Program-made: the position numbers and the translations under genes | DNA from: Terriglobia bacterium | Lineage (GTDB): Bacteria > Acidobacteriota > Terriglobia > Terriglobales > Acidobacteriaceae | DNA length: 64,000 nt | NCBI GenBank assembly: GCA_021324365.1 | Contig: JAJPJE010000007.1 | Span: 1-64,000 of the forward strand | Reading direction: 5' to 3' | In this document: positions 1 to 64,000 of the stretch, piece by piece | Layout of the letters: every line of letters starts with the position of its first letter | Numbering within the stretch: the first letter of the stretch is position 1 | The notes under the pieces: generated by a model | Database searches by the model: none | The model's input: the letters and a program-made list of their open reading frames with translations, nothing else | What the model was told of the DNA's origin: nothing

Positions 1-30
1 ATTTTTCACAGAAGGGTAACGTAGCAAGTT

Positions 31-297
31 ATGGCGAATCATTTTTCGGCCCTGAAGCGGGCCCGGCAGACGGAACGTAAAACGGTAGTTAACCGCAGCA
101 ACAAGACTCGTCTGCGCAGTGCAATCCGCAAGTTCCGCGAGGCGTTGGCAGCCGGCAACAAAGATAATGCCAGCCAGTTGTTCCGCGAGACCGTCTCCGC
201 GCTCGATAAATCGGTCCAAAAGGGCGTGATTCACAAGAATACCGCGTCGCGGTACAAGTCCCGCCTGAGTGCTCGACTGGCCGCTGTCGGCAAGTAA
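31..297 (+). CDS. rpsT: 30S ribosomal protein S20
   Basis: Ribosomal protein S20 binds 16S rRNA and helps early assembly of the small subunit. The 88-residue product has the family's usual length and is lysine/arginine-rich. It opens with [16 protein letters not shown], close to the normal S20 start, and contains the helix typical of S20 around [14 protein letters not shown]. It stands alone on the plus strand and is followed within 30 bp by a strong intrinsic terminator, so it is monocistronic or the last gene of a unit entering from the left. The promoter lies outside the window. Identity is close to certain. Confidence 0.98.
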
Positions 298-323
298 GAG
301 CTTTAGTTCAGAGAAGATCAGAG

Positions 324-349
324 CGGCAGGCCGAGGGCCTGCCGTTTTT
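324..349 (+). terminator. Intrinsic terminator of rpsT
   Basis: A 9-bp perfect GC-rich stem (CGGCAGGCC, loop GAG, GGCCTGCCG) is followed directly by TTTTT. It sits 27 bp after the rpsT stop codon. Confidence 0.9.
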
Positions 350-530
350 GCGTGTGGAAGAACTCCGATCGTAGTTTCTAGGATTGCACGGAAACGACCT
401 CGCCTTTTGGCGACGCCACTCTAAACTCGTTGACCCTTAGAAAACGTAGAGGCTCAACGAAACTCATGTCACGTGCGGACCTGAAGCACCACACTCCGCC
501 GGGTCTGATCAGACTATGCGCATCGAGCAA

Positions 531-1115
531 CTACTGCGCCGCTCCCGCTCCATCCTTCCCTGCCAGCCCCAACTCTCCCGCGATCGTCTTCATCGCCTCA
601 ATACAAAACGTGATGTGTTCGTCGAGATCAACGCCCAGGTCAGCGGCGCCATTGACGATGTCGTCGCGATTTACCGTACGGGCGAAGGCTTTGTCTTTCA
701 TCTTCTTGCGGATGCTTCTGGCGTCCACTTCGGCCAGCGACTTGTTCGGTTTGACCAGCGCAGTCGCCGTAATGAATCCCGCCAACTCGTCGCAGGCAAA
801 GAGGGCTTTTTCCATCTGGGTCTCGCGTTTCACTCCGCTATAGTCGGCATGCGACAAGATGGCGCGGCGGATGTCGTCGGGATAACCGCGTTCCTTCAGG
901 ATTTCGTTTCCTTTGAACGGATGCTCATCCGCCGACGGATACTTCTCGTAATCGAAGTCGTGCAGAAGCCCGGTTAGACCCCACTTGTCTTCGTCTTCGC
1001 CGAATTTGCGAGCGTAAGAGCGCATGCACGCTTCCACAGAAAGCGCGTGACGGCGCAAACTTTCCGATGGGGTGAACTCAGTTAGTAAACCCCACGCTTG
1101 GTTACGATCGGGCAT
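531..1115 (-). CDS. HD-domain phosphohydrolase-like protein
   Basis: This 194-residue protein has the metal-binding pattern of the HD superfamily: H23, the doublet H52-D53 in GLLHDFDYEKYP, H89 in ILSHADYSG, and an acidic residue near D109 (ACDELAG). HD proteins of this size hydrolyse phosphomonoesters or phosphodiesters of nucleotides; the substrate cannot be read from the sequence. It is cytoplasmic, with no signal peptide or membrane segment. It is transcribed alone, convergent with rpsT and divergent from the XRE gene at 1288. The family assignment is firm and the specific function unknown. Confidence 0.85.
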   Translation of the reverse strand: MPDRNQAWGLLTEFTPSESLRRHALSVEACMRSYARKFGEDEDKWGLTGLLHDFDYEKYPSADEHPFKGNEILKERGYPDDIRRAILSHADYSGVKRETQMEKALFACDELAGFITATALVKPNKSLAEVDARSIRKKMKDKAFARTVNRDDIVNGAADLGVDLDEHITFCIEAMKTIAGELGLAGKDGAGAAQ

Positions 1116-1287
1116 GTCTCTTTCTCCCTGTTTTCGCCGGTTTTTGTCCGATATCTTCCGACTTTATGCACAGCTTTCCGATTTTTCTACCAGAATTGGC
1201 TTGACACTTACCAGTCACTGACTGCACATTACACGCAGCATTAGCAGTAACTAAACAGGTGCCCGCTCTGGCATCTTCCACAACCTG

Positions 1288-1827
1288 ATGGCAACGACTC
1301 TCGCGCCCGTCGATTCACGGGAAGTGGTCCGATGCGACAGATGTATGCTGGTGCAATTCCGAACGATCAGCAATCTATGCCGCAAATGCAAGACTGCTCT
1401 TGACGAAGAACCTGAGCCGGAACCGCAGCCAGTGGCTGCCCCGGAACCAATCCACCACGGAATCCCAACCGGCAACGGACATCTCCAGGTTGCACTCGCG
1501 ATTCGCAACCTGCGCCAGAGGTCTGGACTGAGCCAACGCCAGCTCGCGCTGCGCATGAAGGTTCCGCGCACCTACGTTTCCAAGATTGAAAACGAAAAAG
1601 CAACGCCTACGCTGTCCTCGCTCGAACGATTGGCTACAGCGCTGGAAGTAAGCTTGCCCGAACTCATCAACGGCGGCTGTTCGCGGGAGCGCGAAATTCG
1701 CGAACTGATGGCCGATGAGTTCATTGCTGAACTGATTCCGTTGGTCAGCAAGCTGAACGGCATGCAGTGGTCCAGCCTGTTGACGCAGGTTCGTGATCTA
1801 GCCACACGGCCTCGTCGCACCAGCTAG
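1288..1827 (+). CDS. XRE-family regulator with N-terminal zinc ribbon
   Basis: The 179-residue product has two parts. Residues 16-34 carry CxxC-x11-CxxC (C16, C19, C31, C34), a likely zinc-ribbon knuckle, followed by an EPEPEPQP linker. Residues about 70-130 form a Cro/C1-type helix-turn-helix (RSGLSQRQLALRMKVPRTYV, then SKIENEKATPTLSSLERLA). It is probably a DNA-binding transcription regulator; the zinc ribbon may sense metal or redox state or mediate dimerisation, which is inference. No strong Shine-Dalgarno precedes the ATG. It is a single-gene unit with its own terminator. Confidence 0.85.
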   Translation: MATTLAPVDSREVVRCDRCMLVQFRTISNLCRKCKTALDEEPEPEPQPVAAPEPIHHGIPTGNGHLQVALAIRNLRQRSGLSQRQLALRMKVPRTYVSKIENEKATPTLSSLERLATALEVSLPELINGGCSREREIRELMADEFIAELIPLVSKLNGMQWSSLLTQVRDLATRPRRTS

Positions 1828-1862
1828 ACAAAAAATCTCTTCAACGCATCTCCTCAGAGCTA

Positions 1863-1890
1863 AGCCGGGGTCCGAAGCCCCGGCTATTTT
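1863..1890 (+). terminator. Terminator-like hairpin after the XRE gene
   Basis: An 8-bp stem AGCCGGGG / CCCCGGCT with a 7-nt loop is followed by ATTTT, 36 bp after the stop of the XRE gene. It could also belong to the dispersed GC-rich palindromes seen elsewhere in the window. Confidence 0.7.
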
Positions 1891-1983
1891 AGCCACAAAG
1901 GACACAAGGTTTACTGACTCTGTCAGATTTCACGTCTTCGTATTGCATCGTGTCGGTCGCCTGTCCTTGGCGTTAATTTGGTG

Positions 1984-2451
1984 CTAGGAGCTAACCGCTC
2001 GCTGATATGCTGCCAGGAGTTGTGGATCTTCGATCGACCCGTGATGATGCACCTGGCGCCACCGCCCGTCGATACGCCGGAAGACGCGCGTGGTACGAAT
2101 CTTCATTTCGAGGCGCGTTCCCTTCTTTTCGTAGTAGCCGCGTTCCCGCCCAACTGCATAAAAGATGTTTTCGGCGAGGTGCAGCGTGTAATCGTAAAAT
2201 TCGAAATGATAGCTGGATCCGCCATTGAAGATGCGCTCGTAGACGGGACGAATCTCCCTCCAGCCACGTTTAATTCCACCCAAGGGATTGTCCATCGCGG
2301 CTTGTGAGGAGCTGTCCCAGTTCTGCGCCATGAGATCGATGTTGCGCCGGTTCAGGGCACGGTAAAACTGGGCAAGTGCCTGTTCCGGTTGATGCAGGTT
2401 TCCGAGGTCTTCTTCCCCGGTGATTGGGTCGCTTACGACTGCTGTTTCCAC
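1984..2451 (-). CDS. NTF2-like (SnoaL/DUF4440-type) protein
   Basis: I place the start at the GTG at 2451 because AAGGAG lies 9 nt upstream of it. The reading frame continues further upstream but there it only mirrors uppS on the other strand. The 155-residue product resembles the NTF2-like fold: PEQALAQFYRALNRRNIDL, NPLGGIKRGWREIRPVYERI, then strands ending in RTTRVFRRIDGRWRQVHHHGS. Such proteins are small cone-shaped enzymes or ligand binders; no catalytic role can be assigned. It diverges from uppS with about 126 bp between them. Confidence 0.8.
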   Translation of the reverse strand: METAVVSDPITGEEDLGNLHQPEQALAQFYRALNRRNIDLMAQNWDSSSQAAMDNPLGGIKRGWREIRPVYERIFNGGSSYHFEFYDYTLHLAENIFYAVGRERGYYEKKGTRLEMKIRTTRVFRRIDGRWRQVHHHGSIEDPQLLAAYQRAVSS

Positions 2452-2577
2452 GACTGCCCTCCTTCCCTCGATTGGATTACGGTAGTGGCGGGCAAGATGA
2501 ACAAATCGTGATGTTTGCAAGTCATGAACCGGTATGGTAGGTTCAGAATCTCGGACGAGTGCTTTACGAGGTAGAGT

Positions 2578-3375
<798 letters not shown>

Positions 3376-3452
3376 CCAGGGCAGGAACAACATCTCACTG
3401 CGATGTGATGATTGTCACGGCGCGCCAAAGTCCGCTGCTGTAGTTTGCTTTC

Positions 3453-3932
3453 GTGTCTGTTCATGCTCCTTCAGCCCCTTCGTTTTCTCCCTTTTGGCCA
3501 CAGCTAAAGCGATTACGAAACGCGAGAAAAACGACCTATCTGACGCTGAACTCGCGGCGTTTTCTTCCACCGGAGGCGCGTTCGCTCGTCCTGGAAGAAG
3601 TCGAGCGAGAGAACGGCTACCGTGCATGGATCCATTGTGCGGTCGTAATGCCCCGCCAATTGCAGATGCTGCTTACTCCGCGTTGCGAGCGGGAGATGGG
3701 CCCAATCGTGATATCGGACATCATTGAAGCTATCGCGAAGCCGACTTCCGAGCGAGTGAACCGAGAGATGCACTGGCATGGGCAGGTGTGGCATCGCGAA
3801 TACCTCGAACAAGCGGTGAAAGACAGCGAATTCGAGAAATACTTCGATTGCATCTGCCGAAATCCGGAGCGTTCGGAACTGATCAGCGGGCACGAAGCTT
3901 ATCGGTGGTTATGGTTGGAGCCGGGAATGTAG
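3453..3932 (+). CDS. Degenerate REP-associated tyrosine transposase (RAYT/Y1_Tnp-like)
   Basis: The 159-residue protein follows the layout of RAYT proteins, the IS200/IS605-related HUH enzymes that act on REP palindromes: a TYLTLNSRR strand, AWIHCAVVMPRQLQMLLTP, ISDIIEAIAKPTSERVNR, VWHREYLEQAV, and a RNPERSELI helix. The two catalytic histidines expected in MPDHVHLLL are both glutamine here (MPRQLQ, residues 66-71). The tyrosine expected in the YIxxNP helix aligns with Cys133. The reading frame is nevertheless intact, so it is either a recently killed copy or a domesticated DNA-binding protein. It sits between uppS and cdsA, normally neighbours. The GTG start is uncertain. Confidence 0.75.
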   Translation: MSVHAPSAPSFSPFWPQLKRLRNARKTTYLTLNSRRFLPPEARSLVLEEVERENGYRAWIHCAVVMPRQLQMLLTPRCEREMGPIVISDIIEAIAKPTSERVNREMHWHGQVWHREYLEQAVKDSEFEKYFDCICRNPERSELISGHEAYRWLWLEPGM

Positions 3933-3973
3933 CTCCGACGTTTATAATCGCGCTTCACTGATTCACGACAGAC

Positions 3974-4867
3974 ATGAAGCGTGTTCTCACGGCAATCGTT
4001 CTCATTCCTCTCGTCCTGCTGGCAGTGCTCCGCGCTCCGGCTTCGCTGTTCGCCTTTCTCGTGGCGGTAGTCACGCTGGTAACGGTGAGCGAGTTCCTGC
4101 AACTCACGACTCATTACCAGCTACAGCCTTTTCCAAGAGTTACCTACGTGCTCGTCATTCTGCTGTTCGGCGGGATCGCGATCCAGTCCGGCCAGACGCC
4201 GTTGGTGTCCACGGCAGGGATGATGTACGGTGTGGGGTTCGCTGGGGTGATCGGCGCCTTCATCCTGCTTGTCGCCGGAATGCGCAACACGGACCTGCGC
4301 ACAGCATTTCCGGGGGCTGCGGCTTCGGCCTTTTCCATCACCTACATTGCTTTGCCCTTTGCTCTGCTGGCCCAATTGCGACAACAGTGGGCTGGTGCAA
4401 TTCTCATCCTCTATCTCCTGATCGTTGTCTGGGTCGGCGATACGGCCGCGTACTACGCTGGCCGCCTATTCGGCAGACACAAACTGGCACCGCGAATCAG
4501 TCCTGGCAAGACATGGGAAGGAACAGTCGCATCGTTCGTAGTGAGTGTGTTTGTGGGCTCGTGGTTTTTTACAAATGCCAAAGCAGTCAGCACTGCATTA
4601 CTGAAAGCACACCTCATAAGCCAGTCACAGGGATTCTTCGCGCCTCAACCGCCAGACCTAAGTACCCTTTTCATCCTGAGCGCCTTGATCAATATTGCGG
4701 CGCAACTGGGGGACCTGGTCGAATCACTTATCAAGCGCGGAGCCGGCGTCAAGGATTCGGGCGCGCTTTTGCCCGGACATGGAGGCATGCTGGACCGGGT
4801 GGACGCCCTCCTCTTTGCCGCACCGGTGCTGTGGTACTATTCGGCATTGCGGGTGCTCAGCTCCTAG
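3974..4867 (+). CDS. cdsA: Phosphatidate cytidylyltransferase (CDP-diglyceride synthase)
   Basis: CdsA joins CTP to phosphatidic acid to give CDP-diacylglycerol, the branch point of phospholipid synthesis, in the inner membrane. The 297-residue protein has several hydrophobic helices and, near residues 250-277, the family signature ESLIKRGAGVKDSGALLPGH, then GGMLDR. It also has VGDTAAYYAGRLFGRH and SPGKTWEG. Length is normal. It lies 28 bp before dxr on the same strand, the order common to many bacteria. Confidence 0.97.
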   Translation: MKRVLTAIVLIPLVLLAVLRAPASLFAFLVAVVTLVTVSEFLQLTTHYQLQPFPRVTYVLVILLFGGIAIQSGQTPLVSTAGMMYGVGFAGVIGAFILLVAGMRNTDLRTAFPGAAASAFSITYIALPFALLAQLRQQWAGAILILYLLIVVWVGDTAAYYAGRLFGRHKLAPRISPGKTWEGTVASFVVSVFVGSWFFTNAKAVSTALLKAHLISQSQGFFAPQPPDLSTLFILSALINIAAQLGDLVESLIKRGAGVKDSGALLPGHGGMLDRVDALLFAAPVLWYYSALRVLSS

Positions 4868-4894
4868 CAGGCTGATCTACTTGCATTGATTGGA

Positions 4895-6088
4895 ATGAAA
4901 CGCGTTGCCATCCTGGGCTCCACGGGATCCATCGGGCGCAGCACCCTGAGCATCGTCGAGTCCTATCCGGACCGTTTTGCTGTCATTTCTCTCGCGGCCG
5001 GTTCCAACTTGCAACTTGCATATGAACAAGCGGTGCACTGGCATCCGAAGCTGGTTTCGATGGCGCACGAACGCGACGCCGAAACACTGCGCAAGCGTCT
5101 TCGCGAAGCTGGTCATTCAGGGGCGGAAGTTCTCTCGGGAGCAGCCGGGGCGGTTCGTGTCGCCACGCACCCGGAAGTCGACTTTGTCGTCAGTGCGATC
5201 GTAGGCGTTGCCGGTCTCGAGGCCACTTACGAAGCAGTGAAAGCAGGTAAGCAGGTTGGCCTTGCGAATAAAGAAGCGCTGGTGGTTGCAGGTGAATTGA
5301 TCACTGCGGAGTCCAAACGCCAGGGCAAACCGCTGCTGCCGATCGACAGCGAGCACAATGCGGTGCACCAGTGCATGCGTGGGGGGAAGCTGCATGAAGT
5401 GGAGCGGGTATGGCTCACGGCCTCCGGCGGGCCGTTTCTGCACACGCCTGCACGTGAGTTCGACAACATTACGGTAGAACAGGCCCTGAATCATCCTACT
5501 TGGAAGATGGGGCGGCGCATTACAATAGATTCAGCCACCCTGATGAATAAAGGATTTGAGGTGATCGAGGCTTGCCGCCTGTTTGGCCTGCCTCCTCGCC
5601 AGGTAGACGTTGTGGTGCACCCGCAATCGACAATTCACTCGATGGTTGAATTTCGCGACGGCAGCGTCCTGGCGCAACTCTCGGTCACGGACATGCGCCT
5701 GCCGATTCTGTATGCGCTCACGTTTCCGGAGCGAGTGGAGAGCGATCTGCGCTTCAACATACGGGATCTGAAACAGCTCGACTTTTGCCCTCCGGATATG
5801 AATAAGTTTCCCTGCCTGCGGTTAGCGTACGAAGCAGCCGAGGCAGGCGGTTCGAAGACAATCGCGTTGAATGCGGCTGACGAAATTGCAGTAGAGGCTT
5901 TTCTGCAAGCCAGAATCTCATTCAAAGGCATTTCCCGTGTGATCGAAGCCACTTTAGGAGAAACGGTGGCATCGCATCCGGAATCTATATCGAAGGTATT
6001 GGAATTGGACGCTGAAGCTCGAGACGTCGCGCGCAACCTGGTTGAGCATATTGGTGGCGCAGTCCAGCTACCCGCCAAGCTCCACTGA
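4895..6088 (+). CDS. dxr: 1-deoxy-D-xylulose 5-phosphate reductoisomerase
   Basis: Dxr catalyses the first committed step of the MEP isoprenoid pathway, converting DXP to MEP with NADPH. The protein begins MKRVAILGSTGSIGRSTL, the dinucleotide-binding loop, and contains PIDSEHNA with the metal ligands Asp151 and Glu153, plus ASGGPF, MGRRITIDSATLMNKG and VHPQSTIHSMVEF. I use the ATG at 4895 (397 aa); an in-frame TTG three codons upstream is less likely. With uppS upstream and ispG at 11.9 kb, three isoprenoid genes lie within 11 kb. Confidence 0.97.
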   Translation: MKRVAILGSTGSIGRSTLSIVESYPDRFAVISLAAGSNLQLAYEQAVHWHPKLVSMAHERDAETLRKRLREAGHSGAEVLSGAAGAVRVATHPEVDFVVSAIVGVAGLEATYEAVKAGKQVGLANKEALVVAGELITAESKRQGKPLLPIDSEHNAVHQCMRGGKLHEVERVWLTASGGPFLHTPAREFDNITVEQALNHPTWKMGRRITIDSATLMNKGFEVIEACRLFGLPPRQVDVVVHPQSTIHSMVEFRDGSVLAQLSVTDMRLPILYALTFPERVESDLRFNIRDLKQLDFCPPDMNKFPCLRLAYEAAEAGGSKTIALNAADEIAVEAFLQARISFKGISRVIEATLGETVASHPESISKVLELDAEARDVARNLVEHIGGAVQLPAKLH

Positions 6089-6101
6089 GGTTTTTTCGTA
6101 C

Positions 6102-7442
6102 ATGCAAGATTTCATCATTAATGTTGGCGCCGTAGCCCTGGTACTGGGGGTCATGATCCTGGTCCATGAGTTCGGCCACTATGCAGCGGCCAAGCTGTTT
6201 GGCGTGCGCGTAGAAGTCTTCTCCATTGGCTTCGGCAAACGGTTGCTCGGATTCAAGAAGGGCGACACGGACTACCGCATCGCTGCCATTCCGCTTGGCG
6301 GGTACGTCAAGATGTCAGGCGAGAATTTCTCCGAAGAGCACAGCGGCGCGCCTTACGAGTTCATGTCACACCCGCGTTGGCAACGCCTGATCATTGCTTT
6401 CGCCGGTCCGTTCATGAACATAGTTCTCGCAATCGGACTGCTCACCGGCGTGTTCATGGTCCGCTACGAGCACCCCGTGTACCTGGATAAACCTGCCGTG
6501 ATCGGCTGGGTGCTGGAGAATTCTCCCGCAGCAAAAGCCGGCTTTGAACCTGGTGATCGCATCGTGCGCATCGGGAGCCTGACAAATCCGACATGGGAAG
6601 ACGTACTGCCGAAAGTATGGCTTAGCTCGAACCAGCCTTTACAAGTGACGATTGAGCGAAACGGGCAGACGCTGCAAAAGACAATCGTTCCAGAGCCGAC
6701 GGGGCCAGACCAGATTCCGACTCCAGGGTGGCTGCCCGATGAACCTAATGTGGTGACCGCACTGGATTCTTCAGTCGATGCCGCGGAGAAAGCTGGAATC
6801 AAGGTTGGCGATACGGTAGTTGCAGTAAACGGTCAGCCCGTAAAGTCAGTTCAGGCAATGATTCGCGTCCTGCAGGAAAACAAAACAAAGCCGGCCGCAG
6901 TAACCGTGGTACGCAGTGGTAAGCAGCAGACGTTCACGGTAACGCCGCAGCTTTCAAAGCTTCCGGATGGGGAGGAACGCTACCGTATCGGTATTGTCTC
7001 GCAGCCGATGCATATTGATAAGCTGCCCTTTGCGAAAGCCTTCTCGAAATCCCTGGACGAGAATCGCAAGAACTCCGTCCTGATTCTGGAACTTGTCGAG
7101 AAGATGATTCAGCGGAAGGTTTCGGTAAAGCAGATGTCGGGACCGATCGGTATCGCGCAAGCTTCTGGCGACGCCGCACGCCAGCAGGGATGGACGCCGC
7201 TGCTGGCTTTGATGTCGGCGATCAGCCTAAACCTGGCAATTTTCAATCTGTTCCCCATCCCCATTCTTGATGGTGGCATGATCCTGATGCTCCTTGTGGA
7301 ATCGGTACGGCGACGAGATATCAGCCTGGCAGTGAAGGAACGTATTTACCAGGTGGCGTATGTATTGCTAATCCTCTTTGCGGTGATGGTGATCTACAAC
7401 GATCTGACCAAAGCGATTCCGGGGCTGCAGAGACTGCCGTAA
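6102..7442 (+). CDS. rseP: Intramembrane site-2 metalloprotease RseP
   Basis: RseP-type S2P proteases cut membrane-bound anti-sigma factors and signal-peptide remnants. The 446-residue protein has the zinc motif HEFGH (residues 22-26) in the first helix, two PDZ domains (about 105-190 and 200-290, with ENSPAAKAGFEPGDRIV and AAEKAGIKVGDTVVAVNGQP), and the second zinc motif LDGG near 389 in NLFPIPILDGG. The ATG at 6102 is chosen because it places HEFGH at the usual position; the frame stays open upstream over the end of dxr. It is the last gene of the block. Confidence 0.95.
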   Translation: MQDFIINVGAVALVLGVMILVHEFGHYAAAKLFGVRVEVFSIGFGKRLLGFKKGDTDYRIAAIPLGGYVKMSGENFSEEHSGAPYEFMSHPRWQRLIIAFAGPFMNIVLAIGLLTGVFMVRYEHPVYLDKPAVIGWVLENSPAAKAGFEPGDRIVRIGSLTNPTWEDVLPKVWLSSNQPLQVTIERNGQTLQKTIVPEPTGPDQIPTPGWLPDEPNVVTALDSSVDAAEKAGIKVGDTVVAVNGQPVKSVQAMIRVLQENKTKPAAVTVVRSGKQQTFTVTPQLSKLPDGEERYRIGIVSQPMHIDKLPFAKAFSKSLDENRKNSVLILELVEKMIQRKVSVKQMSGPIGIAQASGDAARQQGWTPLLALMSAISLNLAIFNLFPIPILDGGMILMLLVESVRRRDISLAVKERIYQVAYVLLILFAVMVIYNDLTKAIPGLQRLP

Positions 7443-7451
7443 GAATTGATA

Positions 7452-7508
7452 ATCGGGTAATCGGAAAGGTGCTTTTCATTAGCCTTTCGATTACCCGATT
7501 ACTTTTTA
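7452..7508 (+). terminator. Strong terminator after rseP
   Basis: A long inverted repeat, AATCGGGTAATCGGAAAGG against CCTTTCGATTACCCGATT with one bulged base, is followed by a TTTTT run. It ends the uppS-rseP block. The phrase TTACCCGATT recurs again about 20 bp further on. Confidence 0.85.
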
Positions 7509-7541
7509 CCCGAGAATCTGTTACCCGATTCCCCGGTTAGC

Positions 7542-9038
7542 TCACGCGATTCTCGCGCACACTGCCTTCGTTTCGGTATACATCTCCAGCACATCGTGTC
7601 CCATTTCGCGACCCCAGCCCGATTGCTTGTAGCCGCCAAACGGTAGGGCAGCGTCGAACACGTTATAGCAGTTGATCCACACCGTGCCCGCGCGCAACTG
7701 CGCCGCAGTGGTGTGCGCCTTGCCAATGTCACGCGTCCACACAGCCGCTGCGAGCCCGTAGATGTTGTCGTTCGCCCGGCGAACCAGGTCGTCTGTTTTC
7801 TCGAATGGAATGGCAGCAACGACCGGTCCGAAAATCTCTTCGCTGACCACCTTCATCTTCTCATTCGTATTCACGAGAACGGTGGGCTCCACGAAGTAGC
7901 CTTCCGAGCCATGCCTCTTTCCGCCGACCTTCGCTTGTGCACCTTCTTGCGCGCCGGACTCGAGGTAACTGCAGACACGGTTCAGTTGTTCGTCCGAAAC
8001 CAGGGGTCCCATCTGTGTTTCCGGATCCAGTCCCGGGCCAAGTTTTATCTTTGAGGCCTGCTCGGAGACACCGGCGACTACTTCATCGTAAATGTCCTTC
8101 TCGACGTAGAGGCGAGATCCGGCGCAGCAGCACTGTCCGTGATTGAAGAAGATAGCGCTGGCGGCTCCCGGAATGGCAGTCTTGAGATCGGCGTCTTTGA
8201 AAACGACATTTGGCGACTTGCCACCGAGTTCCAAGGACACTTTCTTCAGGTTCCCTGTCGCGGCCTTCACAATGAGCTTTCCGACTTCCGTCGACCCGGT
8301 AAACGCGATCTTGTCGACGTCCGGATTCGCAGCCAAAGCAGCGCCAGCGGTTTCGCCGTAGCCGGGAACGATGTTAACCACGCCTTCGGGGAAACCGGCC
8401 TCCTGGATCAACTCACCGAGACGAAGTGCCGTCAGTGGGGTCTGCTCAGCGGGCTTCAGTACAACAGTGCAGCCGGCGGCAAGAGCGGGACCCAGTTTCC
8501 AGGCCGCCATCAGCAACGGGAAGTTCCATGGAATGATCTGTCCAACCACTCCAACCGGCTCACGAAGTGTATAAGCGAAATACTGCCCGCCTTTCGGTGA
8601 AATCGGAATCGTGTTGCCTTCAATTTTCGTTGTCCACCCCGCCATGTAGCGGAAAAGATCGACCGCAAGCGGGACATCAGCAACACGCGCGACTGTTAAC
8701 GGCTTACCATTGTCGAGACTTTCGAGTTGCGCGAATTCTTCCAGATTCTGCTCAAGCAGATCAGCCAGCTTCCAGATGAGGCGGCCTCTCTCGGATGCTG
8801 TCATTCTGCGCCATTTTCCTTGTTCGAATGCTTTGCGCGCTGCATTTACAGCAAGGTTGATGTCTTCCGCCGCGCCTTCGGCAACTTGCGCCAGTACTTT
8901 TCCATTCGAGGGATCGTAAGTAGGAAATGTCTTGCCTGAGATGGAATCGACCCATTGGCCATTGATCATCATTTTGCGCGGGCGAGAGATGAAGTCTGAA
9001 ACACGCGGTTGAATTTGAACGGGGGATATAACACTCAT
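7542..9038 (-). CDS. NAD(P)-dependent aldehyde dehydrogenase
   Basis: This 498-residue member of the ALDH superfamily oxidises an aldehyde to the acid. Seen directly: PWNFPLLMAAWKLGPALAAG with the KPAEQTP cofactor segment, FTGSTEVGK, the general base E270 in SLELGGKSPNVVF, and the nucleophile in GQCCCAGSR (most likely C304). The architecture is nearest the ALDH1/2, phenylacetaldehyde and betaine aldehyde groups; the substrate is not deducible. AAGGAG lies 8 nt before the ATG. It is transcribed alone, convergent with rseP. Confidence 0.93.
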   Translation of the reverse strand: MSVISPVQIQPRVSDFISRPRKMMINGQWVDSISGKTFPTYDPSNGKVLAQVAEGAAEDINLAVNAARKAFEQGKWRRMTASERGRLIWKLADLLEQNLEEFAQLESLDNGKPLTVARVADVPLAVDLFRYMAGWTTKIEGNTIPISPKGGQYFAYTLREPVGVVGQIIPWNFPLLMAAWKLGPALAAGCTVVLKPAEQTPLTALRLGELIQEAGFPEGVVNIVPGYGETAGAALAANPDVDKIAFTGSTEVGKLIVKAATGNLKKVSLELGGKSPNVVFKDADLKTAIPGAASAIFFNHGQCCCAGSRLYVEKDIYDEVVAGVSEQASKIKLGPGLDPETQMGPLVSDEQLNRVCSYLESGAQEGAQAKVGGKRHGSEGYFVEPTVLVNTNEKMKVVSEEIFGPVVAAIPFEKTDDLVRRANDNIYGLAAAVWTRDIGKAHTTAAQLRAGTVWINCYNVFDAALPFGGYKQSGWGREMGHDVLEMYTETKAVCARIA

Positions 9039-9336
9039 GCGGCATTCTCCTTCTGGACAGCCGGCTCACAGAGGCACGCTGTCCCGCTGAAATCGCGGAC
9101 GATTACCTGGATATCGCTTCTGGAGTGCTTGGATCCTGGCCAGAGCACACGGCATGCTTGAACTCCGGCGTTATGACGTTCCATCCTCGGCACGTCAAGC
9201 GGCCAAAACTTTACCACAGAGGACAGGGGTCTTGCAGGGCGGATGAGAATTGCTGGATGAGACGGTGCGCTGTGACTGGCCTCGCGCACGGCCTAAAGGC
9301 CACGGAACTGCCGACGAGACACCCCGGCGAAACTTC
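9039..9336. other. Intergenic stretch without a supported gene
   Basis: This 298-bp interval lies downstream of the PilZ gene and upstream of the aldehyde dehydrogenase, both on the minus strand. It contains short open frames on both strands but none has a ribosome-binding site or recognisable composition. It presumably holds the dehydrogenase promoter; I could not pick out convincing -35/-10 boxes. Confidence 0.5.
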
Positions 9337-10146
9337 CTACTTCACGTACTTCAATCCGTAGTCGTGCTCCGCGCCTCCTTTGCTCTCCTGCCAAACGACT
9401 TGCGCCGGAACAAAGATGTTCGCGGCATTGGCAGTGAAAGGCACTGCTACTTGCACCCAATTGCCCGTGGCGTAGAGGCGCGAACTGCGGAAGCGAAGGC
9501 CTCCGCGCGATATGTCGATGATCGAAACCACTTCTTCACTTCCTGGTTTGCGAATGCAGGCCGAGATTTCAATGCGTGCGCGGAGTGTCGAGCGGCGGTT
9601 CGACGATGGCTTCGCTGCAGGCGCAAGCGGAACGGGTGTCTGCTTATTGCATCCGGGCTCAAACTCGGTTCGCCTCCATGTCGTCCGGGCGCTGCATGCG
9701 TTACAGTCGCGCGGCAGATGGCCATCGTCATCCAGAAATTCCAGCTGCTTTTCATTCAGGGATACGACTTCCCGGGAAGCACACTGGGAACACTCGAGCA
9801 GCACCCGAAAGAGTGCCGACTTCAACGCCGTCGTCGGAAATTGAATTCCCCAGAAATCGAAGCTGGCATCTTCGAACCCGATTCCGTAAAGTTCACCTTC
9901 ATGCGTTCGGCGCACCAGGCCGATCACTCGGGCGATAGTTTCGTCACGACTGGCGCGGCGCAGCCGCAACTCCTGCTGGGGCTGGAGCGAACGATTCATG
10001 AGGAGACATCCGCCGTGCTCGCTCACCGATTCGGTGCGCGCAAGATCGCGAAAACTGTCTCCGTTCGCGTCGACGCCGCACACTTCCACGGGAATTTGGA
10101 TCGCGATGCGCGCGCTTCGTCGATGAGTTGGTGTTCTTGTCAGCAT
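9337..10146 (-). CDS. PilZ - zinc-ribbon-like - PilZ protein
   Basis: PilZ domains bind cyclic di-GMP through RxxxR and [D/N]xSxxG. Counted from the ATG at 10146 (269 aa), the N-terminal domain has RRSAR, but the second motif reads SVSEHG, so the usual Asp is missing. The C-terminal domain has a basic RRSTLR stretch and a canonical DISRGG. Between them lies CSQC (119-122) and CNAC (148-151), a likely zinc site. An upstream in-frame ATG at 10164 would overlap the previous gene; GAGG 12 nt upstream slightly favours 10146. It follows the HEGGH membrane gene by 4 bp, so the two are co-transcribed. Confidence 0.82.
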   Translation of the reverse strand: MLTRTPTHRRSARIAIQIPVEVCGVDANGDSFRDLARTESVSEHGGCLLMNRSLQPQQELRLRRASRDETIARVIGLVRRTHEGELYGIGFEDASFDFWGIQFPTTALKSALFRVLLECSQCASREVVSLNEKQLEFLDDDGHLPRDCNACSARTTWRRTEFEPGCNKQTPVPLAPAAKPSSNRRSTLRARIEISACIRKPGSEEVVSIIDISRGGLRFRSSRLYATGNWVQVAVPFTANAANIFVPAQVVWQESKGGAEHDYGLKYVK

Positions 10147-10150
10147 AGTT

Positions 10151-10723
10151 TCATCTGACCTCATTTTCGTGAGCGAGTTCGGCTGCCTGCACCTGTGACC
10201 GTAATCCGTGGAATCCAATCCATGTGGCCGTGCTAAGCATGCCTGCCCAACCGCACGTGCGAATCACGCCGGCAATCCGCGCGTCGTATTGCAGCACCCT
10301 GAGTCCGGAGAAAATCGTGTTCCAGTCATGCTCGATGTAATCTCCGCCCCCCGCTGAAACCAGTGGAAGTTGCATCGCGCGTGCATCGGCCATGTACGTG
10401 GCCGTGTAAAGAAAGTTCTCAAAGAAGAAGAACAGGCAGAACGCGAAGGCAGTCGGCTTCCGTTGCGCGAAGAAGTACGCGGAGAGCAGCGCCGGAACCA
10501 TCCATTGCAAAATGGTTCCTCCCCAGATACCGATCCAGTATCCGAACCACCCAAACAGTAGATGGCCGCCCTCGTGCACAACGAGGTTTACATTGTCGAT
10601 GAGCAGGAAACCGCTCTTATCCCGTGCGGCATAGACGAGAAACAGGCCATAGAAGGCAAGCCACGACCATGTCGCGGCTTTTGCAGTCGGCTCCCACTCA
10701 TGCTGAAGCCAACGATCTTTCAC
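10151..10723 (-). CDS. Membrane protein with HEGGH motif (M50-like)
   Basis: The 190-residue protein has about four hydrophobic segments and the motif VVHEGGHLLFG (H50, E51, H54) at the start of a membrane segment, as in zinc intramembrane proteases. I do not see the second M50 metal motif (LDG), and the protein is short for the family. It may be a minimal metalloprotease or a non-proteolytic relative. It starts with GTG and is the first gene of a two-gene unit with the PilZ protein. The precise function is unknown. Confidence 0.7.
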   Translation of the reverse strand: MKDRWLQHEWEPTAKAATWSWLAFYGLFLVYAARDKSGFLLIDNVNLVVHEGGHLLFGWFGYWIGIWGGTILQWMVPALLSAYFFAQRKPTAFAFCLFFFFENFLYTATYMADARAMQLPLVSAGGGDYIEHDWNTIFSGLRVLQYDARIAGVIRTCGWAGMLSTATWIGFHGLRSQVQAAELAHENEVR

Positions 10724-10789
10724 CCCGATAGGTTACTTTCAATCGGGTATGCAGCCCATAGTACGCAGGTACCTTATCCCTATGTGACT

Positions 10790-11731
10790 TTAGAAACGTA
10801 ACGCCGCAGACGGCAAATTGTGCGCTGACTCCCACGCTTTGGCGCGCTTCTTCGCCTGTTCCAGTTGTTCGGGTGACATGCGTAATTCGAAGCCATGAAG
10901 CAGTTTGCGGTCATTGGACTGTTTCTCCGCAGCCAGCGACATCCACAAATAGGCAGAAACTAGATCTTCAGGCATGCAGTGGCCGTGAACATAAAGGTTT
11001 GCCAGGTTCTCCTGAGCGTTGACGTCGCCCTTCTCGGCGGAAAGTGTGAACCACTTGAAAGCTTCGTGGTGGTCTTCCGGCACTCCCTGGCCCGTCAGAT
11101 ATAGGACCCCGAGGTTGTTCTGCGCCTGGGCGATTCCCTGTTCGGCAGCCGCCCTGAACCATCGCGCAGCCGTTGCACGGTCCTTCGCTACCCCCAAACC
11201 AGCGTTGTACATGAGCCCCAGATTGTTCTGAGCTCGCGCGTCGCCGGACCGGGCCGCAACCTCGAACCACTTTGCTGCTTCCGGAAGATCCTTACGCAGG
11301 CCGGTACCGGTGAAGTACATGTCCGCGAGCTGCTCCTGCGCTGCCGTTTCACCATTTTCCCCTGCTTTGCGAAGCCACTCGGCGGCTATCGAGAGGTCCT
11401 TTGGCACGCCTAATCCATGGGTGTATAAAAACGCCAAATTGTTCTGCGCTGGACCATAGCCCTGTAAAGCAGCTTTACGAAACAGTTCGTATGCTTCGCG
11501 GTAATCCTGATCTACTTTTGTGTGCGTGAGGTATGCCAGCCCAAGAATGTTCTGTGCCTGCGCATCGTGTTTTGCCACCTTCCGCAAAGCTTCGAACTGT
11601 TGCGGGGTGTATCTTTTCAAAGCGGCGATGATATTGTCGGCACTCTCTGCTGGCAGAGGCGAATCAGCCAATAGCATTGCAAATAGAAGGAACGCGAAGA
11701 CCAGAAAAACAGGGAAACGGTTCCTGCCCAT
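10790..11731 (-). CDS. Secreted Sel1-like repeat protein
   Basis: The 313-residue protein starts with a signal peptide (FPVFLVFAFLLFAMLLADSP) and then carries five to six Sel1-like repeats of about 36 residues, recognisable by AQNNLGxxYxxGxGVxxDxxxAxxWFRKAA. Sel1 repeats form alpha-solenoids that scaffold protein complexes in the periplasm or outside the cell. GGAGG lies 7 nt before the ATG. It is a single gene, divergent from ispG. The partner proteins are unknown. Confidence 0.88.
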   Translation of the reverse strand: MGRNRFPVFLVFAFLLFAMLLADSPLPAESADNIIAALKRYTPQQFEALRKVAKHDAQAQNILGLAYLTHTKVDQDYREAYELFRKAALQGYGPAQNNLAFLYTHGLGVPKDLSIAAEWLRKAGENGETAAQEQLADMYFTGTGLRKDLPEAAKWFEVAARSGDARAQNNLGLMYNAGLGVAKDRATAARWFRAAAEQGIAQAQNNLGVLYLTGQGVPEDHHEAFKWFTLSAEKGDVNAQENLANLYVHGHCMPEDLVSAYLWMSLAAEKQSNDRKLLHGFELRMSPEQLEQAKKRAKAWESAHNLPSAALRF

Positions 11732-11961
11732 GAACCACCCTCCAGTGGAAACTTGGTCTTGCAGGACTTGGACGGGGCTCTGCCCAATTGGACCGCATCT
11801 TACGAGAGCTGCTGGTTGCGTTCAAGTGTGAAAATAACGGTTGAGCTGCTGTTTTCGCCGGTTGAACGGAAATACCGGTGAGGCGTGCGGCGCGGAGATG
11901 CGCAGAATTCACATGCTAAACTGAGTACATATCCTGGCCGGCTGGCGGCCATTCAGAGTGT

Positions 11962-13200
11962 ATGGCAGAAATCCGTCGTAGAAAATCCGTGACGTGCACG
12001 ATTGGCAAGGTGCGCGTGGGCAGCGATGCACCGGTTGTGGTGCAATCGATGACGAATACCGACACCGCTGACGTGCTCGCGACCGTACAGCAGGTGGAAG
12101 CGCTGGCCCGTGCCGGTTCCGAACTGGTCCGCGTGACCGTCAACAACGATGACGCAGCCAAAGCCGTTCCGCATATTGTGGACCTGCTGCAGCGACGTGG
12201 CATTGATGTCCCAGTGATCGGCGATTTTCACTACAACGGACATCTTCTTCTGAAGAAATATCCCGAGTGCGCCCGAGCGCTCGCAAAGTACCGCATCAAT
12301 CCAGGAAACGTGAGCGTTGGCCGAAAGGACGACGACAATTTTCGGACTATGGTCGAAGTTGCGGTTGAGAATCAAAAGCCGGTTCGGATCGGCGTGAATT
12401 GGGGATCGCTCGACCAGCAATTGCTGACGCGCATGATGGACGAGAACTCGCGCTCTGCGGAACCGAAAGACGCTCGCGACGTTACGATGGAAGCCATGGT
12501 CGTGAGCGCGCTGAATTCCGCCGCTCTCGCGGAAAAGAGCGGCCTGCGACGGGATCATATCATCCTCAGCGCCAAAGTGAGTGGCGTGCAGGACCTGGTG
12601 GATGTCTATCGCAATCTGGCTTCACGTTGCGAGTATCCCCTGCACCTCGGGTTGACTGAAGCCGGGATGGGAGCGAAAGGGATTGTAGCCTCCGCAGCAG
12701 GTCTGAGCATCCTGCTGCAGGAAGGGATCGGAGACACCATCCGCGTTTCACTCACGCCGGCGCCGAATGGGGATCGCACAGAAGAGGTCATCGTTGCCCA
12801 GCAGATCCTGCAATCGATGGGCATCCGCAGTATCACGCCGCAAGTGACCGCCTGTCCTGGTTGCGGACGTACCACCAGCACCTTCTTCCAGGAAATGGCG
12901 GAACAGATACAGAGCTATCTGCGCGAGCAGATGCCGGTCTGGAAGCAACGATATGCCGGCGTGGAAGAGATGAAGGTCGCAGTCATGGGGTGCGTGGTGA
13001 ACGGTCCCGGCGAATCGAAGCATGCGAATCTCGGGATTTCACTGCCCGGCACTTTCGAGGAGCCCAAAGCTCCCGTTTTCGTTGACGGGCGCCTGATGAC
13101 TACCCTGCGCGGCGACCGCATCGTTGCTGAGTTCATCGACATTCTGGACAACTACGTTGATTCGCACTACGCGACGAAAACTGCAGCCCTAACCACATAA
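11962..13200 (+). CDS. ispG: 4-hydroxy-3-methylbut-2-enyl diphosphate synthase (GcpE)
   Basis: IspG is the [4Fe-4S] enzyme that reductively converts MEcPP to HMBPP, the penultimate MEP-pathway step. The 412-residue protein shows [19 protein letters not shown], the GDFHYNGH segment, the cluster ligands in [10 protein letters not shown], and the third ligand in GCVVNGPGE. The domain order is TIM barrel then ferredoxin-sulfite-reductase-like domain, the bacterial form without the plant insert. It lies in a single-gene unit about 6 kb from dxr. Confidence 0.97.
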
Positions 13201-13259
13201 CACGAAGGACAGAAAGGTTCAGGAAGTTTTTTTGCTCTTCGTGTGCGGTTACGTTTTAC

Positions 13260-14882
13260 CTACCTAGTAGCTTCGGCTTTGGCGAGGACAATAGCGGTCG
13301 TCTTCGACATCGACTCGTAATACCGCATGAACCGTTGCGTCTCTACGGTGTTATACGGCGCAAGGTTATGCGCCCAGCGATATCCGATCGGCTGATACCA
13401 AAGCTCGGCCAGGACATGGAACGGCCCCTGGGCATCGCCAATCGCAACCGAGTACCGCGTCGTGTCGGCCCCGCCGGTGAAGTTCGGATCATCAGCGGCG
13501 GCGCCAACGACCGCAATATTCTTATCCGCGGTGCTCTTGTCGAATCCAGAAGGCAATAATCGGCTGTCCTTCAGATAGCGAACCGTAAATAGCAGGCCGG
13601 TAGTCACGTGTCCCTGTTCGTCGCCGAGGATGGGTTCAAAGATCTGCACCTGATCGCTTTTGGTGATCTCGTGATAGAAGGGCTCGTACTTCGTTTTGTC
13701 GGCATCGTTATCGTTGCCGACGATCGATCCATCCGGATTTAAGTGCCCCGACTCGAAGACAGCTTTTCCATTGCGGCCGGTAATCAGCAGATGCAACCAC
13801 GCCCGCCTGGACGGAAAGGCGGTCGGCAACTTATGCCCGGTAAGGTTTTGCACGAACACATCGACGTGGGCTGTGCCCGCGCTTACATCGAAATTGCGAA
13901 TTTCCAGCCGTGCGCTTTGTGACTGCAAGAAAGCCTGCGTCCCCTCTGCTGCCCGGGTCAGCTCCGGCGCTGTGGCCGCGACGTCGAGATCTGTGCGATA
14001 GAGATTCAGCATACGCTGCATGAAGAAGTTGCCGCCGACAAAGACGTGTTGATGCACACCTGGGCGCAATTGCGGTAAGACTGAGGTCAGAGGCGCTTCG
14101 CCTTCGACTTCAGGCATGTGGCACTGCTGGCAACTGTAACGGTTTGGATAATCGCTGTGTTGCCATTCCAAAAACGGCATCTGCTCAGGGAACATGCCGA
14201 TCTCTTTCCCATTCGGACCGAGAGCCGTGGTGAATAGTGTGTGGCAGGTTCCGCACAGCGCCGAATCGCGGATATGCTGTGCCTCTGTCGGACGAAAGCC
14301 TCCTGTAGACGTGTCCATGACGCGAGTGCGTCCGGCGTCGATCTGAAAAGGACCATATTCGGGATGATCCATTTTCGATTCCGGCGGAGCGATTACGAAT
14401 CCTCCATTGAAGCTCGCAGGCGCGCCCAGCTTCTCTTTGGTGACCTGATGGCACACGGTACACGTAACCCCATCCTCCGCCAGTGCGCCTTCTTTTTTAT
14501 CGGCATTAAACGGAATGTGCGAGAAGATCTGTCCATCTTGGCCCTGCAATTTCGCCAGATACCGTGGAATAGGCATGTGACAGATGGAACACTCGTCTTC
14601 AACATGCAGCCGCGCTACTGCGTGATCAATCGTCTCGCGCCTAGCACTGGCTTGCCAGTAGGGATCGCGGGATGAATTCGCCATGATGCTGGACTGCCAA
14701 TCGAAGCCCACTGAGACGTCCAGGCCGGAAGGTGTGGTGACGCCATTGTGGCAGGCGATGCAACGAGCTGAGGTGTGGAATTCGATCTTATCGGTGATCT
14801 GGTTGCCGCGTCCGCGCAGTAGTTGGGGCGAGCAGATGATCGCGGCGGCGATAACGGACACAACAAGAGCTTTCCTGTGCAT
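13260..14882 (-). CDS. Secreted pentaheme cytochrome c
   Basis: The 540-residue protein has an N-terminal signal segment and five CxxCH heme sites: CIACH (about 41), CSICH (98), CTVCH (141), CGTCH (210) and CQQCH (251). The C-terminal half is heme-free and beta-rich. It is likely a periplasmic or surface electron-transfer protein. The start at 14882 is preferred: GAGGG is 6 nt upstream, and the ATG overlaps the stop of the preceding cytochrome gene (TGATG), implying translational coupling. An ATG two codons upstream is the alternative. The redox partner is not known. Confidence 0.88.
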   Translation of the reverse strand: MHRKALVVSVIAAAIICSPQLLRGRGNQITDKIEFHTSARCIACHNGVTTPSGLDVSVGFDWQSSIMANSSRDPYWQASARRETIDHAVARLHVEDECSICHMPIPRYLAKLQGQDGQIFSHIPFNADKKEGALAEDGVTCTVCHQVTKEKLGAPASFNGGFVIAPPESKMDHPEYGPFQIDAGRTRVMDTSTGGFRPTEAQHIRDSALCGTCHTLFTTALGPNGKEIGMFPEQMPFLEWQHSDYPNRYSCQQCHMPEVEGEAPLTSVLPQLRPGVHQHVFVGGNFFMQRMLNLYRTDLDVAATAPELTRAAEGTQAFLQSQSARLEIRNFDVSAGTAHVDVFVQNLTGHKLPTAFPSRRAWLHLLITGRNGKAVFESGHLNPDGSIVGNDNDADKTKYEPFYHEITKSDQVQIFEPILGDEQGHVTTGLLFTVRYLKDSRLLPSGFDKSTADKNIAVVGAAADDPNFTGGADTTRYSVAIGDAQGPFHVLAELWYQPIGYRWAHNLAPYNTVETQRFMRYYESMSKTTAIVLAKAEATR

Positions 14883-16063
14883 CACCATCCCTCAGTCAGC
14901 TTTCCATCCTGCCAATCCCAAAGGATGTAGAACATAAGTTGCCGGGGACGTCCGACGGTGTCGTTGACAGGAAAACTGATTCCCACATCACCGCGAATAT
15001 GCTGCCTATGGCTGATAGTCACCTGCATTTCAGGAAGGACGTTCCAGTCGGTTTTTGCGCCGGTGACCAGATCGCGGCTGGCAAGAAATTCCACCATTGG
15101 CGACCACAACCGGCCCAAGCCGTGATCAGCGGCAAAACTTTGCCCTATCGCGGTATTCCAGAAGACATTCTGCGGTGCCTTCCGCGTATCCACCGGAAGA
15201 TTGCCTCCGCCCTGAAACTGGATGAACGTATTGGTTGGAAAAAGCTGATCGAACATGGCGAAGGTGCCAAACGTGGTTGTGCCCGCCCCCAGACCTCGCA
15301 GGTAATTGCCTGTTGGCGCAACCACTTCTCCCTGCAAACTGAGGATGGACCCAGTGCGTAAACTGGAAAGCATGACGCGTTTCAGGCCGAAGGTGATGTC
15401 GCCAATCCCGCCATACCAGTTTTGCTGCGGGCGCTCGAACATCAGCGGCGTGTCGATTTCGATCTGATTTTTTACCCCGAATCGCTGTTCGTGAATCTCA
15501 TGAAATTCCGCGCCCGAAGATTTCTGGATGTTCACACGGCCAGTGAGCACCTCTTCATCTTCTGGATACGCTTTCTCGGTTCCCAATGCGAGCGGCAGAT
15601 TCAGCTCTCCGCGAGGCCAATGAGGATTTGTACAGAAGGTTCGCAGGTAAGCGACTAAGTCCCCCACCTGCTGCACCGTGAATACTCCTGAAAAAGACGG
15701 CATGATTTGGGAGAAGCCGCGATAAGGGCCGCCGTGCAGGATTACGGCTTTGTATGCTGTATCCAATTCAGCAGTCGTCTGATCGCAACGGGTGAAATCG
15801 GGAAAGCTCGAAGGGCGCTGAAAGCCGGCTGTTGTTTCCGGCGCTCCCTGACCGGCTTCGCCATGACAGGCAGCGCAATTGGCCGCGTAGAGGCGTTGCC
15901 CATCTGCGACATTCGCATGGCGTACAGGCTGCAGGGTTTCTGCGTTCTTGCCGGCCTGAGCTACGACGAATGAAAAGAACAGGCAGACAAACACGCCAGC
16001 CACCTCAGTTTCGATCCGCAAAAATCTTTGTCTGCGCGATTTGCATTCAGCAGCTGACATCAA
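14882..16063 (-). CDS. Cytochrome c fused to a beta-barrel-like domain
   Basis: The 393-residue protein has an export segment (VAGVFVCLFFSFVVAQAG), then a class I cytochrome domain with CAACH (C63, C66, H67) and a probable axial Met in IMPSFSG (M121). From about residue 165 to the end it has no heme and shows alternating amphipathic strands and aromatic-rich turns, like outer-membrane barrel proteins. The sequence supports a cytochrome fused to a porin- or transporter-like domain. It overlaps the pentaheme gene, so they are one operon, possibly for electron transfer across the outer membrane (inference). Confidence 0.75.
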   Translation of the reverse strand: MMSAAECKSRRQRFLRIETEVAGVFVCLFFSFVVAQAGKNAETLQPVRHANVADGQRLYAANCAACHGEAGQGAPETTAGFQRPSSFPDFTRCDQTTAELDTAYKAVILHGGPYRGFSQIMPSFSGVFTVQQVGDLVAYLRTFCTNPHWPRGELNLPLALGTEKAYPEDEEVLTGRVNIQKSSGAEFHEIHEQRFGVKNQIEIDTPLMFERPQQNWYGGIGDITFGLKRVMLSSLRTGSILSLQGEVVAPTGNYLRGLGAGTTTFGTFAMFDQLFPTNTFIQFQGGGNLPVDTRKAPQNVFWNTAIGQSFAADHGLGRLWSPMVEFLASRDLVTGAKTDWNVLPEMQVTISHRQHIRGDVGISFPVNDTVGRPRQLMFYILWDWQDGKLTEGW

Positions 16064-16092
16064 CGTATTCGCGAAATCGAAAGGGGGTCTCG

Positions 16093-16284
16093 ATGAGTGA
16101 AGTTAAAGTACGGCGCCCGCATCATGCACGGTCGCAGATGAATAGAAGCGAGATATTCAGTGAGGGTTGGAGTGGAGCGAATAAATCTAATCTTGGGGAA
16201 GGGCGAGCGATTTCAGGAAAACAGGCTTATATGGCAGTGCGCGAGGGAAGTGCGTCGATAATTCAACACACCACCTCGCGCTGA
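16093..16284 (+). CDS. Possible small hypothetical protein (63 aa)
   Basis: An ATG with GGGGG 5 nt upstream opens a 63-residue polar frame beginning MSEVKVRRPHHARSQMNRSE. It has no recognisable domain. It lies divergent from the cytochrome fusion gene, in a stretch that otherwise lacks genes. The only support is the ribosome-binding site and position, so this is a weak call. Confidence 0.25.
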   Translation: MSEVKVRRPHHARSQMNRSEIFSEGWSGANKSNLGEGRAISGKQAYMAVREGSASIIQHTTSR

Positions 16285-16349
16285 TGAAACTCGGCATCGA
16301 ATTTGAATGGTGATTCTTTCGTTTTGGTCATCTCGTGATCATTCTTGCT

Positions 16350-16460
16350 TTAGAACTTGAGCAGCGCAGCCGAGACTGCGAGCCATGCGCAGAAACCGCT
16401 CACGATCAGGGCCGTGCGGATTGCCATGTTGTCGATGAACCAATTCCATTTCGCGTCCAT
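16350..16460 (-). CDS. Single-span small membrane protein (36 aa)
   Basis: An ATG at 16460 with a perfect GGAGG 5 nt upstream encodes 36 residues: a short polar and aromatic head (MDAKWNWFIDN) then a hydrophobic helix (ALIVSGFCAWLAVSAALLKF) that runs to the stop codon. This is the form of a one-helix membrane peptide. It lies between the cytochrome operon and the DUF72 gene. I do not recognise the family; small subunits of respiratory complexes look like this, but that is only analogy. Confidence 0.55.
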   Translation of the reverse strand: MDAKWNWFIDNMAIRTALIVSGFCAWLAVSAALLKF

Positions 16461-16669
16461 ATGTTCCTCCGATTCGGTCTGTTGTTGTCTAACTAATGGA
16501 CGTGCCGGCTTCGCAATTGTTAGCTGCGATTTCCAACCGCGTCTGATTCTCTATACGCACGCCACTCCCAAAAAGTTCGCAGAATTGTGTTGCGAGCAGA
16601 TGAATTGGCGGCATCCTAAAGTACAAGTACCAAGGTCTGAACTCTGGGTGGGATTAAAGAATTAGGGAG

Positions 16670-17608
16670 TCAGGAGGGCTGCCTATTTTGCGAGGGAAAC
16701 AAATCTGTGGCAGGCGAATCCGGCTCCGTAAACTCCTGTAGATCAGGGTACTTGCGAATCAGTGATTCCGGAGCGCGCACCTTTTTGCGCGCAATCATGG
16801 ACTTCAATTCGAGCGCATTAGCCGGTGCCTTTCCCTCGAAGTGGTTATTCGCGGCAACATAAACCTTGTCCGTCTTCTTCGCGATACTCTCGATCTTCGC
16901 CTGCCAGCCTTCCAATTCATGTGGCTTGTACAGATAGTCATAGCGATCGCTGGGCTTCTTCGGGTCGAACCATTGATCGTAGCGCCGGCCATGGAGGCGC
17001 ACATAGCCAATGCTTGACGTTACATGGCCGCTAGGACGGATTGCTCGTCCCAGCAAGGGCTGATCGATGTTGCAGAAGGCAACTCCTTGGGACGCGAAGT
17101 ATTGCAGGATGGAGTCGTCACTCCAACTGAGGTGACGAACTTCCACTGCGAGTGGATATTGGCCGAACATCCGGATCAGCTTTTCAAGATGCCCACGGTT
17201 CTCCTCGGTGTTTTTGAAGGAAATTGGGAACTGCATCAGCAGAGCGCCAAGGCGTCCTTCCGAAGCAATTGCATCGTACCCTTCCTTCGCCATGCGCTCG
17301 TCTTCGGGATCGAAACGAATGGTGGTGGCGGATGTAGACTCGACTACCGCAATCGGCGAATGGGTGAATGCTTTGTTTAGTTTTGCAGTAAATTGAAACT
17401 TCGAATTTACCGCGCCGGCCTTGCGGCACCACTCACGCCCGACATCCGGCTTAATATAGCCGTAAAAAGAAGTATTGATCTCGATCAGATCGAAGTAACG
17501 CGCCAGGTATTCCACTGGATGTTGCGTTTTCTTCAGCGACTTCGGATAGACAATGTCCTCCCAATCCTTGTACGCCCATCCCGCAACGCCAATGTAAAAT
17601 TCGCCCAC
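16670..17608 (-). CDS. DUF72 (YecE-like) protein
   Basis: The 312-residue protein is a DUF72 TIM-barrel-like protein: FYIGVAGWAYKDWEDIVYPK at the start, YLARYFDLIEINTSFYG, FQFTAKLNKAFTH, LGALLMQFPISFKN, AVEVRHLSW, VRLHGRRYDQWF and VYVAANNHFEGKAPANA. The family is widespread and its biochemical role is not established. The gene starts 7 bp after the end of the CAP gene and is probably co-transcribed with it. Confidence 0.9.
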   Translation of the reverse strand: MGEFYIGVAGWAYKDWEDIVYPKSLKKTQHPVEYLARYFDLIEINTSFYGYIKPDVGREWCRKAGAVNSKFQFTAKLNKAFTHSPIAVVESTSATTIRFDPEDERMAKEGYDAIASEGRLGALLMQFPISFKNTEENRGHLEKLIRMFGQYPLAVEVRHLSWSDDSILQYFASQGVAFCNIDQPLLGRAIRPSGHVTSSIGYVRLHGRRYDQWFDPKKPSDRYDYLYKPHELEGWQAKIESIAKKTDKVYVAANNHFEGKAPANALELKSMIARKKVRAPESLIRKYPDLQEFTEPDSPATDLFPSQNRQPS

Positions 17609-17614
17609 GGTCTT

Positions 17615-18403
17615 TCAGAAGAAGAGCATTGCCGTCCAAAAGATGCCACCCGGATCTTTTTCGTTCTGCACAAAACAACTGCCCACCGCAAACCTCTTCA
17701 ACCCAGGCTGCGCAGCAATACGCTGCACATCCGACGGAAGCACTTCCGGTTGTGAGTTGCTGTAAGTGACCACATAGCGAACGCCGGGCGTCTGCATGAG
17801 CTGCCCATTATTCATGTTTCCCGATTGCGCCATTGCACAGACACTATCGCGCAATTGGGGCATGTTGAGGCGCCCCAGTGGCATCATGTGCTCCTGCTGG
17901 CGCAGTTCCGCAAACGCTTTTGCTGCCTGCGCTTCTGCCTGTTCGGTGTTCAGCGTCGCAACAACGGTCGCAAAATCCTCTGTGACCCAAAACTCACTTT
18001 CCTGGTGAACAATACCGATTCCCACAGCGTTGTATTCCGGGGTGAGGATGTTAGCCCGGTGGGGCGGGGAGTGCATGAATGCCCAATGGATCTGATCTTC
18101 ACGATCGTTGAAGCCGACATTCTCTCCACTTCGATTGAAATGGAGACCGGTTGCCGCCAGCCTCTGCTGGACATTTGGCTCTCCGGAAGCTTGATGCGTA
18201 AGCTGATGGCGCCGGGCCATCACGAGCGAGTGCTGGCGGGCCGCTTCAACCAGCCTGGGATTAATTTTGAGTGGCACCAAGCCCTTCTCGAGACGCGAAT
18301 CGTTCAACTGCTGCACGACGAGACGCTCAGCACCGGGATCGAACTGGGCCTGGGCCCCTATTCTGAAAGCTATTACCAGAGCAATAACAAATAGATATTT
18401 CAT
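17615..18403 (-). CDS. Secreted CAP-domain (SCP/PR-1-like) protein
   Basis: The 262-residue protein has a signal peptide (MKYLFVIALVIAFRIGAQAQ) and a CAP domain over about residues 28-150, with the four signatures visible: HQLTH, GENVGF, HSPPHRANIL and FWVTEDFA. Bacterial CAP proteins are extracytoplasmic and of mostly unknown function. The C-terminal 110 residues form a separate domain of unknown type with a cysteine pair. It is the first gene of a unit with the DUF72 gene, and diverges from rmuC. Confidence 0.88.
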   Translation of the reverse strand: MKYLFVIALVIAFRIGAQAQFDPGAERLVVQQLNDSRLEKGLVPLKINPRLVEAARQHSLVMARRHQLTHQASGEPNVQQRLAATGLHFNRSGENVGFNDREDQIHWAFMHSPPHRANILTPEYNAVGIGIVHQESEFWVTEDFATVVATLNTEQAEAQAAKAFAELRQQEHMMPLGRLNMPQLRDSVCAMAQSGNMNNGQLMQTPGVRYVVTYSNSQPEVLPSDVQRIAAQPGLKRFAVGSCFVQNEKDPGGIFWTAMLFF

Positions 18404-18511
18404 AAGTTCATTTGAACGTATCTTTAAATCGCCGTTGCGAATAGATGTTCCGCCTTACAGATTATCTACCGCCCCTATGTTACGATTCGCCCAAGTTCTT
18501 TCGGAGAATTC

Positions 18512-19942
18512 ATGCAGCCGGTACTCATTTTGTTAGCGGGCGTTGGCGTGGTTGCGGGACTGTTGATCGGCTATTTTCTCGGACGCGACCGTACTCGCGC
18601 CGAACATCAGTCGCGTATCCTGCAGGCGGAAAGCCGTGCCAGTTCAGCCGAAGCACAGGCTGCAGCTGTCGAAAATAATCATAGGCAACTGCAGTCGGAG
18701 ATGGCGGAAACCCGCAGGCGGCTGGAAGAGGCTCAGAATTCACGCATCGCTGCGGAGACAGAACTGAAGGCGGAGCGCCAGCGCCTCGCGGAAGAACGTC
18801 GTCTGCTCGAAGAAGCCGGCAGCAAATTCAAAGATTCGTTCGACGCGCTCGCCGCGCAAGCCCTGAAGACCAATAATGAATCCTTCCTTGAATTGGCAAA
18901 AACCACCTTGGGACGATTTCAATCCGAGGCACAGAAGGATCTGGAATCGCGTCAGAAAGCCGTGGAAACGCTGGTACAGCCAATTCAAGAATCGCTCAGC
19001 AAGGTTGACCAGCAGATCCAGCAACTGGAAAAGGCCCGCAGCGAAGCCTACGGCGGCCTCAGCGAGCAAGTGAAGTCGCTCATCACCACGCAAGAGAAGC
19101 TGCAAAGCGAGACGGGCAATCTCGTGAAGGCGTTGAGCGCGCCCAACGTGCGCGGCCGTTGGGGAGAAATTCAGTTGCGGCGCGTCGTCGAACTGGCCGG
19201 CATGGTCTCCTATTGCGATTTTCAGGAGCAGCCGACAGTCGCAACGGCGGACGGGAAGCTTCGTCCGGACCTTATTGTGCGGCTCCCCGGCGGAAAGAAC
19301 ATCGTCGTCGACTCAAAAGCTCCACTACAGGCGTATCTCGAATCGTTGGAGAGCACCGACGAGAGTCGCCGGCGCACTGCGCTCGTCGCACACGCGCGGC
19401 AACTGCGCGATCACATGAAGAGCCTGGCTTCCAAGGCTTACACGGAGCAGTTCCAGCCATCCCCGGAATTCGTGGTGATGTTTCTGCCGGGCGAAACTTT
19501 CTTCAGCGCGGCTCTGGAACAGGATTCCGGCCTGATCGAAGAAGGCGTGATGCAGGGCGTGATTCCCGCGTCTCCAACCACGCTGATCGCATTGCTGCGC
19601 GCAGTGGCTTATGGATGGAAGCAGGAGAAACTCGCCGCCAATGCGCAGGCCATCAGCGATCTCGGCCGTGAGCTCTACGATCGCATTCGAAGCGTTGCCT
19701 CCCATCTCGACTCTGTCGGACGTGGACTCGATCGCGCCGTGGATTCTTATAATCGCGCTGTGGGGTCGCTCGAAACTCGCGTGATGGTGTCTGCGCGCAA
19801 GCTGCGCGAACTCGGCGCGGCAACCGGAGACGAGATCGAAGATCCGGCACCAGTCGACAAGATCAGCCGCAACTTACAGTTGCCGGAACTGGTCGAGGAA
19901 GACGAGCCACTCTTCCGGCAAACGTCTGCCGGGAAGAACTAA
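18512..19942 (+). CDS. rmuC: DNA recombination protein RmuC
   Basis: RmuC is a membrane-anchored coiled-coil protein with a restriction-endonuclease-like fold; it limits DNA inversions at short inverted repeats. The 476-residue product has an N-terminal helix ([19 protein letters not shown]), a long coiled coil (about 30-200) and the core domain with [40 protein letters not shown] and [16 protein letters not shown] lies 7 nt upstream of the ATG. It is a single gene, convergent with pspA across a perfect hairpin. Confidence 0.93.
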
Positions 19943-19972
19943 CGCTGTAACGACGCCGTCCTGGTGGCTGTC

Positions 19973-19995
19973 GATGTGGGCGTCTCGCCCACATC
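19973..19995. repeat. Perfect 10-bp-stem palindrome between rmuC and pspA
   Basis: GATGTGGGCG, loop TCT, CGCCCACATC. It lies between two convergent genes and may act as a terminator in both directions, although neither side has a T-run. It resembles a REP-like dispersed element. Confidence 0.6.
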
Positions 19996-20033
19996 CACGG
20001 CTTCGCATCAGTCGGCCGAAGGCTGGCGCTACA

Positions 20034-20711
20034 CTAAACCGTCGCCTTGCTCTTCCTCTCCTTCATCTCCGCCAGCAACTGGTTGATTTTATCTTCCTTC
20101 TCCAATGCCACGAGTTTATCGCTGAGCGAGTCGTCCCCGGCAATTTCACCCTTGGCCTGAGCCACGGCTTCCTCGTGGGACACTTTTCGCTTCATGCGAT
20201 CGAATGTGCCGGAGTTTGCGCTATTGCTGGCGGCGATCTGCGCATCGCGAGCCTTGCCCAGCACGCGTGAGCGCCGGTGCTGTGCGACGAGCAGATCGGC
20301 CTTTGCCTGAGCTTCGGACAGCTTTTGCTCCAGCTTCTGTAATGCAGATTTCAGATTCTCGACCTCGATCTTCTGATCCGCGACCTGCTGCTTGTAGTTG
20401 TCACTGAGTACCTTGTAGCTAAGAGAGCGGTCGATCGCCGCTTTGGCCAGATCATCCTGCTTCTTGTCGACTGCAAGTTCGGCGCGCCGCATCCAGTCAG
20501 CGTCCAGATCCTGTGTCTCCTTCAACTTCTTTTCCAGCAGATGTTGATCCGCCAAAGCAATCGCCACCTGAGTTTTCACCTGAATCAGCTGGTTTTGCAT
20601 ATCCAGGATTACCTGTTTGATCATCTTCTCCGGATCTTCGGCCTTATCCACCAGGTCGTTCAGATTCGCTCGAATCAGCGTCGATACTCTTTCCAGCAGT
20701 GCCATAAACAA
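20034..20711 (-). CDS. pspA: PspA/IM30 family membrane-stress protein
   Basis: The 225-residue protein begins MALLERVSTLIRANLNDLVD after a two-residue extension and contains KAEDPEKMIKQVILDMQNQL, the standard PspA/Vipp1 opening, followed by a continuous coiled coil. PspA forms ESCRT-III-like oligomers that bind and stabilise damaged inner membrane. It is the last gene of the XRE - NfeD - DUF1648 - flotillin - pspA series, 103 bp after the flotillin gene, and may also have its own promoter. Confidence 0.93.
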   Translation of the reverse strand: MFMALLERVSTLIRANLNDLVDKAEDPEKMIKQVILDMQNQLIQVKTQVAIALADQHLLEKKLKETQDLDADWMRRAELAVDKKQDDLAKAAIDRSLSYKVLSDNYKQQVADQKIEVENLKSALQKLEQKLSEAQAKADLLVAQHRRSRVLGKARDAQIAASNSANSGTFDRMKRKVSHEEAVAQAKGEIAGDDSLSDKLVALEKEDKINQLLAEMKERKSKATV

Positions 20712-20814
20712 CTCCTTCTGCTTCGAATTGCCTCCAGCCGAAGCCCCAGTTACGGATTAACCCGCTTTGCACACCGTTGCCGACTCTATCCCGCTAAGGC
20801 GAAGCCTTGTCAAC

Positions 20815-22278
20815 TTACCTCCCTGCACCTTTCGCCTTCGCGTCGCCACCTCCATCGCCATCAAGCGTTGGTTTCGGCGCTTTGTCGCCGATGTTGCGGA
20901 TACGGCCGAACAGCTCGGACATCTGCATGCCTGACAGTGTCTCGAACAGTGCAGGTACTTGCGCGGCCATCTTGGCGATGTCGCCGGTAATCTTGTTCAT
21001 CCCGGCGGCATCGCCATTGCCGGTGGAAACGATGGTGATCTTGTCGACGTTGTTGAGCGGGCTGGCCAGAGCTTTGACGACTTCAGGCAAACCGGTGATC
21101 AACTTGTCGACAACCGCAGCCTGGTTGTACTCCTGATAGGCTTCGGCCTTCACATTCATTGCCTTCGCTTCGGCTTCACCTTTCTTGAAGATGATGTCGG
21201 CCTCGGCCTCACCCTGTTGCTTGATCGCCGATGCCTTACCTTCGGCTTCAGCCATCAGGCGCGCCTTTTCAGCTTCGGCAAGCGTCTGAATGCGCTGGCG
21301 CTCGATTTCGGCCTGCTTCAGGACCGTCGCAATCAACTCCTTCTCGCGTCGCGCGATTTCCGCGTCCTGCACTTTTACCTGCTCCAGTTTCTCCACCTGC
21401 TGTACTTTTACCTGCTCGGCGACGACCTGTTGCTGCATGACGTTGGTCTGGATCTCATAGGCCTTGTCAGCCTGCGCCTGCTGGCGCTTGGTCAATTCCA
21501 GGAACTGCGCCTTCTTGATGTCGAGATCACGCTGCGCTTCGGCCTGCTTCGCGAGTGACGCTGTTTCCGCCGCTACGCGCTCCTGATCTGCCTGCGCTTT
21601 CGCGACCGCCGATTCCCGCTGCGCCAGAGCGCGCTTGATCGCCGTGTCGCGCTCGGCTTCAGCTGCAGCAACATCCGCATCACGCCTGATTCGCGCAATA
21701 TCCGGGCGTCCCATGTTGGTGATGTACTCGTTTTTGTCGCGCACCTCCTTGATTGTGAACGAAATCACCTCCAGGCCCATCTTGCTCATGTCGTCGGCGC
21801 AGGTGGAGCGCATACGATCGCTCACCATTTCCGGCTGCTTGACGATCTCTTCGACCGTCAACTGGCCGATGATGCCGCGCAAGTGGCCTTCCATCACAAG
21901 GCGGATCAGACCTTCGCGTTCCTGGTCGGTCTTCGTAAGGAACTGCTCGGCCGCAGTAACGATCGATTCGGGATCGGACTTCACCTTGATCTGCGCGACG
22001 GCTTCAACGGTCACAGCGACGCCTTGCTTGGTGTAGAGATCCTGTTGCGGCGCCACGTCGAATGACATCAGTTCCAGTGAAAGCAGGCGCGCACTTTCGA
22101 CCATGGGGAAGATGATCGTGCCGCTACCTTTCACGATTCTGGTTTTACGATAGCCATAGACGATCAGCGCCTCATGTGGTCCAGCTTTGCGATACAGTCT
22201 GGCGAACATCGCCATCAGGAAAAGAATGGCCAGTACAGCCAGAACGCCAATTACCACAAGATCAGTAGGGATACCCAT
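20815..22278 (-). CDS. Flotillin-like SPFH-domain protein
   Basis: The 487-residue protein has an N-terminal membrane helix (DLVVIGVLAVLAILFLMAMF), an SPFH/band 7 domain (about 30-200), then a long coiled coil with many AEA/EAE steps (LAEAEKARLMAEAEGKASAI) as in flotillins. Flotillins organise ordered membrane patches and are often encoded beside an NfeD protein, as here. The C-terminus ends in a Gly/Asp-rich tail. It is 36 bp from the DUF1648 gene and in the same operon. Confidence 0.92.
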   Translation of the reverse strand: MGIPTDLVVIGVLAVLAILFLMAMFARLYRKAGPHEALIVYGYRKTRIVKGSGTIIFPMVESARLLSLELMSFDVAPQQDLYTKQGVAVTVEAVAQIKVKSDPESIVTAAEQFLTKTDQEREGLIRLVMEGHLRGIIGQLTVEEIVKQPEMVSDRMRSTCADDMSKMGLEVISFTIKEVRDKNEYITNMGRPDIARIRRDADVAAAEAERDTAIKRALAQRESAVAKAQADQERVAAETASLAKQAEAQRDLDIKKAQFLELTKRQQAQADKAYEIQTNVMQQQVVAEQVKVQQVEKLEQVKVQDAEIARREKELIATVLKQAEIERQRIQTLAEAEKARLMAEAEGKASAIKQQGEAEADIIFKKGEAEAKAMNVKAEAYQEYNQAAVVDKLITGLPEVVKALASPLNNVDKITIVSTGNGDAAGMNKITGDIAKMAAQVPALFETLSGMQMSELFGRIRNIGDKAPKPTLDGDGGGDAKAKGAGR

Positions 22279-22314
22279 AACGCCTCCTCAGGCGAACGAA
22301 ATCTGGATTGCAAA

Positions 22315-23280
22315 TCAAGACGACTTCATCATTGCGTCTAAATCCCGGACCAGCCGTTCGGGCTGATCGTGCCCCAGATAAAAATCGCGTCCCGGCGTGC
22401 GAATCCTCACCGCCTCGTGCCCGTGCCATAGGAAGGCCTCCTTACCGCGTGCCCAGCGCCAGCCCCACCCAACAAATTCGGTCAGCGGATCACAAGGAAC
22501 GGCCCGATACTCCTGAATCCGAGCTTTAGGAATTGAGCACAAACGAATGCCGCCAGTGCGGACTTCAACGCCGGACGTGGTTACGCGGTAATGAAAGCCG
22601 TCAAATGCCTGAAATGTAATCCACACAAGCAGGACCAACACGCTGTAAAGAAGGATCTTTAGCCCTACTGGCCCTTCCGAGGAAAGCCTCCGTGCGGCAA
22701 GAGCGGTTATGGCAGTTGCAGCCGCAAGAAGCACTCCCGCGAGCGGCGCTCGCTGCGCCTCTTCTGCAAGCAATCGGCCCTGCGAAGGGTCCACGACGGG
22801 CCCCGTCAAGGTAGAACTTTCTTGCGCAAACGAAAGAGCACGAACCTGATCGCGTCCAGCTTTCACCACAGAAATCACGACTGCCGCGACCACTACGATC
22901 GGCGTGATTATCGCGACGCGCCCCGCAATCTGGAGCAACTCTGGCCGGTTCAGTGCATTGAACTCGAGCACGCCAAGAAATGCCAGGCACATTACTGCGG
23001 AGACGGCGTACTCCACCAGCATCAGTGCCCATCCAATGCTCTTCGGGCGTCTGGGAATAAAGCTCATGACCGTGAACAACGCCAACATCCCAACCGTCAT
23101 GCCAAGGAAGCCGAATGCGAAGCTGCCCTTATCGGACCAGCCATTCGGCACATTGTTGAGGCTGAAATGTACGGCAATCTTCTCCGGCAAAGCGTCCTGA
23201 AGCTGCCAGTAGCGAAGCAACATCAACGGCAGGACTAGCCATGGAAGCAAGCTCATGGTTCGCCAGTTCGTCCGCGTCAT
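22315..23280 (-). CDS. DUF1648 multi-pass membrane protein
   Basis: The 321-residue protein has a DUF1648-type opening (LQDALPEKIAVHFSLNNVPN, then GWSDKG), about six membrane helices, and after the last one a C-terminal PH-like cytoplasmic domain (FHYRVTTSGVEVRTGGIR through FYLGHDQPERLVRDL). DUF1648 occurs in SdpI-type immunity and membrane-response proteins; whether this one senses membrane attack is inference. The start overlaps the stop of the NfeD-like gene by 4 bp (ATGA). Confidence 0.8.
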   Translation of the reverse strand: MTRTNWRTMSLLPWLVLPLMLLRYWQLQDALPEKIAVHFSLNNVPNGWSDKGSFAFGFLGMTVGMLALFTVMSFIPRRPKSIGWALMLVEYAVSAVMCLAFLGVLEFNALNRPELLQIAGRVAIITPIVVVAAVVISVVKAGRDQVRALSFAQESSTLTGPVVDPSQGRLLAEEAQRAPLAGVLLAAATAITALAARRLSSEGPVGLKILLYSVLVLLVWITFQAFDGFHYRVTTSGVEVRTGGIRLCSIPKARIQEYRAVPCDPLTEFVGWGWRWARGKEAFLWHGHEAVRIRTPGRDFYLGHDQPERLVRDLDAMMKSS

Positions 23281-23930
23281 TGACTTTCTCCCTTCTCCTT
23301 CTCCGACGGTTCAACGGCCCCTGTCAGCTCATCCCAGCGTTGGACGTAGGCAATCCCTCGCTCGTAGCGGGTCACGACGACTTCGGTTCCCTTGGCAATC
23401 GCACCGACTGCATCGCTGCGCGCCCCCGCACATCGCCGCACGCCTGCCTGGGAGAACACAATCTCACCGGTACCCAACTCACGAATTGGAACGGACACCG
23501 TTCCCAGTACGCCTACCATTTCGTAATCCGCCGGGTCGAGATGGCTCTCATAGCGCATCAGCACCTTAGCCACGAAGACGAAGATGATCAACGCGCCGAT
23601 GGAACCAACCACGGCGGAGATCATGAGCACAAAGCCGATCCACAGGCTCGAATAGCGGGTCAGCAGATAGCCAGTCCCGCCAAACCACGCCAGGAAGGCA
23701 GCTACCGTTCCGAAATTGAATAGCGACAACTGCTCGCTCGCGCCACGGACCTGGCTAGCCGCGGGGTACACCTCCGTCGGCGTGCCGTGGGTCAAATCAA
23801 AATGAATGTGGGTGCCACCATGAAAATGCATATGCGGCAGATGCAGGTGAAAGCTCCCCAGCAGAAACGACACAAAACTCAAAGCAAATCCGATCACGAA
23901 ACATGTGAGATAGACGTCAGCCCAGATCAT
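23277..23930 (-). CDS. NfeD-like membrane protein with histidine-rich segment
   Basis: The start at 23930 has GGAGG 5 nt upstream and overlaps the XRE stop by 4 bp. The frame continues upstream but there it mirrors the XRE gene. The 217-residue product has a first membrane helix, a segment with eight histidines (FHLHLPHMHFHGGTHIHF and on), two more helices (about 90-135), and a C-terminal OB-fold-like domain (VGVLGTVSVPIRELGTGEI ... GTEVVVTRYERGIAYVQ) as in NfeD. NfeD proteins partner with flotillins. The His-rich stretch is unusual and could bind metal. Confidence 0.82.
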   Translation of the reverse strand: MIWADVYLTCFVIGFALSFVSFLLGSFHLHLPHMHFHGGTHIHFDLTHGTPTEVYPAASQVRGASEQLSLFNFGTVAAFLAWFGGTGYLLTRYSSLWIGFVLMISAVVGSIGALIIFVFVAKVLMRYESHLDPADYEMVGVLGTVSVPIRELGTGEIVFSQAGVRRCAGARSDAVGAIAKGTEVVVTRYERGIAYVQRWDELTGAVEPSEKEKGESQ

Positions 23931-24433
23931 CGTGACCTCCCATTGGACGGCGCCGGCTCCGGATTTTCTTCCGGCTTGAGCACCTGCAATAAACGCTCGG
24001 CGAGTTGGGGCGTGTCGAGGATGGCGCCGAGCAGAATAAGGCATTTTCGAGAATCATCGTGCCGCGATATTGCCAGCAGTGCGTGCCGGAGTTGCGGATC
24101 ACGCCGGAAACGCTCCGCGCCGCTTACCAGCCAGAGGTCTAATTTGTCTTCGGCTACGCGCAATGGCGACAGCAACTCGGTGTGGTACCCGTCTGGGTCA
24201 TCCACCAGATACCCCGGGTGCACATTGAAGAAGCGTGCGAGAAGCATGCGCGTGGAATTTGTCAGGTGGGGACGAGTGCCGCTCTCGATCTGCGACAGGT
24301 AGGACTGGCTGATGGTTTTGCCGAGGTCCTTTTTCAGTGCCCGCACAACTTCCTGCTGGGTCATGTCCCGATTGAGGCCACGGAGCGCGCCCTCGACCTC
24401 CCGCAGATAACGGATTTTTTCGCCGAGCTTCAT
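23927..24433 (-). CDS. XRE-family regulator of the flotillin/PspA operon
   Basis: The 168-residue protein has an N-terminal Cro/C1-type helix-turn-helix (MTQQEVVRALKKDLGKTISQ, then SYLSQIESGTRPHLTNSTR) and a helical C-terminal domain of unknown type, perhaps for effector sensing or dimerisation. It is the first gene of the operon and overlaps the next gene (ATGA). A 7-3-7 palindrome lies within its promoter, so autoregulation is likely. There is no clear Shine-Dalgarno and the predicted leader is very short. Confidence 0.87.
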   Translation of the reverse strand: MKLGEKIRYLREVEGALRGLNRDMTQQEVVRALKKDLGKTISQSYLSQIESGTRPHLTNSTRMLLARFFNVHPGYLVDDPDGYHTELLSPLRVAEDKLDLWLVSGAERFRRDPQLRHALLAISRHDDSRKCLILLGAILDTPQLAERLLQVLKPEENPEPAPSNGRSR

Positions 24434-24449
24434 ATTACGAATTGCAATT

Positions 24450-24476
24450 GTTATATCGCAATATGCGATAGGTCAA
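24450..24476 (-). promoter_or_regulatory. Promoter with embedded palindromic operator, XRE operon
   Basis: On the minus strand TTGACC (24476-24471) and TATAAC (24455-24450) are separated by 15 bp. The spacer and the edge of the -10 box are occupied by the perfect inverted repeat TATCGCA-ATA-TGCGATA (24454-24470, written on the plus strand). A dimeric regulator bound there would block RNA polymerase. The XRE ATG is only 17 bp downstream of the -10 box. The 15-bp spacing is shorter than the optimum. Confidence 0.65.
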
Positions 24477-24618
24477 GTAAAAAAATCGTACTGAACCAGT
24501 GGCGCGGGGATCGCGCAGACAAGTCGGTTATTGTCAGTAGGTTACACGAGATAAACTGCGGTAGATTTCTGAACGGTGGTTCTGGGGAAGCTGAAAAAAG
24601 ACCTGATGGATCGAAATG

Positions 24619-24642
24619 AAAAGCCTCCGCTCTCACGGAGGC
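24619..24642 (-). terminator. Terminator of the repeat-protein gene
   Basis: On the minus strand GCCTCCG, a 6-nt loop and CGGAGGC are followed by TTTT, 42 bp after the stop of the gene at 24685-25290. Confidence 0.85.
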
Positions 24643-24684
24643 CCTCAAGGACTGCTTCCAAGTTCGGACTTTACTCGACTTTGC

Positions 24685-25290
24685 CTACTGCACTCGACCG
24701 TTGTGCTTCTTGTTGTAGATCGCTTTCGATGTCCGGTTTTCCTGCTGATTCACCTGCTTGCGTTCTGCCGACGTGAGTTTTCCACCATTGGCCGCTCTTT
24801 CATTGTGGATTTCACGGTTCAGGTGCGTTTGCTGGTTTTCGAGATGCGCGGCTTCTCCGGCCGTCAACTGCCCGCTCTTGATTCCCTGCCCAATGCGCTC
24901 CTGTTGATTCCGCTGCCGTGCCCCAACTTCCCCGGCATAATGCTGAGCGGCCGCATTGTGCTTGTCCTGGTAGATCTCCTTCGACAGATGATTCTGCTGC
25001 TGGTTCAGGACTTTCCGGTCCGCGTTGGTGAGCTTGCCATTATCGAGAGCGCGCATCTGATGCTCTTCCTGGTTCAACCCCTTCTGCTGCCGCTCCAGCG
25101 AACGTGTTTCCCCAGCAGTTAATGACCCGTTCTCCACTCCGTTGCCAATCCGATCCTGCTGGTTTTCCTTGCGCTGATTGATTGTTGGCGGATTCGACGT
25201 TGTCGTACCGTTGCTCTGTGCGAAACCTGCTGGCACGCAGATCGCAAACCCACCCAGTATCAACAGGGCCATCTTTGTACTGATCTTCAT
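24685..25290 (-). CDS. Secreted Gln/Asn-rich duplicated repeat protein
   Basis: The 201-residue protein has a signal peptide (MKISTKMALLILGGFAICVP, cleaved after about AGFA). The mature part is two copies of a unit of about 70 residues, each starting NQQ[DE]RIGxG and ending KxIYxxKHN. Each unit holds two half-repeats of the form G-x-LT-x-x-E/D-x-x-x-L/V-x-x-QQ. It is very rich in Gln, Asn and His and should be helical. I do not recognise a characterised family. It stands alone with its own terminator. Confidence 0.8.
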   Translation of the reverse strand: MKISTKMALLILGGFAICVPAGFAQSNGTTTSNPPTINQRKENQQDRIGNGVENGSLTAGETRSLERQQKGLNQEEHQMRALDNGKLTNADRKVLNQQQNHLSKEIYQDKHNAAAQHYAGEVGARQRNQQERIGQGIKSGQLTAGEAAHLENQQTHLNREIHNERAANGGKLTSAERKQVNQQENRTSKAIYNKKHNGRVQ

Positions 25291-25474
25291 ATTTCTTCCC
25301 TCCAGTGCACCCTCGCCCCTGATGAGCGATGTTTAGTGTCACGCATGGAAACACAAGCCCAAATTGTGAGTTGCGGAATTGTTTGTTGTGGGGAATGGCG
25401 AGACTTTGAATACGGGGATGGGTTGAATGCCGGATGCGGCCTCTCACTTTTTACGAGGGTGGAAGCCCTCCCCT

Positions 25475-26344
25475 TCAAAGACCAGCTTCGATGCGGGCGC
25501 GTGGATCGAGATAATCTCGCAACGCGTCTCCGAGAAAGTTAAAAGACAGAACGGCGAACATGACCGCCAAGGCTGGGAAAATCACCAAGTGAGGCGAGTC
25601 GAAGAGATGCGAGCGGCCGTCGTTGAGCATGGTCCCCCAACTCGCCGTAGGCGGAGGAACGCCCAACCCGAGGAAACTCATTGTAGCTTCCGCCAGAATG
25701 GCGCCCGCCATTCCGATCGCCCCCTGCACAATCACAGGCTGAATCATATTGGGGAGAATATGCCGGACCAAGATGCGAAGATCTGAAGCACCAAGGGCGC
25801 GTGCAGCTTCGACGAACTCACGCTCTCGCACGGCAAGCACTTGCGCACGCACCAGTCGCGCATAACCAACCCAGCCACCAATTACGAGCGCGAGAATCAG
25901 GTTGAAAATTCCAGGGCCGACGAAGGCCACGAACGCAATCGCCAGCAGGAAGCCAGGGAATGAGAGAAAAGCGTTCATCAAGATGACATTCACAAAACGG
26001 TCGACGCGGCCGCCGTAGTATCCCGCGAGCGATCCTATAAGCAGACCGATGAGCAGAGATCCGGTTACGACGCTTGCTCCAACAAGCATGGAGATGCGCG
26101 CACCGAAGATAATGCGCGAGAGGATGTCGCGTCCCAGTTCGTCGGTTCCGAACCAGTGATGCGTTGATGGCGGAGCGAGGCGATGGGGAAGGTCGATGAA
26201 AGCCGGATCGTATGGCGCGATCCAGGGAGCCAATAGCGCGAAGGCGACGAAAATGGCAATGAAGACGATGCCAACGCTCGCCAGCGGATTGAAACGTGCC
26301 GCTCGCGATAGGCTTCGCCACGTCGAGGGAGCTTCGACAATCAT
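25475..26344 (-). CDS. Peptide/nickel-type ABC transporter permease (DppC-like)
   Basis: This inner-membrane permease belongs to the oligopeptide/nickel ABC importer class. Seen: an N-terminal helix, APPSTHHWFGTDELGRDILSRI (a hallmark of the DppC/OppC half), the EAA-loop EAARALGASDLRILVRHILPN, and about six helices. The start is not certain; I choose the ATG at 26344 (289 aa), which gives a normal N-terminus. No binding protein, ATPase or DppB partner is adjacent; a DppB-like gene lies 31 kb away at 57085. Confidence 0.88.
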   Translation of the reverse strand: MIVEAPSTWRSLSRAARFNPLASVGIVFIAIFVAFALLAPWIAPYDPAFIDLPHRLAPPSTHHWFGTDELGRDILSRIIFGARISMLVGASVVTGSLLIGLLIGSLAGYYGGRVDRFVNVILMNAFLSFPGFLLAIAFVAFVGPGIFNLILALVIGGWVGYARLVRAQVLAVREREFVEAARALGASDLRILVRHILPNMIQPVIVQGAIGMAGAILAEATMSFLGLGVPPPTASWGTMLNDGRSHLFDSPHLVIFPALAVMFAVLSFNFLGDALRDYLDPRARIEAGL

Positions 26345-26458
26345 TGGATTGGAGGTCGCGGGGGCAGCCACGAGGAGAATGATACCAGCGATCGTTTTCA
26401 CGGAATCGCAAGAAGGCAAATCTAGATGAATGAGCCGCAAGCGGGCGAAAGAAGATAG

Positions 26459-26478
26459 CCCACCGCGTAAACGGTGGG
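26459..26478. repeat. REP-like palindrome
   Basis: CCCACCG, loop CGTAAA, CGGTGGG. It is flanked by TAG and TTA, and the core GCGTAA also occurs in the palindrome at 56966. It lies between two minus-strand genes and could help end ybiT transcription. Confidence 0.5.
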
Positions 26479-26533
26479 TTATGTTAATAAAGAATCACAA
26501 GTCTCCGGAACGGACGATACGGCAACCGTCCGC

Positions 26534-28144
26534 TTAGTCCGCCGCCACCGTCGCTGCCCCCGCGTACTCCTCGTAAGTGCCCTTGAAGTCTTCAATCGCG
26601 CCATTCTCAAAGTGCCAGATACGCGTCGCGACTTCGTCAATGAGGTCGTGATCGTGTGTTACCAGCAGCACCGTGCCTTCATATCGTTGAATTGCGATGT
26701 TTAGCGCGTTAATGGACTCGAGATCGAGATGGTTCGTAGGCTCGTCAAGCACCAGTACATTGGGTTTCTGCAGCATCAGCTTGCAGAAAAGCAGCCGAGC
26801 GGCCTCGCCGCCGGATAACGCCTCTGTAGGCTTTAGTCCCTCTTCCCCGCTGAAGAGCATCTGCCCGAGCAGGCCCCGGATCTCTTCCTTCGAGGCTTTT
26901 GGATCGAAGTGGTGCAGCCACTCGGCGGCGGTTGTCCCCTTCTCGATGAAAGCCGTGTGGTCCTGAGCGAAGTAGCCGATCTGCGCTTCGTGTCCCCACT
27001 TCACGGAACCTGAGTCGATGGCATCTTCCAACCGCGGCATTCCGGGTGCGCTTGCCAGGAGTGCCCTGAGCAGCGTTGTCTTTCCCTGGCCGTTACGGCC
27101 CATCAAGCAGACCTTTTCTCCACGAATGAGAGATGCCGTAAAGCCGTTGATAACCTGATGATCGCCGTAAGCCTTGCTCACCCGCTCGAATTCCAGGATG
27201 TGCTTGCCAGAAGGCCGCGCCTGATCAAAGCGAATGTATGGACGTTGAATGTTTGACCGCGCCAGTTCGCTCGTCTGCAGCCGTTCCACTTCCTTCTTTC
27301 GCGACATCACCTGGCTCGAACGCGTTCCGGCTGAGAACCGCGCGATGAATTCGTTCAGCTGGGCAATCTTCTTCTCACGTTGCGCGTTCTCGGCCTCGAG
27401 TCGTGCGCGGATCTGCGTCTTCTGCAGGACCATATCGTCGTAGCCGCCGGTATAGGTGATGATTGTCTCGTAGTCGATGTCGGCGATGTGCGTGCACACG
27501 TTGTTCAGAAAATGCCGATCGTGCGAGATCACGATCAGCGTGCCCTCGTAGTGATTCAGGAATTCCTGCAGCCAGTGAATCGAATCGAGGTCAAGATAGT
27601 TTGTGGGCTCGTCGAGCAGCAGCGCCTGCGGCTTGCCGAACAGTGCTTGCGCCAGCAGCACGCGGACCTTCTGGCCGCCCTGGAGCTCGCTCATCTTGCG
27701 CGCGTGGAATTCGTCCGGAATGTCGAGCCCCTGCAGCAGAACGGCCGCGTCGGATTCGGCGGTGTAGCCGTCTTCGTCGCCAACAATGCCTTCCAATTCG
27801 CCCAGTCGGATCCCGTCTTCATCGGTCAGTTCCGGCTTCGCATAAATCTGCTCACGCTCCTCCAGTACCGACCACAGTCTCTGATTGCCCATGATGACGG
27901 TGTCGATCACACGGAAAGCATCGAACGCATATTGATCCTGCCGCAGCACACCCAGCTTCTTCGGTCGAACGACGGTTCCCTTCTGCGGATCCAGTTCCCC
28001 GGTGAGCAGCTTCATGAACGTGGATTTTCCTGAGCCATTCGGACCGGTAAGGCCGTAGCGGCGTCCTGCGGTGAACGTCGTCGACACATCTTCGAAGAGC
28101 AGTTTTGCGCCGTAGCGCATGCTGACGTTACTGACAGAAATCAT
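26534..28144 (-). CDS. ybiT: ABC-F ATPase, YbiT type
   Basis: ABC-F proteins are soluble twin ATPases that act on the ribosome. The 536-residue protein has two nucleotide-binding domains (Walker A GPNGSGKST near 36 and GRNGQGKTT near 350; signatures LQGGQKVR and LSGGEAARLL; Walker B LLLDEPTNYLD and LVLDEPTNHLD), with a charged linker between. ISHDRHFLNNVCTHIADIDY and MSRKKEVERL match the YbiT subgroup rather than EttA or Uup. Targets and antibiotic links cannot be read from the sequence. Confidence 0.92.
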   Translation of the reverse strand: MISVSNVSMRYGAKLLFEDVSTTFTAGRRYGLTGPNGSGKSTFMKLLTGELDPQKGTVVRPKKLGVLRQDQYAFDAFRVIDTVIMGNQRLWSVLEEREQIYAKPELTDEDGIRLGELEGIVGDEDGYTAESDAAVLLQGLDIPDEFHARKMSELQGGQKVRVLLAQALFGKPQALLLDEPTNYLDLDSIHWLQEFLNHYEGTLIVISHDRHFLNNVCTHIADIDYETIITYTGGYDDMVLQKTQIRARLEAENAQREKKIAQLNEFIARFSAGTRSSQVMSRKKEVERLQTSELARSNIQRPYIRFDQARPSGKHILEFERVSKAYGDHQVINGFTASLIRGEKVCLMGRNGQGKTTLLRALLASAPGMPRLEDAIDSGSVKWGHEAQIGYFAQDHTAFIEKGTTAAEWLHHFDPKASKEEIRGLLGQMLFSGEEGLKPTEALSGGEAARLLFCKLMLQKPNVLVLDEPTNHLDLESINALNIAIQRYEGTVLLVTHDHDLIDEVATRIWHFENGAIEDFKGTYEEYAGAATVAAD

Positions 28145-28252
28145 GCGTTGCCTGTTCTATTTGATCTGGAGGGGTTCTTCGAACGAAAGCCACGGAGGCA
28201 GAAACGTGAATGTATCCCCGCTGCTTCTATTTTAGCAGTGAAGGCCGTATTA

Positions 28253-28798
28253 CTAGCGCAATGCGCATTTCCAAAGATAGAGGCACTTCAGAGAGCGGAA
28301 TCTGATCAGATCAGAAGACGGATCACACAGGCATATATGGAGCGTACTAAGCACGATTCGCATCTCTGCTCGGCCCTGATCAATGGTTTGTGGTTTCTGA
28401 TCGACGTGAACGGGAGCGTTGAAGGCCGTGCAGCAATCGCCCTCATAATTCAGTTCGAACACGTACACAAGCGAGTATTGAAGAGCAGCCGTGCAGTTCT
28501 GGCACTCGAAGCGAGACTTCATCGCACTTTCCAGTGCCGCTTGCTTGAGCATCGGATGGCCACTAACTACTTCGGCCGAGCTTGAACCGTCCGGCTGAAC
28601 CGTAACAACCACCCGCACCTTTCCGTCAACGTTGGCTTGCCGGGCAAGAGGAGGATAGATGGGATCGCCCAACTCAACGAGAACAGCATGTGGAGTTAGA
28701 TCTGTGGTTGCTGCCCCGCGATCAGTATCTTGTGCACTGGCGCAGAGGAGTCCCGTCAACACGATCAAGAGCGACGAGATTAGACAGAGGCGATCCAA
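28253..28798 (-). CDS. TonB-domain periplasmic protein
   Basis: The 181-residue protein has a signal peptide (ending near LLCASA) and a TonB C-terminal domain at about 45-115 (DPIYPPLARQANVDGKVRVV, then VTVQPDGSSSAEVVSGHPML). It lacks the proline-rich spacer and membrane anchor of a true TonB, so it may be a free periplasmic TonB-like domain. The last 60 residues are cysteine-rich and of unknown type. It lies between ybiT and the ccm genes on the same strand. Confidence 0.72.
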   Translation of the reverse strand: MDRLCLISSLLIVLTGLLCASAQDTDRGAATTDLTPHAVLVELGDPIYPPLARQANVDGKVRVVVTVQPDGSSSAEVVSGHPMLKQAALESAMKSRFECQNCTAALQYSLVYVFELNYEGDCCTAFNAPVHVDQKPQTIDQGRAEMRIVLSTLHICLCDPSSDLIRFRSLKCLYLWKCALR

Positions 28799-28851
28799 AG
28801 GCGGACTCTACACCTAGAGTGCAAGTCTGCCAAGATGCCGAAAGAACTGCC

Positions 28852-28971
28852 TTACTCCCGTTCCAGGTCCTTGATATCATCCCGCAGCTTGTTGAATCCG
28901 CGCGTCAGGATAACCAGGTACACGATGTGGACTGCCCAGGTAATCCCGAACGCGGCATAAAGAAATTTCAT
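28852..28971 (-). CDS. ccmD: Heme exporter subunit CcmD-like protein (39 aa)
   Basis: The ATG at 28971 overlaps the stop of ccmC by 4 bp. The 39-residue peptide has one membrane helix (FLYAAFGITWAVHIVYLVIL) and a charged tail, as CcmD does. CcmD helps release holo-CcmE from the CcmABC complex. The call rests on size, topology and position, since sequence conservation in CcmD is weak. Confidence 0.75.
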   Translation of the reverse strand: MKFLYAAFGITWAVHIVYLVILTRGFNKLRDDIKDLERE

Positions 28972-29669
28972 CGGCTCGACCTCGCCTCCTGATGCAGCAG
29001 CGATTTCATCGCGTGCGCTTCGTCTACTTTCTGCCGGGTGCGTTCCAGCGAATAGCGTATCCAAACCAGCAGTGCGCCGTAACAGGTAAACGCAAGCAGG
29101 TTAATGAGGAACGCATGCATCATTCGCGGATCAATGCCTGAGTCCGCTCCACCCGCAAACACCGGCTTGGGATGTTGTGTTCGAAACCAGCGGATCGCCA
29201 TGAACACGAACACCGCGTCGATACAACCGAAAATCGCGAACGACGCGGCCAGAACCGGATTCGGCCCACCGGTCGAGAGTTTCCGCAGCATCAGGTAACC
29301 CACATAGATCAACCAAAGCACCAGTGTGCTCGTCAGCCGTGCGTCCCACGTCCACCAGATGCCCCATACCGGCCGCGCCCAGATCGGCCCGGTAAGCAGC
29401 ACCACGGTACAGAACACAACGCCCACTTCGGCCGTTGCCACCGCGAACGCGTCTATCGCGGCTTTTCGATTGACAAGGTAAATAATGGAGGCAAGGAAGT
29501 TAAGTGGAAAGCACAACTCCATCACCCATGCGTTAGGGACGTGGTAGTAGAAAATGCGCTGCACCTGGCCCATGGTCGCTTCCGTCGGGGCACCCACCAA
29601 AGCCTGGTACAGACCCCATGAAAGGAGAACAAAAGTGAGTAGAGCAAAAATAGCAAATTTCGATTTCAT
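28968..29669 (-). CDS. ccmC: Cytochrome c maturation heme-handling protein CcmC
   Basis: The 233-residue inner-membrane protein has six helices and the tryptophan-rich heme-binding loop WGIWWTWDARLTSTLVLWLI, plus conserved histidines (FYYHVPNAWVMELCF). CcmC presents heme to CcmE in system I. It overlaps ccmB upstream and ccmD downstream by 4 bp each, so the three are translationally coupled. Confidence 0.93.
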   Translation of the reverse strand: MKSKFAIFALLTFVLLSWGLYQALVGAPTEATMGQVQRIFYYHVPNAWVMELCFPLNFLASIIYLVNRKAAIDAFAVATAEVGVVFCTVVLLTGPIWARPVWGIWWTWDARLTSTLVLWLIYVGYLMLRKLSTGGPNPVLAASFAIFGCIDAVFVFMAIRWFRTQHPKPVFAGGADSGIDPRMMHAFLINLLAFTCYGALLVWIRYSLERTRQKVDEAHAMKSLLHQEARSSR

Positions 29670-30340
29670 TCAGCTTGCAACACCGTTTCGAAGAGAAATA
29701 GTCCCAGGAGCGTGAATACCACATCGTACACCGCGAGGAATACCAGCGACAGGTGCGCCGACCCTTCTCCGGTCAGAGTAGATGTAGTCGCGCCAACCAT
29801 GGCCAGTAGCGCGGGAATCGAGATGGGAAAAAGAATTAAGGGCAACAGAACTTCTCGGCTGCGCGTGCGGATCGACATCGCTCCAAAGAACGTCCCGTTC
29901 ACTACCAACGCCCAGTTTCCCAGCACGGAAGCCAGAATCAACTGGTAGACCGGTCCGATGCTGCGCAGGTTATAGAAGACGATGAAAAGCGGTGTCATCA
30001 GGAGTTCGAGGATAGCCACAAACAGAAAATTACCGATGGTCTTGGCCAGGAACAGTGATTCCGCCGGAGCCGGAGATACGCGGTACGCGTCCAGCACCTG
30101 GTTGCGAAGTTCGCGAGCCCAAGTCTGATTCAGTGCAACGACCGCGGCGAACAGCAACGCCACCCAGATGAGTCCGCCGGCGATCTGGCGCGATTCATCG
30201 GCGGTCAGGTCGAAAGAAAAGCTGAAAATAACCACGACTAGCAGCGCAAAAAACAGCATGGAGTTGATGGCATCTTTGGACCGCCATTCCATGCGAAGGT
30301 CTTTGGCTAACGTTATCCGAAGGACGCTGAGGACGCTCAC
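29666..30340 (-). CDS. ccmB: Heme exporter permease CcmB
   Basis: The 224-residue permease partner of CcmA has six hydrophobic helices. It opens with ITLAKDLRMEWRSKDAINSM, typical of CcmB, and contains NQTWARELRNQVLDAYRVSP and LLPLILFPISIPALL. It overlaps ccmA and ccmC by 4 bp on each side. Confidence 0.92.
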   Translation of the reverse strand: MSVLSVLRITLAKDLRMEWRSKDAINSMLFFALLVVVIFSFSFDLTADESRQIAGGLIWVALLFAAVVALNQTWARELRNQVLDAYRVSPAPAESLFLAKTIGNFLFVAILELLMTPLFIVFYNLRSIGPVYQLILASVLGNWALVVNGTFFGAMSIRTRSREVLLPLILFPISIPALLAMVGATTSTLTGEGSAHLSLVFLAVYDVVFTLLGLFLFETVLQAE

Positions 30341-31041
30341 GGTTGCGCCTCCGCCGCTTGCAACGTTGCGGATGAAGCCCGATGCTGTACGCGCTCCACA
30401 ATCCTGCCCGCCGACATATACACGCTCTCGTCGGCAACGCCTTCGAGCAAAGCAGGTTGATGTGTGACAAGAAAGATGGTCTTACCCGAATCGCGCATGG
30501 AACCGAGCAGGCGGGTCATATCGCGAGCTGATCCGATATCAACATTGGAAAAGGGCTCGTCCAGCAGCAGAATACGTGGGTCGTTCAAGATAGCCCGAGC
30601 CAGCGAGAGCCGCTGCCGCATGCCTTGTGAGTACTGCCCCACGCGCCGATCCAGTTCAGGATCAAGCCCGACGGTGCGCATCGCCCGGTCGCCCGTTGCT
30701 TGAACACGAATGCCGTACAGCGCCGCAAAATACGCGAGATTCTCGCGTCCGCTCAACTCGTCGTAGAGCATCGAGGCATGCGCCATGTAGCCAAGTTGGG
30801 GCCTAACGGTCTTCAAGTCACCGCTATCAAGAATGGCAAGTTTGCCATGCGAGGGATGGATCAACCCGGCAATCACGCGCAACAGTGTCGACTTGCCCGC
30901 GCCGTTCTCGCCAAGGATCAGGTACAAACGTCCTGCTGCAAATTCGCCGGATAGCATGCGTAAAGCCGCAAAGCGCCCGTACAGCTTTGAGACTTGCTCT
31001 AGGGCAACCGCGGGGACCTGATTTTCAGAGGATGGAATCAC
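30337..31041 (-). CDS. ccmA: Heme exporter ATPase CcmA
   Basis: The 234-residue ABC ATPase has Walker A GENGAGKST, signature YSQGMRQRLSLARA and Walker B ILLLDEPFSNVD. It heads the ccmABCD run, about 50 bp downstream of the nnr gene. The complex uses ATP to free heme-loaded CcmE. CcmE and the CcmFGH ligation module are not in this window and should be encoded elsewhere. Confidence 0.93.
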   Translation of the reverse strand: MIPSSENQVPAVALEQVSKLYGRFAALRMLSGEFAAGRLYLILGENGAGKSTLLRVIAGLIHPSHGKLAILDSGDLKTVRPQLGYMAHASMLYDELSGRENLAYFAALYGIRVQATGDRAMRTVGLDPELDRRVGQYSQGMRQRLSLARAILNDPRILLLDEPFSNVDIGSARDMTRLLGSMRDSGKTIFLVTHQPALLEGVADESVYMSAGRIVERVQHRASSATLQAAEAQP

Positions 31042-31091
31042 TTGCTTTGATTGTAGTTCGCGGGGGGCTGCCAGTCGATTCCGTCGATAAT

Positions 31092-32669
31092 TCAGCCGTG
31101 GAAGCAGAACGTTTGCCTGGCCGCCTGCTGCTGAGCGCGGCGGAATGCCTCGGGCAGGGCCGCAATGATGTCAGTTGCAATCAGCGAATCTTCGCCCATG
31201 CGCTCGCGTGCGATGTCACCCGCGAGGCCATGCAGATACACGGCGGCGGTCACGGCGTTCGCCTGCGCATCGGGTGATTTCATCGCGTGCTCCTGCGCGA
31301 GCAAACCGGCGATGATGCCAGTCAGTACGTCCCCGGCGCCACCCGTTGCCATGCCCGGATTTCCGGTCACGTTGACCCACACCGTCCCATTCGGCAACGC
31401 GACGAGGGTGCGGTGCCCCTTCAGCACCAGCACGCAATGATGCTGCTTCGCGAAGGCACGCGCGATTCCGATGCGATCCGCTTGAACCTCTCTAATGGAT
31501 TTGCCGGTGAGCCGCGCCATCTCGCCCGGATGCGGCGTAAGCACCAGGAACCGGGACCGACCATCAAGAGCGGACGTGTTTCCGGCAAAGGCGTTCAATC
31601 CGTCTGCATCGATGACCAGAGGTTTCGGGCAGGCGGGAACAAACTGGTGTACGAAGGAGACGGTTTCTGGATTACGCGAGATTCCAGGTCCGAGCGCTAC
31701 CACGTTCATGGCCTTCAGCAAAGGATCGATCTGCGCGACGGCTTCGGCCGTAATCGTGCCCGAGTCGGACTCCGCGACCGGTTCTGTCATCAACTCCGGG
31801 GCGTAGCTTGCGACAGTCGGCAATACGGAACGTGGCGTGGCGACCGTAGCCAGTCCCACTCCCGATCGCAAACAGGCGAGGCCCGCCATTGCCGCCGCCC
31901 CTGACTTGCCGAAAGATCCGCCCACGATTAGCGCATGCCCATATATTCCCTTCTGCCCCTCCGGAATGCGCGGAGCAAGAAACTCCGCAAAGTCACGCGG
32001 CGTAATCACCTCGAGACCCAGGCTCGAAACAATCACCTCATCCGGCGAACCGATGGGTGCGACCTCTGTGATCCCGGGCGTTAACTCTGCAAACACATGC
32101 GCCGGGCGAGGAGCCGTGAATGTTACAACAGCATCGGCACGGGTGCGAAGTGATGTGGAATCGGGCGCCGTCGCATCAGCGTCAGCGCCCGAAGGAATGT
32201 CTACCGCAATGATAGGAACGCCACTGGCATTCATCGCCTCAATGGCTTGCGCATACAATCCGGTAACTGGCGGCCGGAATCCTGTGCCCAGAATCGCATC
32301 GATCAGCAGATCGCATTGCAGAATTTCTCGTTCCCGCAACTCCTCCGCCTTCTTTACGATTATGGGCGCAACTTTCATACGGTCATACATTTCGGCAGCA
32401 TCGCCACGCAACTCGGCCGAATCGGCGAGTAACAGCACGCGAACATCTTTGCCAAGTTCGCGCAGTCTTCGTGCAGCCACAAATCCGTCACCGCCGTTGT
32501 TACCCTTTCCGCAAATCACTCCAATGGTTTGCGCGCCGGAATAGTAGCGAAGGACCAACTCCGCAACGGCCGTTCCGGCGTGCTCCATCAACTCGATGGA
32601 AGGCAACTTAAATACTTCTGACGTGCTCTGGTCGATCTGGCGCATCTCGGCTGCGGTCGTGATCTTCAT
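31092..32669 (-). CDS. nnr: Bifunctional NAD(P)H-hydrate epimerase / ADP-dependent dehydratase
   Basis: This 525-residue two-domain enzyme repairs hydrated NADH and NADPH. The N-terminal YjeF epimerase domain (about 1-210) has GVICGKGNNGGDGFVAARRL and AVDIPSGADAD. The C-terminal ribokinase-like dehydratase (about 225-515) has GGSFGKSGAAAMAGLACLRS, VALGPGISRN, LTPHPGEMARL and NVTGNPGMATGGAGDVLTGI. Full length is normal for the bifunctional form. It precedes ccmA closely and may be co-transcribed with it. Confidence 0.95.
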   Translation of the reverse strand: MKITTAAEMRQIDQSTSEVFKLPSIELMEHAGTAVAELVLRYYSGAQTIGVICGKGNNGGDGFVAARRLRELGKDVRVLLLADSAELRGDAAEMYDRMKVAPIIVKKAEELREREILQCDLLIDAILGTGFRPPVTGLYAQAIEAMNASGVPIIAVDIPSGADADATAPDSTSLRTRADAVVTFTAPRPAHVFAELTPGITEVAPIGSPDEVIVSSLGLEVITPRDFAEFLAPRIPEGQKGIYGHALIVGGSFGKSGAAAMAGLACLRSGVGLATVATPRSVLPTVASYAPELMTEPVAESDSGTITAEAVAQIDPLLKAMNVVALGPGISRNPETVSFVHQFVPACPKPLVIDADGLNAFAGNTSALDGRSRFLVLTPHPGEMARLTGKSIREVQADRIGIARAFAKQHHCVLVLKGHRTLVALPNGTVWVNVTGNPGMATGGAGDVLTGIIAGLLAQEHAMKSPDAQANAVTAAVYLHGLAGDIARERMGEDSLIATDIIAALPEAFRRAQQQAARQTFCFHG

Positions 32670-32775
32670 AACGACATTTCACCATAGAGGCACGGAGACA
32701 CGGAGAAAAGCACCATAGAAAACGGATTACTATTTTCGCGAAAGGCGAACAACCGCCAGACGACTAACGACAGTA

Positions 32776-33777
32776 TTATCTCTTGGATGCTGCGCTGCTC
32801 TCTAGCATGCGCAGACGCGACGGCTCACCCATGGCGATGACATGATCACCGGCCTCGATCCGATCGTCAGGAGACGGATTGAACAACGTTCTGCCAGGCC
32901 CTTTGATAGCAAGGACGATGACGCCCAGTTCCTGACGGATGCGCGAACTCTCAATCGTCTTACCGGCGAAAGGAGAATCGCTCCCGATCAACACCTCTTC
33001 GATCTCCAATCCTAACCGGCTCTCGCGTGCAGTCGCGATGTCCAGGAAATCCAGCACATGTGGACGGAGGAAAGACTGCGCGATTCTGCGCCCAGCGAAT
33101 GTATATGGTGAGATCACTGTGTCTGCTCCGGCAGTCAGCAGATGCTTTTCGGCATCTTCTTCGCTAGCGCGCGCAATGATCTTCAGTTTCGGATTGAGAC
33201 TCCGCGCGGTCAGGATGATATAGACGTTCAGCGCATCGGTACTCGCGGCGGCGATCAATCCCTTCGCATGATCGATGCGCGCTTCACGAAGAGTTGCTTC
33301 CTTAGTGGCGTCTCCAATCATCAACAGCCAGGCATTGCTGAACTTTGCAGCTTTTTCTGAGTTGCTTTCAATAACGACAAATGGCACCGGCTCGAGCATG
33401 AGTTCCCGAGCGACGCTCCGCCCGACTCGGCCAGCACCGCAGATAATGTAATGATCTTTGAGACGGCTGATTTCGCGCTCCATGCGCCGCCTTCCGAAGA
33501 ACTTGCGAAGTTCGAATTCTAGCAAAGCCGAAGCCAGCGCTCCGATCGCCAGAAATACCAACCCGACGCCGGTAATGATGACGAAGACATTGAACAACCG
33601 CCCGATCTGGCTCAGCGGATGAACTTCCGTGTAGCCGATGGTGGTGATCGTGGTCAGCACCATATAGAAGGAGTCGAACCACGACCAGTGTTCGATGAAG
33701 TGAAACCCGCTGGTCCCGATGATGACCTGCAAAGAGATCAGCAGCAGGATGATTCGGAGATTGCGGAGACCTCGCAT
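32776..33777 (-). CDS. Potassium channel-like protein with RCK/TrkA domains
   Basis: The 333-residue protein has two membrane helices around a pore loop, then an RCK N domain (HYIICGAGRVGRSVARELML) at about 108-225 and a TrkA-C domain at about 245-325. It matches two-helix gated K+ channels of the MthK type. The selectivity filter reads TTITTIGYTEVHPLS, with Thr where GYG has its last Gly; this may change selectivity. It is a single gene with no partner transporter nearby. Confidence 0.87.
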   Translation of the reverse strand: MRGLRNLRIILLLISLQVIIGTSGFHFIEHWSWFDSFYMVLTTITTIGYTEVHPLSQIGRLFNVFVIITGVGLVFLAIGALASALLEFELRKFFGRRRMEREISRLKDHYIICGAGRVGRSVARELMLEPVPFVVIESNSEKAAKFSNAWLLMIGDATKEATLREARIDHAKGLIAAASTDALNVYIILTARSLNPKLKIIARASEEDAEKHLLTAGADTVISPYTFAGRRIAQSFLRPHVLDFLDIATARESRLGLEIEEVLIGSDSPFAGKTIESSRIRQELGVIVLAIKGPGRTLFNPSPDDRIEAGDHVIAMGEPSRLRMLESSAASKR

Positions 33778-33849
33778 CGTCTGGCGGATTGTAATGCAGG
33801 ATGGGGAAAAGATTCAGTGCTGCGAGTCTTAGCGCAGGAGGAACTCGTC

Positions 33850-34308
33850 CTACTCCTTGCTGGCAGCCGCGGTCTTCAACTCGGTCATCAGTTCCTGGCG
33901 GGTGAGAATCGACTTGCGTTCCAGCAAAGAAACGAGCGCCTCAAACTCTGGAGTAAAAGCCTGGTTCGGCTGACGGAATTGCCCGGTACTGGCGTTGGTG
34001 ATTCCATTGATTACCGATTGCAGGGCCTTCTCATTCTGGGGCGTCATCTGGGTAAAGGCAATGCCATTCCCGATATGCGGATGGCAGGTCTCCACCACGC
34101 CGTGCGCATACAATTCCACGCGACCGATCGAAAGCGACACCTGGAGTTTGGTCCCTTCCGGCAAAGGCGTCATCGTCTCGACATAGAAACCACCCGCACT
34201 CACATCCGTTAGAGGTGCACGGACAGCGATCTTATCGCCGGGTCGGGTCATCTCTGCAATGCCTTCGCAACGGAACCGCGGAAAACGGCGTTGGTCTTTC
34301 TGGTTCAA
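33850..34308 (-). CDS. PilZ-domain protein
   Basis: The 152-residue protein has one PilZ domain (about 5-105) with both c-di-GMP motifs intact: RRFPRFR and TDVSAGGFYVET. The C-terminal 50 residues are helical (ALVSLLERKSILTRQELMTE). It is a likely cytoplasmic c-di-GMP receptor. It lies 14 bp downstream of the amino-acid permease gene, so the two are probably co-transcribed. Confidence 0.9.
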   Translation of the reverse strand: MNQKDQRRFPRFRCEGIAEMTRPGDKIAVRAPLTDVSAGGFYVETMTPLPEGTKLQVSLSIGRVELYAHGVVETCHPHIGNGIAFTQMTPQNEKALQSVINGITNASTGQFRQPNQAFTPEFEALVSLLERKSILTRQELMTELKTAAASKE

Positions 34309-34322
34309 GCCTTTCCTCTGGA

Positions 34323-35948
34323 TCAGTCGGCCATTACCGGACCAGGCTTCGGACTGGGGTCGGACTCCAAAGCACGCTGCACACGGCTGTGATGGCGGCT
34401 GTAACTAAAGTAAATGACCAGTCCAATGATCAGCCAGCCGATCAGTCGGGCCCAATTGATCCATCCCAGCTTGTACATCATGTAGCCATTGAATGCTATT
34501 CCCAGGATTGGTACCACCGGAACCCAGGGAGTCCGGAAAGGCCGTGGCTGCGAGGGATTTGTGCGACGCAGCACCATGACGGCGATGCACACGATGACAA
34601 ATGCCAGCAGAGTGCCGATGTTCACCATCTTGCCGATGTCGTCGATCGGGAGAATACTGCCCACGATGGCTGCGATTAGTCCAACGAGTATCGTGTTCTT
34701 CCAGGGTGTGCGGAATTTCGGGTGAATATCGGCAAAGAACTTCTTGGGCAGCAAACCATCATTCGCCATTGAATAGAGCACGCGCGTCTGGCCGAGCAAC
34801 ATTACCAGCATCACACTGGTAAGTCCTGCCAGCGCGCCCAAAGTGATGATGTGAGAAGCACTAACCAGTCCGCGGTCGAGGAAAGCCCTTGCGATCGGAG
34901 CTTCAATGTTCACGTCACCCCAGGGAACCATGCCAGTCAGCACACCCGCTACAAGGATGTAGAGGACCGTGCAGACCAGCAAGGAAAGAATGATTCCGAT
35001 CGGCAAATCTCGTTGCGGATTTTTAGCTTCCTGCGCTGTCGTAGACACGGCGTCGAAGCCGATGTAAGCGAAGAAGATATAGGCCGCGCCCTCTCCAATT
35101 CCAGAGAAGCCGAACGGTGCGAATGTCGACCAACTCGATCCCCAATTCGCTACGTTGATGTAGCGAATCCCGAGGCCAATAACGAAGAGCACAACCGAGA
35201 CTTTGATTACGACAATCGTCGAATTAAAGCGCGCGCTCTCGCGAATGCCGATAGTCAGAATCGTAGTAATAATGAGTGCAATGAGAAAGGCGGGAAGATT
35301 GAAGCCGATATCGACGCCGAAAATGTGCGGAGCGTTTACCAATTGATGGGCGCGCTGGATCAGTTCAGGCGGATGCGCCGCGATAATCGCCATGGTCTTA
35401 TCGATGAAGACCTGTGTTCCGGGGACCAAGGAAGGGTCTGCGGCATGCGCCATCTGCTTCGCGATCTCGCTTTGTGCTGTCCGCAGCGCCGTCCAGTGGT
35501 CGTAGGCAAGCCAAAGCGGCATTTTCAGGTGGAAAATGTCGAGCAGTTCGATAAAGTGATTCGACCACCCGGACGAGACTGTGCTGGCTCCCATCGCATA
35601 TTCGAGCGTCAAATCCCAGCCAATGATCCACGCGAATATCTCGCCAAGCGTGGAATAAGCGTATGTGTAGGCGCTGCCAGCCAGGGGAATCATGGCGGCG
35701 AATTCGGCATAGCACAGGGCGGCAAAGGCGCACCCCAATCCCGACAAAACAAATGAGAGCATCAGGCCGGGGCCGGCATAATGTGCACCCAACCCGGCGA
35801 GCACGAAAATTCCAGCGCCAATCACCGCGCCCACACCCAGAGCCGTTAACTGGAACACCCCGAGAGTGCGTTTGAGACTATGTGAGCCCTGCTCGTCGGC
35901 TTCAGCGAGAAGCGAACTCATTGGTTTCCTGGCTAGAAGTTTCGACAT
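34323..35948 (-). CDS. APC-superfamily cationic amino-acid permease (CAT type)
   Basis: The 541-residue transporter has 12-14 membrane helices. It shows GVGAVIGAGIFVLAGLGAHY in the first helix, AALCYAEFAAMIPLAGSAYT, and GFDAVSTTAQEAKNPQRDLP, all standard in the CAT/YfnA group. It is expected to import or exchange amino acids in symport; the specificity is not readable. A loop of about 70 residues after the third helix (TALRTAQSEI through HQLVNAPH) is longer than usual. Confidence 0.92.
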   Translation of the reverse strand: MSKLLARKPMSSLLAEADEQGSHSLKRTLGVFQLTALGVGAVIGAGIFVLAGLGAHYAGPGLMLSFVLSGLGCAFAALCYAEFAAMIPLAGSAYTYAYSTLGEIFAWIIGWDLTLEYAMGASTVSSGWSNHFIELLDIFHLKMPLWLAYDHWTALRTAQSEIAKQMAHAADPSLVPGTQVFIDKTMAIIAAHPPELIQRAHQLVNAPHIFGVDIGFNLPAFLIALIITTILTIGIRESARFNSTIVVIKVSVVLFVIGLGIRYINVANWGSSWSTFAPFGFSGIGEGAAYIFFAYIGFDAVSTTAQEAKNPQRDLPIGIILSLLVCTVLYILVAGVLTGMVPWGDVNIEAPIARAFLDRGLVSASHIITLGALAGLTSVMLVMLLGQTRVLYSMANDGLLPKKFFADIHPKFRTPWKNTILVGLIAAIVGSILPIDDIGKMVNIGTLLAFVIVCIAVMVLRRTNPSQPRPFRTPWVPVVPILGIAFNGYMMYKLGWINWARLIGWLIIGLVIYFSYSRHHSRVQRALESDPSPKPGPVMAD

Positions 35949-35993
35949 AAGGCTAAATGAACTCTCCTGAGATCTGGGCCCGCGGAACCGGTC

Positions 35994-37547
35994 CTAAGCA
36001 ACACGCAAGTTCTGTTTTTTGCGAGACCACAAAAAATACACTGGAATACCACACAGCACAATGATGAGTCCCGGCCAGGTGTATTGAGGTTTGTACCTCA
36101 GCAGCACTAAATCAATGCCAACCGCCATGACGATATAGATCGCGGGCAGTACAGGATACCCAAAGGCGCGATATGGGCGCGGGGCATCGGGTTCAGTGCG
36201 CCGCAGCACAAACAAGCCTGTGATCGTCAGGATATAGAACACCAAAACGGCGAAGATTATGTAGTCGAGGAGCTGACTGTAGGTTCCGGATAAGCACAAA
36301 ATGCACGTCCAGATCGCCTGTACCAGGAGCGAAGCAACAGGCGTCCGATATGTGGGATGCAGCGTGCCAGCCCTGCGGAAGAATAGGCCATCGAGTGCCA
36401 TGGCGTAGTAGACCCTAGCCCCCGCCAAGATCAAACCATTAGCACAACCGAATGTGGAGATCAGGATTGCCAGCGCCATCACATAGGCGCCCGCCGGACC
36501 AACCATCACCTGCATGACGGCGGTGGCAACACGATCTTCTGAAGCATACTGAATGCCACGAGCCAAGACGGTAGCCCCGTGTGGATCGCCAGCTAACGGC
36601 AGCGCAGTCAGGTACACGAAATTCGCCGCAATATAAATAAGGATTACAGTTCCGGTGCCAATCGCCAGCGAAAGCGGCAAGTTTCTGCTTGGGTTCTTCA
36701 CCTCGCCTGCGGTAAAAGTGACGTTGTTCCAGGCATCCGCTGAAAAAAGAGAGCCAACCTGCGCAACGCCAATAACGATAATGGTGCCGAGCAGGCCGCC
36801 AATACCGATTTGCGAAAAGATTGGGGCGCGGAAACCTGCATTTCGCCAGAAATCGTGAAAATTCGCCGCAACTGCGACCGGGTTGCGTGCAATCGCCAAT
36901 CCGAAAACCACAAGTCCCAGCAGGGCGGCTACTTTGCTGATCGTAAAAATGTTCTGGATGATGGCGCCCGTTTTCACCCCAAACACATTTACTAAGCTCA
37001 GCAACAGAATTATCAAGACCCCAACCAAATTCTGCGTATTGAGGCCGATATCCATGTTGCCCAGAACCATGGGGCCAACATGAATCGGGGGCACCTTCCA
37101 CAAGTGGATCAGCCAGTGTGTAGACGAGATCGATGGGAAAAATATCCCGAGGAACTTGCCAAACGCCACCCCGACGGCGGCGATGGTTCCGGTTTGAATA
37201 ACCAGGAATAACGTCCAGCCGTACAAGAAACCCCAGAGCGGTCCGAGAGATTCGCGCAGGTAGACATATTGTCCTCCAGCGTGAGGCATCATGGCAGCCA
37301 GTTCCCCATAGGAAAGCGCCGCGGTAACTGTCATGAAACCGGTGACTGCCCAAGCGCCGATCAGCAACGCCGGAGAATTCGTCATGCGTGCGATATCGGC
37401 CGAAACGATGAAGATTCCGGAGCCGATCATGGAACCCATGACCAGAGTAGTTGCACTGGTGAGCCCTAGGCCCTTTACAAACTGCTGATCGTTTTTTGCG
37501 GATCGGATATCAGGTGATTCAGCGGCAGTGCTTTGGCTTGGGTTCAC
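35994..37547 (-). CDS. APC-superfamily amino-acid permease
   Basis: This is a second amino-acid transporter with about 12 helices and signatures TLVMGSMIGSGIFIVSADIA, ALSYGELAAMMPHAGGQYVY, FSADAWNNVTFTAGEVKNPS and a LAT-like C-terminus. I place the start at a GTG (37547, 517 aa) because the residues upstream look non-coding; the open frame reaches 37631 and the true start is uncertain. It is followed at 45 bp by the CAT-type permease on the same strand, but the two are different subfamilies rather than a recent duplication. Confidence 0.9.
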   Translation of the reverse strand: MNPSQSTAAESPDIRSAKNDQQFVKGLGLTSATTLVMGSMIGSGIFIVSADIARMTNSPALLIGAWAVTGFMTVTAALSYGELAAMMPHAGGQYVYLRESLGPLWGFLYGWTLFLVIQTGTIAAVGVAFGKFLGIFFPSISSTHWLIHLWKVPPIHVGPMVLGNMDIGLNTQNLVGVLIILLLSLVNVFGVKTGAIIQNIFTISKVAALLGLVVFGLAIARNPVAVAANFHDFWRNAGFRAPIFSQIGIGGLLGTIIVIGVAQVGSLFSADAWNNVTFTAGEVKNPSRNLPLSLAIGTGTVILIYIAANFVYLTALPLAGDPHGATVLARGIQYASEDRVATAVMQVMVGPAGAYVMALAILISTFGCANGLILAGARVYYAMALDGLFFRRAGTLHPTYRTPVASLLVQAIWTCILCLSGTYSQLLDYIIFAVLVFYILTITGLFVLRRTEPDAPRPYRAFGYPVLPAIYIVMAVGIDLVLLRYKPQYTWPGLIIVLCGIPVYFLWSRKKQNLRVA

Positions 37548-37565
37548 CTTACATTCACCTGTCCA

Positions 37566-37643
37566 GGAGAGGAATTCTCCTTCTTGAAGAGTATGAGTAC
37601 GCCATTCCCCATTGACTCGTCTACATGCCACCGGGTCATACTC
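37566..37643 (-). promoter_or_regulatory. Possible structured leader of the permease gene
   Basis: Read on the minus strand, GAGTATGA (37643-37636) can pair with TCATACTC (37596-37589), enclosing about 39 nt. A second small hairpin GGAGA-ATTCC-TCTCC (37580-37566) follows just before the start region and would cover a possible ribosome-binding site. I could not match it to a known riboswitch. Confidence 0.35.
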
Positions 37644-37687
37644 GTCCCCACCCGTCGCAGGTACTAAAAGGAAGTGTTGCGGGAACT

Positions 37688-38359
37688 TTACAACAATATG
37701 CGAAGAAATTCCTCTGCCGCTGCTTGAGGGTTGTTTACTAAGTCGGAGATGACCGCTACCGAATCAGCTCCGGCCTCAAGCACAGCCCGGCAGTTCGCCC
37801 GCGTGATCCCACCAATGGCGACCAAGGGTTTGCGGGTGAGAGAGCGGGCAAGGCGGACACCATCCAACCCGACCACTGGATCCGGATTTGCTTTGCTGGA
37901 GGTGGCGTACACTGGCCCGATGGCGACGTAGTCAGCGTCCGTCTGGTCGGCCACCCCGAGTTGCTCTGGATTGTGAGTAGAAGTTCCGACGATGAATTCC
38001 GCGCCGACAAGCCTGCGAACGGCTTGTACTGGAAGATCGTCCTGGCCGACATGAACACCGTCAAAACCTGCAGCCAGGGCCAGATCTGCGCGATCGTTCA
38101 TCACCAAGGTGACTTCGACGCCGAGAACCCGACGCAGTTCTCGACAATCCGAGAGCATCTGCCGGGAATTGCCCGATTTGTTTCTATACTGCAGCCAAAA
38201 CACGCCGGTTGAGGCGATTGCTAAGGCGAAATCAAGAATTGCATTGCCCGGATGGGAAGTTCCGGAGAAGCATGCCACATCGACAATCGGGTAAAGTCGC
38301 GGAAGCTGCAGTGGCTTTCGGAGGCGTTCGACAGCTAGCCGTTCAGAACCGCGATTCAT
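37688..38359 (-). CDS. thiE: Thiamine-phosphate synthase
   Basis: ThiE couples HMP diphosphate with the thiazole phosphate to give thiamine phosphate. The 223-residue TIM barrel shows [16 protein letters not shown] (diphosphate binding), [48 protein letters not shown] and [10 protein letters not shown]. The start overlaps the accC stop by 4 bp (ATGA). No other thiamine genes or TPP riboswitch lie nearby, so it appears to ride on the acc operon. Confidence 0.92.
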
Positions 38360-39708
38360 TCGGATTTTTTCGCGAGCAGCCTTTCCATGAATTTGGTGTC
38401 AATTTCGCCGGCGCGGAACTCCGGGTCGGCCAGGATTCGCCGGTGCAGAGGAATGGTCGTGTAAATCCCCTCAATAATGAACATCTCCAGTGCCCGAGAC
38501 ATTCGCGAGATTGCTTCCGGGCGATCCTTCCCTCTTACGATTAGCTTTGCAACCAGCGAATCATAATAAGGTGGTATGACTGCCTCCGAATAGACGGCCG
38601 TGTCGACGCGCACGCCGGTGCCGCCAGCGGGATTGAAAGTGGTGATCTTTCCTGCCGATGGCGTGAACTTTTCCGGATGCTCCGCGTTGATGCGGCACTC
38701 GATGGCGTGGCCGCGGTGGACAATTGGACCATGCAGTACCGCATCCATTCGCTCACCTAGGGCGATCATCATCTGGCTCTTTACCAGATCGACGTCTGTA
38801 ACCATCTCCGTAACGGGATGCTCCACCTGGATGCGAGTGTTCATTTCTATGAAATACAGGTTGCCGGTCTCGTCCATAAGGAATTCGACCGTCCCTGCGT
38901 TCACATAACCAATCTTGCTCAGCGTCGTCGAGAGCAGGTCGCCAATGCGCTTCCGCAATTCCGGAGTAACTACCACAGACGGGGACTCTTCCAGCAGCTT
39001 TTGATGGCGACGCTGAATGCTGCACTCGCGTTCGCCCAGGCTGACCACATTTCCGTGCTCATCTGCCAGTACCTGGAATTCGATGTGCCTCGGTCGCTCA
39101 ACGAATTTCTCCATGTAGAGGTCGCCGTTGCCGAAAGCGGCAGAAGCCTCGCTTTGCGCCGAGTTGAACAGATTCGGCAACTCTTCTTCATTTCGAATGA
39201 TGCGCATTCCGCGGCCGCCACCCCCGGCGGCAGCTTTCACAATGACTGGAAACCCGATCTGGCGAGCCCATTCCAGCGCGTCCCCTTCACTTCCGAGCAA
39301 TCCGTCGGAGCCGGGCAGGATCGGAACCCCGGCTGATTTCATCGCCGTACGAGCCTTTTCCTTTTCACCCATCAGCCGAATAATTTCAGGCGGCGGCCCG
39401 ATGAACTTCATTCCGCAGGTTTCAACCACTTCAGCGAAATTCGCATTCTCACTGAGCAAGCCATAGCCTGGATGCACGGCGTCCACATTGGCAATCTCAG
39501 CAGCGCTGATTACGGCGGGAATGTTAAGGTAGCTATCAGCTACTCGCGGCGGCCCAATGCAGATGGCTTCATCCGCAAAACGAACGTGCAGCGAGTTGCG
39601 ATCGGCTTCGCTATAGATAGCGACGGTCTTGATGCCCAGTTCTTTGCACGCGCAGATCACGCGCAGGGCAATCTCTCCACGGTTGGCAATGAGGATCTTT
39701 CGAAACAT
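38356..39708 (-). CDS. accC: Biotin carboxylase subunit of acetyl-CoA carboxylase
   Basis: AccC carboxylates the biotin on AccB with bicarbonate and ATP, the first half of malonyl-CoA synthesis. The 450-residue protein has the normal length, with [20 protein letters not shown], the glycine-rich ATP loop [30 protein letters not shown] and [19 protein letters not shown]. It lies 90 bp after accB. Confidence 0.97.
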
Positions 39709-39797
39709 TCCTATGCATGCGCACTGGTTGAATCACAACCGGTGCTCTCATTTTCTATTTAGTGATGAATTTCCCACAGCCGAGTTGCCGGTAGTGC

Positions 39798-40307
39798 TCA
39801 ACTAGGACGAATGGCAAAAAGTGGCTGCCCGTACTCGACAGGCTGGCCGTTGGTCACATAGCTTTTAGCGACCACTCCTGCGTAATCGGACTCGATCTCA
39901 TTCATCAGCTTCATTGCTTCGACAATGCAAAGGACCTGCCCGACGGTGACGGAATCTCCAGGTTTCACGAACGCTGGAGCACCCGGCGAGGGCGACTCAT
40001 AGAAGGTCCCTACGATGGGCGACTTCACAATTTGCCAGGCGGACTCATCTTCTCCGGCGGGTGCGGCAGGCGCAGCAACACTAGCCGCTTGTGCGTTCGC
40101 AGGCGCGGGGGGCGAGATCGGATGCGCTACTGGCACCGCTTGCATAGCGGGAACCACGGTCGCAACGGGTGCGGACAGCGATGTGACCGCAAGGGGTTGA
40201 CTACCGCGTTTTACCCGCAACTTGACATCGCCACGTTCCAATTCAAATTCAGCAATGTCTTTCTCAATCAGAAAATCTATGAGTTCTTTTATTTCTTTCT
40301 GGTTCAT
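39798..40307 (-). CDS. accB: Biotin carboxyl carrier protein
   Basis: The 169-residue protein starts with the helical segment [20 protein letters not shown] typical of AccB, then a Pro/Ala-rich linker, then the biotinyl domain ending in [13 protein letters not shown], where the lysine receives biotin. It sits between the peptidase gene and accC in the same direction. Confidence 0.96.
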
Positions 40308-40346
40308 GCGTCGTTTTGACTTCGTATGACTTAAGCGCAGTTCTTG

Positions 40347-41417
40347 TCAGAGAGTTATCAGTTCTTTTTGCGTGGGGCACAGCACATCACACCCGCGTTC
40401 GGTCACAATCACCATGTCTTCGATACGGACGCCCCCTTTGGAGGGAATGTAGACGCCCGGTTCCAGCGTAATAACCATTCCTGACCGCAACACGTCTGGC
40501 TGACCCCGGGCGAGGCGCGGTGCTTCATGAATCTCCAGTCCAACACCGTGGCCAGTGGAATGCGTAAAATACCTATCCAGTTTTGCACGCCTCAAAACTG
40601 AACGAGCCGCAAAATCTACCTCTCCAGCGATTACACCGGCCCGCACACTATCGATTGCAGCCTGCTGTGCTTCCCGCACTGCCTCGTACATGCGGCGCTC
40701 CTGAGCAGTTGGCTTGCCTACATATACAGTGCGAGTCTTATCAGAACAATAACCTGCGAGTATAACACCGAAATCGAGCACCACGAACCCACGCGCGATC
40801 GCTGCGGTCGATGCGCGTCCGTGAGGCAGCGCTGACCGGGCGCCCGAAGCGACAATGGTCGGGAAAGACATTGACTCTGCGCCCTTTTGACGAGCATCGT
40901 ACTCCATCTCCGCCGCAACCTCGATCTCGCTTGCTCCCGGACGGATTACGCCCAGCGCAGTGTCCAGCAAACTCGAGCCTAGTCGCACTGCATTGCGGAT
41001 CCGTTGCAACTCGTTCGCATCTTTGATCATTCGCAACTCTTCGACTAACCCCTGTGTCTCGCGGATCTTCAGTGAGCGAGGAATCATGGAACGGAGCGCA
41101 GCACGCAAAGCTACCGTTGTATGTTCCGCCTCGATCGCCACGGCACGCACACGGTGGCCGGCCATCCACTGCGCCGCCGCCGCGACGGCCGAACCTGCAG
41201 TAATCACGACGCGGGTCCCGCGGGCTTCCGTTTTCGCCTGTTCTTGGTAACGTCCATCGGTAAACAGAACTGTTCCACGGGTGCTTACAACCAGAACGCC
41301 AGCACTGCCGGAGAATCCAGTCAGATAACGAACATTGGACAGATGCGTAGCCAGTAAAGCTTCGTGTTTATCAGCGATGGCTGCGAGAGCTTTCTTCTGT
41401 CGCGCGAGATAGTCCAT
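40347..41417 (-). CDS. M24-family Xaa-Pro peptidase
   Basis: The 356-residue cytoplasmic enzyme has a creatinase-like N-terminal domain and the M24 pita-bread domain with the five metal ligands visible: FGVILAGYCSDKTRTVYVG (two Asp), HSTGHGVGLEIHEAP (His), TLEPGVYIPSKGGVRIED (two Glu). It cleaves X-Pro bonds. The order peptidase - accB - accC recalls the pepQ/efp/accB/accC neighbourhood of other bacteria, here without efp. Confidence 0.93.
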   Translation of the reverse strand: MDYLARQKKALAAIADKHEALLATHLSNVRYLTGFSGSAGVLVVSTRGTVLFTDGRYQEQAKTEARGTRVVITAGSAVAAAAQWMAGHRVRAVAIEAEHTTVALRAALRSMIPRSLKIRETQGLVEELRMIKDANELQRIRNAVRLGSSLLDTALGVIRPGASEIEVAAEMEYDARQKGAESMSFPTIVASGARSALPHGRASTAAIARGFVVLDFGVILAGYCSDKTRTVYVGKPTAQERRMYEAVREAQQAAIDSVRAGVIAGEVDFAARSVLRRAKLDRYFTHSTGHGVGLEIHEAPRLARGQPDVLRSGMVITLEPGVYIPSKGGVRIEDMVIVTERGCDVLCPTQKELITL

Positions 41418-41475
41418 GCGAGGGAGATTGTAACCTTTGCGTGCCGGAGAATTTCGAACGTGGTCTTATCCGCAA

Positions 41476-41503
41476 TAAAAAAGGCTCCCGGATCCGGGAG
41501 CCT
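41476..41503 (-). terminator. Terminator of the pil operon
   Basis: A 22-bp perfect palindrome, AGGCTCCCGGATCCGGGAGCCT, on the minus strand runs into TTTTTT, 18 bp after the pilQ stop codon. It lies upstream of the peptidase gene and separates the two operons. Confidence 0.92.
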
Positions 41504-41520
41504 CCAGCAGAGGAATAGCA

Positions 41521-44127
41521 CTAGGTTTGAATGATCTTAGGCGTAACGAAGAAGAGCAACTCTTGGGTTGAGGTGGTCACGGTCCTATGCTTGAACAAGT
41601 TTCCAAGCATTGGCAGATCGCCCAGTAGCGGAACCTGCTGAATGTTTATCGAGTTCTGAGTCTGGATAACACCACCGATTACAACCGTTCCACCGTCGCT
41701 AACGAGCACCGAGGTCGTCGCCTGCTGAGTAATCAGGGTCGGGTTACCCTGCACTGAACGGCTGAAATCGGGAGTCGTATTTTCCACGTCGATGTTCATG
41801 AAGATCGTGTGTTCGATTGTGATTTGCGGCACCACCGTCAAACGCAGGAATGCCTGCACGTAGGTTGTCGTGGGAGGACCTCCCAACTGCGCCTGCGTTA
41901 CAACCGGAATCTGTAAACCTTGACGGACCACTGCCTGGACGTTGTTCTGGGTAACTACACGCGGACGGGATAGTATTTTCAGCAAACCACGGGATTCAGC
42001 CATGGTCAGAATGGCATCCAGACGATAGTTGCCGACCGCATTCATCAGCGAAATTCCGCTGGTGGGATTCACAACTCCGAGGTTCGAGAACAGTGGAATC
42101 GCAGCAGGAGTTGCCGTGGCGGTCGTTCCTGTTGGTATCGGTACGCCAGGGACCGTGAAGTACGGAGGGGGATTGACATAACCTGGCGTCAGCGGGCTTA
42201 CTCCAGCAGAACCGGCCCCACCGACTGTGGTGCCATTTCCGTTGCCCCAACCAAAGCCCAACTGTACCCCTATGTCACGGGCAAAGCTGCGGGTAGCAGC
42301 TATGACGCGCGCCTCGATCTCTACCTCTTGAGTCTTGCGATCGAGTTGGGTCATCAGGCGCTGCACTTCAGGAATAACACTCGGAATATCCGACACAATT
42401 ACTGAATTGGTGCGTGTATCGGCAATCACGTCGCCACGCTGCGACAAGAACTTCTTTACAACTGGAACAACGTCGGCTGCGCGCGCATAACTCAGGAAGT
42501 GCGTAACCGAAACCTTGGGAACGGACAGGGCTTCAGCTTCGTTCTTTTGTCTCTGTGCGTCTGCTTCCTTCCGCAAAGTATCGAGCGTTGCGATGCGTAA
42601 AACATTACCCTCGAGAACGCGATCGAGTCCGTTGTTCTCGAGCACGATGTCAAGCGCCTGGTCCCACGGCACATCGTCGAGCACGAGAGTCAGCGTGCCA
42701 TGCACATTCGGATCGAGAACGATGTTGAGTCCGCTGATTTCATGAATGAGCCGGAAGAAATCTTTCAGATCAACATCCTTCAAGTTCACCGAAATCGGCT
42801 CGCCGGAATAACGCTTCTGCCCATTGGCCGCTCCACCCTGCGACGGCATGGCAGTGACGGCAGAGGCGAGATTCGAAACGGGCTGTCCAGGAAATGCCTT
42901 AGCTGCGGTTGCGATGACGCGTGCGGCCGAATCTGCCTCGTCCTTCGGATTTCGAGTTGGAGCTACAGGCGCAGCGGCTTCGGTCTTGGGGGCGTAAGTG
43001 GGGCTGACTACGACAAAGTCAGCCGGCTTGTTCTCGGTTGCTGTTTTCGTTTCCGCGATTGTTTCTGACGCCGCCTTTACGGCGGAAGCGTCCGCTTTCG
43101 CAACTACATCCTGCGCGTCGACCGGTGGCCGGGTCGGAGCGACATCCTTTACGGGAGCTTTCGCAGGAGCAGCCGGCGCAGTCGCAGGCGTGATCGCGGG
43201 CGAAGCATTCTTCGGTGTGCTATTCGCCTCTGCGTTAGGCGTCTCAGTTTTGATAACTGGCTGAGATGTCTCTTTCAGGGCCGCGTGCGCTTCCGAGTTG
43301 CGCAATTTCAGAGTGATCTTGTTGCCCTGCGGCACCAGTTCATAGGGGCGAGCGGATGCCATATCGACAACTACGCGAACGATTGGCGGGTCGGCCTGGA
43401 ACTGTCCGAAGCGCACTTCCTTGACGTCCGGAGATTGCACCGGGACAACCTGATTCCGGCCCATCGGAATCGCGTTAGGAAAATCGAGAACGATTCGCGG
43501 CGGCGAGGATAGCCGCGTTGCTTTCGGCGTAATCGGACCGTTGGTCGCAATCTCTACGTTAGTGGTTCCTTCGCCCTGGACCACTGAAACATTTCGTACA
43601 AGCACAGGTGTGGAAGTCGAACTTGCGGCCGCAACTGGCGCCTGGCTCGGCTTGGAGGCGCTCGTTGCGCTCACTGCCGCTGAGCCTTTCGGGGCCACTG
43701 GGGAGGCGGCGGGTGCCGCCGATGTCGCAGTCAGTTTATCTGCAACGCGGAGTTCGAGCCCATTCTTCGATTCGCTGACCTTGAGGGCAGCATCAGGCGA
43801 GACAGCAAGTTCGATACGGGTGACGTCCGCTCCCGTCGCACCTTTGTAGGTGAGCACGTGATAAGCGTTGACTCCCGACTGGTCGAGTGTACGACTCTTG
43901 TCCGCAAACTGTCCGGCTGAAACTCCCGTCAGATCGATGAGCATCAACTTTTCAGTTGGACGATATTCAGTATGCGTGAACGCCCCATTCGCATGGAGGG
44001 TAACGACCGTGGCATTCCCCTGCACCGCCACTTGGATGTCAGTGAGCGTTGTGTTGGCAGCCAGTGCCAGTGTGCTCAGCACGAGCAGCATACCTACAAA
44101 GCTCAACAGTTGTCTCAGCCTCATCAC
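41521..44127 (-). CDS. pilQ: Type IV pilus secretin PilQ
   Basis: PilQ forms the outer-membrane ring through which the pilus passes. The 868-residue protein has a signal peptide (ending ALAA), two AMIN domains that bind peptidoglycan (about 25-130 and 170-285), a long Ala/Pro-rich linker, an STN/N0 domain (ISVNLKDVDLKDFFRLIHEI), an N1 domain, and the secretin barrel with VEIEARVIAATRSFARDIGV and VLVSDGGTVVIGGV near the end. It is longer than many PilQ proteins because of the linker. It is the last gene of pilMNOPQ. Confidence 0.96.
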   Translation of the reverse strand: MMRLRQLLSFVGMLLVLSTLALAANTTLTDIQVAVQGNATVVTLHANGAFTHTEYRPTEKLMLIDLTGVSAGQFADKSRTLDQSGVNAYHVLTYKGATGADVTRIELAVSPDAALKVSESKNGLELRVADKLTATSAAPAASPVAPKGSAAVSATSASKPSQAPVAAASSTSTPVLVRNVSVVQGEGTTNVEIATNGPITPKATRLSSPPRIVLDFPNAIPMGRNQVVPVQSPDVKEVRFGQFQADPPIVRVVVDMASARPYELVPQGNKITLKLRNSEAHAALKETSQPVIKTETPNAEANSTPKNASPAITPATAPAAPAKAPVKDVAPTRPPVDAQDVVAKADASAVKAASETIAETKTATENKPADFVVVSPTYAPKTEAAAPVAPTRNPKDEADSAARVIATAAKAFPGQPVSNLASAVTAMPSQGGAANGQKRYSGEPISVNLKDVDLKDFFRLIHEISGLNIVLDPNVHGTLTLVLDDVPWDQALDIVLENNGLDRVLEGNVLRIATLDTLRKEADAQRQKNEAEALSVPKVSVTHFLSYARAADVVPVVKKFLSQRGDVIADTRTNSVIVSDIPSVIPEVQRLMTQLDRKTQEVEIEARVIAATRSFARDIGVQLGFGWGNGNGTTVGGAGSAGVSPLTPGYVNPPPYFTVPGVPIPTGTTATATPAAIPLFSNLGVVNPTSGISLMNAVGNYRLDAILTMAESRGLLKILSRPRVVTQNNVQAVVRQGLQIPVVTQAQLGGPPTTTYVQAFLRLTVVPQITIEHTIFMNIDVENTTPDFSRSVQGNPTLITQQATTSVLVSDGGTVVIGGVIQTQNSINIQQVPLLGDLPMLGNLFKHRTVTTSTQELLFFVTPKIIQT

Positions 44128-44257
44128 CGTTTCTCCCCACGCGTGCGCATTGCTTTCGCGTGTCGGCGTTCTCGCCGCTTGAATAATTGCTACCCGATTA
44201 ATACCTCGAAATTCAATTTACTTCAGCGTTACCGCCGTCGTTGACCTACCGGCGTCA

Positions 44258-45103
44258 CTACACGACCGGTGCGTTCACGCGTTTCACAACCTCATGCGTG
44301 CTTGGCTTACCAGTCTTGCTATCGACAGTTTCTTCGCGGAAAACCACCGAATCGCCATTGATCTTCTCAACAACGCCGTGCCAGACCGGATCGTTCTCAC
44401 GAAGGAAATACGCGCGCTTCGCGCCGTTCTCTACGACGGCGATCATTCCGTTCGGGGACCGGACAATACCTCGCAACAGGATCTGATCCACCGCAAGGCA
44501 GTGCTTACCCGACGAACAGTTTGGTCCTTGTGTCGAATTGAGGTTTCTCATCACCGGACTGGTGAACGGATCCCGGCGACTAGTCAAGTCAATCTGCAAG
44601 GGCTTCTCTTCGACCGGCTTTTCCGTCTTGATCATTGCTTCTTTTACTTTCGCGGGTTCCGGCTCACTTGTTTTCTTGACGGCAGGTTTTGCCGCGACCT
44701 TAGGTCCGGCCTTCACCTTTACGGGCTTAGGCGCAGTCGTGGTGGTCTTCGCGACGGCTGTTTTCGGAACCGGTTGCGGTTTCACGCCAGGAGCTTTCGT
44801 CGTAACAGGCTTCACGGCTGCGACAGCTGGAGTTTTGCCAGAGGCTTTCGCCTGCGACGTAGTAGCAGCGGATACCTTCTGCGCAGCTTTCTGGGCTTGC
44901 GGCTTCACGGTTGCAGTTGGCTTTGGTGCGTTCTGCACAGGAAGTCGCATGGCCTGATGTTGTATCGGCGAAGTTTGCGGCTGTGCTGGCTGTGTCGCAG
45001 AACGTGCTTGCGACTGGATCTTCTGTGCGCCTTGCGGGCTGATCTGTGCCGATAAGATGCCACCGGCAAACAGCGTGACTATTGATATCGCGATTCGCTT
45101 CAT
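44258..45103 (-). CDS. pilP: Type IV pilus assembly protein PilP
   Basis: The 281-residue protein lies in the PilP position. A signal peptide is followed by about 150 residues rich in Ala, Pro, Lys and Thr, then the PilP fold with RRDPFTSPV, DQILLRGIVRSPNGMIAVVE and KRAYFLRENDPVWHGVVEKI. PilP links PilNO to PilQ. The usual lipobox cysteine is absent (ILSAQIS), so it is probably a soluble periplasmic protein rather than a lipoprotein. Confidence 0.85.
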   Translation of the reverse strand: MKRIAISIVTLFAGGILSAQISPQGAQKIQSQARSATQPAQPQTSPIQHQAMRLPVQNAPKPTATVKPQAQKAAQKVSAATTSQAKASGKTPAVAAVKPVTTKAPGVKPQPVPKTAVAKTTTTAPKPVKVKAGPKVAAKPAVKKTSEPEPAKVKEAMIKTEKPVEEKPLQIDLTSRRDPFTSPVMRNLNSTQGPNCSSGKHCLAVDQILLRGIVRSPNGMIAVVENGAKRAYFLRENDPVWHGVVEKINGDSVVFREETVDSKTGKPSTHEVVKRVNAPVV

Positions 45104-45116
45104 AATCTTTTCCCTG

Positions 45117-45767
45117 CTAATTCGCCGCCACGGTTCTTACGGCAGGTCCATTCTTTGCAGGAGCAGACGCTGCCGGCTGCGTATCCTGGGTGTAAAAGGT
45201 CGTTGCGACAAAACTGGCAACGACAGTTTCTGACGGAGCGTACCGATATTTCTTCTTTGTCTTCGCGGCGCCCGGATCGCCCACCGATGCCATTTGCAGG
45301 TCGCTTACGTTAATGATCCGTTCCAACTTCCCAAGCTTGTCGAAGAAGTTGAGCACCGAGTAGTAAGGCCCGTCGATATCCATCTCGTACGGAGCTTCGG
45401 TGTAAAACTCTTTGCTGGCTGTGGGCTTGGTGGTAAACCGCCGTACTTCGATCCCGGCCGCATTTGCCGCGCCCTGAACCATGTGAATGAACTCATCCGT
45501 TTCTTTCGTATCGGGCACAATTCGCTTCTGGATCTCGAGCTGTTGTTTCAGATTCTCGATCTGGCGGTCCAATTCCGTCAGCTTCCCTTCGAAAGGACGC
45601 AGGCTTTGATTATCGGCTTGCACCGCTTTCAGTTTGTCCGCCGTCTGCTTGTTGGCAGTGATCAGATCGCTGAATACCAGGAAGTAGCAGGCAGCCGTAA
45701 TCAAAATTGCCGCTCCCGCTACCACCCCGAGCTTGCTTGAAACCGGCATTTCACTCCATTTCGCCAT
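45117..45767 (-). CDS. pilO: Type IV pilus inner-membrane alignment protein PilO
   Basis: The 216-residue protein has a cytoplasmic stub, one membrane helix (GVVAGAAILITAACYFLVF), a coiled coil and a periplasmic ferredoxin-like domain (EFYTEAPYEMDIDGPYYSVL, then NFFDKLGKLERIINV). PilO pairs with PilN in the alignment subcomplex. It is 13 bp from pilN and pilP on either side. Confidence 0.93.
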   Translation of the reverse strand: MAKWSEMPVSSKLGVVAGAAILITAACYFLVFSDLITANKQTADKLKAVQADNQSLRPFEGKLTELDRQIENLKQQLEIQKRIVPDTKETDEFIHMVQGAANAAGIEVRRFTTKPTASKEFYTEAPYEMDIDGPYYSVLNFFDKLGKLERIINVSDLQMASVGDPGAAKTKKKYRYAPSETVVASFVATTFYTQDTQPAASAPAKNGPAVRTVAAN

Positions 45768-45780
45768 GATCGCCGCCTAC

Positions 45781-46353
45781 CTAGGACTTCTGCTTTTCGC
45801 AGACAAGTGTGAATTGAAAAGCCTGCATATCGGTTACTCGGTCGTCCTGTATCGACTCTTTCATCTCAACTGACTTGAAGTAGTTGGATTTCTTCAGAGC
45901 CGTAATCAGGTTTGCCACGGAGTTTGCACTCAAGGCTGTCCCCGCGAGATTAATGTTGTTTGCATCCTCGGTCATCGAGGTCAGCCAAACCGCATCCGTG
46001 GAGTTCACGGTGGTACTGATGGTATCGAGCAATGAGAGCGGGCCCTGCTGAGCGGCCTGCAACTGGTGAATCACTTTGACCCGGTGATCGTAGGCGTCGT
46101 ACTGCTTTTGGCGCTCAACATACCGCGCTTTCACTGCCGAGAGCTTCTTGTTTTCGGCGTTGGCCGTTTCCAACTGGCGCTGCAACTGCGTGCCTTTGCT
46201 GTTCAGCGTCCAGTAGTAGTAATAGTTGCCAGCCGCGGTGATCACCAGAATGGCCGCGATGATCACGCCCACATTCGGAGCGCCGCCAATAGTGATGGTC
46301 GGACGCTTGATTTTCTTTGATTTTGGTAAACCGAGCAGGTTGATCCGGATCAT
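45781..46353 (-). CDS. pilN: Type IV pilus alignment protein PilN
   Basis: The 190-residue protein starts MIRINLLG, the conserved PilN peptide that docks on PilM, then has a membrane helix, a coiled coil and a periplasmic domain with VNSTDAVWLTSMTEDANNIN and ALKKSNYFKSVEM. It overlaps the pilM stop by 4 bp (ATGA). Confidence 0.95.
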   Translation of the reverse strand: MIRINLLGLPKSKKIKRPTITIGGAPNVGVIIAAILVITAAGNYYYYWTLNSKGTQLQRQLETANAENKKLSAVKARYVERQKQYDAYDHRVKVIHQLQAAQQGPLSLLDTISTTVNSTDAVWLTSMTEDANNINLAGTALSANSVANLITALKKSNYFKSVEMKESIQDDRVTDMQAFQFTLVCEKQKS

Positions 46354-47399
46354 AGGTCTTCAAAGCTCCTTAGTGCCAAACCAACTGCAACCGCTAGCTG
46401 ACCGGCATTGTTCTGTACGATCTCTGAGCCGCCCGTGTACTCGATGCGCGCAAACGGATTCAGAATTTCTACTGGTAGCGAAAATTCCTGCCGCAATGCT
46501 TCCATCAAGCCAGGTACCTTGGCCGATCCGCCGGCGAGATAAATTCTCTCGAGGTGCTCGCCCGCTGCTGTGGCACGGAAGAAGTCGAACGTCTTTTGAA
46601 TTTCCAGTACGATGATTTCCGTCACTTGCTGCAGGATCGGAAGCTTGGCATCCTCACTGACAGTGCCTACCTTCTCTCCCAGCTTGAGCGATTCCGCGTC
46701 ATCGAAACTGAGATCCAGTTCCTTCTGCAGGGCATCGGTGTACTGATGGCCGCCCACACTGACGTCGCGCGAGAATAGCCACGTATTGCCCTTCACGATG
46801 TTGATATTCATCACGCTCGCGCCAAGGTTCAGCAGTGCAACCGTGGACCCCGGCGCCGGATCGTAGTTGTACTCGTAGCAGTTCTGCAGCGCGAACACAT
46901 CGACGTCTACAACTGCCGGAGCCTTTCCCGACATCGAGAGAACGTTTGTGTAGTTCAGAATCTTGTCTTTTTTCACCGCGACCAGCAGCACGTCCATCTG
47001 TGGGCCGGTCAGGTCCTCGGAAAGAACTTGGTAGTCGAGGTTCACATCCGCGATATCGAAGGGAATGTGTTGTGCGGCTTCATTGTTGATCGTCTGTGCC
47101 AACTCTTCTTCCGTCATTGTTGGCACGCTGATGCGCTTCACGATCACGGAGTGTCCGCTAACGGACGTTGCCACTGCTTTCGACTTGATGGCAGAATCCG
47201 CGAACAGCTTGCTGATCGCCGTCGCGACACTGGGGCTGTCCATGATCATGGAATCCACCACAACGTCGTTCGCCAGCGGCTCAATTCCCACATGGGAAAG
47301 TTCCAGACCAGCACGCGTGCGTTTCAGTTCCACCGCTTTGATACTGCTGGAACCGATATCGAGTCCGACAATCGCTTTGGAACCACCGAATCCAAACAT
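46350..47399 (-). CDS. pilM: Type IV pilus actin-like ATPase PilM
   Basis: The 349-residue cytoplasmic protein has the actin/FtsA fold: VGLDIGSSSIKAVELKR, VKRISVPTMTEEELAQTINN, EAAQHIPFDIADVNLDYQV, VALLNLGASVMNINIV and IYLAGGSAKVPGL. PilM binds the PilN N-terminus and carries the inner ring of the pilus machine. It follows the small HTH gene by 18 bp. Confidence 0.96.
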   Translation of the reverse strand: MFGFGGSKAIVGLDIGSSSIKAVELKRTRAGLELSHVGIEPLANDVVVDSMIMDSPSVATAISKLFADSAIKSKAVATSVSGHSVIVKRISVPTMTEEELAQTINNEAAQHIPFDIADVNLDYQVLSEDLTGPQMDVLLVAVKKDKILNYTNVLSMSGKAPAVVDVDVFALQNCYEYNYDPAPGSTVALLNLGASVMNINIVKGNTWLFSRDVSVGGHQYTDALQKELDLSFDDAESLKLGEKVGTVSEDAKLPILQQVTEIIVLEIQKTFDFFRATAAGEHLERIYLAGGSAKVPGLMEALRQEFSLPVEILNPFARIEYTGGSEIVQNNAGQLAVAVGLALRSFEDL

Positions 47400-47417
47400 A
47401 GAACCCGTCCGCCTTTT

Positions 47418-47651
47418 CTATCGGCCTGCCACAGCCCGCGCTGTACGCGGCCGTTTCTTGATCTTGCCTTCCCCTACCGTGCTCTTCCGTTCCATCCACG
47501 AATCCAAAATGGTTTTTTTAAACTTCCACCGGTTTCCCAGCTTGAATGCCGGGATCTTTTCCTCGTACACGTACTTGTAGAGCGTGTCGGGGCTCACGCC
47601 CAGGTACTCGGAAGCCTGGCGAATATTCATTACTTCAGGCGCTTCGACCAT
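47418..47651 (-). CDS. Small excisionase/MerR-type HTH DNA-binding protein
   Basis: The 77-residue protein has a winged HTH of the helix_turn_helix_17/excisionase class (MNIRQASEYLGVSPDTLYKY through KIPAFKLGNRWKFKKTILDS) and a basic tail (KIKKRPRTARAVAGR). It is the first gene of the pil operon, 18 bp before pilM. Such proteins are not limited to phages; here it is probably a regulator of pili or related genes. An in-frame ATG eight residues further in is a possible start. Confidence 0.85.
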   Translation of the reverse strand: MVEAPEVMNIRQASEYLGVSPDTLYKYVYEEKIPAFKLGNRWKFKKTILDSWMERKSTVGEGKIKKRPRTARAVAGR

Positions 47652-47679
47652 ACGCTTAAGACCTTTCCACAGGTTTTGG

Positions 47680-47738
47680 CCCCATAAGGGCGGGGAGAGT
47701 CGGCTCCGCTTATGGAGCTTTCGAGGAATTCGTCCTCG
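47680..47738 (-). promoter_or_regulatory. Folded 5' leader of the pil operon
   Basis: Read on the minus strand, three hairpins follow each other: CGAGG-ACGAATT-CCTCG (47738-47722), GCTCC-ATAAGC-GGAGC (47718-47703) and CCCC-GCCCTTAT-GGGG (47695-47680). CCATAAG of the second can pair perfectly with CTTATGG of the third, so either a pseudoknot or an alternative fold is possible. I could not fit the c-di-GMP riboswitch consensus. Confidence 0.5.
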
Positions 47739-47770
47739 CGTCGAAGTCTCAGGGGGGGTAATTGCGAGTT

Positions 47771-47802
47771 GGTTATATCAGGGTTAACGTAGGCAGCGTC
47801 AA
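47771..47802 (-). promoter_or_regulatory. Predicted sigma-70-type promoter of the pil operon
   Basis: On the minus strand TTGACG (47802-47797), a 17-bp spacer and GATATA (47779-47774) lie in front of the folded leader. Transcription would start near 47767, giving a leader of about 115 nt. The rest of the 466-bp gap between this operon and the histidine kinase holds no recognisable gene. Confidence 0.55.
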
Positions 47803-48052
47803 GGAGAACTTCGGGTTTTACCCGTGATTCTCCGGTTTCTCTAGTGCTTGTACTTTAGTTTTTTTGGTTCGCGGGATACCAGTTTCGGGGCTCGTTGCGG
47901 CGCTGAACTACTATAGCTTGTGGTGTTGTTGTTGATGCTTCGTCATCGCTGCCATTTTCACACGAAGGTCACTGTACTGCCTTGGTTCAAGCGATCTTTT
48001 CCCCTGGCCGATCAGACTTGACCGGTCGCTTTTCAGCCCTGTTTTCAAGTGG

Positions 48053-48066
48053 ATAGTGACCACTAT
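48053..48066. promoter_or_regulatory. Palindrome upstream of the histidine kinase
   Basis: ATAGTG-AC-CACTAT is a perfect 6-2-6 inverted repeat 52 bp before the kinase start codon. Position and symmetry suit a regulator-binding site; there is no direct support. Confidence 0.3.
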
Positions 48067-48117
48067 TCAGGCAAAGTGGTGTTCTGAGTCGGAGAAAGAG
48101 TAAACTCGCACGCGGGG

Positions 48118-49947
48118 ATGGATGATCGCCTCAAAGATTTCCGGCTTCACCTGCGAAGAGCACTCTACGTCCCGCTGCTCATGGCTGTGGTCCTTGCCGC
48201 GACCTTCCTGTTAGAAACCTACTTTCTGGGTGCCACGAATCGTTCAGTTCAGGATAGTTACCAACTGATTAACCGTACGCGTTCTGCTCTGAAGCTTGTC
48301 CTTGATATGGAGACTAGCCTGCGCGGCTATCTCCTAACCGGAGACTACGGCTTCCTAGCGCCTTACAATGCCGCCCAGGATCGCGTTCCCGGGGTAATAC
48401 AGCAGATCCGCCGTTCTGTAGGTGGCAATCGCGAGCAAATCGCCCGTATTGATCAACTCGCCGAGCAGTACGACGCTCTGCATCAGCACATGCAGCGAAT
48501 GATCGAGTTGCGCCAGGCGAATGGCGACTACCACTCGATCGCACTGAACTCCGAGGGCCGAACTCTAATGGAAGCCTTTCGTGGTACGTGGGATCAAATT
48601 CTTGGGGCAGAAGAAAAACGACTGGCGGGCCGGGTAGGTGCGGCTCATGACGCCACCTTTTTTGTAATTACCTCCGCAGGCATCTTGTCACTATTGCTGG
48701 GGGTCTTGCTTTCGACCTTTACCCGCCGCGAACTTAGGTCCGTAGCTGCTACCTATGCCGAGTCAGTACAGCTTGCTGAAAATCGGGCGGAGGAAACCGA
48801 AAGCAGCCGCCGTTGGCTCGCCACCATTCTCGGCAGCATCACGGACGGTGTGATCGCCACCGAAGCGGACGGCAGTGTATCGTTCATGAACGAAGTGGCA
48901 CGCCGCATCACTGGCTGGACGCTGGAAGAAGCCGCAGGCATTCCCCTCAGCCAGGTTCTCAAGATTGTCAATGAAGTCACTCGCGAACCAATGAAGGATT
49001 TCCCAGCGGGAAAGGGGAGCATAAACCCCATCGCCTATTCCGAGCGGCTGCTATTGCTGCGTCGTGATGGCATAGAAGTAGCCATCAACCAGAGCAGTGC
49101 ACCGCTGATTGACGAGAATGGCCAGACTACCGGCATGGTGGTTGTTCTTCGCGATTTGACGGAGCAGCGTCGATCCGAAGCTGTACTCAGGTCAACTGAC
49201 AAACTCGCCAGCATGGGCCGACTCGCTGCCAGCGTCGCGCACGAAATTCACAACCCGCTCGATGCGATCGCAAACCTTCTCTATCTTCTGGATCACAGTA
49301 AACAACTTGATGAAGCTTCGCGCGAGCACGTCCGGCTTGCCAGCGAAGAGCTCAATCGAGTCACCAACATCTCCGAGCAGATGCTCACCTTCAGCCGTGA
49401 ATCGCGCGTTCCCGTTCCAGTGAAGATTCGCGACCTTCTGGACAATGTACTTGTCCTGTATCAAGCGCGCCTTCACGCCTCAGAGGTCAGGCTTGAAAAA
49501 CGCTACGAAGACGTTCTTGAGGTCCGGGCATTTCCTGGGGAACTTCGCCAGGTCTTTTCCAATCTCATTGGCAACGCACTTGATGCCATGGGACCGACCG
49601 GTATCCTGACAATTCACGTTCGTCCATCTTGCGATTGGTACAACATGGGAAGGCGCGGCGTGCGCGTGACAATTGCCGACACTGGCGCCGGAATTTCTGA
49701 AGCGGATCGCCAACACATCAGCGAGGCCTTCTACACCACTAAGGGCGAAAAAGGAACAGGACTCGGCTTATGGGTGTCGGCCGGTATCGTTCAGAAATAT
49801 GGAGGGCTCCTTCGCTTCCGCAGCCGCACTGGCGAGCATCACGGAACTGTTTTTCAGGTTTTTCTGCCGGTGGGATCAGCGGTGGCTGTTCCCAGCAGTC
49901 CCGCCGCAAAAGGACCGGAATCGACGAGCCGGCAACAGGCCAGCTGA
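48118..49947 (+). CDS. Sensor histidine kinase with CHASE3 and PAS domains
   Basis: The 609-residue protein has a membrane helix at about 17-36, a CHASE3 periplasmic domain (VLDMETSLRGYLLTGDYGFL), a second helix at about 180-200, a PAS domain (about 230-345), HisKA with the phospho-acceptor His375 in SVAHEIHNPLDAIANLLYLL, and HATPase_c with NLIGNALDAM, DTGAGISEADR and GEKGTGLGLW. It is full length and has all kinase motifs. No response regulator is adjacent, so it is an orphan. It diverges from the pil operon. Confidence 0.93.
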   Translation: MDDRLKDFRLHLRRALYVPLLMAVVLAATFLLETYFLGATNRSVQDSYQLINRTRSALKLVLDMETSLRGYLLTGDYGFLAPYNAAQDRVPGVIQQIRRSVGGNREQIARIDQLAEQYDALHQHMQRMIELRQANGDYHSIALNSEGRTLMEAFRGTWDQILGAEEKRLAGRVGAAHDATFFVITSAGILSLLLGVLLSTFTRRELRSVAATYAESVQLAENRAEETESSRRWLATILGSITDGVIATEADGSVSFMNEVARRITGWTLEEAAGIPLSQVLKIVNEVTREPMKDFPAGKGSINPIAYSERLLLLRRDGIEVAINQSSAPLIDENGQTTGMVVVLRDLTEQRRSEAVLRSTDKLASMGRLAASVAHEIHNPLDAIANLLYLLDHSKQLDEASREHVRLASEELNRVTNISEQMLTFSRESRVPVPVKIRDLLDNVLVLYQARLHASEVRLEKRYEDVLEVRAFPGELRQVFSNLIGNALDAMGPTGILTIHVRPSCDWYNMGRRGVRVTIADTGAGISEADRQHISEAFYTTKGEKGTGLGLWVSAGIVQKYGGLLRFRSRTGEHHGTVFQVFLPVGSAVAVPSSPAAKGPESTSRQQAS

Positions 49948-50026
49948 GGGATTACTTTTGCAGCCATGTGCCGGTCTAATGGACCCCGGGATTGCTATGC
50001 TACGATATTTGAAAGATGCGCCCTGC

Positions 50027-50103
50027 GCACCCGTGGCTCAATTGGATAGAGCGACGGCCTCCGGAGCCGTAGGTTACAGGTTCGAGTCCTGTCGGGTGCG
50101 CCA
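50027..50103 (+). tRNA. tRNA-Arg (anticodon CCG)
   Basis: All arms fold: acceptor GCACCCG/CGGGTGC, D-stem GCTC/GAGC, anticodon stem ACGGC/GCCGT with loop CTCCGGA (anticodon CCG, reading CGG), T-arm ACAGG-TTCGAGT-CCTGT, discriminator G, and an encoded CCA end. Confidence 0.96.
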
Positions 50104-50228
50104 GCCTCCTACGAAATCAGTTCTTGCCTGTATTTCAGCGCTGTCTACTGTGCCCTCCCGATTCCGTAGACCACTCCATCTCTGGAACGATTTGTTTGCA
50201 ATGTCATAAGTCCTGAATGGCCATGAAA

Positions 50229-50276
50229 GATCACAAACACATATGTCTGTCCGATCACAAACACATATGTCTGTCC
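50229..50276. repeat. Perfect 24-bp tandem duplication
   Basis: The 24-bp unit starting GATCACAAACACATATG and ending TCTGTCC is present twice, end to end, with no mismatch (50229-50252, 50253-50276). Each copy contains the palindrome ACATATGT. It lies in the 297-bp gap between tRNA-Arg and the mscS-like gene, which has no other recognisable content. Confidence 0.9.
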
Positions 50277-50445
50277 CATCAAGGAGCCAGGCTGTGGCGG
50301 AAAATTGACGGCTCCGGGGCGACGAGTGTATAGAAACGTGGGCCACAGATACGATCGCCTCGGTGGGTTATCCTATTCATTCGGTGTGTGATAGGCTTCT
50401 GTGTTACATCCAATCAAGTTTGCGCCCGCCCGTCTGAATTTACTC

Positions 50446-52416
50446 ATGCACCTGAAGAAACCGAGAAGCGAATCTGTTATTGCAAAGTCATTGCCGTCCA
50501 GGGTCGTCGGGCAGATGTTGCCGACCCTTTTATTGTTGATCGTTCTTTTGGCGCCATCGCTTTGGTCCCCGGCTCAACCGGAGTCGAACCCGGTCGCAAA
50601 TGCTCCCAATTCTCAGGATATTCTGGGTTTCATAAATCAGAGTATCGGCTGGTATCGCCATCTCTCGGTCGAGCAGCAAATCGCTACGGAGCCCGAAGAC
50701 ATTATCTTCCTCAATGACTCCGAGCAACTCGGCAACCAGGTCGTGCATTTGTCCTTCGACTTCGCGCTGGCATATGCCAAAAACCAAGCTCGCACACCGG
50801 CGCAGGCAAGCACGTCTTCTTCTACGACCGACCAGTATCAGCGGCTGATTCAGGCTTCGGACAGCGCCGACCAACTTGCGAAATCGACGCAAGTCGAGCT
50901 CGATGGCTTGCGCAAGCAACTTGAAACAGCTCCTCCACGTAAGCACAAGCAGCTTGAATCGCAGATTGCGGAGGTACAGAGCGAACTCGACCTCGCACAA
51001 ACTCGCCGCGATGTATTGCGTAACCTGCTGCAGTTCGTCAGCGTTGCCGGCGGAAACGGCGGCAATCTTGGTGCTCAGCTCGAAGAACTGCAACGCGTAA
51101 TACCTCCGGAAAACCAAAAGCCTAATGCCCCAACCGGCAACGCCGCACAACAGCGCAAGGTGGAAGCGACCGGGATCCTTGGATTGATCACCGATCTGAT
51201 CACGCTTTCCAAGAAGATCCACACAATCGATGACACGATTCAGCTAACCAATAGTCTGCAACAGGCCTCGACACAAATTCGCAATCCCTTCGTTTCACAG
51301 TTGCGAGAGCTCGTAAAAAGCAGCAACGACATCGTCCAACAGCCGGATTCAACCGACCCGACAGTACTCGCGCAGCAGAAACAGCAACTCGATAGCACGA
51401 CTGCTCGATTCAAGCAGGTAACTGCACTGACTATCCCACTCAGCAAGCAGACCATTCTGCTGGATCTCTACAAGCGCAACCTGGACAACTGGCGCCAGTC
51501 CGTGAAATCGCAATACGGAACGGTGCTGCGAAATCTGCTGATCCGCCTGGGAGTCCTGGCTTTCCTGCTCGGTGTGATCGTGGGTATAGCCGAACTCTGG
51601 CGTCGAGCCATCTTCCGCTACGTTCACGACGTCAGGCGCCGGTACCAGTTCATGCTGTTGCGACGCGTGATCATGTGGTTCCTCATCGCCATCGTCGTCG
51701 CATTCGCGTTCGCTAGCGAGCTCGGCTCGCTTGCGACTTTCGCGGGTCTGATGACAGCCGGCATTGCCGTCGCTTTGCAGAACGTCATTCTTTCCGTCGC
51801 CGGCTACTTCTATCTGATAGGAAAATATGGAGTTCGCGTGGGCGATCGAGTGACGATTTCTGGCGTAACCGGCGAGGTGGTCGACATTGGCCTTGTGCGG
51901 CTTCACCTGATGGAACTCGCGACTACCGGGACCGATGCTCAACCTACCGGCCGCGTGGTGGTGTTTTCGAATTCTGTCGTTTTCCAGCCGACGAGCGGAC
52001 TTTACAAACAAATTCCCGGCACGAGCTTCGTCTGGCACCAGATTTCACTTACGCTGGCGCCCGAAGGCAACTATCGCGAGATCGAAAGACGCTTGCTAGA
52101 TGCCGTCGAATCCGTATTTAACGAATACAAAGACAGCCTGGAACAGCAGCGGCGTCGGATGCAGCACTCTCTCAGCGTCGTAAGCGACTTTGCATTCCGC
52201 CCGCAAAGTCGTTTTCACCTGACGCAAGCCGGCCTGGAAGTAGTGATTCGTTATCCACTGGAACTCGACAAGGCTGCCGAGATTGATGACAAAATCACGC
52301 GTGCGCTGTTGGAAGCCATCGAGCGCTCTCCGAAGTTGCGTCTTGTTGGAACGGGAACTCCGAACATTCAGGCAATTTCCGAGCCCACATCACCGGACAC
52401 TGTCCTAAAACAATAA
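50446..52416 (+). CDS. MscS-family mechanosensitive channel with large periplasmic domain
   Basis: The protein has a signal-like N-terminal helix (MLPTLLLLIVLLAPSLW), about 300 residues of mostly coiled-coil periplasmic domain, several membrane helices from about 370, and the MscS core: AGLMTAGIAVALQNVILSVA forms the pore-lining helix, followed by the beta domain GVRVGDRVTISGVTGEVVDI. It belongs to the larger MscK/YbdG-like forms. The start is uncertain: GTG 50401, ATG 50446 (used here, 656 aa) and ATG 50515 are all possible and none has a clear ribosome-binding site. Confidence 0.88.
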   Translation: MHLKKPRSESVIAKSLPSRVVGQMLPTLLLLIVLLAPSLWSPAQPESNPVANAPNSQDILGFINQSIGWYRHLSVEQQIATEPEDIIFLNDSEQLGNQVVHLSFDFALAYAKNQARTPAQASTSSSTTDQYQRLIQASDSADQLAKSTQVELDGLRKQLETAPPRKHKQLESQIAEVQSELDLAQTRRDVLRNLLQFVSVAGGNGGNLGAQLEELQRVIPPENQKPNAPTGNAAQQRKVEATGILGLITDLITLSKKIHTIDDTIQLTNSLQQASTQIRNPFVSQLRELVKSSNDIVQQPDSTDPTVLAQQKQQLDSTTARFKQVTALTIPLSKQTILLDLYKRNLDNWRQSVKSQYGTVLRNLLIRLGVLAFLLGVIVGIAELWRRAIFRYVHDVRRRYQFMLLRRVIMWFLIAIVVAFAFASELGSLATFAGLMTAGIAVALQNVILSVAGYFYLIGKYGVRVGDRVTISGVTGEVVDIGLVRLHLMELATTGTDAQPTGRVVVFSNSVVFQPTSGLYKQIPGTSFVWHQISLTLAPEGNYREIERRLLDAVESVFNEYKDSLEQQRRRMQHSLSVVSDFAFRPQSRFHLTQAGLEVVIRYPLELDKAAEIDDKITRALLEAIERSPKLRLVGTGTPNIQAISEPTSPDTVLKQ

Positions 52417-52547
52417 TGGCAAGATAGCGTGCCAAACTGTTCGACGAAGCCTGGGAGAACAACGATTTCGGACGTAGCGTGCCTGAGTTAAGCCAGGCTT
52501 TGGCTCTTCCTATTTTCGACTCGGCTGAACTCGCAATGTGAAATCGC

Positions 52548-53738
52548 ATGTACGCCGCAAATCTTTATCACGATCTCGCATACGTCTTCGTCGCAGCCGT
52601 GCTCGGCGGACTCGCGGCGCGTGCGCTGCGCCAACCACTGATTCTCGGTTATGTTCTCGCCGGAATTGTTCTCGGCCCGTTCACACCTGGACCCAGTCTG
52701 GCCGATACCCATGCCCTGGAAGTGCTGGCGGAGATTGGTGTCATCCTGCTGATGTATTCAATCGGAATCGAATTTCATCCCAGCGATTTGCTTGAGGTGA
52801 AATGGGTTGCCGTCGGCGGCGGGGTTCTGGGGATTCTTCTCTCCATCGGCATCTCAATGGCATTGACCTATGTTTTTGAATGGCCTCTCGCTCAAGGCTT
52901 CGCGATTGGCGCGATTGTCAGCGTTGCTAGCACCATGGTGCTTTCGCGTCTGCTGATCGATCGTGGTGAACTGCACTCCAATCATGGAAAGGTCATGATC
53001 GCCATCACGCTCTTCGAAGACGTTGCCGTCGTAATCCTCACGGTGATCATGCCGGCCTTAAGCGCGCCATCCGGGGAGCGATTTTTGGATCTCGCTAAGT
53101 TGCTGGGCAAGGCGCTGGTCCTGCTGATTCCTCTTGGATTTGTCGCAACGCGGCTTATTCCGTCATTTTTGACGAGAGTGGCGAGAATGTGCAGCGAAGA
53201 ATTGTTTGTGCTGGTAACCGTTGCATTAGGGTTCGGAACCGCGTATCTGACTGAAGCTCTTGGCCTGTCGCTGGCGCTAGGCGCCTTCCTGGGCGGCATG
53301 CTGATCAGTGGCTCGGATTACGCGCACGAGATGCTCGCAAAGCTGTTCCCAATTCGCGATATCTTCGTAGCCCTGTTTTTCGTGACCATGGGCGCGCTAG
53401 CGAATCCGCGGGTCCTCCTGTCGCACCCAGGCTTGCTGGCTTTCTTAGTTCTTTTGATTGTCGTGGGAAAGTTTGTGATCTGGACAGGTGTGGTCCGTCT
53501 CTTCCGGTTCGACTGGAAGACCGCAGTCCTGGTTGGGGTAGGTTTGACGCAAATAGGCGAATTCTCTTACGTGTTAGTTCAGGAAGCCAAGAACGCACAC
53601 ATCGTACAGGACAGCGTCTACAACGCAACGCTGATGGCATCGCTGATAACGATCTTGCTGAACTCCTTCCTTGTCCGCCTGGTCGGCAACAAACTCACAA
53701 AGTCGCCGCCAGTTGCGCTAACGGCGGAAGAGACATGA
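52548..53738 (+). CDS. CPA2-family cation:proton antiporter (KefB-like)
   Basis: The 396-residue membrane protein has about 12 helices with PLILGYVLAGIVLGPFTPGP, EIGVILLMYSIGIEF, GAIVSVASTMVLSRLL and LALGAFLGGMLISGS, as in the Na+/H+ exchanger domain of Kef and CPA2 proteins. The C-terminal RCK/TrkA-N domain of KefB is missing, so it corresponds to the transport domain only. It could exchange K+ or Na+ for protons. Confidence 0.92.
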   Translation: MYAANLYHDLAYVFVAAVLGGLAARALRQPLILGYVLAGIVLGPFTPGPSLADTHALEVLAEIGVILLMYSIGIEFHPSDLLEVKWVAVGGGVLGILLSIGISMALTYVFEWPLAQGFAIGAIVSVASTMVLSRLLIDRGELHSNHGKVMIAITLFEDVAVVILTVIMPALSAPSGERFLDLAKLLGKALVLLIPLGFVATRLIPSFLTRVARMCSEELFVLVTVALGFGTAYLTEALGLSLALGAFLGGMLISGSDYAHEMLAKLFPIRDIFVALFFVTMGALANPRVLLSHPGLLAFLVLLIVVGKFVIWTGVVRLFRFDWKTAVLVGVGLTQIGEFSYVLVQEAKNAHIVQDSVYNATLMASLITILLNSFLVRLVGNKLTKSPPVALTAEET

Positions 53739-53867
53739 CAGAGTGACAACCCGACTTTCTATAGCAGACGCCAAATTCGTATTACCGAATCCTCATCCTC
53801 TTTGGCATGTGCATTGCCTACACACTTGTGTTCGGCGTGCAGGGATTTAAAAGCCTACGAGGACAAG

Positions 53868-54026
53868 ATGGCGGAAGAAAACGAAACCGACCGACGCCAG
53901 CGCGCAAGGACTGGCATTCTCGAATCACTGGGCGACATTACCTACAGCATCCTGCGTCAGTATGGCGTTGCCCGTTCCGCTTCTGTGGCCTCCCCAGTAA
54001 CGCCATCTCCAGTTGCTAAGGGATAG
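53868..54026 (+). CDS. Small hypothetical protein (52 aa)
   Basis: An ATG with GAGG 5 nt upstream opens a 52-residue frame, MAEENETDRRQRARTGILES and on, highly charged at the N-terminus and Ser/Pro/Val-rich at the end. No domain is recognised. The good ribosome-binding site is the main support. The frame extends upstream but that part overlaps no known feature. Confidence 0.45.
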   Translation: MAEENETDRRQRARTGILESLGDITYSILRQYGVARSASVASPVTPSPVAKG

Positions 54027-54046
54027 CAAAGAAAGGCCCAACGAGT

Positions 54047-54298
54047 ATGCCAGAGAAACTAGTGATTGTCGCCAGCAATCCCCAACCGCACCGGCGTCCT
54101 TATCGTCCAGCCATTTGGATCGTGTTTCGGAAGGACAGCGACACCGCCCGGGTTCATTTCGTGCGGAACGGCGTTAGAACGCAAGAAGTTCTGTTAGAAC
54201 CAACCACAGCGCCACCCACCGGAGAACAATGCGCCATTCCGCGCTCTGGAGTGGGGCTTTCGACGCCTCCGCCGACCATGAAGACAAGGCTTCTTTAG
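54047..54298 (+). CDS. Hypothetical protein (83 aa)
   Basis: An 83-residue frame starts 20 bp after the preceding small gene. It has a strand-rich start (EKLVIVASNPQPHRRPYRPA, then IWIVFRKDSDTARVHFVRNG) and a Pro/Thr-rich end. No family is recognised and the ribosome-binding site is weak. It could be co-transcribed with the 52-residue gene. Confidence 0.3.
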   Translation: MPEKLVIVASNPQPHRRPYRPAIWIVFRKDSDTARVHFVRNGVRTQEVLLEPTTAPPTGEQCAIPRSGVGLSTPPPTMKTRLL

Positions 54299-54400
54299 TC
54301 TGGCCTTTCTGGAACTTCAGCCAACACCGCGTTGCCAATCCCTTCTGATATATAGTTTTCAGCTTCTCTGAGTTAGAGGAGGCGGGAGCAACGCAAACTT

Positions 54401-55771
54401 ATGACTCCAGGACGATCTTCTCTGGTGGCAATTTTCGCTTTTATTCTCCTGTTTACGACTTCGCTTTTCGCGCAGAACTGGAGCAATCCGGTATGGAGCG
54501 ACGAATTCACCGGCGCCCCCAATTCTGCACCTGATCCGACCAAGTGGACCTTCGACGTCGGCAACCTCAACGTCAACCATGAATTAGAGATCTATTGCTC
54601 GAATCCCATAGGCACCTCGCCAGCACCATGTAACTCCACCACGCCCAGTGCTTATCTGAATGGCAACGGCCAGTTGGTGATCGAAGCGCGAAACAACAAT
54701 GGCACATGGACGTCGGCGCGTTTAAAGACCCAAGGCATCCCGAGTGAGAATTTTCAGTATGGGCGTATTGAGGCGAGCATTAAGCTTCCTTCCGCGACCG
54801 GCCTCTGGCCAGCCTTCTGGATGCTAGGCACGAGCATCGACACGGTCAGTTGGCCCGCCTGCGGCGAAATCGACATCATGGAAAACGTACTGACGGCTCC
54901 GCTGGGCGCGAACAGGATTGCCTCTACGATTCACGGGCCCGGATACTCGGGAAGCAATGGCATCTCGAAGCAGTACACGTTCCCGAACAATGGAACGGTG
55001 GACGATGGCTACCACATTTACGGCGCGATCTGGTCTCCCTATCTGATCCAGTTCTACGTTGATGACCCATCAAACATTTTTCAGACCATCCCGGCTACGG
55101 CTATTCCGTCGGGCACACAGTGGGTCTACAACAATAATTTCTTCTTAATTCTGAATCTTGCAGTCGGCGGTGACTGGCCTGGACCACCCGATGCCAGCAC
55201 CCCCAGCCCCTCGCAGATGCTGGTCGACTACGTTCGCGTGTACAAAGCTGCTCCGGTCGCTGGCCCGACGATGTCCGCTTCGGCAATGACAGTGACTGCC
55301 GGACAAACCGGAAGCAGCATGCTTAACCTGACTTCTACCGCAGGCAGTGGCAAAGTTTTCCTGACATGCTCGAATTCGCCGGCAAACTCGACCTGCAGCG
55401 TTAGTCCGAGCTACGTTGATTTCACGTCTTCAGCGACAGCTACAGCAACGGTGAATCTGGCGACTCAGCCTCACAGCAGCGCTCGGCAGCGCTTCAAAGC
55501 AGGGCTGTTCGCTTCTCTGGCAATGGGCGGAATTTCTTTTGGAATGTTATTAATTCCCGGCCTGCGCAGGCGTCAAATGTGGCTCGTTCTCGGACTAGGG
55601 TTACTTCTGTTGCCAATCCTGGCGATCAATGGGTGCGGAGGCGGCGGATCATCTCCGACTCCAACGCCCGCGACAGGTGGAACCCCAAACGGCAGCTACA
55701 ACATGACCGTAACCGCGTACACAGTCAGCGGCGATCAGTCGAGCACCAACGTCGCAGTCACGATTAACTGA
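54401..55771 (+). CDS. Secreted GH16-family glycoside hydrolase with C-terminal membrane segment
   Basis: The 456-residue protein has a signal peptide (to about LFAQN), a GH16 jelly-roll domain (about 28-285) with the catalytic motif GEIDIMEN (E156, D158, E161), typical of endo-beta-1,3-glucanases and related enzymes, then a domain of about 75 residues of Ig-like strands (TVTAGQTGSSMLNLTSTAGS). It ends with one or two hydrophobic helices (RRRQMWLVLGLGLLLLPILA), a GCGGGG patch and a further strand segment. It probably degrades beta-glucans outside the cell while held at the membrane. Confidence 0.9.
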   Translation: MTPGRSSLVAIFAFILLFTTSLFAQNWSNPVWSDEFTGAPNSAPDPTKWTFDVGNLNVNHELEIYCSNPIGTSPAPCNSTTPSAYLNGNGQLVIEARNNNGTWTSARLKTQGIPSENFQYGRIEASIKLPSATGLWPAFWMLGTSIDTVSWPACGEIDIMENVLTAPLGANRIASTIHGPGYSGSNGISKQYTFPNNGTVDDGYHIYGAIWSPYLIQFYVDDPSNIFQTIPATAIPSGTQWVYNNNFFLILNLAVGGDWPGPPDASTPSPSQMLVDYVRVYKAAPVAGPTMSASAMTVTAGQTGSSMLNLTSTAGSGKVFLTCSNSPANSTCSVSPSYVDFTSSATATATVNLATQPHSSARQRFKAGLFASLAMGGISFGMLLIPGLRRRQMWLVLGLGLLLLPILAINGCGGGGSSPTPTPATGGTPNGSYNMTVTAYTVSGDQSSTNVAVTIN

Positions 55772-55871
55772 AGAGGATAGTGAAGATAGAATCACGTGAA
55801 CGCCGGTTCAGACCCGCCGCTTCGTGACACAAGTCGGCTGCCGAGGTGTTGGCAGCAAACGCAACCGGACG

Positions 55872-56063
55872 CTACTTCTGTTGCGCTTCCGCAACCGGTT
55901 GTTCGGCTGGCTTCTTTTCGTCTTCGCCCTTCATAGCGCTGCGGAAGCCACGGATTCCGTCACCCAGACCCTTGCCTAATTCGCCAATCTTTTTCGGCCC
56001 GAAAATCAGCAACGCAATCCCCAGGATCACGAGCAGTTCGGGTAAGCCTAGTTCTCCAAACAC
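55872..56063 (-). CDS. tatA: Sec-independent translocase protein TatA
   Basis: The 63-residue protein has a short N-terminus, the TatA helix LPELLVILGIALLIFGPKKI, then an amphipathic helix (GELGKGLGDGIRGFRSAMKG) and an acidic tail. TatA forms the pore of the twin-arginine export system. The GTG at 56063 is the start because GGAGG lies 4 nt upstream and FGELG then begins the protein. tatC is not in this window. Confidence 0.93.
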   Translation of the reverse strand: MFGELGLPELLVILGIALLIFGPKKIGELGKGLGDGIRGFRSAMKGEDEKKPAEQPVAEAQQK

Positions 56064-56137
56064 AACCCCTCCAAGGCGGGGATATCCCCACATTTACAAA
56101 CCTATTGTACACGTGGAAGTTGTGCGCCGTTGGATGA

Positions 56138-56740
56138 TCAATTTCGCTTGATCAAGGCATCGGCTTGCGCAATGCTTCCCTTGGCCAAATCGGTCTTCAG
56201 CGTGTACTTCTGGTTCGGAAGCAGGCTGATCTCGGTTTCAAACGCCTGGTATCCGGGAAGTTCAATCTTGATCCGATGAGTCCCGGGACTAAGTAACATA
56301 GCCCGCCCAACACCAGAGAATTCGTGCACATGGCCGACAAATCCGTCGTCAAGGAACACGGCTGCACGATCGGGATTAACGTCCAGCTTCACCTGCGCGG
56401 TCACCTGCGGAGCATGTGTGCGCGGATCCTTGATCATCTTTACATGAATTTCCTTCGTCACGCCGGGTTCGACCAACACGGGCTGCTTGTAGTCCTCATA
56501 TCCTGACTGTCGGACGACGATGATATGATCGCCCGGCATGAGCAGCAGTCTACGATCGCCCTTGAGCTCTTTGACATAACCGACATATTGACCATCGACC
56601 CAGACGCCTGATGTCTTTTCCACCTTGCCCGCGCCATGGATTTCTACTTCTCCGAGAATGGCGTTCCCGGCGAACGCGATGCCGGCAATGAGAACGGTGC
56701 AAAGCAGCGCAAGCAGACGAAGTGATTTTAAGCGATTCAT
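56138..56740 (-). CDS. Secreted PEGA-domain protein
   Basis: The ATG at 56740 has AGGGG 5 nt upstream. The 200-residue protein has a signal peptide (LLALLCTVLIAGIAFAGN) and two PEGA repeats: KTSGVWVDGQYVGYVKELKG with LLLMPGDHIIVV, and NPDRAAVFLDDGFVGHVHEF with MLLSPGTHRIKIELPGY. PEGA domains are small beta-sandwiches of surface or periplasmic proteins. Function unknown. Confidence 0.85.
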   Translation of the reverse strand: MNRLKSLRLLALLCTVLIAGIAFAGNAILGEVEIHGAGKVEKTSGVWVDGQYVGYVKELKGDRRLLLMPGDHIIVVRQSGYEDYKQPVLVEPGVTKEIHVKMIKDPRTHAPQVTAQVKLDVNPDRAAVFLDDGFVGHVHEFSGVGRAMLLSPGTHRIKIELPGYQAFETEISLLPNQKYTLKTDLAKGSIAQADALIKRN

Positions 56741-56965
56741 GACGACCCCTGTTCCGGAACGTAGGATGAACGATCCTTTTTTCTTAATTTGCCCCATGTT
56801 TCGCGATGGCAAAAGCATGGCGCGCAGACGAGGCGGCGATCTTTTCAGGAAAGATTAGCAAGAGTGTAGCTGCAGATGCGCGCTGCTGGAATCGGGTCGG
56901 AACCTTAGTTCGTGCCCCGAAGAGGACCTCGTCTCTTTGCTTAGCTGATTAATTTCGCTCCACTT

Positions 56966-56989
56966 TAGCCACGCTTACGCCGTGGGCTA
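56966..56989. repeat. REP-like imperfect palindrome
   Basis: TAGCCACG, loop CTTACGC, CGTGGGCTA: the arms pair with one bulge. Its core (on the other strand GCGTAAGC, flanked by TAGCCCAC) resembles the palindrome at 26459. It lies in a 344-bp gap between the PEGA gene and the DppB-type permease that shows no other gene. Confidence 0.5.
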
Positions 56990-57084
56990 TTGGCTGTCGT
57001 CTCTCCGCGGCGGGAAACATCGCAGAGCCGAACCCACCAGCATTCGCAAAACATTCGGTTTTCTTAAAAACTGCGGATTCGCCT

Positions 57085-58002
57085 TCATTGCCGTATGCGT
57101 GGATTGACCACGGTGTACAGAATATCGGTGAAGAAATTCACAGCAACGTAGGTCAACCCGATCGCGAGAATACATCCCTGGACGAGATAGTAGTCTCGAT
57201 TAGAGATAGCCTGGATCGTGAGCCTGCCAATTCCTGGCCAGGAGAAAATCGTCTCCGTCACGATAGCACCTGCGAGTAAGGCGCCAAACTGTAAACCGAT
57301 CACGGTAATGATCGGAATAAGAGCATTTCGCAACGCGTGTCTGTAAACGACTGTCCGCTCTGGCAAGCCTTTGGCTCGCGCGGTGCGGACGTAATCCTGC
57401 CCCAACTCTTCGAGCATCGAGGTGCGCACCATGCGCGTGAGAATGGCCGCCAACGCGCCGCCCATTGTAATGGCCGGTAGCACAAGATGGGCGAGCGTGC
57501 CGGCGCCGGAGACTGGCAGCCATCCCAACTTGATCGCAAAAAACAAAATCAGGATTGGCCCGAGGGCGAAGTTTGGGAACGAAAGTCCAAGCAGGCTGAC
57601 AAAGCCCAGCACACGATCATCCCAGCGATTCCGTCTTCGGGCCGAACGCACTCCTGCAGGAATCGAAAGCAACAGCGCGACCGCAAGCGATGCCAGGGTC
57701 AACTGCAGGGTGAACGGGTAGCGCTCACATATGATCTTCGCTACGCCCTGGTTCAGCCGGATCGATTGCCCCAAGTTTCCGTGCAGCACGTCTCGCCAGT
57801 AGTGCAGATATTGCGTTCCCAAAGGCAGATCGAGTCCATACGCATGGCGTGCTGCCTGCAGATCGCCAGCAGCAGCGCCTTCCCCCAGCATCGCCTGAAT
57901 TGGATCGCCAGGCACCAAGTGGATCAGCAGAAACACAACCGTAATGACGAGCCAGAGAACCGGGATCGCGTACAGCAGGCGGGATGTGATGCTTCGCAAC
58001 AT
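57085..58002 (-). CDS. Peptide/nickel-type ABC transporter permease (DppB-like)
   Basis: The 305-residue permease shows the DppB/OppB pattern: MLRSITSRLLYAIPVLWLVI, LVPGDPIQAMLGEGA, GLDLPLGTQYLHYWRDVLHG, NLGQSIR, and the EAA-loop DYVRTARAKGLPERTVVYRH, ALRNALIPIITVIG. It has six helices. As with the DppC-like gene at 25475, no ATPase or binding protein adjoins it, although the two could form one transporter. Confidence 0.9.
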   Translation of the reverse strand: MLRSITSRLLYAIPVLWLVITVVFLLIHLVPGDPIQAMLGEGAAAGDLQAARHAYGLDLPLGTQYLHYWRDVLHGNLGQSIRLNQGVAKIICERYPFTLQLTLASLAVALLLSIPAGVRSARRRNRWDDRVLGFVSLLGLSFPNFALGPILILFFAIKLGWLPVSGAGTLAHLVLPAITMGGALAAILTRMVRTSMLEELGQDYVRTARAKGLPERTVVYRHALRNALIPIITVIGLQFGALLAGAIVTETIFSWPGIGRLTIQAISNRDYYLVQGCILAIGLTYVAVNFFTDILYTVVNPRIRQ

Positions 58003-58077
58003 TAAATTACCGGTGGTAAGTGATTACTGGCCGTAGTACGCTGTGCCGCTTTTTGCCTTCAATCTCTAATTCTGACC

Positions 58078-59436
58078 TCAAACTTCTGACTTGGTGCTGA
58101 CTGGCTTCGCTTCTTCGATCTTCACTCTCGCAACACGATGTTCATTCATCCGCATGATGGTGAACTTTCTTCCCTCATATTCGAAGCTGTCGCCGGTACG
58201 CGGGATTCGTTGTAACTGATTCATGATGAACCCGGCGAGGGTCTCGAAGCCCTGGTCTGCGGGCAGCTGCACATGGTAGAGCGACTCCATATCGCGAATA
58301 TTCACTGAGCCGTCGAGTTCCATGGTCGTCGCACCTGGGGCAAGTTCCGGAGGAGCAACATCGAACTCGTCCTCGATTTCTCCAACCACCTGCTCCAAAA
58401 CATCTTCTACTGTCACTAGTCCCACAGTCGATCCGAATTCGTCGACAACGACTGCCAAATGTCGCTTCGCTCGCTTAAATTCTTCGAGCAGATCGGAAAC
58501 CGGTTTTGTCTCCGGAATAACGAGCATTTCCCGGCTGATATCGGCGACCTTCATCCCATCCAATCGTGCCGCCCACTCACCGGAGGCGTACGCCAGCCGG
58601 AGGCGCGCCCACCGGGACAAATCCTTGCTGTACAGCAAACCGACGATGTTTTCAGGTCCACGCGCCACGTCATATACGGGTACACGCGAATGCTGTTCTT
58701 CGACGACGGAGGCCAGTGCGTCGCGCAGCAACATGTTATCGGGAAGGGAGAAGATCTGGGGTCGCGGGACCATAATCTGATTCACGGTAACGTTGCCCAA
58801 ATCAAGGGCACGGAGAATCAATTCTTCCTGGAACTCCGGCATGGTGCCCATCCGGTGCGCCGCAGTGACGATGAGTTTCAGTTCCTCGGGTGAGTGCACC
58901 CCACCTTCACGAACCGGACGAACGCCCAAAACTTTTAATACGGCCCGCGAGGAATGGTTCATCACCAGTAGAAAAGGGCGTGACAGCAGCATGAAGATGT
59001 CCATCGGGCCAGCGACGGCCAATGCCACGCTTTCGGTCTTTTGCAGCGCAACGGATTTCGGCACCACTTCTCCGAGGATGACGTGCATGCTGGTGATGAG
59101 CAGGAATGCTACGGCTATTGCGAGAGTATGCGCATAGACTTTTGCGGCCAGACCACTACCCATCCAGCCTTCAAAGATCTGCGCGATAGCGGGTTCGCCG
59201 ACCCAGCCGAGGGCAAGGCTGGACAGCGTAATCCCAAATTGAACCGCGTTCAGGACTTCATCGAGGCGGGAATGCAGTTTTTGAACAGTTCGCGCGCCAA
59301 CACGTCCGACGGCGAGTAATTGCTGCAGTCGCGTATCTCGTACGCTGATAAGGGAAAATTCTGCCGCAACGAAAAACGCATTGGCGGCTACCAGCAGAAC
59401 CACGGCTAGCAGTCGCAGCAACACCGAGGCGAACAT
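58078..59436 (-). CDS. CNNM/CorC-family (HlyC/CorC) protein with CBS pair
   Basis: The 452-residue protein has a DUF21/CNNM membrane domain (about 1-190: three to four helices with FVAAEFSLISVRDTRLQQLL), a CBS pair (about 210-335; IMVPRPQIFSLPDNMLLRDA, HLAVVVDEFGSTVGLVTVED) and a C-terminal CorC_HlyC domain (DGSVNIRDMESLYHVQLP). The family is linked to magnesium or cobalt efflux; the old hemolysin name is misleading. Confidence 0.93.
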   Translation of the reverse strand: MFASVLLRLLAVVLLVAANAFFVAAEFSLISVRDTRLQQLLAVGRVGARTVQKLHSRLDEVLNAVQFGITLSSLALGWVGEPAIAQIFEGWMGSGLAAKVYAHTLAIAVAFLLITSMHVILGEVVPKSVALQKTESVALAVAGPMDIFMLLSRPFLLVMNHSSRAVLKVLGVRPVREGGVHSPEELKLIVTAAHRMGTMPEFQEELILRALDLGNVTVNQIMVPRPQIFSLPDNMLLRDALASVVEEQHSRVPVYDVARGPENIVGLLYSKDLSRWARLRLAYASGEWAARLDGMKVADISREMLVIPETKPVSDLLEEFKRAKRHLAVVVDEFGSTVGLVTVEDVLEQVVGEIEDEFDVAPPELAPGATTMELDGSVNIRDMESLYHVQLPADQGFETLAGFIMNQLQRIPRTGDSFEYEGRKFTIMRMNEHRVARVKIEEAKPVSTKSEV

Positions 59437-59694
59437 TGCGCAAATTTTATCATCCGCAGGGCGTACTAAGGCCCGAATCGGTCTGTTTCACGTATAGGAA
59501 TCTTAGGCTTAGAAGGCTCTCACTGGCTCGTTAGCCGGTAGAATGGAAGTTGGTGTCTAAGAATTTGCCGGGTTCTGCTTTCTTTTTCTGCAATATCCGG
59601 TCTAACCGTACGTCTTTAGTTTGGGCAAACCAAATTTCCGGAACTAATTTCACCGATCCCTCGTATCAGTAGGCAGAAATCGCAGGAGGCTGTT

Positions 59695-60906
59695 GTGGCG
59701 AACGGTAACGGCAAAAATAAAAAGAAAAAACGGCTTTTCATCATCGCAGGATCCATTGCACTGATCCTCGTCTTGGTCGTCGTAGTCGTTGCTGCAACCC
59801 ATGGCGGCACCAAGATTGATCCCTCGAAACTCGCCAAAGTTGAAAAGGGCGACCTGGCTAAGAGCGTCGTTGCGACCGGCAAAATCGAGCCGATCACCAA
59901 AGTGGAAGTGAAATCAAAGGCGAGCGGCATCGTGAAGAAACTCTATGTCGACACCGGCGACCGGGTGCATAAGGGACAAATTCTGGCCGAGCTCGATAAA
60001 GATGAGATCGAAGCGCAGGTGAATTCGGCGCGCGCGAACTTGCAGGCGGCCGAAGCCAGCCTCACTTCGACGCAGGCCGACTACGAACGCGCCAAGGTCG
60101 ACGCCGAGGGTGTGGATGTTCCGACCTTGCAAACTGCCTACGAGCGTGCCCAGAAGATGCAAAAGGAAGGCGTGGTCTCCACCGCCGCGCGCGATGACGC
60201 GCAACGGGCCTACATCATGGCGGTGAACAAACAGAACGTTGCCAAAGCGCAGGTCGGGGTATTGAAAGCGAAGATCGCGCAGGCGCAAGCGCAGGTGCAG
60301 AGCGCAAAGGCAAACTTGGCACAATTGGAAGAACAGTACACTTACACGACGATTGTTTCTCCCATTGATGGGGTGGTTCTCTCGCGCGATGTCGAGATGG
60401 GCGATGCAGTCAGCTCCATTCTTGTGCTGGGTTCTTCCGCCACTTTGATCATGACACTTGGTGATACCAGCGAAGTGTATGTGAAAGGCAAGGTCGACGA
60501 GAGCGATATCGGCAAGGTTTATCTCGGCCAGCCGGCGCGCATTAAAGTCGAGTCATTCAAGGACAAAACGTTTAACGGCAAGGTCACGAAGATCTCGCCT
60601 ATGGGTGTGGAGAAAGACAACGTCACCACGTTCGAAGTTCGCGTTTCCATCAATAACCCTGGTGGTGAATTGAAAGCGGAGATGACGGCAAATGCGGAGA
60701 TCATCCTGGAAGAGCACAAGAACGTGCTGATGATCCCCGAAAACGCGGTGATCTACGACAAGGACAAGAAGGCCTCGGTTGAGGTCCCGAGCCCCAGCGA
60801 CAAGGACGGGAAGAAGAAGGTCGCCGTCAATCTAGGTATTTCCAATGGCGCCAAGGCTGAGGTGTTGGGCGGACTCAAAGAGGGCGAACAGGTTGTGCTG
60901 CAATAG
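59695..60906 (+). CDS. MacA/HlyD-type efflux adaptor
   Basis: The 403-residue protein begins at GTG with AGGAGG 5 nt upstream. It has a cytoplasmic Lys-rich stub, one membrane helix (FIIAGSIALILVLVVVVVAA), a split biotinyl-lipoyl domain, a coiled-coil hairpin (about 100-215) and a beta-barrel domain (GKVDESDIGKVYLGQPARIK). It is the periplasmic adaptor of ABC- or RND-type tripartite efflux. No cognate permease or outer-membrane factor adjoins it. Confidence 0.9.
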   Translation: MANGNGKNKKKKRLFIIAGSIALILVLVVVVVAATHGGTKIDPSKLAKVEKGDLAKSVVATGKIEPITKVEVKSKASGIVKKLYVDTGDRVHKGQILAELDKDEIEAQVNSARANLQAAEASLTSTQADYERAKVDAEGVDVPTLQTAYERAQKMQKEGVVSTAARDDAQRAYIMAVNKQNVAKAQVGVLKAKIAQAQAQVQSAKANLAQLEEQYTYTTIVSPIDGVVLSRDVEMGDAVSSILVLGSSATLIMTLGDTSEVYVKGKVDESDIGKVYLGQPARIKVESFKDKTFNGKVTKISPMGVEKDNVTTFEVRVSINNPGGELKAEMTANAEIILEEHKNVLMIPENAVIYDKDKKASVEVPSPSDKDGKKKVAVNLGISNGAKAEVLGGLKEGEQVVLQ

Positions 60907-61002
60907 AACCCACCCCTTGGGCAGCAGCACAGGGTCTCTGTGGCCCCTCCAGCGCAGAGACCCTCTTTTCAGATACAACATCGGCATAAAAGGAGAGCAC
61001 TC

Positions 61003-61986
61003 ATGAAGCTACGCTCTTACTACGTCTGTACGGCAGTCCTCGCGATTCTGATTCCGCTCACGGCCGCAGCCGACATCACCAGTGAAGGCTCGTTCGACCG
61101 CACACTCAAGGTGACTGGTCCGGTTTCGATGGATGTCCAGACTGGTTCGGGATCGATCTCCTTACACAAAGGACCGCCGGGAGTAGTTACGATTCACGCC
61201 CGCGTCCGCGCTGCCGCAGGTTGGTTCAGCGGGATGAATGCGGATGAAAAGGTGAAGCGCATTGTCGCCAATCCACCCATTGAACAGAGCGGCAACGTGA
61301 TCCGCATCGGGCGCATTGAAGAATACGATCTCCGCAACAACGTTTCCATCAGCTACGAGATCACGACGCCTTCAGACACAAGTGCAGACCTTCATACCGG
61401 ATCTGGTTCACAAACCATCGAAGCAGTCCGCGGGCCGATTCACGCGCAAACGGGATCGGGCAATATCCGAGCATTCGACATCGCCAGCGATGGGACATTC
61501 CGATCCGGCTCTGGAACGATTGAACTGGAAAACATCGGACAGAACGTCGAAGCGAGTGCGGGGAGCGGCAATATTCGCGCCCATAATGTCGGCGGTTCCT
61601 GCAAGGTGAGCACCGGAAGCGGAGACGTGCTGCTGGAGCAATCCGGCAGCGGTGCAGTGGAAGCAAAAGCGGGCTCCGGAACGCTGAGGCTGGAAAACAT
61701 CAAGGGCAGTCTCGTTGCCAGCACTGGCAGCGGACACATCACCGCCGACGGACAGCCCTCAGGTACGTGGCAGGTACGCACCGGATCGGGCGGCATTTCG
61801 ATTCAAGTCCCGCCGAATGCGGCTTTCGATCTGTATGCGCACGCTAGCTCGAGTTCGATCAATCTCGGCATGCCTATCAGCGTGGAAGGAGCGCAGAGCC
61901 GGCATGAGGTTCGCGGCAAGGTTCGCGGAGGCGGTGGATTCAGTCTGGACCTGCGCAGTGGTTCGGGAAGTATTGACGTACGATAG
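61003..61986 (+). CDS. Secreted DUF4097-type protein with GSG ladder
   Basis: The ATG at 61003 has AGGAG upstream. The 327-residue protein has a signal peptide (YVCTAVLAILIPLTAAAD) and then about eleven short repeats centred on [TS]GSG-x-[IVL], as in QTGSGSISL, RSGSGTIEL and STGSGDVLL, spaced about 16-22 residues. This is the DUF4097/DUF2807 adhesin-like pattern and should fold as a beta-solenoid. It follows the efflux adaptor by 96 bp. Role unknown. Confidence 0.86.
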   Translation: MKLRSYYVCTAVLAILIPLTAAADITSEGSFDRTLKVTGPVSMDVQTGSGSISLHKGPPGVVTIHARVRAAAGWFSGMNADEKVKRIVANPPIEQSGNVIRIGRIEEYDLRNNVSISYEITTPSDTSADLHTGSGSQTIEAVRGPIHAQTGSGNIRAFDIASDGTFRSGSGTIELENIGQNVEASAGSGNIRAHNVGGSCKVSTGSGDVLLEQSGSGAVEAKAGSGTLRLENIKGSLVASTGSGHITADGQPSGTWQVRTGSGGISIQVPPNAAFDLYAHASSSSINLGMPISVEGAQSRHEVRGKVRGGGGFSLDLRSGSGSIDVR

Positions 61987-62005
61987 TTTTTCTATCGCTT
62001 GGATT

Positions 62006-62043
62006 CCCCACCCTTAAGCCAAAAAAATGGCTAACGGGTGGGG
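62006..62043. terminator. Long palindrome between convergent genes
   Basis: CCCCACCCTTAAGCCA pairs with TGGCTAACGGGTGGGG with two mismatches, around an AAAAAA loop. It lies 20 bp after the DUF4097 gene and before the end of the convergent M28 gene. It could stop transcription; no T-run follows, and the sequence also resembles a dispersed repeat. Confidence 0.55.
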
Positions 62044-62109
62044 CACCTGTTCCGTGATGGACAATGTCTTCAATTACCCAACCAGTACATTATCCAATTA
62101 CCAATCTTT

Positions 62110-63849
62110 CTACTGGATGGCACTCGCTCCCATCTGCCTGAGGCTGGCTTTCCGCGCAGCCTCGAATTCATCACCATGTTTCCATGCGATGCGATCTGGC
62201 TGTGATGCGGCCTTCCATCCAAGATCAAATCCGAAGCGTACAATCTCAGCAACACCGGTAAAGTCCCAGTTGTCCTGATACTCATCACTGGGCTGATGAT
62301 AATGCTTCTCGTTGTAGAGCTTTTCCTGCTCTAATCCCCATTCCTTAGGATGTCCTTTGAATTTGATCCCTTCGCTGACCGAGAATGCCGGCACGCCAAC
62401 GCGGGCCAGGCTGAAATGATCGGAACGATAGTAGTAGCCGGCTCCGGGATTCGAATCCGGCTCGATCTGGAATCCGAAATCGTGAGCCGTTTCCTGCACC
62501 GTCGGATAAAACGTCGTCCGGTCGGCACCTGATACTTGTACTGCCTCGGGAATTCCTTCCGGCGCGACGCCGTCGAAATTCAAGCCCAGTGTGATATCGC
62601 CGGCAGGAATCGGCGGATGTTCTCCCAGATACTCCGAGCCGAGCAGACCCTGTTCCTCTCCGGTAACGGAAGCAAATAAGATCGAGCGCTTCGGCTTCTG
62701 CGTAGACAGTGAGAACGCGCGCGCCATTTCCAGCAGCACCGCACATCCGCTGGCATTGTCGATAGCGCCGTTATAGATGTTGTCGCCTTTCTCGTTCGGA
62801 TGAATGCCCAGGTGATCGTAATGGGCGCTGTAGATTACAGCCTGATCTTTCAATTTCGGATCGGAGCCGGGCAAAATCGCCAGTACGTTTTGCGAATCGA
62901 AAGGACGAATATGGCTGATCATGTGCGCTTTGACCTTGATTGGCAGCGCAATAGGCTTGAAGTCGCGTGACTTCGCGAGTTCCATGAGCTGGTCGAGGTT
63001 CTTGCCCGAAGCGTCCGCAATCTGCTTTGCGATGGCCAACTGCACCCACGACGCCAGTTTTAGCTTTGGCTCTCCAGTGGCAACCAGATACGAGCGCTCT
63101 CCGCCCCATGAATTGCGCACCACATCCCAGCCGTAGCTCGCCATGTCCGTTTTGTGAATGATGATGGCGCCGACGGCCCCCTTTCGTGCCGCTTCTTCGT
63201 ATTTGTAAGTCCAGCGGCCGTAATAGGTGAGGGCTTTGCCCTTAAAGAAGTTTGGATCATCGGATGGAGGCTCGTTCACCAGCATCAACAAGACTTTGCC
63301 TTTTACATCCGCGTCCTTGTAATCGTTCCACTTATATTCGGGCGCATCGATTCCATAACCCACGAATACCAGGTCTGCATCGACTTCACTGCTCGGCTGC
63401 TGTGTTTCATCCATGGCAACAACTTCATCGCCGAGTTTCAGATCCATACTCTTGTTCTCTGGAAGAGCAAGCGAAACCGTGCTAGTAGGCTCCGTAGCGA
63501 TGCCGACCATCGGAACCTTCTGAAAGTAGCTGCCGTTGTCACCGGCAGGCCTCAGGCCGTATGCCTGGAATTGTGTAGCGATATATTCAGCGGCGATATC
63601 GCCTCCGCGCTGGCCGGTGCCTCGACCTTCCAGCAGATCGCTGGCAAGAAACCGGATATGCGCCTTAATGTGATTGGGGTCGATTGCCTTCATTGCGGCC
63701 TGCGCCGAAGCCGGCAGAGATGAGCCAGGACCAGCGGCTTTCGCGGGCTCAGGTGCGGGCGCGGGCTTATGGGGTCCAGTGGGGGTGGTCTGCGCAAAAG
63801 CAGCGACCCCAAGGATCAGTGTGAATAGAAGGATTGCGGGTTTTCGCAT
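62110..63849 (-). CDS. Secreted M28-family aminopeptidase with PA domain
   Basis: The ATG at 63849 has GGAG 6 nt upstream; the frame extends to 63996 but without a plausible N-terminus. The 579-residue protein has a signal peptide (LLFTLILGVAAFAQT), a Pro/Ala-rich linker, a PA domain (DADLVFVGYGIDAPEYKWND ... AVGAIIIHKTD) and the M28 catalytic core. The zinc ligands and base are visible in IYSAHYDHLGIHPNEKG, NGAIDNASGCAVLLEMA, FASVTGEEQGLLGSEYL and YYRSDHFSLARVGVPAFSVS. It removes N-terminal residues from peptides outside the cytoplasm. Confidence 0.94.
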   Translation of the reverse strand: MRKPAILLFTLILGVAAFAQTTPTGPHKPAPAPEPAKAAGPGSSLPASAQAAMKAIDPNHIKAHIRFLASDLLEGRGTGQRGGDIAAEYIATQFQAYGLRPAGDNGSYFQKVPMVGIATEPTSTVSLALPENKSMDLKLGDEVVAMDETQQPSSEVDADLVFVGYGIDAPEYKWNDYKDADVKGKVLLMLVNEPPSDDPNFFKGKALTYYGRWTYKYEEAARKGAVGAIIIHKTDMASYGWDVVRNSWGGERSYLVATGEPKLKLASWVQLAIAKQIADASGKNLDQLMELAKSRDFKPIALPIKVKAHMISHIRPFDSQNVLAILPGSDPKLKDQAVIYSAHYDHLGIHPNEKGDNIYNGAIDNASGCAVLLEMARAFSLSTQKPKRSILFASVTGEEQGLLGSEYLGEHPPIPAGDITLGLNFDGVAPEGIPEAVQVSGADRTTFYPTVQETAHDFGFQIEPDSNPGAGYYYRSDHFSLARVGVPAFSVSEGIKFKGHPKEWGLEQEKLYNEKHYHQPSDEYQDNWDFTGVAEIVRFGFDLGWKAASQPDRIAWKHGDEFEAARKASLRQMGASAIQ

Positions 63850-64000
63850 AGCGGTCTCCGAGAGGAAATCCAAAAACCCAGTATTGTACGCTTGTCGGGG
63901 ACCATAACGCGCAGTGTAAGGACCTGTCAGACATGTTGATTCGCGAAATCGACCACGTTCAGATTGCCGCACCAAAGGGTTGCGAAGATGCGGCACGTTA

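Follow-up and report, generated by a model that had tools for sequence, protein, structure and literature searches.

A RAYT-family reading frame lacking its catalytic residues between uppS and cdsA of a Terriglobia bacterium, probably an immobile relic

Introduction

How a member of the RAYT (REP- or TIR-associated tyrosine transposase) family comes to lie between uppS and cdsA, with its catalytic residues replaced and its frame unbroken, is the question raised by a 64,000-nucleotide stretch of DNA from a Terriglobia bacterium (contig JAJPJE010000007.1), referred to here as the window. A preliminary description, made from the sequence alone, read the locus as a case of domestication, perhaps as a binder of REP-like palindromes. 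A 2017 work by Bertels is said to deal with domesticated RAYTs. Among the papers listed by a literature search, none presents in its title or in the visible opening of its abstract a RAYT that was retained after its catalytic residues were lost, which is no proof of absence. In this study, we compared the reading frame, its surroundings and its relatives with what would be expected of a retained protein and of a dead transposase, and we conclude that it is most likely the latter.

Results

The reading frame, its homology and its catalytic positions

The ORF lies on the forward strand at positions 3453-3932, starts with GTG at 3453, ends with TAG at 3930-3932, and comprises 159 codons with no internal stop; by eye, no Shine-Dalgarno sequence was seen upstream of the GTG. 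Its neighbours on the same strand are uppS (undecaprenyl diphosphate synthase; 2578-3375; PF01255, E=1.3e-87) upstream and cdsA (phosphatidate cytidylyltransferase; 3974-4867; PF01148, E=8.3e-59) downstream, and 598 bp (3376-3973) separate the uppS stop from the cdsA start. The 159-aa protein matches NCBIfam NF047646 with E=3.7e-9 over residues 33-152, and its best relatives, from the same bacterial family, reach E=7.1e-27. The NF047646 score of 36.6 bits is below the curated cut-off of 80 bits, which was passed by all five relatives tested (81.2 to 90.0 bits). A Pfam PF01797 search with the protein gave no match, nor did a scan for defence families. These results bear out the preliminary description in assigning the frame to the RAYT family, in finding it open over 159 codons, and in placing it between uppS and cdsA.

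At the position of the HuH motif (His-x-His), codons 69-71 (3657-3665, forward strand) read CAA TTG CAG, or Gln-Leu-Gln, within the stretch M66-P-R-Q69-L-Q71, where most relatives have MP[DEN]HVH. Codon 133 (3849-3851, forward strand), which falls in the column of the catalytic tyrosine, is TGC (Cys) within D132-C133-I-C-R-N137-P138, where the relatives have Tyr and then xxxNP. In the family profile alignment, the YIYINP of E. coli TnpAREP (PDB 4er8), whose tyrosine is Tyr115 by counting along the chain, aligns to this same column and matches the position of Cys133. The codons CAA, CAG and TGC are each one base change away from His, His and Tyr codons, respectively. Alignment to relatives and to 4er8 hence confirms the replacement of both histidines by Gln and of the tyrosine by Cys133 that had been read from the sequence, and the protein is catalytically null as judged from its residues.

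An active, divergent RAYT subfamily with relocated chemistry could look similar, and Tyr130, three residues before Cys133, is present as a candidate nucleophile. We consider this explanation hardly credible, as both HuH histidines are gone, the NF047646 score is far below the cut-off, and Tyr130 looks inherited rather than compensatory; two relatives (L007 and L068) also have Tyr in column 130, beside the normal catalytic Tyr. A sequencing or assembly error in this draft genome of 125 contigs is very improbable too, because errors would be likelier to break the frame than to make three in-frame replacements, and because both flanking genes stand in one gene order that is seen in relatives.

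Beyond the catalytic positions, the protein retains AVVMP, W113, the NP dipeptide and the C-terminal Y150, W152 and W154, and lacks the N-terminal YRRxLPH motif that is present in most relatives. The family alignment places three further replacements, Q114H, D119E and R123K, at positions that align with the REP-contact residues 95, 100 and 104 of TnpAREP, whose DNA contacts are described in the accessible part of PMC8266576. Neither His at 114 nor Lys at 123 occurs in any of 117 relatives. The D119E replacement is mild: Glu is found in 4 of the 117 and also at the same place in the 4er8 chain, where the accessible part of PMC8266576 writes the contact residue as D100. The net charge of the core is -4, compared with a mean of +0.9 in the relatives, of which 6 of 117 are as low or lower. 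At columns conserved to at least 80%, the protein differs in 22 of 43, the highest share among the 51 sequences compared. An AlphaFold2 model built from a two-row alignment only had a mean pLDDT of 44.8; two scans of viral contigs for alignment depth yielded no relative, and one scan of genome contigs yielded one (L001).

Relatives and the catalytic triad

The sample of 117 relatives was found by similarity to the 159-aa protein or to the family, and comes mostly from the same bacterial family. It derives from 118 loci, of which one without a profile match (L002) was dropped; the ORF's own copies (L006 and L086) and a repeat of L005 (L036) were left out. It includes three other RAYTs of the same genome, 50 of its members also built the profile, and 60 were hand-picked in rank order from family-search matches with some skipped. 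Within this sample, 112 relatives have the full triad, and five (L167, L187, L010, L150 and L077) have lost one residue; three of these losses replace a His, by Arg, Asp and Gln in one case each, and the other two put Cys in place of Tyr. No relative has lost two or more, so that the 159-aa ORF is alone among the sequences sampled in combining a triple loss with an unbroken frame. A stop or N within the match, or a split frame, was found in 13 of the 117, which makes broken RAYTs common here.

No orthologue was found in 398 genomes of the family, 397 of the order and 396 of the phylum, overlapping samples that each include the ORF's own genome; homologues only were returned, at most 36% identical, with E limits of 1e-10 for the family sample and 1e-13 for the order and phylum samples. 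The genus is represented by this genome only. The nearest homologues overall are about 32 to 37% identical, a distance at which synonymous sites would be saturated. According to the preliminary description, orthologues in close relatives that retain the usual HxH and Tyr would point to a recently dead transposase; relatives of this kind do exist, but they are homologues at other places and not orthologues, so that they go only part of the way towards refuting domestication. The Gln/Gln/Cys state, whose conservation had been proposed as a check on domestication, recurs in no relative.

The terminal branch leading to the 159-aa protein is 1.36 substitutions per site long (median 0.33), second to that of L003 (1.68). 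Divergence on this scale could hardly all be neutral with the frame kept open, and because the terminal branch is so long, most of it appears to have arisen under constraint, whether before or after the catalytic loss.

The uppS-cdsA junction in other genomes

A search by tblastn with the 159-aa protein (E up to 1e-3) found no RAYT at the uppS-cdsA junction of any of the 62 other genomes with a measurable junction, in which the gap, extrapolated from the ends of tblastn matches, is at most about 435 bp, compared with 598 bp here. In G026, whose CdsA and HTH neighbour resemble those of the window more closely than any others in 30 loci compared, uppS and cdsA are 3 bp apart. The survey covered 67 other genomes drawn from the 384 of 398 family genomes with a UppS match, comprising the 29 best other loci and 38 that were hand-picked with different genera favoured. 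Both genes were present in 64 of the 70 stretches fetched, and removal of the window's own locus (L037) and of a repeat of G026 (L097) left 62; the stretches from G015 (seen twice), G150, G169, G007 and G013 contain no CdsA and hence give no measurable gap. The location between uppS and cdsA, whose conservation was likewise to be expected under domestication, is thus shared by none of the 62 other genomes in which both genes lie on the fetched stretch.

Two side observations concern neighbouring arrangements. In G015 (L096), no cdsA follows uppS within the fetched stretch, and the next ORFs of at least 120 aa beyond it are on the opposite strand. In another genome of the same bacterial family, a RAYT match split into two segments that are not in the same frame (L094, 6132-6532) lies downstream of uppS-cdsA-dxr-rseP, directly after an ispG-like gene named by eye.

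The inserted DNA could also matter as DNA alone, as a spacer or as a new start site for cdsA, the frame being incidental. A TATAAT at 3943-3948, located 25 bp upstream of the cdsA start codon (ATG), was noted by eye in line with this, and it has no matching first hexamer. A two-hexamer promoter scan of 2450-4950, which covers one promoter type, finds no site (mean of 1.0 in shuffled sequence), and we regard such a role as improbable.

Flanking repeats and REP-like elements

Inverted repeats flanking the RAYT scored above every shuffle (8 shuffles each) in 16 of 20 relatives; 22 had been tried, of which one was not located and one was too short. Around ORF 3453-3932, the corresponding score was 9 and the highest of 20 shuffles scored 13, so that hairpins flanking this ORF are not above shuffled sequence. 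The 598-bp interval is single-copy: a search of the genome with the whole insertion gave no second full copy, only short matches at chance level.

The genome does contain a family of REP-like palindromes (consensus TGTGGCGCGGACATTCNTGTCCGCGC), for which the matches listed include 30 sites within 3 mismatches; a reversed control gave no sites within 3 mismatches. Copies flank an intact RAYT at positions 40046-40387 of contig C80, and sites occur on contigs C7, C15, C25, C36, C42, C79, C80 and others of this genome (G000). On the window's contig (C14), none was present within 3 mismatches among the matches listed. Elsewhere in the window, a hairpin whose foot is GTGG (ATGTGGGCG/CGCCCACAT) lies at 19964-19998. 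It has 6 places in the genome within 3 mismatches, each on both strands, and is not a clear repeat family because the control has 2 per strand. The suggestion that the protein binds REP-like palindromes appears weakened, as judged from the sequence, by the lack of hairpins or REPs in cis, by the changed contact-aligned positions and by the core charge of -4.

Codon usage, simulated decay and site contrasts

The main rival to a dead transposase is exaptation, in which the RAYT fold would be selected for a non-enzymatic role after catalysis was abandoned; the roles envisaged are binding of a nucleic acid or protein partner, or competition with the genome's intact RAYT. We hold it to be a tentative, rather unlikely reading. 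It would account for a frame that stays open despite three catalytic losses, for a GC content by codon position (0.59/0.44/0.62) that is still gene-like, and for the orientation on the same strand within a housekeeping operon. Codon usage is silent on the matter. The synonymous codon preference of the ORF (z=2.4) separates neither relic nor live gene because the three other RAYTs of this genome, one of which (L004) is itself split over frames, score alike (z of 2.0 to 2.6); eight neighbouring genes score 4.7 to 8.5.

We simulated neutral decay from eight ancestors, one of which (L073) contained a stop from the outset that the script left uncounted. At each divergence tried, an open frame with triple loss appeared in no more than 4 of 3000 runs when indels were left out and in no more than 1 of 3000 when they were allowed. 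Neutral decay that spares the frame would therefore be improbable, at most about 0.1% per gene under this model, and such a low chance of coincidence argues for exaptation. Scaled to the four single-loss relatives with open frames, the expected number of triple losses is 0.03 to 0.13, or 0.03 to 0.16 with L077 counted as open, which is low and not negligible for a locus picked as odd-looking.

A further point consistent with exaptation is that conserved core positions are mostly kept and functional ones changed. All six functional core positions differ, compared with 3 of the 17 remaining core columns that are conserved to at least 90% (P=0.0008, or P=0.018 when conditioned on the catalytic losses, as three of the six were the reason the locus was chosen). 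The first column count excluded the N-terminal columns 14-20; when these are counted as 'other', P weakens to 0.006 (conditioned 0.063), and when Q114 (82% conserved) is dropped, P is 0.002 (conditioned 0.058). The joint pattern, defined as at most 3 of the 17 other sites changed together with changes at all 3 further functional sites, arose in 0.33% of simulated triple-loss open frames without indels and in 0 of 997 with indels, a rarity that, within the model, would speak for reuse. Against exaptation, the retention of 14 or more of the 17 other conserved sites is common by itself, occurring in 27 to 48% of simulated triple-loss open frames, and conservative replacements, 9 of 13, show no significant surplus (P of 0.05 to 0.12 under neutrality). 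The altered positions that align with DNA contacts and the low core charge also count against it, as does the lack of conservation in any other genome searched.

Discussion

On this evidence, ORF 3453-3932 is most likely the relic of a RAYT, immobile and catalytically dead. A RAYT copy would have settled between uppS and cdsA in the direction of the operon in this lineage, by insertion here rather than through loss elsewhere. It now lacks the histidines that bind the metal, the tyrosine nucleophile and the residues that align with DNA contacts, together with the flanking hairpins that most relatives carry. The copy, probably inactive and presumably serving no current function, would persist because it is harmless to the operon and its frame is still unbroken. 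A dead relic explains the locus most simply, since RAYTs are commonly broken here and no sign of conservation has emerged. The only direct mark of domestication is conservation, and none was seen in any of the places open to a search. The domestication proposed in the preliminary description finds no support in these comparisons: no orthologue was found, no relative sampled has the triple loss, and no RAYT was detected at the junction in any of the 62 other genomes. If the locus is indeed a relic, it matters little, being a RAYT copy dying in place with the operon undisturbed.

Exaptation would mean more. If true, what is conserved in this RAYT would be a part other than the endonuclease, and the locus would be relevant to the question of why RAYTs are maintained in bacteria in the first place. 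The specific form of it that the locus would exemplify, a RAYT without single-stranded DNA cutting that is kept for its fold alone, in a non-enzymatic role, from within an envelope operon of one lineage, is in our estimate unlikely.

Among known systems, the ORF is related to RAYT/TnpAREP proteins (NF047646; PDB 4er8) by homology over residues 33-152 and by the retained AVVMP, W113, NP, Y150, W152 and W154. It is unlike them in having no HxH, catalytic Tyr, YRRxLPH motif or flanking REP, and in its changed contact-aligned positions. RAYTs as a class have already been called domesticated, single-copy and vertically inherited in the accessible part of PMC8049555. The acidobacterial TIRYT/TIRtron group, as presented in the part of PMC3733652 available, has flanking inverted hairpins like those of the 16 of 20 relatives scored here, and every TIRYT aligned there retains the conserved Tyr and HUH. 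In contrast to those TIRYTs, the ORF has neither Tyr nor HUH, and no terminal repeats were found around it. In the portion of PMC6006769 at hand, TnpAREP-like sequences without the core motifs were set aside as non-functional (722 of 924 were kept), being filtered out there and not described one by one. It is these set-aside sequences that the window's ORF resembles, as a homologue without the HuH and Y motifs.
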